Assembly (NCBI GenBank): GCA_016871535.1 | Contig: VHCZ01000030.1 | Coordinates: 1-38,341 of the forward strand | DNA from: Verrucomicrobiota bacterium | GTDB taxonomy: Bacteria > Verrucomicrobiota > Verrucomicrobiia > Limisphaerales > SIBE01 | Reading direction: 5' to 3' | DNA: 38,341 bases | Shown: positions 1 through 38,341 of the stretch, piece after piece | Layout of the letters: every line of letters begins with the position of its first letter | Numbering within the stretch: position 1 is the stretch's first letter | Translations under genes and position numbers: made by a program | Notes under the pieces: model-generated | Seen by the model: only the letters and a program-made list of their open reading frames with translations | Told to the model about the DNA's origin: nothing | Database searches by the model: none

Positions 1-1
1 G

Positions 2-90
2 GGCGATTTCGCTTTCTGGCTTCGTTTCTCCTCAGTCACAGAGCCCTGGCTATGCTCCTTCGTCGTGCCTCGCCAGAAAGCGAAATCGCC
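2..90. repeat. Fold-back element, copy 1 (conserved core, private arms)
   Basis: Perfect 19-bp inverted arms (2-20 and 72-90, left arm ggcgatttcgctttctggc) enclose a core of about 50 bp. The core, from TGGCTTCGTT near 17 to CCTCGCCA near 75, recurs at 27811-27873. There it is enclosed by completely different arms that are also perfectly complementary. It sits about 50 bp upstream of the start codon at 140. It could be a mobile palindrome or a structured transcript. The left edge is at the window border, so it may extend further. Confidence 0.75.
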
Positions 91-139
91 TCCAGCAAAA
101 CCGGAATTTATTTTTGCACAAACCCTAAGGGGAGAGATC

Positions 140-260
140 ATGACTTGGGCTGAGATTTGTGAAGATAGATTTCTGACAGCGCTGCCGTACCGAATCGAAA
201 CCAACCGCTGGGGCCAGGTGGTTATGAGTCCTCCTCCAAGACGCGAACACGCTGAATTCA
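140..260 (+). pseudogene. Uma2 family (DUF820) N-terminal fragment
   Basis: An ATG at 140 follows a strong ribosome-binding site (AAGGGGAGAG, 128-137). The reading frame gives MTWAEICEDRFLTALPYRIE and then NRWGQVVMSPPP, the typical opening of Uma2-type proteins, which have a restriction-endonuclease-like fold and unknown role. Family similarity ends near the GAATTC at 254-259. The frame then runs into unrelated residues and stops at 296-298. A matching C-terminal half lies at about 2496-2862, so this looks like the 5' piece of one gene split by about 2.2 kb. Family assignment is from memory of the motif. That the two parts belong to one gene is inference. Confidence 0.65.
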
Positions 261-485
261 GGCCTTTACTTTTGCGCCCTCGGACGTTGGGTCAATGATC
301 CCAATGCGGCGTTGGGGTTCAAGAACTGCGGGCGGGCCGTGGATTTTTGCCTGCGGCATGGGCTGTGGGGTACGCGCGTGATCCTCATGATGGAGCCGGA
401 TTCGCAAGCGATCGTGATGACACTCGAACCGCCGCCCCGCACCCAAGCCGAGGACGAATTCTCGAACCGGCCCGAGGCCTGGTGA
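228..485 (+). pseudogene. Unrecognised C-terminal coding fragment without a start codon
   Basis: A third-frame stretch open from 228 to the stop at 483-485 reads protein-like: RWVNDPNAALGFKNCGRAVD, then FCLRHGLWGTRVILMMEP. It has no ATG and is preceded by an in-frame stop at 225-227. It resembles short verrucomicrobial proteins of unknown function in which a ..RAxxFCxxHxL..V.L.. pattern precedes a beta strand, but I cannot name the family. It directly follows the broken Uma2 fragment and may be part of the material that interrupts that gene. Confidence 0.35.
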
Positions 486-520
486 AATTGGTGGCCTTTG
501 CCAGAAGGCTTGGGTTGGAA

Positions 521-1018
521 CTACAGCTCCCGGATCCGACCCCACAGCGGCTCCAGATCGGTGTCGTTCAACGCCAGACTGCGGATTTCCTGCGCGTCAC
601 AAAGCTCGACGGCGACCTGAAGCCATTCCCAGGCTTCTTTCAGGTTCCCCAACTGACACGCGTAGCAAGCCAGATTGTAGGGGACGGCGAAGAGCAACGG
701 GAGCTTTACCGAGGCGAGCACCGTTTCGCCGGACGGCATGGACCGACACAAGGCGGCGTGGGAGCTGCGCGCGCGGTGGACCTGGCTCATCACGCTCGTC
801 AAGCCCAGTTCAGAAATGATATCGGCGATGACCTGAGTCCCTTTTTCGCCTTTGATGTCGTTATAGAGTTTCCAGCGCGCTCTAATGACTTCGGGGTGGC
901 CGCTGAATTCGGGAGAAATCTTCCGCAATTCCTTGAAAGCCTCCTTCTGGTTTCCCAGTTCGAGCCATCCCTGCGCCGCGAGCAGAAAATGGCGGTCCGG
1001 CGGCTGAATTGGTTTCAT
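521..1018 (-). CDS. TPR-like repeat protein, 165 aa
   Basis: The start is placed at the ATG at 1018 because the family typically begins MKPIQPPD.., followed by FLLAAQGWLELGN. The longer open frame reaching back to 1174 overlaps the flagellin gene. Helical pairs typical of tetratricopeptide repeats are visible: GWLELGNQKEAFKELRKI near residues 15-32 and YNLACYACQLGNLKEAWEWL near 115-135. The end, ALNDTDLEPLWGRI, is typical of a small cytosolic TPR family common in Verrucomicrobia whose partner is unknown. The middle (about residues 60-110) keeps its length but is poorly conserved. The gene begins 19 bp after the flagellin stop and is probably cotranscribed with it. No clear Shine-Dalgarno sequence is seen. 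Confidence 0.75.
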   Translation of the reverse strand: MKPIQPPDRHFLLAAQGWLELGNQKEAFKELRKISPEFSGHPEVIRARWKLYNDIKGEKGTQVIADIISELGLTSVMSQVHRARSSHAALCRSMPSGETVLASVKLPLLFAVPYNLACYACQLGNLKEAWEWLQVAVELCDAQEIRSLALNDTDLEPLWGRIREL

Positions 1019-1037
1019 GGTGAAGTAGCGGATTACC

Positions 1038-1868
1038 TCAGGAGCGATCTGGCTCCAAAAGCCGAATGGCGGTTTGGGGATTCGTGTTGGCCTGAGTGGA
1101 CCGAGCGGAAACCGCCTCCCCGAGGATTCGGAATCGCGCCAACTCGGTGAGCTTTTTGGCCCAGTCAATGTCATTCATGCGGCTGTTCGCCGCGGAAAGG
1201 TTTTGGTTCAGGACGGAAAGTTGCTCGTTAGACAGGCTTAATCGCTGGAGATTGGTGCAGACGTTGGATTGCATCTCCACCAGATTTTCCAGCGCCTTTC
1301 GAATGTTGGCGACGGCTGCGTTGGCGCCACCCGGCGTCGTTACTTCCGTCACGCTGCAGTCGTAAGCGACAGCCATGCTTTGATCGAGACGAGCAGCCGT
1401 CCAGTCAATCGCGTTCAATGGCACGCGCGTGCCTGCGGCTTCGTCCCCTACGTTCAGCGTCGCGCCGTTGAAGAGGCCCACCCCATTGAATTTCTTGGTT
1501 CCGATGTCGCTGACAAAGTTTTGGAGCTGCGTGAACTCGACCGTGAATCCCGCGCGGTCGGCGTTGCTTCTCGTGGTGTCCTGACAAAGGACGCTCAACT
1601 CGTTCATGCGGTCCAGTGCGTTCTGAACCACCCCCAGAAATGCAGCCTGTGTTTGGCTGAACGAGACCGCTTCATCGACATCGCTCCGGTTGGACGCGGC
1701 CGGCTCGCGATACCGGGTTTGAGACATGTCCACCAGGAGCGTGTCGGCATCGCCTGAGGATTCGTTCTGACCGGATTTGCGCTTGTGCTGTTTGAAACCG
1801 TATGCGGCAGACCGCGGATCTGGCGGCAGACGGGATCCTGCCAGCGAAGCCGTGACTTGCTCACTCAT
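1038..1868 (-). CDS. Divergent flagellin-like protein, 276 aa
   Basis: GAGG lies 7 nt before the ATG at 1868. The middle matches the flagellin D1 helix pattern (SFSQTQAAFLGVVQNALDRM, NELSVL, then FTQLQNFVSDIG and FNGVGLFNGATL). The end matches the C-terminal D1/D0 region (LSVLNQNLSAANSRMNDIDW, then STQANTNPQTAIRLL). Flagellins form the filament after export through the flagellar type III system. The first 40 residues are odd: the usual NTNxxAL..L D0 helix is not recognisable and is replaced by charged, proline-rich sequence, although the length is about right. The two terminal D0 helices normally pair during polymerisation. The protein may therefore be non-functional, specialised, or misread at the 5' end. 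No other flagellar gene is in view. Confidence 0.7.
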   Translation of the reverse strand: MSEQVTASLAGSRLPPDPRSAAYGFKQHKRKSGQNESSGDADTLLVDMSQTRYREPAASNRSDVDEAVSFSQTQAAFLGVVQNALDRMNELSVLCQDTTRSNADRAGFTVEFTQLQNFVSDIGTKKFNGVGLFNGATLNVGDEAAGTRVPLNAIDWTAARLDQSMAVAYDCSVTEVTTPGGANAAVANIRKALENLVEMQSNVCTNLQRLSLSNEQLSVLNQNLSAANSRMNDIDWAKKLTELARFRILGEAVSARSTQANTNPQTAIRLLEPDRS

Positions 1869-1892
1869 CGGGTACCTCGCTACTTGGCGGAC

Positions 1893-2231
1893 TTATGCCG
1901 CTTCGGGATAAAACTCGGATGGCCTTCGGCTCAGGCCCGACGCAATGATATTCGGGTGGGACGTCTCTGCATATTCCCGCGTTTTTCTCTCGATGGCCTT
2001 CGACACCACCAAATTCAAACTCCGGGCCAACAGCGATTCGAGCCGCTCTTCCAGTTGGAAGCGCGGCGTCAATGAATCGGCCTCTGCTCCGTTTCCGCTC
2101 ATCAATCCAGGCCTGATTTCCAGCGGGACGAACTTATCCGCCAGCGGATCGACTTCCGCATCCTTGCCGGAAGGATTCGATTGATCCACTGCCAGAGCAG
2201 AGAGGCCCGCGCCATTCAGCTTAATGACCAT
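1893..2231 (-). CDS. Unknown 112-aa protein upstream of flagellin
   Basis: The ATG at 2231 is preceded by AAAGGA about 9 nt upstream, so translation is credible. The sequence starts MVIKLNGAGLSALAVDQS. It has a helical stretch rich in E, R and L (LEERLESLLARSLNLVVSKA) near residues 60-80, and no signal peptide, membrane segment or cysteines. The stop is 24 bp before the flagellin start, suggesting one transcript. I do not recognise the family. The position and the helical C-terminal half could suit a flagellin-associated regulator or chaperone, but that is a guess from position only. Confidence 0.5.
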   Translation of the reverse strand: MVIKLNGAGLSALAVDQSNPSGKDAEVDPLADKFVPLEIRPGLMSGNGAEADSLTPRFQLEERLESLLARSLNLVVSKAIERKTREYAETSHPNIIASGLSRRPSEFYPEAA

Positions 2232-2495
2232 AAGACAAATCCTTTTGTCTCATCTATCGTCCACTTTGACGGCATCCATGCCGCCGGAAACGTGAGTGTT
2301 TCCAATCACTCGGCAACGCATTCGTGTTGCCGCTTAGTCACAAGAGTCGGCAGATTTCACTGCGACTTTAGGGCCTGCTCAAAAATAACTTGGGGTTTTG
2401 CTCGCCACAGCCCACAGGGGCGGGGCGCGCTGGCCGGCTGCAGCGTTGCGCGTCGGTCGAGGCCGAAACGGTTCTGTCGCATCCGGCGGTTCCAG

Positions 2496-2862
2496 CAGGA
2501 ATTCAACGACTTACTACTACTTTCAGGGTAACCTGACGCGAGGGCGAGATCTGGCGGAGTGTCGATTGGAAACATCGGAAGGCGTCAAGGCCGTGGACGT
2601 CGCCTGGGTGTCTCGGCTCCGTCGAGAATCGCAATTGAAGGAAGCGTGCTATCTGATCGCGCCGGAGATTTGTGTGGAAATCGAATCCCCCTCCAACTCG
2701 CGCGCGGAGTTGATGGAGCGCGAGCGGCTCTATTTCGAGAAAGGCGCCCAGGAGTTCTGGCTTTGTGATTTGAACGGCCGAATGACCTTCCTCAATCCCG
2801 CCGGCGAGATCGCCAGGTCCGGCCTCTGCCCCACCTTTCCCTCCACGGTTTCGCTGGATTGA
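2496..2862 (+). pseudogene. Uma2 family (DUF820) C-terminal fragment, frameshifted
   Basis: From about 2530 one frame reads LAECRLETSEGVKAVDVAWV, then IAPEICVEIESPSNSRAELM, RERLYFEKGAQEFWLCDLNG and a normal family ending at the stop 2860-2862. These contain the conserved E and D..W..PEICVEI.SPSN block of the Uma2 nuclease-like core. Just upstream, a different frame carries QQEFNDLLLLSG, so a frameshift lies near 2520-2530. No start codon or ribosome-binding site suits an independent gene. The N-terminal half of the same kind of protein is at 140-260, and both halves meet their break at GAATTCA (254-260 and 2499-2505). Confidence 0.65.
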
Positions 2863-2879
2863 GGATTCCCGATTTCCCT

Positions 2880-5315
2880 TCAATTCGGCTTCGGCCACTG
2901 GAGATGCTTGTGAAGGAAGTCAAATGTCCCCTTCCCGTTGATCGTGTGCGGACCCACGAACCATTCGAGCTCGCAACGGTCGCCGATGTTCAGCTTCGCT
3001 TCGTAAAGGAACCGGACTTTGGCGAATTCGTAACCGACCGTCTCGTCCGGCGCCACGCCGTCGAAATGTCCGCGCTCGACCATGAACGGCCGCGGCGCGA
3101 TCAGCGCGGCCATCTCCGCGTAATTGAACGTGCTGCCGAGGTCGAACTCGAAAATCTCGTACTCGCCCGTCCAGACGTAGCTGTAAGGGCTGCGGGACGA
3201 CGCATTCTTCCACACCCATTCGTTGAAGTCGGCGGAACAAATCGACACGCAGTAATCCGTGACCAGCGCCGGCACGCGCATTGCCGTCTTGCCGCCGTAG
3301 CTCAATCCGTAAAACGCGATGCGCTTCTCATCCACGTACGGCAGCGTCTTCAGCCAATCGACGATTTGCTGGTGCTGCGGTGTGATGATGGAGAACAACG
3401 TTTTCTTGAGCGCGTTCGCCTTGCGCTGAAGCGTCCGGAAACGGTCCGTGAAAATGTAGAGGTTCTGCGGCGCGAACGTGATGAAGCCGCGTTCGGCGAG
3501 TTTCGCGGCGAAATCGTGATACGCGGCTTTGTCTCCGGTGACGACATCTTGCGGCCGACCTTCCAACCCGTGCTGGCAGACCACAACCGGGCGGCGCTCG
3601 CCGGCCTTCAGATCTTTTGGGAGCAGCAGGATTCCGTAAGCAATCACGTCCGGGAACACATCCAGAACGACCTCGTAACCCGTCCACTTCTCGGTGTCGT
3701 ACGCCTTCCGAGAGCGAGGATTGAACGGGAGCGGTTTGTCCGCGAAGCGCCCGATGACTTCGTCGTAAAAGAACTGGCGATACGGTTCGGCGGACTTCTC
3801 GTATTTCTCCAGCGAGGTGGTATCGAGCTTCTTCATGAACTCGGCGCGGACGTACGGGCTTTCAGTGAGGAGCCACTGATTGTGACGGTCGATCTCGTGC
3901 ATCTGGCGGGCGAGCCGGGCTTGCGGATCTAAGGTCTTCTGCGAGTCCTTTGGCGTTTCAGCGAGGTTGGCCAGAGAGCCAAGACCCGTCGGTTTGGCGC
4001 CCGGCGAAAGGTTGGCGAGAAAGCTCGCAAGTGCCTCCGCGCTACCAGCGGGGCCGGTGCCGTCGCCACTGACGACAAGCTCCATCGGCGGCACTGGCTT
4101 CAACTCCTTGATTAAACCTTTCGCACGATCGAACTCGGCCCGAACCTTGTTGAGTTCTGGTGTCACCAGGCGGGCTGGGGCGCCGCCGCCTTTGCCCGGG
4201 AGCGTTACCTCCGGTCCTCTGGCCGCCTCAATGATGAGCGGGCGTGGCGCGACCATGGACGCCAGTTCCGCGCCACCGAATTGATCCAGAAGTCCAAATA
4301 CATTCCGATCAATAGGCTCTTGCCAGATATCGAGCCGATCATCCAAGTAGCCGCTGATACACGCCGCATCGATGCGCGTGTCGAGCGCCGCGGCATACAA
4401 TGCAATCATTCCACCATCGCCCCATCCTATGATTCCAATTTTTGAATGGGCGATGGGCGATGGGCGATCGGCTGTCGAAGCAGCCTTGGCCGAACGTTCT
4501 TTTTCGAGCCAATCGACCGCCGCCAATACCTTCTGAACTTCGTAGCCGGCCAGCCCTCGGCCTAATTCAAAGGCGGATCGGTAAAGGAATTCGCGGTTGC
4601 TGAGCGCCATGCCTCGATCGGTATGAGCGACTTTGCGCCGGCCCATTTCGCGATTGATCAATGAGGGCACCAGGACACGGCAGCCGCTTTCCGCCAGACG
4701 ACGCGCCAACTGGGACTCCGGCGCGACTCCCGCAGCCAGACCGGAGATTTGTTCCGGCGTTTGATCCGCGTCGGGAATGGCGATGAGGTCGATTTGAAGG
4801 CGATTCGTGGCCGGCAACAGCCCGTAGCGTTTGAGCAGCGCTGGATCCATCTTGGCGGCGTACGATTCATTTGGTGTCAATAAGAGACCTTCACCGTGGA
4901 CGTCTCCAAAGGCTGGCCACCGGATGGCATGGACGCCGTACGTCCGACCGCGCGCGATGGGCGTTTCCTGACTTGTCGTCACGACCAGTTCCGGCGCATC
5001 GAACGGGACGCGCGGATCGCGCACGCCGAGGATGTGCGCCAACCGCTGGCGATTGGTCTCGATGGAACGGCTGTAAGCCTCGGGCGAAGAAAAATCGCGC
5101 TTCCAAAACTTCGTCCGTTTTTCGACCGATTCGTCGAGTTTGCGCAAGAGAAACCGGTCCACGCCCGCGACCAGATTCGACGCGATGTCGTCGGTCATCA
5201 GAAGCGGCTGGGTGCCGGGGAGCGGCTCCGGTTTGCTGGCGTCCGCGGCCGAAGCGCAGTTGATAAGGCGGACGATAAAGAGGGCAGCAAAGGTTAGAGG
5301 AAGGAGCATCTTCAT
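2880..5315 (-). CDS. Exported two-domain alpha/beta-hydrolase, acetylxylan-esterase-like, 811 aa
   Basis: A signal peptide (MKMLLPLTFAALFIVRL.., small residues near 24) points to the periplasm. Two alpha/beta-hydrolase domains follow. In the first (about residues 110-400) the nucleophile elbow reads GIIGWGDGGMIA, with Asp where Ser is expected, so this half is probably inactive; I recall Glu or Asp here in relatives. The second domain (about 500-811) keeps a full triad: Ser in GLSYGG near 670, Asp in HFDGVAPDE near 750, His in GPHTINGKG near 790. The likely role is de-esterification of plant polysaccharides or a related hydrolysis; the substrate is unknown. A 7-bp tandem repeat (4447-4470) is translated as part of the first domain just before its elbow strand. 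No operon partner is close. Confidence 0.8.
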   Translation of the reverse strand: MKMLLPLTFAALFIVRLINCASAADASKPEPLPGTQPLLMTDDIASNLVAGVDRFLLRKLDESVEKRTKFWKRDFSSPEAYSRSIETNRQRLAHILGVRDPRVPFDAPELVVTTSQETPIARGRTYGVHAIRWPAFGDVHGEGLLLTPNESYAAKMDPALLKRYGLLPATNRLQIDLIAIPDADQTPEQISGLAAGVAPESQLARRLAESGCRVLVPSLINREMGRRKVAHTDRGMALSNREFLYRSAFELGRGLAGYEVQKVLAAVDWLEKERSAKAASTADRPSPIAHSKIGIIGWGDGGMIALYAAALDTRIDAACISGYLDDRLDIWQEPIDRNVFGLLDQFGGAELASMVAPRPLIIEAARGPEVTLPGKGGGAPARLVTPELNKVRAEFDRAKGLIKELKPVPPMELVVSGDGTGPAGSAEALASFLANLSPGAKPTGLGSLANLAETPKDSQKTLDPQARLARQMHEIDRHNQWLLTESPYVRAEFMKKLDTTSLEKYEKSAEPYRQFFYDEVIGRFADKPLPFNPRSRKAYDTEKWTGYEVVLDVFPDVIAYGILLLPKDLKAGERRPVVVCQHGLEGRPQDVVTGDKAAYHDFAAKLAERGFITFAPQNLYIFTDRFRTLQRKANALKKTLFSIITPQHQQIVDWLKTLPYVDEKRIAFYGLSYGGKTAMRVPALVTDYCVSICSADFNEWVWKNASSRSPYSYVWTGEYEIFEFDLGSTFNYAEMAALIAPRPFMVERGHFDGVAPDETVGYEFAKVRFLYEAKLNIGDRCELEWFVGPHTINGKGTFDFLHKHLQWPKPN

Positions 5316-5702
5316 AAGCGATCCGTCTGGTGAACGGGTTCATTCTAGTGCGGCGAATCCGCAAGGCGAGCGAAAGATGGCTGCGTCGCAAATCCGTTCT
5401 TTGCAGAATATCCTTGGGATGAGGATGACGACGAAGAGGAATCTCGAAAGTACGATTGGCAAACCGAGAAACTAATTCCTTGTATTGACCTCGACTGCAT
5501 GATCGCGCGCGATCACACCGGCTCGTGTTCGGTCAGATAAAGGGTTCGCTGTTCCTTGGCACCTGCTTGCGTCTCTTCGATTTCTTCCAGACAGGTAAAC
5601 CGATAGCCACTGTCCAGTTTCAAACCAAAATGGGATCCAAGGTTCGCCTTCGGCCACAGTTCAACCGCGCTCGCGCATGTGCGGACAGAACCCTTCGACG
5701 AT
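5316..5702. other. Intergenic stretch with a possible small coding remnant
   Basis: No intact gene is seen between the hydrolase start and the end of the VWA gene. On the minus strand a frame with no ATG stays open from inside the end of the VWA gene to a stop near 5514. It reads protein-like (SHFGLKLDSGYRFTCLEEIE, then RTLYLTEHEPV), which may be the tail of a lost gene. A plus-strand frame near 5347-5540 is also open and acidic (YPWDEDDDEEE) but lacks a start. The hydrolase promoter should lie at the left end of this stretch; no clear -10/-35 pair was found. Confidence 0.4.
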
Positions 5703-7901
5703 TCAAACCATCCCCGCCAATTTCCGCCCCGCCCAATAGACCGCCAGCAGCGTCAAGATCAGCCCGCCCCACCAAGGATCGCACCACAAGCGGGTGCGCA
5801 GTTCGATCAGCTTGGCTTCGGGCAACAGCGAGATGCGCCGCACGAGTTGTTCGAGCGAATCGACCGTGCCACTGGCGCCCTCGGTAATGCCGGTGATCTC
5901 GCGCAGGATTTCCAGGTTGATGGGCTGGCCGACTTTCTCGCGTTGCGGCTGGTTGACCAGGATTTCCGTGTCGAGAGTGCGCCCGTGCTTTTCCGCGGCG
6001 ACGGAGACTTTGTACCGGCCGCCTTCTTGCGGGCTGAAATTGCCTTTGAAGACGCCCCAGCCCCCGTCCAGGGGCCCGAACTCGACCCGCTCGCTGCGGC
6101 CGGACGGCGAGGTTATCTTGCCGACGACAGGCCCTTGCTCGATGGGGAATCCGGACGCGTCGAGCACGGTCGTCTGCAGGAAGATCATGTCGCCGGCCTG
6201 CGGAGTTTCGGGGCTGTAGCTCAGGCGGATGCCTTCCTTCTCGGCCAGATGCCGTTGGTGCGCCATCCATCGCACCACCTGGCTCCAGAAGCGATAATGA
6301 AATTTGTCTTCGACGCCCCGCCGCCAGCGCCACGCGCTGTCGGTGCCCATGAACAAAACTTTCCCGCTGCCGAACGAGCGCGTGACCAGCAGCGGAGTTC
6401 GGCCCCAGGAATTCCGCAGCGCGGAATGCACGGCAATCACTTCCGATCCAGGCCGGCTCTTTTCCACCGCGGCCGACCAATAGAAGCCCGGGAGATATCT
6501 CCAGATTTCTTCATTGCGATCCGCGTCGGTATCGAATCGCGTCAAGAGATGGCTTTTGCCGACAGTCGAGAGCAGGAGCGCCGATTCGTTTTGCATGCCC
6601 GTGCCTTCCGGCCGCGTGGGGTCCAGCACGACGGGCAGCAAATCTTGCAGCGGACTCTTGAGGAGCGTTTGCTGGCGGCCCCGGCGACCGGGGAGAAACA
6701 CCAGCCCGCTCGCTTGTTGTTCGACCAGGCCTTTGATCAACTCCGCGTCCTTCTCTGTCAGATCGTTCTGTCCGATGCCGACGTCTCCCAGAAAAATTAC
6801 ATCGTAACGCGACAGCGCTTCTTTGGTCCCGGGAAAGGACGGCAGATAATTTCGGCCGCCGCCGGCGCTCATGCCCGGATGGAAGAGAATGCAATTCATC
6901 TCCACGCCGGGATCGCGCTCCAGGGCGTTGCGCAAATAACGGTACTCCCAGCGCGGGAGCGAATCGACCACCAGCACCTTGAGCGTCTCCAATCGAACGG
7001 CGATGCGGAAGGCTTGTTCGTTGTTCTCGGGCAGCGCTTCATCGGGTTCCCGCGGCAAGTTCAACGTCAAAGTCTTTTCGCCCACCGACCGCGGCGACCA
7101 GATAATGGCGTCCTGCAATTCTCCGGATGCCGGAATCGTGATGGGCTTTTTGGTTTCCTCCCGCTTGCCGTCCATCAGCGTGATGACCGTCTTCACTTCG
7201 CGGGGAAGAAAGTTTTGGATTCGGAAAGGAATGGAGATCTGTTCGCCAAAAAGTCCGTAGGCCGGCGGCGAAGCGCTGGCCAGCGCGACGTCCGGCACGG
7301 GCGCCTCGCGGCCCACGCCGACGGCAAAAACCGGAATGCTTTGATCGCGAAACCGGGTCGCGGCGCCGATCGGAGATTTGCCCAGGTTCCAATCGCCGTC
7401 CGTGAGCAGCATCACGGCTTTGAGATTGCGCTGGCGCTGCAAGACGGTTTCGAGCGCGCGGTTCAAGTCGGTGCCTTCTTCGGCTTTTCCGGCGGCCACG
7501 TTGGTTTGTGCCGGCGGCGTGGCGAAATTCTCGAGGATGACTTTGGCGTTCTTTTCGAGCGGCTTCCAGTATTCGGTTTTCTGGGCGCGTCCGAGCCATT
7601 CGGCGCGGCTGATGACGCTGTTGGAAAGGACCACGTCGCGGGTTTTCATGCTGCCGGACGCGTCGGTCAGGATGAGGACCTCCGGAGATTCCGTGCGTTG
7701 AATCTGGCGGACGAATTCGGGGCGCAACAAAGTGAAGGCGAGCAGCGTGATCAGCGCGAACCGCAATCCTTCGAGCCAGGCCGTCGCGCGGCGGCGTCCA
7801 CCGCGGTTCCAATTGGAATAGCAGAGCCAGGCCGAGGCCAGCCAGGCAATCAGCCCGAACAACAGCACCGGGAGGGAGGCGGCGAAGGACCAGCGGTTCA
7901 T
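5703..7901 (-). CDS. Membrane-anchored VWA / GATase-like protein, 732 aa
   Basis: The start is placed at the ATG at 7901 (MNRWSFAASLPVLLFGLIAW), which gives an immediate membrane segment; the longer frame to 7955 adds an unsupported tail. A second membrane segment follows (LRFALITLLAFTLL), then a VWA domain with a complete MIDAS start (LILTDASGSMKT, near 80) and LLTDGDWNLG near 180. From about 310 there is a class I glutamine-amidotransferase-like region (VLVVDSLPRWEYRYLRNALE) with no obvious catalytic Cys-His pair, and a final membrane helix near 715. This is the last gene of the MoxR-DUF58-BatA-VWA operon. It is expected to sit in the inner membrane with its VWA domain binding a metal-dependent partner. 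The partner is unknown. Confidence 0.85.
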   Translation of the reverse strand: MNRWSFAASLPVLLFGLIAWLASAWLCYSNWNRGGRRRATAWLEGLRFALITLLAFTLLRPEFVRQIQRTESPEVLILTDASGSMKTRDVVLSNSVISRAEWLGRAQKTEYWKPLEKNAKVILENFATPPAQTNVAAGKAEEGTDLNRALETVLQRQRNLKAVMLLTDGDWNLGKSPIGAATRFRDQSIPVFAVGVGREAPVPDVALASASPPAYGLFGEQISIPFRIQNFLPREVKTVITLMDGKREETKKPITIPASGELQDAIIWSPRSVGEKTLTLNLPREPDEALPENNEQAFRIAVRLETLKVLVVDSLPRWEYRYLRNALERDPGVEMNCILFHPGMSAGGGRNYLPSFPGTKEALSRYDVIFLGDVGIGQNDLTEKDAELIKGLVEQQASGLVFLPGRRGRQQTLLKSPLQDLLPVVLDPTRPEGTGMQNESALLLSTVGKSHLLTRFDTDADRNEEIWRYLPGFYWSAAVEKSRPGSEVIAVHSALRNSWGRTPLLVTRSFGSGKVLFMGTDSAWRWRRGVEDKFHYRFWSQVVRWMAHQRHLAEKEGIRLSYSPETPQAGDMIFLQTTVLDASGFPIEQGPVVGKITSPSGRSERVEFGPLDGGWGVFKGNFSPQEGGRYKVSVAAEKHGRTLDTEILVNQPQREKVGQPINLEILREITGITEGASGTVDSLEQLVRRISLLPEAKLIELRTRLWCDPWWGGLILTLLAVYWAGRKLAGMV

Positions 7902-7996
7902 GTCGGCACAAGAATCTGAACAGGAGGAAACGGAGAAAACGGAGGCCAAGGCCAACCGCGTCCCGGCCTGACTCGCAGCGGCGAATGCTCGTCAAG

Positions 7997-8074
7997 AAGG
8001 GCAGGCAGCTTGCCTGCCTGAACGGCTTCGGTCAGAACGCGTAAATGAGTCAGGCTGGAAGCCTGCCCTACCTT
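7997..8074. repeat. Short palindromic element of the GGCAGGC type
   Basis: The left end AAGGGCAGGC at 7997 begins a local palindrome (gcaggcagcttgcctgc, 8001-8017). The right end GCCTGCCCTACCTT (8061-8074) is complementary to the left apart from a small gap. Elements of 80-100 bp with similar termini occur at 12531-12630, 18512-18593 and 38187-38270, all between genes. Confidence 0.6.
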
Positions 8075-8230
8075 GGCGAATCGGCTTCCGGTCCGCATTT
8101 CCCGTGTTGAAGCGGGCTCTGCACCGCAGTTCGGACTCAGTAAATCGCGAACGCACGCGAATACACGCGAGTGGGAAAAGAGGCGAGAGGTGAGCGGCGA
8201 GCGGCCATGGGCCAGCGCGAATCGCGGTTT

Positions 8231-8260
8231 CCATTCGCGTCCATTCGCGTCCATTCGCGG
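8231..8260. repeat. 10-bp tandem repeat, three units
   Basis: The unit ccattcgcgt is repeated directly (8231-8240, 8241-8250, 8251-8260 with one change). It lies between two operon genes and has no visible function. Confidence 0.8.
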
Positions 8261-8280
8261 TTGGGCTGACTCTTTCGGGA

Positions 8281-10278
8281 TCATGACGAAGTCTGTACGG
8301 CCGCGACATCTTGCCGCGTTTGAATCCGCAGGGTCCCCCGCGGCAGGATGAGCACGCCTTCGGCGATCAGGAACAGCAGCATGCCAAAAAGAAAGAAGCG
8401 CCAGAATTCGCTTTGCAGTTGCTCGCTCGCATTCGGGGTTTCCTGAAACAGATGAAACGGCACGCCCTCGAACAATCGCTGCGCGTCCGCCATTTCCAAA
8501 ATTCCGGGCTCATCCTCGGTCACCGGCCGGTTGACCGCCACCATCCGGTCTCCCGCCCGATAGACGCCGGCTTGCGTGCGAATGTCTTTGGCAGCCGCCG
8601 TGTCGATGGCGGTCCACCGCCGCGCTTGATCTGCCGGACTGAGTTCGCCGCACACCAGGGAGGCGTGCTGCTGGAGCCGGCGGTTTCCGGTCTGCATCAA
8701 CCGCTGCAGCATCGGCACCAGCACCGGCCCGTCGCTCAACCCGGACCACTCCCGATTCGGAGACGAGGCGCAAAAATAGAGTTCGCCTCGTCCCAGAGTC
8801 TGGCGTGAGAGAAACGGCGCTCCCTCTTCGAATGTCGCCAGCACGTTCTTGGCTCCGGTAACGGTCTGGCGGCGCAGGAACGGGACTTTCGACAGGGGCA
8901 AGCTCAGGCCTTCGTCCGTTTTCGCCAGCGGACCTTCCTCTTCCGCCCAACGCCCGACGCGGAACGGCTTGACGTCGGTCGTGGTTCTCACTTCGCCCCA
9001 GCTCGCGCCCATGAATCGATTGGCGTCCGCTTGTCCGGTTGGAAAAAACAGGGCTACGCCGCCCTCCTCGACGAAAGCACGAACGCGGTCCGCGGCCGCA
9101 TCCACCGGCAGCGCGTCCTGCCAGATCAACAGGCTCTTGTCGGACCAGTTTGCGGTGTGGAGGCCCGCGGCGGAGACGGCTTCGGCCGGTTGTCGCGCGC
9201 CGTTGACGACGCTGCTGGCGGCGAAGCGAAAGAAACGCCCGCTTTGCGCGTCGGACGCGACCACCATCGCTCGGGATTCCGCTTCGGGGCCATAGACGAA
9301 ATAAGCCGTGTTATCGAGGCGATTCGCGTCGGCGGGCAGCTCCAGCGAACCCCAGCCGGCGGGGTTTTTTGCGCCGAGCGGCGTTTTGTATCGCCAGCGG
9401 AAGGATTGGCTTTCCATCATGACTTCGGTCTGAGAGCGGGCGCCATCGAGCGTAATGTTCAGCGGGACAGACGCGGATTGATTCACGTTGCGCTGCAAGT
9501 CGGCCACCGTTTGAAGCTCGGCTTGTCCGAGACGTTGGCGCCGAGTGACCTCCTTCAAACTCACAGATGCGTTTGGCTCCGCCGTTCCGGCAATGGAGAG
9601 CAAGCGCACGCGAACCTTCTGCGGGAGCGAATGAAGCCGCTCCTGGATGTTCTTCCACCGCGGATCGTCCGCCTGCCAGTTGCTGCGTTGCAAGTCGGAC
9701 GCAACCCAAATCTCGGCGGTGCCGGCGCGGTTTTCGATCAGCCAGTTGATCGCGGTTTGAAACATCGCCGGAATGTCCGCCGCCGTGTCGGTCGGCGTCG
9801 TCAGCGAAAGGCCGACGAGGCTTTGAGCGTTCGCGATCTCTTGCGGGCTGCGGAATGCGCTGTCGATCAGAACCAGGTGGCTGGTTTGATCGAATTCTTT
9901 CGCCATTTGGGAAATCAACTTTAAGGCTTGCTCGCGCAGGGAGGTCGGCGCGCCCGGGATTTGCGTTTCCATGCTGGCCGAGCGATCGAGCAGAATCAGA
10001 ATCACGTCGGGCGCCGGGGAGAACATCCAGCCGAGCCAGCCGCCCGCCAGGGGCCGGCTGACAAAGAGAACCAGCGCGAGCACAGCCAGCACCCTAAAAA
10101 GCAGGATGAGGAATTGCCGGAGCTTCTGGTGACTGACCGAGCTGCGGGAAGCGGAGAGCAAAAACCGCATCGCCGCCCATTGCTGTGGCCGGTGCCTCAA
10201 CCGGTTGATCAAATGGATCAGGATCGGAATCAGCACCAGGGGTAAACCCCAGAGGATGTAGGGTTGGAGGAAGGTCAT
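8281..10278 (-). CDS. BatA-type membrane protein with VWA domain, 665 aa
   Basis: The N-terminus (MTFLQPYILWGLPLVLIPIL, then HLINRLRHRPQQWAAMRFLL) is the classic aerotolerance-regulator BatA module with a membrane helix. A second helix follows near residue 60 (LILLFRVLAVLALVLF). The VWA domain begins near residue 93 with LILLDRSASMET, a complete DxSxS metal site. A long extracytoplasmic region follows, and a C-terminal helix (FFLFGMLLFLIAEGVLIL) lies near 635. In related operons such proteins act with MoxR and DUF58 proteins, in the membrane, on maturation or stress tolerance of envelope proteins. The start ATG at 10278 gives the canonical N-terminus. The preceding gene ends 150 bp upstream across a repeat tract. 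Confidence 0.88.
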   Translation of the reverse strand: MTFLQPYILWGLPLVLIPILIHLINRLRHRPQQWAAMRFLLSASRSSVSHQKLRQFLILLFRVLAVLALVLFVSRPLAGGWLGWMFSPAPDVILILLDRSASMETQIPGAPTSLREQALKLISQMAKEFDQTSHLVLIDSAFRSPQEIANAQSLVGLSLTTPTDTAADIPAMFQTAINWLIENRAGTAEIWVASDLQRSNWQADDPRWKNIQERLHSLPQKVRVRLLSIAGTAEPNASVSLKEVTRRQRLGQAELQTVADLQRNVNQSASVPLNITLDGARSQTEVMMESQSFRWRYKTPLGAKNPAGWGSLELPADANRLDNTAYFVYGPEAESRAMVVASDAQSGRFFRFAASSVVNGARQPAEAVSAAGLHTANWSDKSLLIWQDALPVDAAADRVRAFVEEGGVALFFPTGQADANRFMGASWGEVRTTTDVKPFRVGRWAEEEGPLAKTDEGLSLPLSKVPFLRRQTVTGAKNVLATFEEGAPFLSRQTLGRGELYFCASSPNREWSGLSDGPVLVPMLQRLMQTGNRRLQQHASLVCGELSPADQARRWTAIDTAAAKDIRTQAGVYRAGDRMVAVNRPVTEDEPGILEMADAQRLFEGVPFHLFQETPNASEQLQSEFWRFFLFGMLLFLIAEGVLILPRGTLRIQTRQDVAAVQTSS

Positions 10279-10290
10279 GTTCTGCTGGCA

Positions 10291-10395
10291 CTCCTACTCC
10301 TAATCTTACTCCTAATCCTGCTCGTAATCCTAATCTTAATCCTACTCACGCACCCAATGGACTTCGGAGAGAGGGCAGGATTAGAAGTAAGATTA
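10291..10395. repeat. TAATCC-type tract with inverted partner
   Basis: 10291-10348 is a degenerate tract of 6-bp units (ctaatc, ctcctaatc and variants). Its segment 10301-10320 is the reverse complement of 10376-10395 (caggattagaagtaagatta) with one mismatch in 20. The transcript could form a long AU-containing hairpin between the DUF58 stop and the BatA start, which might separate expression of the two halves of the operon. That role is inference; the pairing is visible. Confidence 0.75.
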
Positions 10396-10428
10396 AAACC
10401 AGATACGAACACTTCGACCTCCGTTCAG

Positions 10429-11343
10429 TTATCCCGCTGCCGAAAGCGCCGCTTGCTGCGCCCGTTCGACGAGGAAATCCGCGAGCACATTCCCGTAGTC
10501 CTGGTCGGTCAGCACCTGGCGATAGTCCGTTTTGAATTCGTGGCAACCGGCTTTCAAGCGCTCCAAGTAAAGGTGCAGTTGATGCAGGTATTCGATCCGG
10601 ATCGACGCCGGCTCCGTCACGAGGCTGAACGAGCTTTCCAGATCCAGAAACCGCACCGGCCGCTCAAACTGAAAATCGAGTTCCATTCGGTCGAGGAGAT
10701 GAAACACGACCAGGTCGTGCTTTTGAAAGCGCAGATGCTGAAAGCAACTGAGCAGCTCGTCCGGATCTGCAAAGAAATCCGAAAACACCATGATCAACGC
10801 CCGGCGTCGAACTTTCTCCGCGAGATCATGGAGCGCGGCGACCAGGCCCGTTTCGCCGCGCGGTTCCGCTTTGTCCAGCGTCTCGCAGATCAATTGCAGG
10901 TGCGCGGGATTGCGCTTGGGCGGAATGTCGAACACTTTCTTTTCGCTGACGCAAAGCAAACCGGCGGCGTCGCCCTGGTGGACGATCAAGTAGGCGAGTG
11001 TGGCGACGAGGCGTCTGGCGAGATCGAACTTTCGGGCGTGCTTCCCCATGAACTTCATGGACGCGCTGCAATCCAGAACGAGGTAGCCACGCAAATTCGT
11101 CTCCGCCTCGTATTCCTTCATGTAGTAGCGGTCGGTCCGGCCCAACACGCGCCAGTCCAGCCGGCGGATATCATCGCCCGGCACGTAATTGCGATACTCG
11201 GCGAACTCGACGCTCGAGCCGCGATGCGGGCTTTTGTGCTGGCCGGAGACGGTCCCCTCCATAGGAAAGCGCGACAACAGCGGCTGAGCCATGAGCCGCG
11301 CCAGGACATGTTGTTCGAGATAATTGGCGCCGTGTTCAGGCAC
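10429..11343 (-). CDS. DUF58 domain protein, 304 aa
   Basis: The family signature is complete: SVEFAEYRNYVPGDDIRRLD (near residues 43-62) followed by WRVLGRTDRYYMKEYEAE. A VWA-like fold then starts near residue 90 with LVLDCSASMKF. There is no signal peptide or membrane helix, so the protein is cytosolic. DUF58 proteins accompany MoxR ATPases and are thought to link the ATPase ring to its membrane VWA partners. The start ATG (11341-11343) overlaps the end of the MoxR gene by 8 bp, so the two are translationally coupled. The end of the ORF abuts the inverted-repeat tract before BatA. Confidence 0.9.
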   Translation of the reverse strand: MPEHGANYLEQHVLARLMAQPLLSRFPMEGTVSGQHKSPHRGSSVEFAEYRNYVPGDDIRRLDWRVLGRTDRYYMKEYEAETNLRGYLVLDCSASMKFMGKHARKFDLARRLVATLAYLIVHQGDAAGLLCVSEKKVFDIPPKRNPAHLQLICETLDKAEPRGETGLVAALHDLAEKVRRRALIMVFSDFFADPDELLSCFQHLRFQKHDLVVFHLLDRMELDFQFERPVRFLDLESSFSLVTEPASIRIEYLHQLHLYLERLKAGCHEFKTDYRQVLTDQDYGNVLADFLVERAQQAALSAAG

Positions 11344-12421
11344 GCTGCGCCTCCATTCGGTTCTCTTCCAACAGCCGATCCACGATGAAGGTGCTGGTGA
11401 TGCCTTCGGACTGCGCCTGGAAGTTGGTCAGAATGCGGTGCGTGAGGACCGGTTGCGCCACGGCTTCGAGATCTTCCATGCGCACCAGATAACTTCCGTG
11501 CAAAATCGCGTGGGCCTTGGCGCCGCGAACCAAGTACTGCACGGCGCGCGGCCCCGCGCCCCACGTCACCCATTTGCGCAGCCATTCGGGCGCTTCTTCC
11601 GAACGCGGACGCGTCCGCCGGACCAGCGCCACGGCTGTGTCGTAAATGTGGTCGGGCACCGGGACGCGTTGCACCAAATCCTGGAAGCGCGTGACTTCCT
11701 CCCCGTTGATCAGCTTTTGCAGGGGAGCGGGCGGCGCGCCGGTGGTTTCACGCGCGATGCGCCGTTCCTCGTCATGACTCGGATAATCCACGTGGATGAA
11801 AAACATGAACCGATCCAACTGCGCTTCGGGCAACGGATACGTCCCTTCCTGTTCGATGGGATTCTGCGTGGCGAGAACGAAAAATGGCGTCGGCAACGAG
11901 AAGAAGCGCCCGGCCACGGTGACGCGATGTTCTTGCATCGCTTCGAGCAGCGCGGATTGCGTTTTGGGCGGCGTGCGGTTGATCTCGTCCGCGAGAATGA
12001 TGTTCGCGAACACGGGGCCTTTGGTAAACACGAACTGGCGGCGGCCCGGCTGATCCGTGTCCTGCAAAATATCCGTGCCCGTGATGTCCGACGGCATGAG
12101 GTCGGGCGTGAATTGAATGCGGCTGAATTGCAGGGACATCACCTGGGCGAGCGAATTGACGATCGTGGTCTTGGCCAGTCCGGGCACGCCCATCAGCAAC
12201 GCATGCCCGCGCGCCAGGATGCAGATCAACATTTCCTCGATCACGTCGTCCTGGCCGATGATGATCTTGGCCAGTTCCGCGCGCATGCTTTCGTAAATGC
12301 GGCGAAGCTCGTCGGTCGCGGCGACGTCGCCGTCTTTGGTGGCCGCTGAAGGCAGAGGGACAATCTTCGCGGCTGCTGGGCCGGGCGCGTTCTTGCCGGC
12401 CGGTTTCGTAGGTTCACTCAT
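11336..12421 (-). CDS. MoxR family AAA+ ATPase, 361 aa
   Basis: A low-complexity Pro/Ala N-terminus (1-35) precedes a standard MoxR core. The Walker A is GVPGLAKTT near 78-86, with the family's Ala-Lys-Thr. The Walker B is NIILADEINR near 140-149, followed by PPKTQSALLEAMQEHRVTV. The sensor region is FVLATQNPIEQEGTYPLPEA near 181-200. The C-terminal helical lid is present. MoxR ATPases are cytosolic hexamers thought to drive assembly or metal insertion of partner proteins. This is the first gene of the four-gene minus-strand operon. Its promoter should lie in 12422-12530. Confidence 0.92.
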   Translation of the reverse strand: MSEPTKPAGKNAPGPAAAKIVPLPSAATKDGDVAATDELRRIYESMRAELAKIIIGQDDVIEEMLICILARGHALLMGVPGLAKTTIVNSLAQVMSLQFSRIQFTPDLMPSDITGTDILQDTDQPGRRQFVFTKGPVFANIILADEINRTPPKTQSALLEAMQEHRVTVAGRFFSLPTPFFVLATQNPIEQEGTYPLPEAQLDRFMFFIHVDYPSHDEERRIARETTGAPPAPLQKLINGEEVTRFQDLVQRVPVPDHIYDTAVALVRRTRPRSEEAPEWLRKWVTWGAGPRAVQYLVRGAKAHAILHGSYLVRMEDLEAVAQPVLTHRILTNFQAQSEGITSTFIVDRLLEENRMEAQRA

Positions 12422-12730
12422 AGTGTCGGGTTAGTGAACGGGACGCTGGCAAGGCTGGTCAACAATAGACTTTTGAATTCCGCAAGCGCGCTCCCAGTCC
12501 GCAACGAATAGGCCGACGCGCTCGGCGGTTAACGTAGGGCAGGCTTCCAGCCGGCCTCCTCGGATGCGGTGCGTTTTCGTCCGCTCGCGCTGTGGCGCTC
12601 GCTGGGCAGGCAGGATGCCTGCCCTACGTTGCTGCCGGTCCATCCGGGTCCATCCGAGGTTAGAGTCTGTTTTCTGCTGCATAGAGATGGCTCACGTGTT
12701 ACAGAGAACGTGATCCCAAATGGACGCTGA
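12422..12730. other. Divergent intergenic region
   Basis: This region separates the MoxR operon (leftward) from the broken DUF1549 gene (rightward) and should hold both promoters. It contains a 100-bp element with perfect ends (12531-12630). A TCCATCCGGG/TCCATCCGAG direct repeat lies at 12638-12657. No coding sequence or clear sigma-70 promoter was recognised. Confidence 0.6.
12531..12630. repeat. 100-bp palindromic element with perfect 14-bp ends
   Basis: The left end AACGTAGGGCAGGC (12531-12544) is the exact reverse complement of the right end GCCTGCCCTACGTT (12617-12630). The interior contains further GC-rich inverted sequence. It belongs with 7997-8074 and 38187-38270, which share the TAGGGC terminal motif. 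It is too short to encode a transposase. Confidence 0.8.
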
Positions 12731-14820
12731 ATGAACCACGGCAGTTCCAAGTTTGGCCTGGCGCGGCTGCTGCGCGCGGCCCTCGGGTTTTTCTGCGGCC
12801 TCGTTGCAAGTGCTGACTTGACCGTATCTGCAGGATCGTCCAGCGCGGACAGGACTTCGGAGCCACGCTCGCGCAACCAGTCGTGGGCGCTGCGCAAGCT
12901 GACCGACCCGCAGCCTCCAGCCGTGGTCCGAAGCGATTGGCCGATCAATGCCCTCGACCGCTTCGTTTTGCCCCGGCATGAAGCCGAAGGTTTGGCGCCA
13001 TCCGCGCGCGCCGATCGGAGGACCTTGCTCCGCCGCGTGACGTTTGACCTGATCGGCCTTCCGCCCACGCCGGAGGAACTTCAAGATTTTCTGAATGACG
13101 ATTCGCCGCGCGCTTACGAGAAAGTCGTGGACCGCCTTCTGGTTTCGCCTCATTTCGGCGAGCGCTGGGCGCGGCATTGGCTGGACGTGGTTCGCTTTGC
13201 GGAAAGCGATGGATTCGAGCGGAATACGCTGCGGCCCCACGCCTGGCCGTATCGGGATTGGGTCATTCAAGCGTTCAATGACGACTTGCCTTACCCGGAA
13301 TTCGTGCGGCTGCAATTGGCTGGCGACGTTCTCAAACCGGACGATCCCGGAGCCGTGGTTGCCACTGGTTACCTTGTCACTGGTCCATACGATCTATCGG
13401 GCACGACCGCCGGCACCGAGGCGATGCGGGCCGCAACGCGGCAGGATCAGTTGGAAGACCTCGTCGGCAGCCTCGGCCAAACGTTCCTCGGCCTGACGAT
13501 TGAATGCGCGCGCTGTCACGACCACAAGTACGATCCCGTGCCGCAAAGGGAGTATTACCAGATTGCGGCGGCCCTGGGCGGCGTCTGGCCGGGCGCGCGT
13601 GAATTCCTTTCCGAGAAGGCTCGGAATGAAGCGCAGCAAAAGCATCGAGAACTGGCCGCGGAAATCGAAAAAGTTCGCCCGCGTGTATCCGCAATCGAAG
13701 GGGTCCACCGAAGGCAAGTCGAAGCGGATCTTCGGGCCGAGGCTGTCAAATCCGCCGCAGCTTCCGAAGCCAAGGCCAGCCATGCTTTGGAAGACGCTGC
13801 GGTCAAACTTGTCGAGACTAAGAAGAAGGCGGAAGCCGCGAACGACTCCGACCAGGCCAAACTGGCGAAGGAACTGGAGAAGGCGAGGGAGAATCTGGCC
13901 AGCAAAGGAAGGGAATGGGAGAACACCAAGTCCGCGGTCGCAAAAGCTCGCGAATCCAAACCGCACGCGCCTTACGGCATGATCCTCGACCGGTTGCCGG
14001 AAGAACGGCGTTCGGAATATCGGCGGCTGGTTTTTGAGGTGTCCCACCTGGAGATGCGCCAGCGGTGGCTGGAGAGCGGATCGGTGAACGCGATTGTTCC
14101 GAAGCAGCCGCAGCTCTTTCGCATGCTGAATCGCGGTGACTTTCGAAGCCCTGGCGAAGTCGTCGGCCCGGGGGGCATTTCGGCGGTGGAAGGTCTGCCC
14201 GCGGATTTCGGCCTGCCGCCGGATGCGCCGGAAGCGCAACGCCGCGTCAGGCTGGCCGAGTGGATCACCGATCCGAAGAATCCGCTGCTGGCTCGCGTGG
14301 TGGTCAATCGCCTGTGGCATTATCATTTCGGCACCGGCCTGGTCGAAACTCCGAACGACCTGGGCGCGAACGGAGCGCGGCCTTCGCATCCGGAGTTGCT
14401 CGACTGGCTGGCGGGCGAGTTGATCCGCGAGCGTTGGAGCCTGAAAAAACTGCACCGCCTCGTCGTCACTTCGGCCTGCTACCAGCAAGCATCGCGGTGG
14501 AACGCGGAAGCCTCTCGCTGGACTGCGCCGACCCGTCGATCTCGATTCCGCGTCGGACGGTGACAACAACGCCGTTGCAGGCGCTGGCGATGTTAAACAA
14601 TGAATTCATGACGCGAGCGGCAGAGGCCTTCGCGCGGCGGCTCACCCGGGAGGCCGGTGACGATCCGATTGCTCAGATCAGAAAGTCGTACAAGCTGGCT
14701 TTGCTGCGTGACACGACCGAGCCGGAGCTTGCATCCGCCCGCCGTTTCATTGCCGAGCAGGGTCTGAGCGATTTTTGTCTCGTACTGTTCAACAGCAATG
14801 AGTTTGTGCATGTCGATTGA
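12731..14820 (+). pseudogene. DUF1549/DUF1553 protein with internal deletion and frameshift
   Basis: The gene starts with a signal-like segment (LARLLRAALGFFCGLVASA). A clear DUF1549 domain follows: LRRVTFDLIGLPPTPEELQD, then HFGERWARHWLDVVRFAESD and the CARCHDHKYDP motif. Next come a long charged coiled coil (about residues 285-425) and the DUF1553 start (WITDPKNPLLARVVVNRLWH). The frame reaches LVVTSACYQQASRWNA near 14505 and then jumps. The next family block (DCADPSISIPRRTVTTTPLQ, ending FNSNEFVHVD) lies in another frame and stops at 14818-14820. The DUF1553 segment that normally separates these two blocks, roughly 100 or more residues by recollection, is missing. The usual N-terminal c-type heme domain and a downstream DUF1501 partner are also absent. 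Such proteins are exported and probably act in polysaccharide breakdown. Confidence 0.85.
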
Positions 14821-14833
14821 GATTCCGTTTAAG

Positions 14834-14982
14834 TGGGGAGCGCACGCGCCTCGCGTGCAGTGTTCGGCGCCCTCGCCGAACACTGTGTGCCGTCGAAGAA
14901 ACCATCATTATGGTCACAGAGGACGTGACGATTTCGACCGGCGAGGCGCCGGTCGAGACACGCGGTGGCGCGTGTGGTCCCC
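14834..14982. repeat. Multi-hairpin element, copy 1
   Basis: The outer ends (TGGGGAGCGCACGCGCC at 14834 and GGCGCGTGTGGTCCCC ending 14982) are imperfectly complementary. Inside are three further hairpins. The first is agtgttcggcg paired perfectly with cgccgaacact around the loop CCCT (14859-14884). The second is a GTCAC/GTGAC stem near 14913-14929. The third is a perfect CGACCGGCG/CGCCGGTCG stem near 14935-14955. A homologous element is at 22078-22215. Copy 1 ends one base before the ATG at 14984, so it supplies whatever leader the PIN gene has. Confidence 0.8.
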
Positions 14983-14983
14983 G

Positions 14984-15381
14984 ATGAAACTGGACAGACT
15001 GCGGGATGCACAACAACGCGTCGCCGAACTGCTCTACGGACGTGAAACCGCTGCGCCTGGCCGTTGACACGAATGTGTTGCTCGATCTGGCGGGTGAAGT
15101 GGACGATGTGCTAGACGCCGTCGCCGTTATCTCGCTTCGGTTACCTGATACGGACAAACTCGTCCTCCCCAGCGTGCTTGAAGAATTGGCCTTCCTGGCG
15201 GACTCAGGCCGGACAAAGGAGGCGTGCCTCCTTTCTGCAAAGGCGATACGACAGATTCGCGACGAGCGCCGGTTCCGTCCATTGCTGGAGCTGCCATACT
15301 CCTCCGCACAGGTGGTAGAACTCGCCGACGAACTGCGGCGGTGCAACTTGCTGCCGGAAGAGGAAATGCACGATGCAGAGC
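14984..15381 (+). pseudogene. PIN-domain protein, frameshifted and 3'-truncated
   Basis: The ATG at 14984 opens MKLDRLRDAQQRVAELLYGR. That frame closes soon after, and the continuation is in the next frame: LRLAVDTNVLLDLAGEVDDV, then LVLPSVLEELAFLADSG and LADELRRCNLLPEEEMHDAE. The VDTN Asp and the E of LEELAFL are PIN-nuclease metal ligands. The family normally continues with another acidic strand-helix (ILLTSD-like), which is missing. Similarity stops at about 15381, where the sequence switches to the antisense of an Hsp70-like gene. It was probably a stand-alone VapC-like RNase, now inactive. One frameshift near 15045-15060 could in principle be a sequencing error, but the loss of the 3' end cannot. 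Confidence 0.7.
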
Positions 15382-15625
15382 AAACGTCCAGCGTGCCGCC
15401 GCCAAAGTCGATGACCAGGGCCTGATTTTTCTTCCGGTCGGCAACGTGAGGGTGGCGAATGCCGTAGCGGTAGTATTGAAACACGGCGAACGGTTCGGGC
15501 AGAAAGTCGATGTTCGCAAACTCGATGTTGGGGATGTCCGTGAACCGGCGGTTTTTCAGAATCTCTTCGAGGTTCCGTCGGTAATTGGTCAACCACTCCG
15601 GGGATGTATGTGTCGCCAGCGTTCT
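15382..15625 (-). pseudogene. Internal fragment of an Hsp70/actin-fold ATPase gene
   Basis: Read on the minus strand, this stretch gives TLATHTSPEWLTNYRRNLEE, then IPNIEFANIDFLPEPFAVFQ, YYRYG and ALVIDFGGGTLDVC. The last block is the phosphate-binding DxGGGTxD motif of Hsp70-like ATPases, preceded by a region consistent with the family. Both ends are cut. After DVC (codons at 15382-15390) the frame runs into the antisense of the PIN gene. Upstream it begins in the last bases of the PQQ dehydrogenase gene. No start or stop belongs to it. It is a rearrangement scar of about 240 bp. Confidence 0.7.
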
Positions 15626-15629
15626 CCCC

Positions 15630-17945
15630 TCATAAGCCAGGCAGCGCGAAGGCCAGGATGGAATCGCCATATTTCGTCCCGAGCTTGCCGCCGCCGCCGG
15701 CCGCGATGGCGACGTATTGTTTGCCGTTGATTTGGTAAGTGCTGGGCGTGGCGTAACCGCCGGCGGGAAGTTTGTATTCCCACAAAACCTTGCCCGTGTA
15801 TTTGTCGAAGGCGCGGATTTTCTCATCGGGCGTCGCGGCGATGAAGATAATGCCTCCCGCCGTCAGAATCGGTCCGCCAAAGTTCTTTGCGCCGGTGTTG
15901 CGAATGCCTTTGGCCGCGAGCCGGGGATACTCTCCGAGCGGTACTTTCCACAGGATTTCGCCTTTGTTGAGATCAACCGCGTTGAGCGTTCCCCAGGGCG
16001 GCGAGATGGCTGGAGCGCCGTAAGGATCCTCGAAGAACGGCGCAATCTGGGCGTAACGTCCTTTTGAACCCACCGAAGCCACATCTTGCGCGTCTTCGGC
16101 GTTGCTTTCGAGGTAAGCGAGAAGATCGTCCAGTTGCGCGGGGGTAAAGTGGTCGAACGACGGCATGATTCCGCGCCCGTAGCGAAGCACGGTTCGGATC
16201 TCCTCGGACTTGAGGCGCAGGCGAACGTCGCTCAATGGAGGATAGAGCGGCGGGTTGCCCTGGCGATTGAAACCGTGGCACGGAGTGCAGGTCGTGTTGT
16301 AGATCATTGCGCCTCGCTGAACGGGCGTGGCGGTGGCCAGGTCAAGTTCGGCCAGCGGTTTCAACCGATTGATCGTGGGCGCTTCGTTCGCGTTCACGTA
16401 AAGAACGCCCGTGGCCGGATCAAATGCGCCGCCACCCCATTCGACGCCGCCCTGGTGGCCCGGAGTCGTGATGGTGCCGCGGAGCGATGCCGGAGTGTAA
16501 AGGAAACCCGTTTCATGCTGCTTGAACTGCTCCAGCGCGGAGGCGCGCGATTCGGGCGTGACGTTGGTGAGGTCGGCCTCGAACGTGGCCAACCGAACGA
16601 GCGGCGGCGGTTTCGAGGGAAACGGTTGAGTCGGCCAGGCTTCTTCGCCAGGCACTTTGGAAACGGGAACGGGACGCTCTTCGACCGGAAACACCGGTTG
16701 GCCCGTGTCACGATCCAACACGAAAGTGAGGCCCATCTTGGTGAGTTGGACGGCGACGTCGCGGCGTTTGCCGTCGATGTGGACGGTGGCCAGAATGGGA
16801 GCGGGAGGGTTGTCGTAATCCCAAATGTCGTGGTGGACCGTCTGATAATGCCACTGGCGGCGGCCCGTTTTGGCATCGAGCGCCAGGACGCAATTGGCGA
16901 AAAGATTCATACCTTTGCGCGTGCCGCCGTAGATGAAATCTCCCGCACCACAGCCTGTGGCACAGAACACCCAGCCGCGTTGTTCATCGAGGGAAAAGCC
17001 GCCCCAAGGATTCGCGCCGCCGTAGGTCTCGCCTTCCTGCCATTGCCAGGTGTCGTATCCGAACTCGCCCTTGAGCGGAACGGTGTGAAAAATCCATTCG
17101 AAGGCGCCGGTCTCTGCGTTGTAAGCGCGAACATCTCCGGGCGTGGAATCGTTTTCCTCCGGCACGCGGGAGCCGACAATCAGGAGGTTGCGGTAAATGA
17201 TGCCCGGGGCGGTGACTTCGATCGACGCTCTGGCCGGGTCCACGGGCAGGTTCTTTCGCAAATCGATGAAGCCGCCTTCGCCGAACGATTCAATGAGCGC
17301 GCCGGTTTTCGCGTCGATGGCATAGACGCGGTCCTTGACGAAATTGAAGATGCGCCGTTTCTCGCGCCGGGCGTCCTCCCAATAAACTACGCCGCGATTG
17401 CGCCCGCGGAAAACGCGGTTCCCGGCATTGTATCTGGCCGATTCGAAAATCCACACCTCTTTGCCAGTGGCTGCATCCAGAGCGACGGCGTTGACCTTCG
17501 GCGTGGTGAAATAGAGCAAGCCATCGATCACGATCGGATTGCTGTACATGGAAGGCCCGTTGGGATCGCCGTGCCGGTATTCCCAGGCGACCTGGAGGCG
17601 ATGCGCGTTCGTGGAATTGATTTGGGACAGTGTGGAATACTGGTTGGCCTTTTTGTCGCCCTGGTAGATCGCCCAATCGGCATAGTTATCGAACCGGTCT
17701 CGCCATTCGCCGTTAGGCGCAGCGGCGAGGCAGGCGGAATCAGAAAGGAGAACAAAGGCCGTCAAGAACAGCGCTACCGAACTGAGAGCCTGTCCTGAGA
17801 GCGTGTTTTGAAAATCGTCGCAACGTACCGCGGCTCTCTTCTTCAAATCCGAAATCCGAAATCCGAAATCCGAAATACTCAGAGCCTCGTTACCTCGGTT
17901 GCTACAAGCAGTGGTGATTCTCAAAACACGCCCTGAGCGGATCAT
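15630..17945 (-). CDS. PQQ-dependent dehydrogenase with inserted cytochrome c domain
   Basis: This is an eight-bladed quinoprotein propeller of the glucose/alcohol dehydrogenase type. It has W-motif blades (YAIDAKTGALIESFGEGGFI, VLALDAKTGRRQW, IRAFDKYTGKVLWEYKLP) and HHDIWDYDNPPAP. A cytochrome c domain is inserted late in the chain (CTPCHGFNRQG near residue 553, with GIMPSFDHFTPAQLDDLLAY as the probable Met-ligand loop). The protein oxidises a sugar or alcohol in the periplasm and passes electrons to the heme. The start is uncertain. The first ATG compatible with the neighbouring remnant is at 17945, but residues about 3-46 are translated from a palindromic repeat (17796-17936). The true signal peptide (ALSSVALFLTAFVLLSDSACLAA) lies after it, with no ATG or GTG between. 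The longer frame to 18272 runs antisense to a prepilin tail and is rejected. Confidence 0.8.
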   Translation of the reverse strand: MIRSGRVLRITTACSNRGNEALSISDFGFRISDLKKRAAVRCDDFQNTLSGQALSSVALFLTAFVLLSDSACLAAAPNGEWRDRFDNYADWAIYQGDKKANQYSTLSQINSTNAHRLQVAWEYRHGDPNGPSMYSNPIVIDGLLYFTTPKVNAVALDAATGKEVWIFESARYNAGNRVFRGRNRGVVYWEDARREKRRIFNFVKDRVYAIDAKTGALIESFGEGGFIDLRKNLPVDPARASIEVTAPGIIYRNLLIVGSRVPEENDSTPGDVRAYNAETGAFEWIFHTVPLKGEFGYDTWQWQEGETYGGANPWGGFSLDEQRGWVFCATGCGAGDFIYGGTRKGMNLFANCVLALDAKTGRRQWHYQTVHHDIWDYDNPPAPILATVHIDGKRRDVAVQLTKMGLTFVLDRDTGQPVFPVEERPVPVSKVPGEEAWPTQPFPSKPPPLVRLATFEADLTNVTPESRASALEQFKQHETGFLYTPASLRGTITTPGHQGGVEWGGGAFDPATGVLYVNANEAPTINRLKPLAELDLATATPVQRGAMIYNTTCTPCHGFNRQGNPPLYPPLSDVRLRLKSEEIRTVLRYGRGIMPSFDHFTPAQLDDLLAYLESNAEDAQDVASVGSKGRYAQIAPFFEDPYGAPAISPPWGTLNAVDLNKGEILWKVPLGEYPRLAAKGIRNTGAKNFGGPILTAGGIIFIAATPDEKIRAFDKYTGKVLWEYKLPAGGYATPSTYQINGKQYVAIAAGGGGKLGTKYGDSILAFALPGL
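17796..17936. repeat. Palindromic element with internal CCGAAATC tandem repeats
   Basis: The ends tgagagcgtgttttgaaaatc-like (17796-17816) and gattctcaaaacacgccct (17916-17934) are complementary with a few mismatches. Weaker pairing continues inward (gtcgcaacg..ggctct with agagcctcgttacctcgg). The centre (17845-17877) is a tandem array of the 8-bp unit atccgaaa. The AGAGCGTGT end resembles the ends of the element at 27649-27923. The whole element is translated in frame as the N-terminus of the neighbouring dehydrogenase ORF. Confidence 0.7.
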
Positions 17946-18005
17946 GAATCCTTTTGGGCTGAACGCCGGAGGATTGCAAGCGCAGAGCCACTCCCAAACC
18001 CACGC

Positions 18006-18266
18006 TTCAAGCGCTTCTCGTTCGTTTTGGACGTTTATGAAACGTTCGGAGATCTGGCGCGCGAACAGGGAAGTCACCCGCCGTCGTCGCCCGTGAAAGC
18101 CACGGGACGAACGCGGCACCAAGGCCGGCTGAATATGGCCTTTTGCGATGGGCACGTGGAGAGCCTCCGGGTTGAGGATGCTTATTTTGGAAAGAGAGAT
18201 CGCGACCTGCGGATGTGGAATACCGACAACGAACCGCACCGCGAATTTCTGGGGCTTACGAAATAG
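18006..18266 (+). pseudogene. C-terminal tail of an H-X9-DG prepilin-type protein
   Basis: The frame reads FKRFSFVLDVYETFGDLARE, then TRHQGRLNMAFCDGHVESLR and RMWNTDNEPHREF, ending at the stop 18264-18266. H-(9 residues)-DG followed by HVE and a W.NDxEPH end is the C-terminal signature of DUF1559-type, general-secretion-pseudopilin-like proteins abundant in Planctomycetes and Verrucomicrobia. The N-terminal methylation site and hydrophobic helix are missing, and no ATG suits the fragment. It overlaps, antisense, the spurious N-terminal extension of the PQQ gene. It is a remnant left by rearrangement. Confidence 0.7.
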
Positions 18267-18670
18267 AACCATGCGGAGCGCAGCCTTCGGGAACGAGCCG
18301 ATGAGTTCATGGTTCTGGAACTCCAGCCGGGATCTCTGCCGCGCGAGGGCGGACTCGTCAGGTACGGTCCTGAGTTCGATCAGTGGAAGGCCGAACCATT
18401 GGATTAACCGCGAATCGACGAATGAACGACAATCCTTGCACGCTTCACTCCAAAACGAACCCTTCGGGAGCGCGAGCGCTTCTCCCTCACTTTAATCTTC
18501 TCTCGCCGGGAAAGGAGCGCGGGCAGCCGCGCCCGTGTGTTTCCGAGGAATCCGGACAGAAAACCTCTCGCGGGCAGGCTGCCCGCGCTCCTTCTTGAAT
18601 CAGCCGTGAGACGCACCGGGGTGTCCCCGTTTGCGCCTTGCTCCGGGCTCAGACCGGGTTAAGGTGAGCG
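18267..18670. other. Intergenic region with repeat and weak coding remnant
   Basis: A 45-codon plus-strand frame directly after the prepilin stop (to 18404) reads plausibly at its end (LVRYGPEFDQWKAEPLD) but has no suitable start, so it may be another gene tail. An 82-bp palindromic element follows at 18512-18593. The promoter of the thioredoxin-fold gene should lie near 18594-18670. No clear motif was seen. Confidence 0.45.
18512..18593. repeat. 82-bp palindromic element with perfect 17-bp ends
   Basis: The left end AAGGAGCGCGGGCAGCC (18512-18528) is the exact reverse complement of 18577-18593. A half copy starting with the same AAGGAGCGCGGGCAGC is at 21449-21474. The size is similar to the TAGGGC-ended elements, but the terminal sequence differs. 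Confidence 0.8.
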
Positions 18671-20857
18671 GTGTCGCCTAATCCAAAAGACGGTTTCGCT
18701 ACCCTGTTTGTTTTCGCCGGCTTCCTCGCCGTGACCGCGCCTTCCTGCCGGCCCACTTCCGAAAGCAATTCGCCGCCAACCTCCAGCTCCGCCATGTCCA
18801 CCAAACAAGTCGCACATCCCCACACCAATCGGTTGGCGCGGGAGAAGTCGCCGTATCTGCTCCAACACCAGCACAACCCGGTCGATTGGTTCGCGTGGGG
18901 CGAGGAGGCGTTCGCCAAGGCGCGCGCCGAAAACAAACCCATCCTGCTCAGCATCGGCTACTCCACCTGCCATTGGTGCCACGTCATGGAACGCGAATCG
19001 TTTGAAGACGAAAAACTGGCAGCGTATTTGAACCGGCACTTCGTCAGCATCAAGGTCGATCGCGAGGAGCGGCCCGACGTCGATAAGATCTACATGACCG
19101 CCGTCCAGGCCATGGGCGAAGGCGGCGGCTGGCCGCTCAATGTCTTTCTGACGCCGGACCTCAAGCCATTTTACGGCGGGACTTATTTTCCTCCCGAACC
19201 CAAATATGGCCGGCCCAGTTTCCTTCAAGTGCTGGAGCGCATCCAGGATCTCTGGCAAACGCGCCGGGAAGATATCGGCAATTCAGCCGGCAAACTTCAC
19301 GAGCATCTGGCGAACGCCACAGAACTGGAAGCCGCGCCAGGGATCTTGCTCACTCCTGCTATCCTCGAAACCGCGGCGCGCAAATTCAAATCGGAATACG
19401 ATCCGCGCCACGGCGGTTTTGGCAACGCGCCGAAATTCCCCCGCCCCAGCCAGCCCGCGATTCTGCTGCGGCACGGCGTTCGGGCCGGCGACCCGGAAGC
19501 GATCAAAATGGTGTTGCACACCTGCGAACGCATGGCGGCCGGCGGCATGTACGATCAACTGGGCGGCGGCTTCGCGCGTTACTCCGTCGATGCCCAATGG
19601 CTCGTGCCGCATTTCGAGAAAATGCTCTATGACAACGCCCAGTTGGTCCACCTCTACCTCGACGCGCATTTGATCAGCGGCGAAGCCCGCTTCGCCGACA
19701 CGGCCCGCGACATCCTCCGCTACATTCTGCGCGACATGACGCATCGCGAAGGCGGGTTTTACTCGGCGGAAGACGCGGACAGCGAAGGCAAGGAAGGCAA
19801 GTTTTACTGCTGGACACGCGACGAATTGTCGAAATTGCTCACAACGGAAGAATTCAACGTTGCCGTGCGTTTCTTCGGGATTACCGAGGCCGGCAATTTC
19901 GTAGACCATAGCGACCCCAATCCGCTCCCCAACCAAAATGTCCTCAGCATCGTCGATCCGAATCTTTCTCCCGGCGACCAGAGTCTGCTGGTCTCGGCGA
20001 AAAGGAAAATGTTCGACGCGCGGGCCAGACGCGTCCGTCCGCACCTCGACGACAAGGTTCTGGCTTCGTGGAACGGACTGATGCTCGGCGCCATCGCGCG
20101 CGCTTACGCCGTGCTCGGCGACGAAAACTACCGCGCCGCGGCGGAGAAGAATTTTTCTTTGCTCCAAGCCAAACTGTGGGATGCGAAAACCAAAACGTTG
20201 TATCACCGCTGGCGGGACGGCGAGCGCGACTCGGTGCAATTGCTCGATGCCTACGCGAATCTACTCGCCGGCACGATCGGTCTGTATGAGGCGACGCTGG
20301 CCGCGCAGCATCTCGAGTTTGCGCTGGCGCTCGCGGAATCGATGCTGGAAAAATTCTACGACCAAAAGGAAGGCGGTTTTTGGCAAAGCGCCGCTGATTC
20401 CAAAGATTTGATTCTGCGCATCAAGGAAGATTACGACGGCGCGGAGCCATCCGGAAACTCTGTGGCGGTTCTCGCGCTGTTGAAGTTGGCTGCGATCACC
20501 GACCGCCCCGAATTCAAGCAAGCCGCCGAAAAGACGCTGCGGCTTCTCGCTGAGCGCATGCAACAAATCCCGCAAGCCGTGCCGTATCTGCTGCTGGGGC
20601 TGGATTTCTGGCTCGAAGAACCGAAGCGGGTGGTGATCGCCGGTGACCCCAAGTCGCCGGTGACGCGCGAACTGTTGCGAGCGGCGCACACGGTGTATCA
20701 ACCGGTCAAAGTGGTGCTCAGCAACACCGGACCGGTCGAGCCGTTCGCCACGACATTGCCGCTGCACGAAGGCAAACCTACGGCTTATCTCTGCACGGGC
20801 AAAGCCTGCCAGCCACCGACGCATGACCGAGAAACCGTAGCGAAGTTTTTGAAATAA
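18671..20857 (+). CDS. DUF255 thioredoxin-fold protein (YyaL/SPATA20-like), 728 aa
   Basis: The family signature is complete: [20 protein letters not shown], then [14 protein letters not shown] near residue 100, then [14 protein letters not shown] and [20 protein letters not shown]. These form a thioredoxin fold carrying CxxC. The rest is an (alpha/alpha)6-barrel-like region ([44 protein letters not shown]) as in N-acylglucosamine epimerase-type folds. The exact activity is unproven. The frame starts at a GTG (18671) with a hydrophobic segment and Cys26, which could make it a lipoprotein. An ATG at 18794 would give a cytosolic form of normal family length. A strong palindromic terminator follows the stop. 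Confidence 0.88.
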
Positions 20858-20877
20858 GTGCCCCGGTCGATTCATTC

Positions 20878-20901
20878 AATTTTGGCCGGTCGGCCAAAAT
20901 T
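20878..20901. terminator. Bidirectional intrinsic terminator
   Basis: AATTTTGGCC-GGTC-GGCCAAAATT is a perfect 10-bp stem with a 4-nt loop, flanked by A and T runs. It lies exactly between two convergent genes (stops at 20857 and 20953), so it can end transcripts in both directions. Confidence 0.8.
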
Positions 20902-20952
20902 TGGGATGTTCTGCACGTTTCATTCCAAACAGGTCCTTCCGCATGACGCGAC

Positions 20953-21372
20953 TCAGATGTAGTACATCTTCTCCTTGTCTGGGCGGGCGTCGAGCAATTG
21001 CTGGAAAGTAATGGCGTCCGCGGCTTCCTCGAAGGCCGTTCCGAGTCTTCGCCACGCTTCACGAATCTCCGCGCCGCACTGCGGATCGCTCAAGGCCGGG
21101 GAATCCAGGATGGGACCGTAAACCGCGCGCAGAATGTCGCCGAACGTAATCTCCGCCGGCGGACGGGCCAGCAGGTATCCGCCGTCCTTGCCGCGCTGGC
21201 TTTTCACGATTTGTTTCGACTTCAACTCGATCAGAATCTGGACCAGATAATTGACCGGGATTCCATGTTCGACGGCCACGTCTTCGGCACGAACCGCGAC
21301 TTCTTGTTCAAAGCGCGCGGCCAATCCTAGGACGGCTCGCACGGCGTAATCGCTTTTCACGGAGAGTTTCAC
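20953..21372 (-). CDS. Rrf2 family transcriptional regulator, 139 aa
   Basis: The start is a GTG at 21372, giving the canonical MKLSVKSDYAVRAVLGLAAR. The winged helix-turn-helix continues with HGIPVNYLVQILIELKSKQI, then KSQRGKDGGYLLARP and ITFGDILRAVYGP. Fe-S-binding Rrf2 members such as IscR, NsrR and RsrR carry three cysteines (or Cys/His) in the C-terminal loop. Here only one cysteine is present (DPQCGAEI, near residue 98), so the regulator probably does not hold a cluster. It may respond to a metabolite or a single-thiol change, as suggested for CymR-like members. It faces the DUF255 gene and has no obvious target operon beside it. Confidence 0.9.
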   Translation of the reverse strand: MKLSVKSDYAVRAVLGLAARFEQEVAVRAEDVAVEHGIPVNYLVQILIELKSKQIVKSQRGKDGGYLLARPPAEITFGDILRAVYGPILDSPALSDPQCGAEIREAWRRLGTAFEEAADAITFQQLLDARPDKEKMYYI

Positions 21373-21509
21373 CGGGTTAAACTAAGAAGCGGAGGGAGCT
21401 TGCGCAATCAAAAGTGGCGCTTCGGACATGCGGTACGGCTGATTCGACAAGGAGCGCGGGCAGCTTGCCCGCGCAGTCGTGCGAGTAAAACTGTCGGGTA
21501 ACGAAGTCT

Positions 21510-21636
21510 TCTCCCTCTCTTCCCGAAGGGAGGAGAGGGCTGGGGAGAGGAGGGGCGTTGGCTCGGCTCCGATGTTTCCAAGAAACTCCTCTCTCCAACT
21601 CTCTCCCCACTCGTTCCTCGCGGGGAGAGAGGGAAG
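21510..21636. repeat. Purine/pyrimidine-rich inverted element, intergenic copy
   Basis: Two purine-rich hairpins (ccctctcttcccgaaggga with ggagaggg, and ctctccccactcgttcctcg with cggggagag) flank a short variable centre. The reverse complement matches 31671-31784 closely, including the blocks acgagtggggagag, ctctcctcccttcg and gaagagagggaga. The intergenic copy is about 127 bp; the smc copy is about 114 bp. Confidence 0.8.
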
Positions 21637-22077
21637 TCAATCGGAGTCGGCTGACCGACACTTTAAATCGCACCCCCCGCGCGGTCGTACGACGAGATTC
21701 TTGAAAAGCCTGCCCTACATTGGAAAACGGAACCTGACGGGAAGGAGAGGAGGTCGAGAACTGATTCGGAGGAGGCAAAAACAGGACGAAGGGACACGCT
21801 GCAGGTGGGACATCCCGCAGATTGCTTCAGGTCCGGCTGCCGAGCGTCGCGTCCCTCGTCCGAAGTGTCGTCCGCAATTCTGCCATCACCCAGGCCGTGG
21901 GCGGCCCGGCGGAGCACCCGCTCCGGATAGAGCGGGCGCTCGAACGGCCGCCGCAACGGGAGTTCGGACCCGCTTGTCCTCCAGGATCCCGATGGAATGG
22001 CGATGTGAAAAAGTCTCATTCCGCGAACGTCATCGTATTTATGCCCATGACCACTCAGCCGTATCCATTCGGTCAGA

Positions 22078-22215
22078 TGGGGAGCGCACGCGCCCTCGCG
22101 TGCTGTGGTCCGCGCCCTCGCCGACCACACCACTCGCAAGAGCGGTCACCCTTTGGTGACTGAATTTCTACAACGGGGCGCCGGTCGATACACGCGAGGG
22201 CGCGTATGCTCCCCA
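22078..22215. repeat. Multi-hairpin element, copy 2
   Basis: 25-bp terminal inverted repeats (22078-22102 and 22191-22215) match at 23 of 25 positions; the left end starts TGGGGAGCGCACGCGCC. Inside are a hairpin (tgtggtccgcg/cgccgaccaca, loop CCCT, near 22104-22129) and a GTCACC-CTTT-GGTGAC hairpin near 22145-22160. A decayed fourth stem lies at CGCCGGTCG. It is homologous to 14834-14982. Confidence 0.85.
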
Positions 22216-22343
22216 ATTTCGACTGCCTACTTACGGCTAAGCGTATGAGGCGACACGCCGATCCCGGTTCCCGGATTTCGCCATAGAAGAACCGCCAATC
22301 GCCATCGCCGCACGGCTCTGCGGGAGCCTCGCTGCGCCGTCGT

Positions 22344-22442
22344 TTACAGAGGGACGACTGTTCCCGCTGATTTCAGTTCAATCGCCCGCGCCAGGTGTGG
22401 ATACTCGGCGTTGATGAGCGCCGTCAAAAACGTATCGGGAAC
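22344..22442 (-). pseudogene. Short unrecognised C-terminal coding remnant
   Basis: A 32-codon open frame with no start, bounded by a stop upstream and TAA at 22344, reads PDTFLTALINAEYPHLARAI followed by ELKSAGTVVPL. The composition and codon use look like a real protein end, but I do not recognise the family. It lies just downstream of the large PQQ/heme gene on the same strand. Confidence 0.3.
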
Positions 22443-22534
22443 TCAGGGTGCGCCTGATCCTCATACGAATGTCACCGATGGAATGATCTGGCGCGTCTCT
22501 CAACGCCCAACCCCTCTCAACTCCTGTCACTTCG

Positions 22535-25500
22535 TCACTTCAGCGACGCGAGGAAATCGAGGAGGTCCGCGACGTCTTGGGCGGTCATGCTCTGGAGGAG
22601 CAGTTCGGGCATGGCGGAGATTTGCTGGGGCTTCAGGCCCTTCACCTCGGTCATCGGAACGCGAATTTCTTGCGTGTTGGCGTCCTTGAGCACCACTTCC
22701 TGTTCGGTGCGTTTGAGCAGAAACCCGCTGTAGATCAAGTCGTCCTTGGTTTCAACCTGGTAGGTGATGAAATTGGGTTCGATGACCTTCGACGGGAACA
22801 AAATGTTGTCCAGGATTTGCGCGCGGTCGTATTTCGAGGCGATGTGGCTGAGGTCCGGGCCAAATTCGCGGCCCTGGTTTTCGAGACGATGGCATTGCTG
22901 GCATTGGGACGAGCCTTCCTGGAAGAAGATCTTCCGGCCGCGCGCGGCGTCGCCCTTGAGCGCCAGGATTTCGCCAGGTTTGACACTGGCGCCAAGTTTC
23001 TTGGGGCGCTTTTCCTCCGGGAGAAAGCGCTCGAACAGGTCGCGCACCTGGAAGGCTGGATGAATCGCCGCTTTGTCGAGCAACTCGGCCGCGTAGGAAG
23101 GACTTTGAAAAGTCAGTTCGCTTGCCAGGGCGAGCGCGCCGTTGAAAGTCGCGAGCAAGCGCTCAACGATGGGAGCGGGAGCCGGGCCGGGTTGGCCAGG
23201 CAATCCGGGAAGGCCGGGCGGGCCAGCCGCCGGGCCTTGCAGCGCCTGGGCGTTTTGCGCGCGCAGCGCTTCAGCGGCTGGGTCGCGACTTTTGTTTTCG
23301 GACAGTTCGAGGGGGAGTTGCGTGATCCATTTGTGAATCTGTTTCGCTCCCGCCTCATCCACCCATCTCGAACCGATGTGCGGCATACGCCCCTGCCCCG
23401 TGGTCATGATGCGGTAATAAAGCACGGAGCTATGAGGATCGCCCGGCGTAATCACGTTGGCGCCGACCAGGCCGAATGTGCCTTGCGACGGAGGCCGGCC
23501 AATCGCTTTCATGGCGTCGAGCTTGGTCTCGTAATCGAAGTGCGACACGACCGAGCCGCCGGCGCCTTCCCGGTGGCAATGAGCGCAATTGACGTGGAGC
23601 CAGGATCGGACGCGTTCGTTGAGGTTGGTGAAGAGGACTGCTTGAATCTCCTCGTCCTTGCGGTGTTTGAGTCCGGGCAGCGGCGGGGGAGCCTTGGCCG
23701 GGCCGAGCGTAATAAAGGTGCGGTAATTGAAATCAGCCAGCGTGTCGTAAGGATCGCTGAGTTTGGGGCGGGCGCGCTCGTCCAACGGCTGATCGAAATA
23801 GCCCAGGTGCGAAAAAGTCCAAAGCTGGTTGGCCGCCTTGATGGCTTCCGTGGCGGACGGCGCGGGATTCATCTCCGGAGGCAGGTTGGGGGCCAGCGGA
23901 CGATTCGAGGCGTATCGCGCCTCGCGGTTCAGTTGCGGAGCGGTGAACGCGAGCGCGTAGTTCACCCAGGGATTATGGCAGCGCAAACATTCGCTCCGGG
24001 CATGAAAGCGCCAGGTTTGCTTGCGGCGTCCGCCGGGCGAACTGTCGTCCTTGGTCTCGAACATTTGCTCATCTCCGGCGGCGTCCACGAGCGTCGCATC
24101 AGTCTGCTCCTCGTTCCAGCGATAGGAGTAAGCACGCCAATCGGCGCCGTCGTAGTGGAGGACTTGAGTTTCGATGCGGCGCGGCAACGTTGAGGCGCTG
24201 CGTTCGAGATAAAGATAGAGCGTCTTCGCGAGCACGGAATTGGTCGGGTAACGCCATTCGTTTTTGGACTGATAAAGCCAGACGTTGGTGGCGCCGGTTT
24301 GGATGGACGACGTGCCCGGCAGCGCGACAAAGCGCTCGGCCAAGGCCTGATCAGCCCACATTTCGGCATTGACCAAGAAGGGAACGACGCCCGGCGCAGG
24401 CTGGTGGCGTTTCGTCGATTCAAACAAACCGGTTTCGCTGAGCTTGCGCGGGAAATTCAGGTGCGCGGTCGAGGGCGGGTTCTTTTCCAACCGATAAATG
24501 CCGCCCACGTAATCCACGATGTAAAGCTCGCCGGCCGTGTCTTCGCCGAAGCAGATGATCTGCAGCGGCGTGTCCACCAACTCCAGCAACGACGTGAGCT
24601 TGTCGCCGTCGTTGCGCAGGGCCCAAATCTTGCCGGTGACCCAATCCCCGTAAACATACGCGCCGACCAACTCCTTCAGGCGGCTGCCGTAGTAAACGTA
24701 GCCGCCGGTGATGGACGCGGCTTCCGAGTGGGGATGCGCTTTGACCGGCGGCAGAATGGGCGTCGCGCCGCGTGGCCAGTCCGGATGGATCGATTGCGGA
24801 CCTTCGACGATGCTCCAGCCGTAGTTGCCGCCCCGCACAATTCGATAGACGAGTTCCCAGAGTTCCCAACCGACATCGCCGGTCCAGAGTTCGCCGGTTT
24901 TCTTGTCGAAACTCATCCGCCACGGGTTGCGGAAACCGTAAGCCCAGATTTCCGGCCGAGTGTTCGGCATGCCCACGAAGGGATTGTCCGGGGGCACTCG
25001 GTACTCCTTCCCTTCGTCTGTCCGATCGACATCAATGCGGAGAATGGCAGAGAGCAGGTCCGAGTTGTCCTGGCCTGTTTTCAACGGGTCCGGAGGATTC
25101 GGCCCGGCGCCATCGCCCGTCGAAATATAAAGATAGCCATCCGGACCGAACTGCAGGCTTCCGCCGTTGTGCCCGCCGGACAGCCAGGTAATCAGGATTT
25201 TCTCGCTCTTCGGTTCGAGACGGGGCGGGTCGGTTTTGCTGACGGCGAAGCGCGAGACGCGGCTGCCGTCTTTCAGATCGGATTTCAGGACGTAGCAGAG
25301 ATAAACGAAGCGGTTTTCTTCAAACTTCGGATGGAACACCACGCCGTAGAGCGATTCCATGACCTGGATTTCCTTCTTCAAATCTACAAACAGGTCGGGC
25401 TTCACCACGGCGGCATCGCTGGGAAACGAGAGAATCTTCCCGGCCAGTTCGGCAACCAGAAGTCGGCGAGTGCCCGGGATGCTCGCGAAATCGACGGCAT

Positions 25501-25741
25501 TGCTGAAGGCAAGTTTGGGGAAAACGCGTTCGATCCGGTAAGGCGGCGGCGGTTCGGGTGTGCCGCTGATGCGGGAACTCGTCCACGGAACGCGCTGGTC
25601 GATGCCGGCAGCTCGGCTTGGTTCCGCCGCACTCAGCGCGTGAGGTGCCATAAGGCTCAGACCGAGCGTCAGGGGTGCGGTCCAACGGGTCAAGAACCGG
25701 GATCGAAAGGCGAGGATGATCATAATCACAGCACAGCGCAT
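22535..25741 (-). CDS. Exported multiheme PQQ/sorbosone-dehydrogenase-like protein, about 1068 aa
   Basis: The start is placed at the ATG at 25741 (MRCAVIMIILAF.. then a signal peptide ending near ALSAAEP); an ATG at 25723 is possible. The frame upstream runs into a palindromic repeat. Domains in order: a glucose/sorbosone-dehydrogenase propeller (SGGHNGGSLQFGPDGYLYIS, then TGDGAGP and YGFRNPWRMSFD, about residues 60-420); a middle region with CLRCHNPWVN near 585 and CAHCHREGAG near 717; a collagen-like Gly-Pro linker (GPAAGPPGLPGLPGQPGPAP near 830); and the planctomycete/verrucomicrobial heme-binding domain with CQQCHRLENQGREFGPDLSH near 947, running to the end. Three CxxCH sites imply three c-type hemes. 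The protein probably oxidises sugars in the periplasm with internal electron transfer. It stands alone, with no partner gene adjacent. Confidence 0.85.
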   Translation of the reverse strand: MRCAVIMIILAFRSRFLTRWTAPLTLGLSLMAPHALSAAEPSRAAGIDQRVPWTSSRISGTPEPPPPYRIERVFPKLAFSNAVDFASIPGTRRLLVAELAGKILSFPSDAAVVKPDLFVDLKKEIQVMESLYGVVFHPKFEENRFVYLCYVLKSDLKDGSRVSRFAVSKTDPPRLEPKSEKILITWLSGGHNGGSLQFGPDGYLYISTGDGAGPNPPDPLKTGQDNSDLLSAILRIDVDRTDEGKEYRVPPDNPFVGMPNTRPEIWAYGFRNPWRMSFDKKTGELWTGDVGWELWELVYRIVRGGNYGWSIVEGPQSIHPDWPRGATPILPPVKAHPHSEAASITGGYVYYGSRLKELVGAYVYGDWVTGKIWALRNDGDKLTSLLELVDTPLQIICFGEDTAGELYIVDYVGGIYRLEKNPPSTAHLNFPRKLSETGLFESTKRHQPAPGVVPFLVNAEMWADQALAERFVALPGTSSIQTGATNVWLYQSKNEWRYPTNSVLAKTLYLYLERSASTLPRRIETQVLHYDGADWRAYSYRWNEEQTDATLVDAAGDEQMFETKDDSSPGGRRKQTWRFHARSECLRCHNPWVNYALAFTAPQLNREARYASNRPLAPNLPPEMNPAPSATEAIKAANQLWTFSHLGYFDQPLDERARPKLSDPYDTLADFNYRTFITLGPAKAPPPLPGLKHRKDEEIQAVLFTNLNERVRSWLHVNCAHCHREGAGGSVVSHFDYETKLDAMKAIGRPPSQGTFGLVGANVITPGDPHSSVLYYRIMTTGQGRMPHIGSRWVDEAGAKQIHKWITQLPLELSENKSRDPAAEALRAQNAQALQGPAAGPPGLPGLPGQPGPAPAPIVERLLATFNGALALASELTFQSPSYAAELLDKAAIHPAFQVRDLFERFLPEEKRPKKLGASVKPGEILALKGDAARGRKIFFQEGSSQCQQCHRLENQGREFGPDLSHIASKYDRAQILDNILFPSKVIEPNFITYQVETKDDLIYSGFLLKRTEQEVVLKDANTQEIRVPMTEVKGLKPQQISAMPELLLQSMTAQDVADLLDFLASLK

Positions 25742-25820
25742 CTGGCGGTCAAAGCGGAACAAAGTTAAATCGGGAAACCGACTAAAAGAAAGAGTCAAAA
25801 TTCGATCTCTGGCCTTCTCG

Positions 25821-25979
25821 TTAACACCCCGCTTGCGCGGGGGGGGGGCCGAAACAGCGTCCAGGTGGAAAACCGTTTCAACGGTTGGCGGCGCGCCGGG
25901 TCTCTCCCCGAGGAGGAAACCGTTCAAACGACTCCCCTGTGGCTCGACCGGCGTTCACCCCGCTGAAGCGGGGTGTTAA
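25821..25979. repeat. 159-bp element with TTAACACCCCGCTT ends
   Basis: 22-bp terminal inverted repeats (25821-25842 and 25958-25979) match at 20 of 22 positions. Each end is itself a small palindrome (CCCCGCTGAAGCGGGG on the right). It sits between the PQQ/heme gene and the NDK-like gene, which is transcribed in the same direction. It includes an A/G-rich core and a run of ten G. It may end the upstream transcript, since the stems are strong, but no U-tract is obvious. Confidence 0.8.
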
Positions 25980-26009
25980 TAGGTGGCTGGTGGGACAGTT
26001 CAGTGGGAA

Positions 26010-27182
26010 TCAGACCTTGCCGTAAAACTCTTCGACGACTTTGCAGAAGGTGTTTTGGCCGACGTTGACGACGCGGATTTCGCGTGTCGCGTTTTCCTCG
26101 GAATCACTGGCGTGCGCCGCGTTAACCATGATGGTCTGGCCAAACTCGCGGCGAATCGAACCGGGCGGCGCTTTGGAGGGGTCGGTTGGGCCGAGGACGT
26201 CGCGGATTTTTCGCACGGCTTCGGGGCCTTCATAGACGAGCGCGATGCACTTTTCGGTTCCGGGCGCGTGCAGGAGGGTTTCGTCGCACTCACTGGGAGC
26301 GCGGCCGGACATGAATTTGACGATATTCCCGAATTGATGATCTCCGTAATGCGGCCCCAAAAGCTGCCCCAGCCGTTTCTCGTCCGCCAACGGAATGGAA
26401 AAGCCCAGCTCCTTTTCGAGCACCGTCTTGGCCCGGCTGGCGACGATGTCGGTCAATTTTGTGCGCAGGACTTCGCGAACCGGTCCGTAGAACTCGACCG
26501 CCTCCGCCACGCTCATGCGATGGACTTTGATGCCGACAATGTAAAGGCCGGTGCGGGAGAAAAAGTCGATCATGTTGCCGGGACGCCCAGTCGGGAACCG
26601 GAAATTGTCCGGCTTGATCAGGACCAGAGTTCGCTGGGGTTTTTCCTCCGAAGCATAGGCAATGGTGTTTTCCAGGATGCCGCCGTCGGTGTCCGAGTAC
26701 TGCGTCCAGAGTTTCAGTTTGGTTGCCGCCTCCTCGACGTTGGGCGCCGCCAGGACGGCCGGTTCGAAGTAACGCACCTGGTCTCGTTCATCGAGAATCA
26801 GATCGCCGTAGGTATCGCGAATGGTTTCGCCGCCGCGACGGTTGGCAATGATGTGTCCCACCACGGCGCGGGTTTTTCGAACCGCTTCGCTACCCTGAAA
26901 AAGCAGCATCATGACCCGCCGGCAGCGCTGCGTTTTCGGATCGGGCATGAAGTTCTGAATGATGTAATCTCGAATCAACTCCTGAATCCGGCGGTCTTGC
27001 GGATCGTTGGCCGACACGATGGCCTCGGAGTATTCCTTCACCAATTCGGCACTCGGGGCGAACATTCGTGCCGCCACCAAATCCAAACCCGTCCGGGTGA
27101 TCAGACGAGCCAGGATGCCCCCGGTGCGGGACTTGTGAAGCGAGTAAGGGGTAATGATGACGTAAGCAAGTTGCTGAGGCAT
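26010..27182 (-). CDS. Tandem two-domain nucleoside-diphosphate-kinase-like protein, 390 aa
   Basis: The ATG at 27182 gives MPQQLAYVIITPYSLHKSRT, the opening strand of an NDK fold; the longer frame to 27266 adds a poly-Arg tail and is rejected. The first domain (about 1-195) has the NDK outline, but the segment where the catalytic His should be reads RDTYGDLILDERDQ, so it looks inactive. The second domain starts RTLVLIKPDNFRFPTGRPGN and ends with VNAAHASDSEENA, the NxxHxSDS active-site loop with the phospho-accepting His near residue 357, preceded by GPEAVRKIRDVLGPTDP. Normal NDKs have about 140 residues and one domain; each domain here is about 50 residues longer. It lies 19 bp after a zinc-ribbon gene, in one operon. 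Confidence 0.8.
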   Translation of the reverse strand: MPQQLAYVIITPYSLHKSRTGGILARLITRTGLDLVAARMFAPSAELVKEYSEAIVSANDPQDRRIQELIRDYIIQNFMPDPKTQRCRRVMMLLFQGSEAVRKTRAVVGHIIANRRGGETIRDTYGDLILDERDQVRYFEPAVLAAPNVEEAATKLKLWTQYSDTDGGILENTIAYASEEKPQRTLVLIKPDNFRFPTGRPGNMIDFFSRTGLYIVGIKVHRMSVAEAVEFYGPVREVLRTKLTDIVASRAKTVLEKELGFSIPLADEKRLGQLLGPHYGDHQFGNIVKFMSGRAPSECDETLLHAPGTEKCIALVYEGPEAVRKIRDVLGPTDPSKAPPGSIRREFGQTIMVNAAHASDSEENATREIRVVNVGQNTFCKVVEEFYGKV

Positions 27183-27201
27183 ACGAAGCGAAGAAAGAGA
27201 A

Positions 27202-27402
27202 TCAAGCGGCTGGAAGCGACGGCGTCTGCGGCGCTGCCGCAGCGGGAGCCGGAGTCGCTTTGCCACCGAGGATTTTGAACATGACCACGCCGCAGGTCGG
27301 GCATTTGCCCTTGATCGCCTTGCGACCGTTCTTCATCAACTCTTCAACGGCGTCGGCAATTTCCTTTTTGGCTTTGCACTTAACGCAATATCCTTCTGGC
27401 AT
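27202..27402 (-). CDS. DUF5679 zinc-ribbon protein, 66 aa
   Basis: AGGA about 10 nt before the ATG at 27402 supports the start. The sequence opens MPEGYCVKCKAKKEIADAVE, and a second pair follows (CPTCGVVMFKILGG). The two CxxC pairs form a zinc ribbon, and the N-terminal half matches DUF5679 proteins. A low-complexity Ala/Pro tail (residues 49-66) is unusual for the family. It is the first gene of a pair with the NDK-like gene. DUF5679 function is unknown; the fold suits nucleic-acid or protein binding. Confidence 0.85.
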   Translation of the reverse strand: MPEGYCVKCKAKKEIADAVEELMKNGRKAIKGKCPTCGVVMFKILGGKATPAPAAAAPQTPSLPAA

Positions 27403-27515
27403 ACAAATATCCTGATGATCCGCCTACGCCCCTGCGTGGTTCATGGCGATACCTTACGGGCGGTTCGTCCGGAACGTCAACTGGGAAACCTTCGGAAATC
27501 TGAGCAAATCGGCAC

Positions 27516-27640
27516 TTATTGGCCCGAAAAGAACAACTTTTGACAACCTGCCTTTGACCCGTCGCTGGTGAGCTTTCGGAACGGCTTGCAAACGAGGTCT
27601 TGGCTTGCCCTCTGAATCGGAATGCTTTTGGGCCCAATAA
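27516..27640. repeat. Inverted pair TTATTGGCCCGAAAAG
   Basis: ttattggcccgaaaag (27516-27531) and cttttgggcccaataa (27625-27640) are complementary apart from a one-base shift in the centre. They bound about 93 bp with no coding sequence. The element ends eight bases before the left end of the next one. Confidence 0.6.
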
Positions 27641-27648
27641 CTTAGCTT

Positions 27649-27923
27649 AGAGCGTGTCCGAAAATTCCGCGGGGTCCTGCGGCGAGGGATTTTGGCTGTG
27701 GCCAAGGCGGCGAGGTCCGAGCATCCCCAACGCGGGCTGTAAGGACCGAGCCAACGCAGGCCACGGACAAAAGACCCGCCGCCCGGAGGGTTTTCGCGCC
27801 AAAGGCCGCCTGGCTTCGTTGCTCCTCAGTCGAAGATCCAGGGAGGATATTCTCCTTCGTTGCGCCTCGCCATCCGGCCTTTGGCGCGAAAACAGGACCC
27901 CGCGCAATTTTCGGACACGCTCT
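27649..27923. repeat. 275-bp element with 31-bp terminal inverted repeats
   Basis: The left end (27649-27679, starting AGAGCGTGTCCGAAAATT) and the right end (27893-27923) are complementary at 30 of 31 positions. TTAGAG occurs at both outer edges (27647-27652 and 27923-27928), which may be a target duplication. The interior holds two large hairpins: one with arms near 27681-27703 and 27761-27785, the other the fold-back core at 27791-27892. It is too short for a transposase, so it would be a MITE-like passenger or a structured RNA gene. Confidence 0.85.
27791..27892. repeat. Fold-back element, copy 2 (conserved core, private arms)
   Basis: Perfect 18-bp arms (ttttcgcgccaaaggccg at 27791-27808 and its reverse complement at 27875-27892) enclose the core 27811-27873. 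The core shares TGGCTTCGTT, CTCCTCAGTC, CTCCTTCGT and GCCTCGCCA with 17-75. The arms share nothing with those of copy 1. The element is nested inside 27649-27923. Confidence 0.8.
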
Positions 27924-27950
27924 TAGAGACCGGCCCCTCTGAAAAGGCGC

Positions 27951-29483
27951 TCAGGCCGAAGCCAGATGCCTTGCCTGGCGCTTCGGGACCGCCGATGAAG
28001 GCATTGGACGTTGAGGAGATTGATCGGCTGGAAGGACATCGCGGAGGAATCCCGGAATTTCCGAACGGCCGCTTCGCGACCAATCGCGCCCCATCGACAG
28101 TGCGACTTCCGACTTGGCGTGGCCAAGCGTCACGGTCAGGAACTCAAACAGCATCTCCGCCAGGTTGACCAGTCCGATGCTATGGCAGCGTTCGAGCTTT
28201 GCGTAAAGCCAGTCGCTCAGCCGCATAAAGCCGTCGAACGGCGAGTTTGAATTCATCCAAAGCAAAGGCGTGGTTTCGATGAAATTGCCGCTGTTCGCCA
28301 CCAGATCCCAGTAGCGCGCGAAACGCCGCATCCGTTGCATCGACGCGAAGTCGATCAGCTTGTTCTGGAGAATCTCGTAAGGAGCATGAGCGCTATAGAC
28401 CATGGACCACTCTCTATCGTGACGAACGATGGGCGTGCCTCGCAAACGTTTGAGGATGCCAACCTGAATCTCTTGCGGCCCCAACGCGACCAACCGGTCG
28501 AATCCTTGTCCAAAGCTTTCAACGCTTTCACCCGGCAGCCCGACGATCAGATCGGCGTGGATGTGGACCCCGGTGTGTTGGCGCAGGAAGCGGAGATTCT
28601 CTTCGACTTTCCGGCAGTTTTGACGACGCTTGATTCGGTTGGCGACTTCCTCATTGAACGTCTGGATGCCCACCTCGAATTGCAGGGTGCCGGGAGGAAA
28701 CTTCTGAATCAGCGCTCGCAATCCATCCGGAAGGCGGTCTGGAATCATCTCGAAATGCAGGAACAAGCCGGCGTGAAGGCGTTCCAGGAAGAACTCCAGG
28801 ATCGACTGGCTGACGCTCAGATGCAGGTTGAAAGTCCGGTCCACGAATTTGAACTGTTTCACCCCTCGTTCCAGCAAGCGTTCCAACTCCGACAGGAATC
28901 GCGTCAGAGGGAATTGGCGCACCGGCACGTCCAACGATGAAAGACAGAATTCGCACGTGAACGGACAACCCCGCGAAGCTTCCACATAAATGACGCGGTG
29001 CGCGATATCGCGATCATCGTAGAATTCGTAGGGCAGAAGAAGTTGACCCAGTTCCGGCAACTCAGATGCAATGACCTTGCTCGAAGGAGGGCTGCCGTTG
29101 AGGATTTGCGAGCAAATCTCGGCGAATTTCAGGTCAGCCTCGCCTGTGACCACAAAGTCCGCCACCGATGCGATGGCTTGCTCCTCGGTCTCATAGCTGA
29201 CTTCCGGACCGCCCAGCACGACCGTCACGCCGTGAGCGACACGCTTCAGCGCGCTCACGACTTCGAGGGAGAGCCCCGCGTTCCAGATGTAAACTCCCAG
29301 ACCGACGATAGCGGGGTTCTCAGCGAGAATCCTCTCCACGATATCCATCGGGCGCTGGTTGATATCGAACTCCAGGATTCTTGCCTCTGCGCGCAGGGAA
29401 CCGAGATTGGCCATCAGGTAGCGCAACCCGAATGCCGCGTGAATGAACTTCGCGTTGAGCGTGGTTAGAACGATGCGGGCCAT
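27951..29483 (-). CDS. B12-binding-domain radical SAM protein (DUF4080 type), 510 aa
   Basis: The N-terminal cobalamin-binding-like domain (ARIVLTTLNAKFIHAAFGLR, then IVGLGVYIWN and VLGGPEVSYE, residues 1-140) is followed by the radical SAM core. The cluster motif is complete, GCPFTCEFCLSS near residue 178, and VGLPGE and LQFEVGIQT are the usual later motifs. The C-terminal third contains SDWLYAKLER and ends RQARHLASA, as in DUF4080 proteins. Such enzymes use SAM and a 4Fe-4S cluster, sometimes B12; the substrate is unknown. Its start ATG at 29483 is well supported by the conserved N-terminus. A 47-bp stretch of the gene (28758-28804) is duplicated upstream at 29613-29659. Confidence 0.88.
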   Translation of the reverse strand: MARIVLTTLNAKFIHAAFGLRYLMANLGSLRAEARILEFDINQRPMDIVERILAENPAIVGLGVYIWNAGLSLEVVSALKRVAHGVTVVLGGPEVSYETEEQAIASVADFVVTGEADLKFAEICSQILNGSPPSSKVIASELPELGQLLLPYEFYDDRDIAHRVIYVEASRGCPFTCEFCLSSLDVPVRQFPLTRFLSELERLLERGVKQFKFVDRTFNLHLSVSQSILEFFLERLHAGLFLHFEMIPDRLPDGLRALIQKFPPGTLQFEVGIQTFNEEVANRIKRRQNCRKVEENLRFLRQHTGVHIHADLIVGLPGESVESFGQGFDRLVALGPQEIQVGILKRLRGTPIVRHDREWSMVYSAHAPYEILQNKLIDFASMQRMRRFARYWDLVANSGNFIETTPLLWMNSNSPFDGFMRLSDWLYAKLERCHSIGLVNLAEMLFEFLTVTLGHAKSEVALSMGRDWSRSGRSEIPGFLRDVLPADQSPQRPMPSSAVPKRQARHLASA

Positions 29484-29873
29484 TGATTCGTAAAGAAACG
29501 TTGCAAGGTTAAATCCTCGACCTGGAGAAGGCCAGAGACATTCCGAATCGCCCCGAATCGCCCGAATCTGTCGAATCCGTCAGATTCACAGAAAGGCTTA
29601 CCAACCGAAATTCAGGAACAAGCCGACGTGAAGGCGTTCCAGGAAGAACTCCAGGATCGTCAGACCTGATTGCCCGGCCTACAGCCCGCAAAAAGCCGCA
29701 AAATCATTTGACACTATCTGACTTACGCATGAGATTCCCGGCTCAGAGCGTGGCATGAACGAGCCAAAACTTGAAAGCTATGCGATTAGTTGTGTTCCAA
29801 GGTATGGAGAAGCACAACATCTTGTAGGTTTTGGCTTTACTTGAGTTCCTCTTTTCGATTTTATTAAGTCTCG
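29484..29873. other. Divergent promoter region with gene-fragment duplicate
   Basis: The left part contains tandem gaatcgccc-like units (29547-29580) and a 47-bp copy of an internal piece of the radical-SAM gene (29613-29659). The right part (29700-29873) is clearly AT-richer than its surroundings and should carry the smc promoter. A TTGACA at 29708-29713 has only a weak -10 match (gagatt, 17-nt spacing). No gene is seen. Confidence 0.55.
29613..29659. repeat. Duplicated 47-bp fragment of the radical SAM gene
   Basis: The segment caggaacaagccgacgtgaa..ccaggatcg matches 28758-28804 inside the radical-SAM coding sequence at 46 of 47 bases and in the same orientation. Similarity stops abruptly on both sides. 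Confidence 0.85.
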
Positions 29874-32800
29874 ATGTATTTGAAGAACCTAACCCTCTTA
29901 GGCTTTAAGTCTTTCGCAGACAAGACCTCCCTGAACTTCCTCCCTGGCGTCTCTGCCATCGTCGGGCCAAATGGTTGCGGAAAGTCGAATGTTTCGGACG
30001 CGATTCGCTGGGTTCTCGGTGAGCAATCTGCAAAGGCCTTGCGCGGCGGGGAAATGGCAGACGTCATTTTCAATGGAACTGACCACCGGAAGCCCTTAGG
30101 AATGGCCGAGGTGTCCCTGACCATTGGGGACATGGATTCCGAGAATCTCAAGGCGGCGGGGGTTGATCTGGCCTACAACGAGGTCACCCTGACGCGTCGC
30201 GTGTTCCGGGACGGCGGCAGCGAGTATTTCCTGAACAAGATTCCTTGCCGGCTTAAAGACATCCAGCAGTTGTTCATGGGCACGGGCGTAGGCCGGACAA
30301 GTTACAGCATCATGGCCCAAGGGAACATTACCCAAATCATTTCCAGCAAACCGGAGGACCGCCGGATGGTCTTCGAAGAGGCCGCCGGGATCACGAAATT
30401 CAAATCCCAAAAAAGGGAAGCCCTCCGCAAGCTTGAATACACCGAACAGAACTTGTTGCGCGTCTCCGACCTGATCCGGGAGGTGAAACGGCAGATCGGC
30501 TCCCTCCAACGTCAAGCCGGCAAAGCGCGCAGATACAAGCAACTCATGCTGGAACTTCAGCATCTGGACACGCAACTCGCGCGCCACCAGTTCGACTTAT
30601 TGGAATCCGAGATTCGCGAGAAGGAATCCGCTCTCGAGAAACTCCGGGTCGAGATCGAGCTTTGCTCTGAAAGCGTGTTGCGCAGCGAAGAAGAGATCTC
30701 GCAGTTGCGGAGCCTTTTGGCGGAGCTCGAGGAAAAGATTCATGCCGCCGAATCGCAAGGCCACGAATTGAAAAACCAGGCCGACCGCCACGAGGCCAAC
30801 ATTCACTACAACGAAGAGCGTCTCCGAGAACTCGAAACCCAAAACGCCCGAACGCATGCCGAGATCACCCAGGGGGAGGAGCGCCGTTCGGCCGTGGAAC
30901 AGGAAATCACGGTCGTGGCGGACCGATTGTCCGCGTCGAGGGCGGCGCTCAACCGGCATCGGGAGGTTTTGCGCCAGAAGCAGGATGACCTTCATCGAAT
31001 CGACCGCGAGTTGCTGGAGCGTCAGGAAGCGTTGCGCCGGGCGCAGGCGGAGACCTTCGGGCTGGCGCAGCAACTCACTCGCGCCCGGAATGAGATCACC
31101 GCGCTGGACCTCCAGAAACAGGGCAATGTCGTGCGTCTTGAGAAGTTGTCTGCGGAAAAAATTCAATTGGAAGAAGAGCGGGGCCGTCTTGAAGCCCGGC
31201 TCGCTGAGTTCGCCGCAACGGTGGAGACCGAAAAACAGAACGTCCAGGTCAGCCGCGGCACGGTGGAAGATCGGCAACGGCGCCTGCGCGAGATTCAGCA
31301 GGAATTGAATCAGTCGGGCCAGGAACTGGATGGTTTGCTGCGCGACCAGGCCGAGCGGCGTTCGCAACTCAACGTGCTGGAGCAACTGCAGTCCGACTAT
31401 GAAGGCTTCAGCGCCGGCGCGCTGGCTGTGCTCAAAGGCACTCAGAACGTCCTGGGGTCGCTCACGGACAAACTCCGCGTGCCGGACAACTACATCATGG
31501 CGGTCGAGGCGGCTCTGGGCCATCACTTGCAGCTCGCGCTCACGGAACAGGCCGAATCGGCTCAGTCCATCCTGGCCAGCCTCACAACGAATAAGAAAGG
31601 CCGGGCCAGCATCGCGGCTCTTGCCCTGTCGAGAAGTCAGAATGAACCCGCTCCATCGACATCTGCTTCACTTCCTCTCCCCGCCAGGCACGAGTGGGGA
31701 GAGGATGCAGGAGAGGGGAAATCCCATCAAGACGGTCCTCCGCTCCCCAGCGCTCTCCTCCCTTCGCAGGGAAGAGAGGGAGAATCTCCATCCGACCCTT
31801 CAGTTTCACCGGACGCTTTGCGCGTGCTGGCTCTGAGCGTTATCCAGGCCGACCCGTCCATCCGTCCGCTTTTGGATCGGTTGCTGTGCGACACCTTCAT
31901 AGTCCAGGATTTGGCCGCAGCCACGGCTTTTTGGAAGTCGCAGCCCGGTCGATTTGTCTTCGTGACCTTGACCGGTGAAGTGCTGGATCGTCATGGGATT
32001 TATACCGGGGGCTCCGGGAATTACTCGCAGAAGGCGCCCTCCTCCGCTCTCGGCCGCAAGAACCAGATCGCCGAACTTCAGACTCAGCTTACCCACTTGC
32101 ACGACAAGATCGCCGAAGCCAGCCGTCGAAAGGGCGCCTTGCAGAGCGAACAAACAGCGTTGCAGGCGGGCCTCCAGCAAGCCCAGGCCGACCTCCGCAA
32201 ACACGAGGTCGCGATTGCGACGCGCCAAGGCGAATTCAACGCGCTCCAAGTCTCGTTGCGGTCGTTGCACCAGAAGATCGACACCGTAGTGTACGAGATT
32301 CAAAGCCTGGCCGCCCAGGACCAGGAGGCGCAGGCCCGCCGCACCGCGCTGTCGGACCAACTCCGAGAACTCGAATCTCGGGACCGCGCCCTGCAAGAAC
32401 GCCTGAACGGCATCAACTCTGGACTCGATAATTTGCGCCAGCGCCGGGACTCGGCTCACGCCGAGTTGACGGAAACCAAGGTGGCTTTCGCGGCTGAAGA
32501 ACAATTGTGCGCGTCCCTGCGCCAGCAAGAAGAATCCCTCCAAAACCGCCTCAACGAATTGATCCAGTTGGTGGCCCAGCAGCGCGCGGACGCCGCAGAC
32601 TTCGTCCAGCGGCGCATTCAGTGCGAGAGCGCGATTGACGATTCACGGAGAAAAATCGAAGCCCTCCAGCGCGAACGCGAAAGCGCGAACGCCCGGCTCG
32701 CCGAACTGCAAAGCGAGAAGCAGGCCCAGGAAGAATTCATCGCGACTCAAGAAGAGGATTTGCGCGGACGCCGCCGCCGTCTCACCGAGCTTCAAGAGCA

Positions 32801-33770
32801 GCGAGGCGCCATGGATGTCGAACTGGCGCAAAAGCGGATGGGCGTCGATAATATTCGCCAGCGCGTTCGCGAGAAATATCAGGTGAACCTGGACGATGTC
32901 CGCAGCGAGTGCATCACCATCACGATTGCCGATCAAGGCCCTCCCAAGGTGCAGACGCTGTCTCCAGAAGAAATGGCGGCCAGCGGGGCTTCGACCGACT
33001 GGGACGCCGTGGCCGAACAAGTGACGGCGCTCCAGACGCGGCTGGACGAGATGGGCCCCGTGAATCTCGTGGCCATCGAGGAATATGAGGAGACCGAGCA
33101 ACGCCACCAATTTCTGTCCACGCAATATGACGACTTGGTGAAAGCCAAACAGCAGTTGGTCGATATCATCAACCGGATCAACGCCCAGACCAAACAGATG
33201 TTCAGCGACACCTTCAACCAGGTCCGGGAGAATTTCCGCAGTCTGTTCACCGAGGTCTTCGGCGGCGGCAAGGCGGACTTGCAGCTCGTGGATGAAGGCG
33301 ACGCTCTGGAAAGCGGCATCGAAATCGTGGCGCGGCCTCCGGGAAAACAACTGCAAAGCATTTCGCTTTTGTCTGGCGGAGAACAAACCATGACGGCCGT
33401 GGCGCTTTTGTTCGCGATTTATCAGGTGAAACCGAGCCCGTTCTGCGTCCTGGACGAACTGGACGCTCCGCTCGATGAATCCAACATCAACCGGTTCATC
33501 CGCGTCTTGCAGCGGTTTCTCGCCCATTCGCAGTTTGTCATCATCACGCACAACAAACGGACGATCGGGATGGCCGACGTGTTGTATGGCGTGACCATGC
33601 AGGAGCAGGGCGTGAGCAAAATCGTCAGCGTCAAGTTTCACAAAGCCGCGGAACCGGCCATGGATCATCTGGCCGTGCCGCTGGAGCCGCTGCCGCCGGC
33701 GCCAGTGGAAGAGGAGGAAGACCGCCTCCAGCCCACCGCCGAAACCATGGACGTGGTGATGGCAAAGTAG
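29874..33770 (+). CDS. smc: Chromosome segregation protein SMC, 1298 aa
   Basis: The N-terminal ATPase half is canonical: MYLKNLTLLGFKSFADKTSL, then Walker A GPNGCGKSN (31-39) and IRWVLGEQSAKALRGGEM. Long coiled-coil arms run from about 165-510 and 690-1030. The hinge lies between (YEGFSAGALAVLKG.. to GEVLDRHGIYTGGSGNYSQK). The C-terminal half has the signature SLLSGGEQTM near 1163 and Walker B FCVLDELDAPLDE near 1188. SMC forms the ATP-driven DNA clamp that compacts and segregates the chromosome, with ScpA and ScpB, which are not in this window. The protein is about 100 residues longer than usual, and 38 of these (about 600-637) come from an in-frame repeat element in the hinge. Ser/Pro-rich flanks surround it. 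Confidence 0.95.
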   Translation: MYLKNLTLLGFKSFADKTSLNFLPGVSAIVGPNGCGKSNVSDAIRWVLGEQSAKALRGGEMADVIFNGTDHRKPLGMAEVSLTIGDMDSENLKAAGVDLAYNEVTLTRRVFRDGGSEYFLNKIPCRLKDIQQLFMGTGVGRTSYSIMAQGNITQIISSKPEDRRMVFEEAAGITKFKSQKREALRKLEYTEQNLLRVSDLIREVKRQIGSLQRQAGKARRYKQLMLELQHLDTQLARHQFDLLESEIREKESALEKLRVEIELCSESVLRSEEEISQLRSLLAELEEKIHAAESQGHELKNQADRHEANIHYNEERLRELETQNARTHAEITQGEERRSAVEQEITVVADRLSASRAALNRHREVLRQKQDDLHRIDRELLERQEALRRAQAETFGLAQQLTRARNEITALDLQKQGNVVRLEKLSAEKIQLEEERGRLEARLAEFAATVETEKQNVQVSRGTVEDRQRRLREIQQELNQSGQELDGLLRDQAERRSQLNVLEQLQSDYEGFSAGALAVLKGTQNVLGSLTDKLRVPDNYIMAVEAALGHHLQLALTEQAESAQSILASLTTNKKGRASIAALALSRSQNEPAPSTSASLPLPARHEWGEDAGEGKSHQDGPPLPSALLPSQGREGESPSDPSVSPDALRVLALSVIQADPSIRPLLDRLLCDTFIVQDLAAATAFWKSQPGRFVFVTLTGEVLDRHGIYTGGSGNYSQKAPSSALGRKNQIAELQTQLTHLHDKIAEASRRKGALQSEQTALQAGLQQAQADLRKHEVAIATRQGEFNALQVSLRSLHQKIDTVVYEIQSLAAQDQEAQARRTALSDQLRELESRDRALQERLNGINSGLDNLRQRRDSAHAELTETKVAFAAEEQLCASLRQQEESLQNRLNELIQLVAQQRADAADFVQRRIQCESAIDDSRRKIEALQRERESANARLAELQSEKQAQEEFIATQEEDLRGRRRRLTELQEQRGAMDVELAQKRMGVDNIRQRVREKYQVNLDDVRSECITITIADQGPPKVQTLSPEEMAASGASTDWDAVAEQVTALQTRLDEMGPVNLVAIEEYEETEQRHQFLSTQYDDLVKAKQQLVDIINRINAQTKQMFSDTFNQVRENFRSLFTEVFGGGKADLQLVDEGDALESGIEIVARPPGKQLQSISLLSGGEQTMTAVALLFAIYQVKPSPFCVLDELDAPLDESNINRFIRVLQRFLAHSQFVIITHNKRTIGMADVLYGVTMQEQGVSKIVSVKFHKAAEPAMDHLAVPLEPLPPAPVEEEEDRLQPTAETMDVVMAK
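31671..31784. repeat. Purine/pyrimidine-rich element inside smc (in-frame)
   Basis: 114 bp (38 codons) within the SMC hinge are a second copy of the intergenic element at 21510-21636, in opposite orientation. Shared blocks include acgagtggggagag, gctccccag, ctctcctcccttcg and gaagagagggaga. It translates as LPLPARHEWGEDAGEG.. and GPPLPSALLPSQGREGES, which is unlike any SMC hinge sequence. The reading frame is preserved. Confidence 0.85.
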
Positions 33771-33855
33771 GGTCGCCGACCCGCAAGTCGCGGCTTGATC
33801 TTCGAGCGGCGCTTCTTCACGCTGGAACCGTGCTAACGCGCAAACGCTTATTCCC

Positions 33856-34224
33856 ATGGCCACAACCCAAGAACTGGACGAACTGACCCAACACATCCGG
33901 AAAGTCCTCCCGGATCAGAAGGCGATGAGCAACTTGCGGACGAATCCGCAAGCCAACGTCGTCGAGTTCACCTGGCACGCCCGGCACTTCGTGGTTCGCC
34001 CCACGCTCGATGTGTTCGAGCTCAAAGGACAAACCCTCTTGATTACCGGCGCGTCGATGTTGATTCAGGCCGCGCTCCGCACCAAAGACAAGAATACGAA
34101 GGTTGTCGAAGCAGTGATCGAGACTCTCCACGCCGCGGAGGACAATATGCGCGCCAACCAGGACCGTGGTCTGGCGCTTTTGGTGGAGATCAAGAAGAGC
34201 TTGTCTAAGCTCGCCGGGAAGTAA
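33856..34224 (+). CDS. Unknown 122-aa cytosolic protein
   Basis: The ATG at 33856 opens MATTQELDELTQHIRKVLPD. The rest alternates short strands (NVVEFTWHARHFVVRPTLDV, FELKGQTLLIT) with a C-terminal amphipathic helix pair (VVEAVIETLHAAEDNMR, GLALLVEIKKSLSKLAGK). There are no cysteines, signal peptide or membrane segment. Codon use matches the neighbours, and a good frame follows smc by 85 bp on the same strand, so the two may be cotranscribed. A small GGGTC-GCC-GACCC hairpin (33771-33783) lies between. I do not recognise the family. Confidence 0.65.
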   Translation: MATTQELDELTQHIRKVLPDQKAMSNLRTNPQANVVEFTWHARHFVVRPTLDVFELKGQTLLITGASMLIQAALRTKDKNTKVVEAVIETLHAAEDNMRANQDRGLALLVEIKKSLSKLAGK

Positions 34225-34442
34225 CCTCAGCGCACGCCGGCGTTGAGGCCGCTTCGGCACGACTTGGAGAGGCAGGCTTGAGCGTCCATCGTTCCATTCG
34301 ACGCGGTTTGCCGTGATCAGTAACCGTCGCGCCGACCGACTCGCAGGCAAACCCATGGCCTCCGTTTCCCGAGAATTGGTTGTCTGTCACAAAGCCGTCC
34401 CAACCTGTGATCTGAACGCCGCACCCTTGCTTGCTCTGCATG
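34225..34442. other. Spacer with a possible beta-helix remnant on the minus strand
   Basis: On the minus strand, about 34312-34430, an open frame reads GCGVQITGWDGFVTDNQFSG, then NGGHGFACESVGATVTD. This looks like one or two coils of a right-handed parallel beta-helix protein. It lacks a credible start and its continuation has no recognisable repeat, so it is at most a remnant. Nothing else was recognised. Confidence 0.3.
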
Positions 34443-34510
34443 ATGGGTGATTCATGGGTGATTCTCCCATGAGAAAATGCTGCTTGTCGGACGGTGATTT
34501 GAGGTATATT
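34443..34510 (+). promoter_or_regulatory. Possible vapBC operator/promoter
   Basis: A direct repeat of atgggtgattc (34443-34453 and 34454-34464) is followed by a short hairpin (CATGGG/CCCATG, 34453-34471) and a TATATT at 34505-34510 that could serve as a -10 box. VapB-type antitoxins commonly bind repeats at this position. The -35 box is poor. The assignment is inference. Confidence 0.35.
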
Positions 34511-34523
34511 GTCAGCGCGCAGT

Positions 34524-34739
34524 ATGCGAATAACCATCGAAATTGATGCTTCTGAATTGAAGAAAATTCAACAATTGACTGGGCAAAAGAAGAAATCGCC
34601 CGCGGTTAGCCGAGCGCTCGCAGATTACCTGCGCATCCAGCAAAAGCAGCGTCTCATCGAGCGGGCGTTGACCGGAGCGACGGACTTTTCGCTGACGAAT
34701 GAGGAACTGGAAGCCCGCGATCTCTATGAGGCTCATTGA
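34524..34739 (+). CDS. vapB: VapB-type antitoxin, 71 aa
   Basis: The ATG at 34524 gives MRITIEIDASELKKIQQLTG; the longer frame from a TTG at 34509 is not needed. The first strand and helices suit a ribbon-helix-helix DNA-binding antitoxin (SPAVSRALADYLRIQQKQRL). The C-terminal tail (LTNEELEARDLYEAH) is the usual toxin-binding region. It overlaps the next gene by 14 bp, the standard antitoxin-first arrangement, so both are made together. It likely represses its own promoter. Confidence 0.8.
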   Translation: MRITIEIDASELKKIQQLTGQKKKSPAVSRALADYLRIQQKQRLIERALTGATDFSLTNEELEARDLYEAH

Positions 34740-35121
34740 TTCCTCGGCCTGGGTGGAATTCCTCCGGCGCAGGGGCGATCCCAACGTCAAGAGCCTCGTG
34801 GCCCGACTGCTCCAAGCCGACCACGCTGCCTATACTTGCCCGATTCGATTTGAGTTGCTCAGTGGGGTGAAGCCGGACGAAGAAGACGATCTCGAACAGG
34901 CCTTCGCACTCAGCCGCCATGTCGTATTCGAGCCGAGCGACTGGCGTGATGCAGCCTTGCTCGAACGCCAACTTCGAGCGAGAGGATTGACGATTCCCCG
35001 GAACGATCTGTTCGTCGCCACGGTGGCCATTCGCACAGGGCTGCCTGTTGTTTGCCGGGATACGCACTTCGACGCCGCCCGAAAGTGCGCCGGTGACAAA
35101 CTGCAAGTGGAGCAAGTCTGA
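34726..35121 (+). CDS. vapC: VapC-type PIN-domain toxin, 131 aa
   Basis: The ATG at 34726 lies inside the end of the antitoxin gene and opens MRLIDSSAWVEFLRRRGDP, the normal PIN start with the first catalytic Asp (residue 5). The second acidic site is the Glu in PIRFELLSGV (about residue 43). The third is NDLFVATVA (Asp near 97), and RDTHFD follows with the fourth. All expected metal ligands are present, so it should be an active Mg-dependent RNase that cuts RNA when the antitoxin is lost. Unlike the broken PIN gene at 14984, it is intact and paired. Confidence 0.87.
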   Translation: MRLIDSSAWVEFLRRRGDPNVKSLVARLLQADHAAYTCPIRFELLSGVKPDEEDDLEQAFALSRHVVFEPSDWRDAALLERQLRARGLTIPRNDLFVATVAIRTGLPVVCRDTHFDAARKCAGDKLQVEQV

Positions 35122-35291
35122 GCCACCCATCGACGATTCAAAACTTTCATCGGATTCTCACGTCCGGCACGGATGTCGTTGATGCAATCCGGTCCGGCGC
35201 CATAGGGCCCAGGGACTGGCCGAGCGGCGTTTATCTCGGACGCATGGAATTTGGTTGCTTAGCGCCTGGCGCGATGCAATCTTCCAGCGTC

Positions 35292-37238
35292 ATGCGCCGA
35301 ATCCTTTTCCTCCTCGTTTGCGTTGTGGCGTCCCAGACGTCGCTTCTTCAAGGCCAACCCGCCAAGTTGACCATCGATCCCGTTCAACGCCCGATCAAGC
35401 TGGGAATCAGCGGCGCGTTGGGCGGCCAGTACGTCCTGGAGCAGAGTTCCAATCCCGGAACGGCCAACAGTTGGGAATTCCTGCTGTCCCTCACGCTCAC
35501 CGAAAGTTCTCAATCCTGGACCGACGTTAATTCGTCGAGTGCGCCTTATCGCTTTTACCGTCTGCGCGCGTTGGCCAGCCCGTCGGCCGGCGCCGCGAGC
35601 GATTTCCGGCTGATCGATCACCAAGGAATGTCGCGCGAACTCAACTATTACTCCACGGCCCGCGTGGTCGTGTTGATTTTCGTTAATGGATTGGATTCGG
35701 TGACTCCCTCATCCCTGGCCGCCATCAAAACCCTGAACGACAATTTCAACTCCCAGGGCGCGTTGTTCTGGATGATCGACGCCAATCCGCAGAGCGACCG
35801 GGCCGGCACCGCCGCGCTGGCAAAAGCCCGGGGCGTCGATTGGCCCGTGCTGCACGACCGCGCGCAGATTGTCGCCCGAGAATTTGGGGTGACGACGGTC
35901 CCGGAAGCGATTGCCATCGATACGGCGGATTGGTCGATTTTTTACCGCGGCGCCATCGACAGCCGAGCGGGTGCCGGGAACGCGCAGGATTATTTTGCTG
36001 TTGCGTTGGAGAATTTCCTCGCGGCCAAACCCGTGACGTTCAACCGCACGCGGCCGGAGGGTGCGACGATCACGTTCCCTCCCTCCAAGGCGATTTCCTA
36101 CTCCGTCGAGATCGCTCCGTTGTTGAAGGAGAAGTGTCTGAGCTGCCACAGCCCGGGCAACATCGCGCCGTGGGCCATGACCAATCACGCCGTCCTGAAA
36201 TCGTTTTCGGCCTCGATCAAACAGGAAGTCCTGGCCGGACGGATGCCGCCCTGGCACGCCGATCCAGTTCACGGCACCTTCCTGAATGACGCGTCTCTCA
36301 AACCCGCCGAAGCTTCTCTGCTGTTGGAATGGATCGCGAGCGGCGCTCCGCGGGGCGACGGCCCCGATCCTTTGGCGGACTCGTTCGCAACTCAACCGCC
36401 TCCCAAAGACTATACCAACGCCTGGCCGGCCGAGTTGGGGCAACCCGATCACGTGATTTCAATCCCGGCGCAAAGCCTGCCCACATCTGGCGAGATTCCA
36501 TACCGATACCTGTCGGTCGTCCTGAATTTGCCTTCCAATGTCTGGCTGCGCGCGGCCGCGGTCGTGCCCGGCAATACGCGCGCCGTCCACCATGCGCTGG
36601 TGTTCAATGGAACTCTGGTGGACTTCGTGCGCAGTGGGGGCGGCTTGAGCGGCTACTTCGCGGCCTATGTGCCCGGCGCCAAAGCCACGGCGTTTCCCGA
36701 AGGCACGGGCAAACTTCTGCCGAAGAATGCGACGCTCACTTTCCAGATGCATTACACCGCCACGGGCCATCCGGAGACGGACCAGACCAGGCTCGGATTG
36801 TATTTCATGAAATCGCCGCCTCCGTTCGAATTGAAGACCGGCGCGGCTGCGACCCTGCTCCTGGCGATTCCTCCGGGTGAACCCGAATACGAAAGCGCCG
36901 CGCAAGTCATGCTGTCGCTGAACAAAGATGTCTGGCTGTACGAACTGGCGCCGCACATGCATTATCGCGGCTCGCGCTTCAAGTTCGAGGCGGTCTATCC
37001 CAATGGCACGAGCGAAGTGCTGCTCTCGGTCCCGAAATACGATTTCCACTGGCAAACCTTGTACCGGCTCGCGCAGCCCAAGCGATTGCCCGCCGGGACC
37101 ATCGTCCGTTGCCGCGGCGCCTTCGATAATTCTCTCCAAAACCCGGATAATCCGGATCCCGGCGTGACCGTCCGATTCGGCGAGCAGACGGACGACGAGA
37201 TGTTCATCGGTTACATGAACTACGCGGTGATTCAGTAG
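35292..37238 (+). CDS. Exported thioredoxin-fold / cytochrome c / Cu monooxygenase fusion, 648 aa
   Basis: The start is placed at the ATG at 35292, which gives a signal peptide (MRRILFLLVCVVASQTSLLQ); earlier ATGs add an unlikely tail. Parts in order: a short beta-rich region (30-110); a thioredoxin/AhpC-like fold (YSTARVVVLIFVNGLDSVTP.. FGVTTVPEAIAIDTADW, 115-245) lacking a CxxC; a cytochrome c site KCLSCHSPGNIAPWAM near 281; and two jelly-roll domains of a copper type II ascorbate-dependent monooxygenase. The latter have copper ligands NTRAVHHALVF (430), FQMHYTATG (486) and LAPHMHYRGSRFKFE (553), and a late Met in EMFIGYMNY. It should hydroxylate or oxidise a small periplasmic substrate, with the heme feeding electrons. 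The substrate is unknown. The next gene is DUF1080 on the same strand. Confidence 0.87.
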   Translation: MRRILFLLVCVVASQTSLLQGQPAKLTIDPVQRPIKLGISGALGGQYVLEQSSNPGTANSWEFLLSLTLTESSQSWTDVNSSSAPYRFYRLRALASPSAGAASDFRLIDHQGMSRELNYYSTARVVVLIFVNGLDSVTPSSLAAIKTLNDNFNSQGALFWMIDANPQSDRAGTAALAKARGVDWPVLHDRAQIVAREFGVTTVPEAIAIDTADWSIFYRGAIDSRAGAGNAQDYFAVALENFLAAKPVTFNRTRPEGATITFPPSKAISYSVEIAPLLKEKCLSCHSPGNIAPWAMTNHAVLKSFSASIKQEVLAGRMPPWHADPVHGTFLNDASLKPAEASLLLEWIASGAPRGDGPDPLADSFATQPPPKDYTNAWPAELGQPDHVISIPAQSLPTSGEIPYRYLSVVLNLPSNVWLRAAAVVPGNTRAVHHALVFNGTLVDFVRSGGGLSGYFAAYVPGAKATAFPEGTGKLLPKNATLTFQMHYTATGHPETDQTRLGLYFMKSPPPFELKTGAAATLLLAIPPGEPEYESAAQVMLSLNKDVWLYELAPHMHYRGSRFKFEAVYPNGTSEVLLSVPKYDFHWQTLYRLAQPKRLPAGTIVRCRGAFDNSLQNPDNPDPGVTVRFGEQTDDEMFIGYMNYAVIQ

Positions 37239-37387
37239 GCCCGGATCGAGTGGGTGGATTCATGGGAAACTCGGACGAACTCCGAGAAAAATCACCCGCG
37301 GCCTGACCGGTTTCGGCAGATACCGGCGACGGCTATGATCTGACCGACCGACCTATCAATAGGAGCCGCATCAAAGAGTCTGATCGT

Positions 37388-38137
37388 ATGAAAGCATGCT
37401 CATCCTTCTTTCCGCTTTGGATTATCGCATGGATCTGCGCACTCGAAGGGGTGACGGTCCTCGCGCAAACATCCGGCGGTGGCCAATCCCCAAACTCCGT
37501 CTCCAGGCAAGGGAAAGGGACCGCCGTCGCCCCTAAATCCGAAGGCCAGTCCACCAAAGACGGGGCGCCTAAAGCCGGCGATTGGAAACCGCTCTTCGAC
37601 GGCAAAACGCTCAAGGGCTGGAAAATCACTGACTTCGCCGGCGCCGGAAAGGTCGAAGTCGAAGGCGGCCAACTCCTGCTTCATGAGGGCGCCATTCTGA
37701 CGGGCGTGAATTGCACGAATGAAATCCCTAAAACCAATTTCGAGGTGGAACTCGAAGCGATGAAAGTCCAAGGCCAGGACTTCTTCTGCTGCCTGACGTT
37801 TCCGGTCAACGACTCCCACTGCAGTTTGGTCGTGGGCGGTTGGGGCGGCGCCGTGGTCGGCATCTCCACTATCGACGGCATGGACGCTTCAGAGAACGAA
37901 ACGACCAAGTTCATGAACTTCGACAAGAACCGCTGGTATCGCATCCGCGTCCGAGTCACCCCCGCCAGAATCGAGACCTGGATCGACGACGAGAAGTTTG
38001 CGGATCAGCCGCTGGAAGACCGCAAGATCAGCATGCGTCCGGGCGAGATCGAATTGTCCGCCCCTTTCGGTGTCGCGACCTACCAGACGACCGCCGCGCT
38101 GCGGAATATCCGCATTCGAGAACTCAAGGGAAAGTAA
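37388..38137 (+). CDS. Exported DUF1080 (3-keto-disaccharide hydrolase-like) protein, 249 aa
   Basis: A signal peptide (SSFFPLWIIAWICALEGVTV.. ending near LAQ) is followed by a Gly/Ser/Pro-rich spacer and the DUF1080 domain from about residue 58. The domain opens WKPLFDGKTLKGWKITDF, with VNDSHCSLVVGGWGG in the middle and FDKNRWYRIRVRV, ETWIDDEKFAD and IELSAPFGVA toward the end. This is the concanavalin-type fold common in Planctomycetes and Verrucomicrobia, with members acting on 3-keto-glycosides. The start ATG at 37388 suits the signal peptide. The gene follows the copper monooxygenase by 149 bp. Confidence 0.88.
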   Translation: MKACSSFFPLWIIAWICALEGVTVLAQTSGGGQSPNSVSRQGKGTAVAPKSEGQSTKDGAPKAGDWKPLFDGKTLKGWKITDFAGAGKVEVEGGQLLLHEGAILTGVNCTNEIPKTNFEVELEAMKVQGQDFFCCLTFPVNDSHCSLVVGGWGGAVVGISTIDGMDASENETTKFMNFDKNRWYRIRVRVTPARIETWIDDEKFADQPLEDRKISMRPGEIELSAPFGVATYQTTAALRNIRIRELKGK

Positions 38138-38168
38138 GTCGGTTGTTGGCGCGTGTTTCCTCTTTCGC

Positions 38169-38341
38169 ACTTCCCATGAACCAGACGGTAGGGCGAGCTT
38201 GTCCCCAGCGAGCTGAGTCGGACGTGTTCCACGCATGTCGAGCGGCTCGCCGGGACGGACTCGCCCTACCAGCGACGGGTTCATGGGCTGCGAGCCTGGG
38301 TCTGAAACCAAGGGAACTTCCCATGAACCAGACGGTAGGGC
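38169..38341. repeat. 26-bp direct repeat with 147-bp period
   Basis: acttcccatgaaccagacgg followed by tagggc occurs at 38169-38194 and again at 38316-38341, where the window ends. Between the copies lies the palindromic element 38187-38270. A tandem array of this unit may continue past the window edge. Confidence 0.8.
38187..38270. repeat. 84-bp palindromic element with GGTAGGGCGAG ends
   Basis: The left end GGTAGGGCGAG (38187-38197) is the exact reverse complement of CTCGCCCTACC (38260-38270). It shares the TAGGGC terminal motif with 12531-12630 and 7997-8074 and has a similar size, so the three probably form one family. A second copy appears to begin at the window end (38334 onward). Confidence 0.75.

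Follow-up and report, generated by a model that had tools for sequence, protein, structure and literature searches.

Two fold-back elements in the window, i.e., the whole stretch of 38,341 nucleotides of Verrucomicrobiota DNA analysed here (contig 30 of a 6.67-Mb, 460-contig genome, G000), raise the question of what kind of element combines a common core with arms that pair and yet differ in sequence from one copy to the other. Both fold-backs exist as the initial annotation described them. In the first, the arms (2-20/72-90) are 19 nt long and 100% complementary. In the second (arms 27790-27814/27869-27893), the claim of perfect pairing holds for 19 pairs; these are followed by a mismatch and then by TGGC/GCCA, which is common to both fold-backs, so that complementarity is 92% over the 25 nt including this short mismatch. 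Apart from TGGC/GCCA, the arm sequences of the two fold-backs are indeed unrelated, and the window contains exactly two occurrences of each half of the common core, where shuffled sequence would give 0.00-0.02.

Both fold-backs are the inner parts of larger elements. The one at 27791-27892 is nested in a longer inverted repeat (27646-27679/27893-27926) and constitutes half of a 273-bp MITE, whereas the element holding the fold-back at 2-90 is incomplete because the contig begins at window base 1. A third, diverged copy of the module, which the initial annotation had missed, lies at 27684-27778 on the plus strand. In the modules at 1-91 and 27795-27888, the minus strand is the structured one. 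The features are the following, with bit scores from the covariance models R1 and R2.

1-125, minus strand: truncated family-B MITE, made of module 2 (1-91) and the right terminal inverted repeat (TIR), ...TTATTTTTGCACAAACCC; R1, 93 bits
126-128: TAA, candidate right target-site duplication (TSD) of the truncated family-B copy, whose left side lies beyond the contig
27647-27649: TTA, left TSD of the family-A MITE, read from the sequence
27650-27922: complete family-A MITE, 273 bp, in the order TIR, module 1 (plus), 16-bp linker, module 2 (minus), TIR
27650-27679, plus strand: left TIR, 30 bp, GAGCGTGTCCGAAAATT..., also present at the end of the genome's IS5-family IS
27684-27778, plus strand: module 1; R1, 52.4 bits, E 2.8e-11; R2, 68.7 bits
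27779-27794: 16-bp linker between the two convergent modules
27795-27888, minus strand: module 2, the second of the fold-backs; R1, 92.4 bits, E 1.4e-21
27893-27922, minus strand: right TIR of the family-A MITE, from the inverted-repeat search
27923-27925: TTA, right TSD of the family-A MITE, read from the sequence

A genome-wide search with the core pattern gave 140 exact matches, which are not independent because nearly all of them are recent copies of two families. Every family-A copy examined with both ends (45/45) is 273 bp long with the TIR GAGCGTGTCCGAAAATT..., and identical 3-bp TNA duplications flank 39 of these 45. Ten of the 11 family-B copies with both ends measure 270 bp (TIR GGGTCTGTGCAAAAATAA...), the TNA duplication being identical in 10/11. 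The same untrimmed arm pair was found at different sites in 50 of the 60 family-A copies examined, the remaining ten being mostly truncated at contig ends or chimeric, and one of two nearly identical arm pairs was found, again at different sites, in 18 of 25 family-B copies. A third family (loci L177 and L191) has different ends and different arms. The initial annotation had proposed a core-only search of the genome and had named conserved arms as the adverse outcome; arms are in fact conserved within a family here, yet across families they are unrelated and still pair. Likewise, its remark that ordinary transposon ends are conserved is true but was applied to the wrong sequences, as the arms do not form the ends of the element; its true TIRs lie outside them and are conserved per family.

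These data bear directly on the proposal that the core itself is mobile, inserting and making an inverted copy of the adjacent target by template switching. A common core with different arms, as in the two window copies, speaks for this proposal. However, the same arm pair recurs at different sites in most copies of both families, the flanks differ in every copy, and the duplications lie at the outer TIRs instead of the core, the inserted unit being the entire MITE of 270-273 bp between its TNA duplications. Since the arms are identical at each site while the flanks differ and the duplications are outermost, the arms move together with the element and do not derive from the target. The proposal is refuted for these families and retains practically no credibility. 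Instead, the elements are short, non-coding and bounded by TIRs of about 30 bp (for the 273-bp and 270-bp families), with TSDs among the IS5 types (TNA, YTAR, TA), and the ends of other families show CTAG or TNA. This identifies the carriers as IS5-type MITEs, i.e., non-autonomous DDE transposons of a known kind.

Family A also shares its ends with an autonomous element. An IS5-family IS of the same genome (L062:1435-2383) ends in GAGCCTGTCCGAAAAAT/GAGCCTGTCCGAAAATT, encodes a transposase matching NF033580 (E 2.8e-67) and contains no module. The partner IS of family B was not found, so that the sharing of ends with an autonomous IS5 element concerns family A only. A profile search of all loci revealed no transposase between the ends of a module-bearing element and no autonomous IS containing the module; as this profile was made from one IS5 transposase, divergent transposases were possibly missed. 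Its matches were confined to the L062 IS and to a fragment of an IS next to one MITE (L005 and duplicate loci), where an IS5 transposase remnant (L005:1763-2104) adjoins a family-A MITE, apparently at a common insertion site, TAA. The window also holds a natural module-free control, a 135-bp MITE-like element (17799-17933) with a related end, GAGCGTGTTTTGAAAATC, and TGA duplications at 17796-17798 and 17934-17936. Furthermore, many contigs of this genome start or end inside these MITEs, e.g., the window at its base 1, C56, C63, C80, C105, C129, C134, C184, C216 and C232. Hence, the repeats break up the assembly and leave copies truncated, which explains many contig breaks in such assemblies.

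The module is a single long hairpin on one strand. Its outer stem, P1, is variable, about 20 bp long and free in sequence. Inward of P1 follow a GA/GNN loop (GA/GAA on the minus strand of the fold-backs first described), a G-C pair, a GC/AA loop, GC-GC, a tandem-GA loop and P2, and then a tandem-GA loop, P3 and the apical loop. P2 comprises 5 bp, or 1+2 bp around a second tandem-GA. In module 1 (27684-27778), which was recovered by a covariance model whose input included no module from that family-A position, the loops are the same and P2 is a plain 5-bp helix, GGTCC/GGACC. Across modules, loop sequences are conserved and stems vary with compensation. The MITEs hold either one module or two convergent ones; in the Verrucomicrobiota set, the two-module elements are convergent in 28/28 cases, with a gap of 15-17 bp.

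Base-pair compensation was quantified in sets of increasing breadth. Among 14 seed modules, 25 of the 36 pairs changed on both sides, and the observed scores were reached by none of 500 shuffles. With 86 modules, drawn from the window, its order, other Verrucomicrobiota and the one Myxococcales module, 34/36 base pairs covary and 83.2% of cells are paired, versus 55.0% after shuffling and 31-41% when the partners were slid. In the phylum to which G533 belongs (a Myxococcales-labelled MAG, L080), 31 of 36 pairs covary in 30 modules, all but one of which were independent of model building, and 34/36 in 109 modules; covariance-model alignments, on which these figures rest, lean towards the model. 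Compensation in most helices thus exceeds both the shuffled and the slid controls, which is the comparative definition of a structured RNA motif. Arms of different clusters are only 0.31-0.34 identical, against 0.74-0.77 for the unpaired core columns, and pair at 0.80-0.85 with their own partner versus 0.40-0.43 with the partners of other clusters. This is further illustrated by G533, where one isolated core pair is C-G in 25 copies and G-C in 20, next to a GA/AG loop that is invariant in 46/46 modules. Because the loops remain constant while the arms may be any sequence that pairs, the single-stranded fold appears to be selected. The alternative put forward in the initial annotation, namely that the module is a structured RNA or DNA in which the stem may have any sequence as long as it pairs, thereby finds strong support across MITE families and two phyla.

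The mismatches point in the same direction. In P1, they number 65 G-U versus 23 A-C and 64 G-A versus 3 C-U in the second phylum, and 52 versus 22 and 72 versus 5, respectively, in Verrucomicrobiota (A4 set), although single-stranded DNA, too, tolerates G-T and G-A better than the opposite mismatches. In both phyla, G-U is the most frequent state at the base of P3. Such strand asymmetry is unexpected for a double-stranded function and therefore indicates one strand folding alone. Judging from these comparisons, selection appears to maintain a fold of the single strand, probably as RNA.

Could the same pattern have arisen passively, the module being the old interior of a MITE homogenised between families by recombination and gene conversion, with arm pairing as a by-product of hairpin repair? 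Recombination inside the core does occur. Three chimeras (L175 on contig C79 of G000, L011 and L016) join a family-B left half to a family-A right half within the core, and L191 combines family-C ends with a family-B core. These chimeras show how a conserved core could plausibly gain new ends. However, in L175 and L016, the two whose arms allow comparison, the arm sequences are unmatched, and such hybrids are rare. Moreover, conversion cannot explain conservation in two phyla, compensation in nearly every helix, the flips of a core pair between near-identical copies, or the strand-asymmetric mismatches. A passive origin is accordingly improbable.

Folding simulations were then compared between RNA and DNA parameters. 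With RNA parameters, the minimum-energy fold equals the comparative structure in the three window modules and in L034 (z from -5.4 to -9.4), module 2 (27795-27888) reaching -53.2 kcal/mol (z -7.0), and the complementary strand of the modules adopts a different, weaker fold. With DNA parameters, which may undervalue tandem GA, the comparative fold was missed in two of three modules, and only the family-A module 1 kept the consensus core. The success of the RNA fold together with the failure of the DNA parameters favours RNA.

The orientation of the copies was also considered. Single-module copies show no bias relative to flanking genes (among tandem genes, 10 sense and 14 antisense, p 0.54), a result that rests on crude ORF calls and 47 usable cases, 43 of 100 being unusable because a reading frame runs through. 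The absence of bias weakens any model that relies on sense RNA within host mRNAs. It is compatible with the module acting as single-stranded DNA, in which case the strand exposed during replication or transposition would fold and be recognised by the transposase, SSB or another factor, the recognised hairpin raising transposition or setting its timing. The confinement of the module to MITEs with IS5-type ends would also fit, the strand asymmetry is expected for single-stranded DNA too, and two convergent modules would offer one hairpin per strand. Against this stand the autonomous IS5 element with the same ends and the module-free MITE with similar ends in the same window, both of which do without the module, as well as the failure of DNA minimum folds to recover the comparative fold in two of the three modules. 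In addition, no replication-strand bias was visible, the 11 copies being split between the lagging-strand template (5) and the leading-strand one (6), in a small sample from two single-contig genomes with dnaA taken as the origin. Altogether, we consider a role as single-stranded DNA unlikely, while granting it appreciable weight.

Regarding the RNA class, no module in the window or the loci matched Rfam 15 at gathering score, the only matches being tRNAs that lie outside the module in two loci. When three modules were scanned permissively, only chance-level matches appeared, far below cut-offs; in L209 and L034, these were mostly microRNA precursors, on both strands. A self-cleaving ribozyme or another catalytic RNA belonging to the MITE would be consistent with the lack of any matching Rfam family, and conserved internal loops with free helices are the usual look of small ribozymes and aptamers. 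Nevertheless, the module contains no known ribozyme core, and symmetrical tandem-GA loops are usually structural or protein-binding. A catalytic function is therefore very improbable.

The fold-backs are copies of one module borne by IS5-type MITEs. The explanation that accounts best for this module, and to which we give slightly better than even chances, is that it is a structured RNA, most likely acting in read-through transcripts. The MITE moves as a unit, presumably via the IS5-family transposases whose ends it shares, and the module and the terminal repeats are combined differently in different families. Where transcription reads through the MITE, the sense module would fold, and its tandem-GA ladder might be bound by a host protein or shield the transcript. 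Insertions could then be better tolerated, or the transcript more stable, so that MITEs keeping the fold would persist. With two convergent modules, a transcript in either direction would have one correctly folding copy. More tentatively, and with somewhat less than even confidence, we propose that this is a new RNA class, defined by a tandem-GA ladder and free stems, forming a selfish core shared by MITEs of different bacterial phyla. This RNA core, as the conserved entity, would have been repeatedly re-housed between IS5-type terminal repeats, partly by recombination inside it.

The module is found inside dozens of different MITEs in at least two bacterial phyla. Since at most 14-22 candidates per genome were scored in the large covariance-model scans, the genome counts are lower bounds. 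A first model detected it in at least 24 of 289 genomes of the Verrucomicrobiota sample. With covariance models, it was detected in at least 95 of 245 genomes (at least 59 of 115 genera) of the order to which the window belongs and in at least 62 of 189 genomes of the phylum of G533, which itself has 94 matches. The loci examined in detail displayed more than 20 different terminal repeats and mostly TNA or CTAG-like targets, which are typical of IS5 groups. Searches of viral contigs with three exact patterns gave 0 matches, and distant blastn against plasmids and phages gave none.

The interiors of MITEs are commonly regarded as meaningless, and the elements themselves as passive remnants. In the present case, an interior structure is kept in about 39% of the sampled genomes of the order and in one third of the sample of the second phylum. 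As the fold is kept while ends and arms change, something must recognise it. The module thus offers a testable entry to the persistence of non-autonomous elements, and a new candidate RNA (or single-stranded DNA) family absent from Rfam 15.

A survey of open-access literature on MITEs, Verrucomicrobia, Myxococcus and RNA, from which subscription journals may differ, disclosed no earlier description, and the literal sequence of the module had only unrelated chance matches there. The elements resemble IS5-family MITEs in being shorter than 300 bp, without transposase, high in copy number, flanked by TNA or CTAG duplications, and sharing TIRs with an IS5-family IS of the same genome. They differ from them in having a conserved structured interior common to many families with unrelated ends, whereas the interior of a typical MITE consists of IS remnants or of unrelated filler. 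As far as tested, a shared structured interior with exchangeable ends is new.

Other hairpin-bearing repeats offer further parallels. The Correia/NEMIS elements of Neisseria are also MITEs; their transcripts form hairpins, and RNase III cuts Correia-containing transcripts at the TIRs (PMC10969869). In those elements the hairpin is formed by the TIRs themselves, while that of the module is internal, with tandem-GA loops and arms independent of the TIRs. The BOX elements of Streptococcus pneumoniae are mobile repeats with structured, possibly regulatory RNA (PMC10969869). Unlike them, the module occurs in another phylum and matches no Rfam family at gathering score. REPINs and REP sequences share with the module two inverted hairpin units placed close together and present in many copies. 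REP units are short, carry a GTAG-type head, are associated with RAYT HUH transposases and lack target duplication, whereas the module elements have DDE-type TIRs and TSDs, and a REPIN/RAYT identity was rejected on these grounds. An integron attC site, whose GTT...AAC core sites pair across the hairpin, was likewise rejected, as the conserved AAC stands opposite GGC in an internal loop, not GTT.

Two minor observations concern hairpins beyond the module. At six second-phylum loci (L147, L149, L150, L209, L211 and L220), P1 is bordered immediately outside by GGACCGAG and, at its opposite flank, by CTCCCGTC, perhaps as a further tandem-GA loop at the stem base. Six other long inverted repeats of the window, with spacers of 46-97 nt (22078-22215, 25821-25979, 12531-12630, 10301-10395, 18512-18593 and 38187-38270), did not match the module models and are probably other hairpin or MITE families.

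What the first reader, a model, noticed from the sequence alone, without database searches (positions are those of the whole stretch)
14834..14982. Multi-hairpin element in two copies with compensating base changes in a stem
Copies at 14834-14982 and 22078-22215 share outer inverted ends and internal hairpins. In the inner hairpin, two positions differ between copies on both strands so that pairing is kept: agtgttcggcg/cgccgaacact versus tgtggtccgcg/cgccgaccaca, an A-T to T-A and a T-A to G-C change. A third change leaves a mismatch. Paired changes between only two copies hint at selection on structure rather than sequence. Copy 1 stops one base before an ATG.
Basis: partly seen in the sequence, partly recalled or inferred. 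Interest (0 to 1): 0.62.

Follow-up and report, generated by a model that had tools for sequence, protein, structure and literature searches.

The report
Jumping hairpins driven from housekeeping genes
Two small folded DNA repeats in this Verrucomicrobia-like genome belong to a large family of miniature mobile hairpins, and the likely mobilising enzyme is written in frame inside housekeeping genes such as the cell's only detected alanyl-tRNA synthetase gene.

Summary
The two copies are real and their paired changes are real. They belong to a high-copy family: at least 150 half-units in this genome, with relatives in 37 of 188 class genomes. Each element is two inverted half-units, GGGGAGC + hairpin 1 + hairpin 2, around a variable spacer. 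Hairpin-2 stems covary strongly (about 90% Watson-Crick versus 29-56% shuffled at pairs 5-9). No Rfam family matches and no target-site duplication shows. The same half-units flank a REP-associated tyrosine transposase (RAYT, HUH/Y1), so these are REPIN-like, non-autonomous elements. The surprise is where that RAYT sits. All 46 matches of the subfamily, in 36 of 384 genomes, lie in stop-free frames of 698-1513 aa. In the 35 domains whose host I assigned, hosts are only AlaRS, RecG, ThrRS and MetH. The only alaS detected in the window's own genome carries two RAYT domains and two complete elements in one 1398-aa frame. The RAYT domains keep HUH/Tyr residues, with pN/pS 0.12-0.22. RAYTs, REPINs and in-frame palindromes are known; transposase-bearing elements in frame inside such enzymes I did not find described.

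The parts
14834..14982 (+). Copy 1, complete REPIN-like element (two inverted half-units and spacer)
   Evidence: 40 scored copies in own genome; fold z -8.3
14835..14883 (+). Copy 1 left half-unit (GGGGAGC, hairpin 1, hairpin 2)
   Evidence: model R1 match, 70.1 bits, E 1.6e-10
14842..14858 (+). Hairpin 1 (GCACGCG / CGCGTGC)
   Evidence: read from sequence; outer pair G-C 193, A-T 52 of 251 half-units
14858..14885 (+). Hairpin 2, the stem with compensating changes
14934..14956 (+). Hairpin 3 (inverted counterpart of hairpin 2)
   Evidence: read from sequence, alignment
14958..14975 (+). Hairpin 4 (inverted counterpart of hairpin 1)
   Evidence: read from sequence, alignment
22078..22215 (+). 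Copy 2, complete element; hairpin 3 degenerate
22079..22128 (+). Copy 2 left half-unit
   Evidence: model R1 match, 75.1 bits, E 1.5e-11
22161..22214 (-). Copy 2 right half-unit (inverted)

Best explanation
The two copies are non-autonomous, REPIN-like mobile elements of a Verrucomicrobia-wide family. Shown: each is a pair of inverted REP-type half-units (GGGGAGC + conserved hairpin 1 + a hairpin 2 whose sequence is free but stays complementary) around a variable spacer; the same half-units flank a REP-associated tyrosine transposase (HUH/Y1), including one in this genome; in every examined case that transposase subfamily is carried in frame inside alaS, thrS, recG or metH. Inferred: the RAYT, made as part of the host polypeptide or from an internal start, recognises the folded half-unit as single-stranded DNA, cuts and joins next to GGGGAGC and so moves the element without target duplication; the stem covaries because the enzyme reads hairpin shape, loop and guide motif, not stem sequence; the REP arms stay open in several frames, so insertions into genes can survive as linkers.
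For: Copies. Spread. Covariation. No TSD among 117 elements, as expected of HUH transposition. RAYT identity: NCBIfam NF047646 at 84.1 bits for own-genome insert 1 (cut-off 80), Pfam Y1_Tnp, PDB TnpArep 4er8 at 2.1e-6. RAYT flanked by both arms in inverted orientation within 150 nt in 22 of 35, one arm or another arrangement in 7, none in 6. The 6 without arms fall in two starred RAYT clades, so arm type follows RAYT clade. Co-occurrence: 10 of 15 genomes with the strong RAYT have 3 or more half-units, against 13 of 173 without (Fisher p 2e-7). In frame: 46 of 46 matches in frames of 698-1513 aa without stop; host domains on both sides; only one alaS found in the own genome. Purifying selection: pN/pS 0.12-0.22 in 7 of 7 pairs.
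Against: No expression, cleavage or transposition data. 13 of 173 genomes have 3 or more half-units without a strong RAYT, and G025 shows element matches but no Y1 match at all (89% complete). G125 has the RAYT but no element at E 1e-4. L155 has a broken HUH motif. The motif is GGGGAGC, not GTAG. Most genomes are draft assemblies. Co-occurrence is not corrected for kinship.
Confidence: 0.85

Rival explanations
1. A structured non-coding RNA or cis-regulatory RNA element, selected for RNA folding.
For: Strong covariation of hairpins; both copies lie between genes.
Against: No Rfam match. High copy number, pairing with a transposase and presence inside coding frames fit mobile DNA. Inverted symmetry means both strands fold alike.
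Confidence: 0.07
2. A MITE of a DDE transposon with terminal inverted repeats.
For: Inverted ends, 110-209 bp, many copies.
Against: No clear target-site duplication in 117 elements; half-units flank a Y1/HUH gene, not a DDE gene.
Confidence: 0.03
3. An ancient REPIN family that is now immobile; the embedded RAYTs are domesticated domains that serve the host enzyme, and the elements persist as passive or regulatory repeats.
For: Own-genome copies are only 75-82% identical to copy 1; embedded RAYTs are under purifying selection.
Against: 11 host/site changes on the RAYT tree and uninterrupted alaS in relatives of the same family show past movement; contig ends inside or near elements in a lichen-derived genome suggest recent copies.
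Confidence: 0.2

Closest known systems
REPINs and RAYTs of Pseudomonas (Bertels and Rainey 2011, PMC3116915, passages read)
   Same: Two inverted REPs with spacer, high copy, hairpin or 'clover' fold, compensatory changes, matching RAYT.
   Different: Each half here has two hairpins and GGGGAGC instead of GTAG; the RAYT is not a free gene but an in-frame insert in housekeeping enzymes.
TIRtrons/TIRYTs (Di Nocera 2013, PMC3733652, abstract, sections 15-16 and passages read)
   Same: RAYT-like transposase flanked by inverted repeats that also form genomic dimers; some TIRs begin GGGG.
   Different: Their shared motif is GGGGWSAS; GGGGAGC(G/A) breaks it at the seventh base. No in-frame transposase was described in the sections read.
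Intragenic REPs of Opitutus terrae and Rickettsia palindromic elements (PMC3733652 sections; PMC10969869 passages read)
   Same: Palindromes inserted in frame in housekeeping and repair genes.
   Different: Those encode short peptides; here whole transposase domains are carried as well.
Inteins (recalled, no call)
   Same: Occupy conserved essential enzymes in frame.
   Different: No splicing domain appeared in the Pfam scans; the insert appears to stay in the protein.

Membership tests
REPIN | Two REP units in inverted orientation separated by a spacer | tested here: met
   (79 complete elements of 110-209 nt in pattern loci)
REPIN | High copy number in one genome | tested here: met
   150 half-units, which was the scoring limit
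REPIN | Same units flank a RAYT gene | tested here: met
   22 of 35 both arms; own-genome insert 1 included
REPIN | GTAG-type tetranucleotide 5' of the hairpin | tested here: not met
   GGGGAGC nearly invariant; GTAG is 'most often', not always, the motif (PMC8266576 passage)
REPIN | Excised single-stranded intermediate | not testable with these tools
   needs reads or an assay
RAYT (REP-associated tyrosine transposase) | Curated NF047646 score of 80 bits or more | tested here: met
   3 of 5 above (84.1, 82.4, 82.7); 2 of 5 just below (78.8, 79.0)
RAYT (REP-associated tyrosine transposase) | HUH and catalytic Tyr motifs | tested here: met
   Tyr and second His invariant in 18 of 18; first His in 17 of 18
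MITE of a DDE transposon | Target-site duplication | tested here: not met
   direct repeats of k=3-5 within the shuffled range; k=6 in 4 of 117 against 0.8 expected
TIRtron | GGGGWSAS terminal motif (shared by some TIRs only) | tested here: not met
   GGGGAGC(G/A) against the motif
Known RNA family (Rfam 15) | Match over gathering score | tested here: not met

The most novel reading that the evidence does not exclude
An intein-like way of life for a DNA transposase: the RAYT rides as a permanent, translated domain in AlaRS, ThrRS, RecG and MetH, repeatedly re-entering the same few genes at the same loops in frame, and the fused housekeeping enzyme itself is the mobilising enzyme of the genome's REPINs. 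The transposase is hard to lose because deletions must also keep the essential host frame.
Probability: 0.5. Interest if true: 0.88.

Novelty: new variant of a known kind. Interest (0 to 1): 0.78.

Why it matters
RAYTs persist in bacteria although they rarely copy themselves, and why they persist is an open question (recalled). A RAYT lineage found here only in frame inside essential or conserved enzymes gives a testable answer for one group: it cannot be lost without risking the host gene. It also predicts natural bifunctional proteins such as an AlaRS-HUH nuclease, and shows that annotating these enzymes as merely long, or setting them aside as fusions, can hide a transposase.

Tried and rejected
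Rfam at gathering score and at E up to 10: nothing relevant. Free Y1_Tnp genes as the partner: the 20 loci of Y1 genes L048-L067 carried no hairpin-1 arm within 5 edits, so presence of any Y1 gene is not the link; the embedded subfamily is. MAFFT of 140 half-units misregisters 3- and 4-nt loops, so covariation was counted by core registration and on 53 ungapped units chosen by sequence, not pairing. The first unit extraction used too loose a pattern and was dropped; the tally was filtered on stem score and is not used as a test. AlphaFold2 on three inserts gave pLDDT 38 and was not used. Viral contigs: 6 loci encode weak relatives at 28-37%; phages none; plasmids 6 records at 27-35%. Literature: ten searches (listings seen) gave no paper on an in-frame RAYT in these enzymes; PMC6006769 (passages) says a few unexpectedly long proteins, from fusions or annotation errors, were discarded. 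Only open-licence papers are held.

Full report
1. The observation. Both copies are present where stated. Copy 1 carries the perfect 12-bp arms 14858-14869 / 14874-14885 and copy 2 a 40-nt inverted pair at 78%. Both strands of both copies fold far better than shuffled sequence (z -7.5 to -9.3). The ATG one base after copy 1 opens only 27 codons. Copy 1 follows a frame with the C-terminal part of a DUF1553 domain, which ends at 14820, and precedes a small ORF with a PIN score below the cut-off; copy 2 lies before a GSDH/cytochrome c gene on the other strand.

2. A genome-wide family. A blastn search with copy 1 scored 40 of 185 first-look candidates in the same genome; the copies other than the query itself are 75-82% identical over about 150 nt. 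A covariance model of one half-unit (R1, 50 positions, 17 pairs) gives 150 matches in the genome, all at E below 1e-5; 150 was also the number scored, so this is a lower bound. 21 of 40 relatives have it by blastn and 37 of 188 class genomes by the model. Nearly all titles are Verrucomicrobia or genera that I recall as such, with one titled Proteobacteria (L078) and several titled PVC group.

3. Anatomy. The alignment of 41 own-genome copies and 79 complete elements of 110-209 nt from the pattern loci show: GGGGAGC; hairpin 1 (GCACGCG-CC(C)T-CGCGTGC); hairpin 2 (variable stem around GGCG-CC(C)T-CGCC); a variable spacer; then the same two hairpins inverted. In the own-genome copies the right half usually has A-T at the outer pair of its hairpin-1 counterpart where the left half has G-C, so local hairpins pair better there than the long-range arms; over all half-units read, that pair is G-C 193, A-T 52, other 6 of 251. 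A subset in this genome has further inverted flanks.

4. Covariation. Registered by core sequence alone, 279 of 291 half-units give, at pairs 5-9 from the loop, 89-91% Watson-Crick against 29-56% with 3' letters shuffled among copies. 99 different 5-nt arms occur among 278, and 176 of 278 are complementary at all five positions. On 53 ungapped units: 95.8% paired against 80.8% shuffled, 111 against 28 double changes; slides of 1-3 columns give 21-50% paired; two of the five measures (pairs with a double change, pair types) are less clear against the shuffles (20 and 142 of 500 reach them). Kinship inflates such shuffle scores, but the many distinct arms need many separate changes.

5. The partner enzyme. 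In L117, L123 and L155 the two outer ends stand 559-584 nt apart with an open frame between them. It scores as Y1_Tnp. Relatives in the same subfamily, including one in this genome, score as 'REP-associated tyrosine transposase' (NF047646; 3 of 5 over the cut-off of 80 bits, 2 of 5 just below). The profile of 18 finds TnpArep 4er8 in PDB at 2.1e-6. The first His of the HUH motif is kept in 17 of 18; the second His, the Tyr and the NP after it in 18 of 18.

6. Where that enzyme lives. In L117 the frame runs on through both REP arms: it lies in one 1133-aa MetH frame with pterin, B12 and activation domains around it. A class search with this protein gave 17 strong matches (E below 1e-40) in 15 of 188 genomes, all in frames of 730-1398 aa. 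A profile search over 384 genomes gave 46 matches in 36 genomes at E up to 1e-25: all 46 in stop-free frames of 698-1513 aa, none standing alone (at most nine candidates per genome were scored). One of these genomes is a single contig (G270). For 35 domains I assigned the host from the sequence around them: AlaRS 15, RecG 10, ThrRS 5, MetH 5 (32 are among the 46 and 3 are named loci; 14 of the 46 were not examined). AlaRS inserts fall at two places only, about residue 305 (4) and 428 (11) of an uninterrupted AlaRS. Pfam scans of whole frames agree where made.

7. This genome. Contig C141 holds the only alaS found: three pieces of one AlaRS in one 1398-aa frame. It contains two RAYT domains, at both sites, and two complete elements. 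Of 23 genomes examined for alaS, eleven have one uninterrupted match in frames of 911-985 aa, among them four of the same family; nine have the match in two or three pieces (G039 and G129 in frames of ordinary length), two are cut by contig ends and one has none. The alignment shows host sequence conserved on both sides of the inserts; one of its rows, L247, took a wrong frame and should be ignored.

8. Movement and constraint. The tree of 35 RAYTs needs 11 changes of host or site (minimum 5; shuffled mean 20.3): the lineage has changed host gene repeatedly but within a short list. In seven of seven pairs pN/pS is 0.12-0.22, with synonymous sites near saturation. Arms: 22 of 35 RAYTs have both half-units inverted within 150 nt, 7 have one or another arrangement, 6 have none. 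The six without belong to two starred clades (L218 second copy, L233, L292; and L231, L295, L298), so arm family follows RAYT clade. Genomes with the strong RAYT have 3 or more half-units in 10 of 15, against 13 of 173 (p 2e-7, not corrected for kinship). No clear target-site duplication shows in 117 elements (k=3-5 within chance; k=6 in 4 against 0.8), while the outer 1-3 bases are inverted more often than chance.

9. Mechanism. Shown: structure, covariation, flanking, in-frame hosts, constraint. From established work on RAYTs (PMC8266576, passages: single-stranded REP binding and cutting, role of the 5' tetranucleotide and the stem-loop) I infer that the RAYT acts on half-units as folded single-stranded DNA. 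That the fused polypeptide itself is the active enzyme is a further inference; an internal start is possible.

10. What is new. REPINs with compensatory changes (PMC3116915, passages), RAYTs flanked by TIRs, and REPs in frame inside genes, Opitutus terrae included (PMC3733652), are known. I found no report of RAYTs carried in frame inside aminoacyl-tRNA synthetases, RecG or MetH in ten searches of an open-licence library (listed in Tried and rejected); one survey discarded unusually long Y1 proteins (PMC6006769, passages).

11. Limits. Draft genomes dominate; there is no expression or biochemistry; some element-rich genomes lack the RAYT; L155 has a broken HUH motif.

Noticed in passing
L237 1976-5095 (own genome, C42), L235 2323-5766, L236 2794-7485, L234 2133-6674: Other Y1 subfamilies also sit in frame inside long frames: a DinG-like helicase (own genome) and ValRS by Pfam, and by the look of the sequence a DnaE-like and a restriction-like protein, with different repeat-coded peptides around them.
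   Followed up: partly
L117 11-173: A second complete element overlaps the predicted start of the metH frame, so the predicted N-terminus may be element-coded.
   Followed up: no
L224 3637-4207: The RecG-embedded RAYT has its two arms in reversed orientation compared with the others.
   Followed up: no
L095 2812-2960: One element lies directly beside another half-unit in a lichen-derived genome whose contigs often end at elements, which suggests very similar recent copies.
   Followed up: no
G025: Many element matches but no Y1_Tnp match in an 89% complete genome.
   Followed up: no
window 15006-15425: Small ORF after copy 1 has a weak PIN-domain score (15.1 bits, cut-off 23.6).
   Followed up: partly
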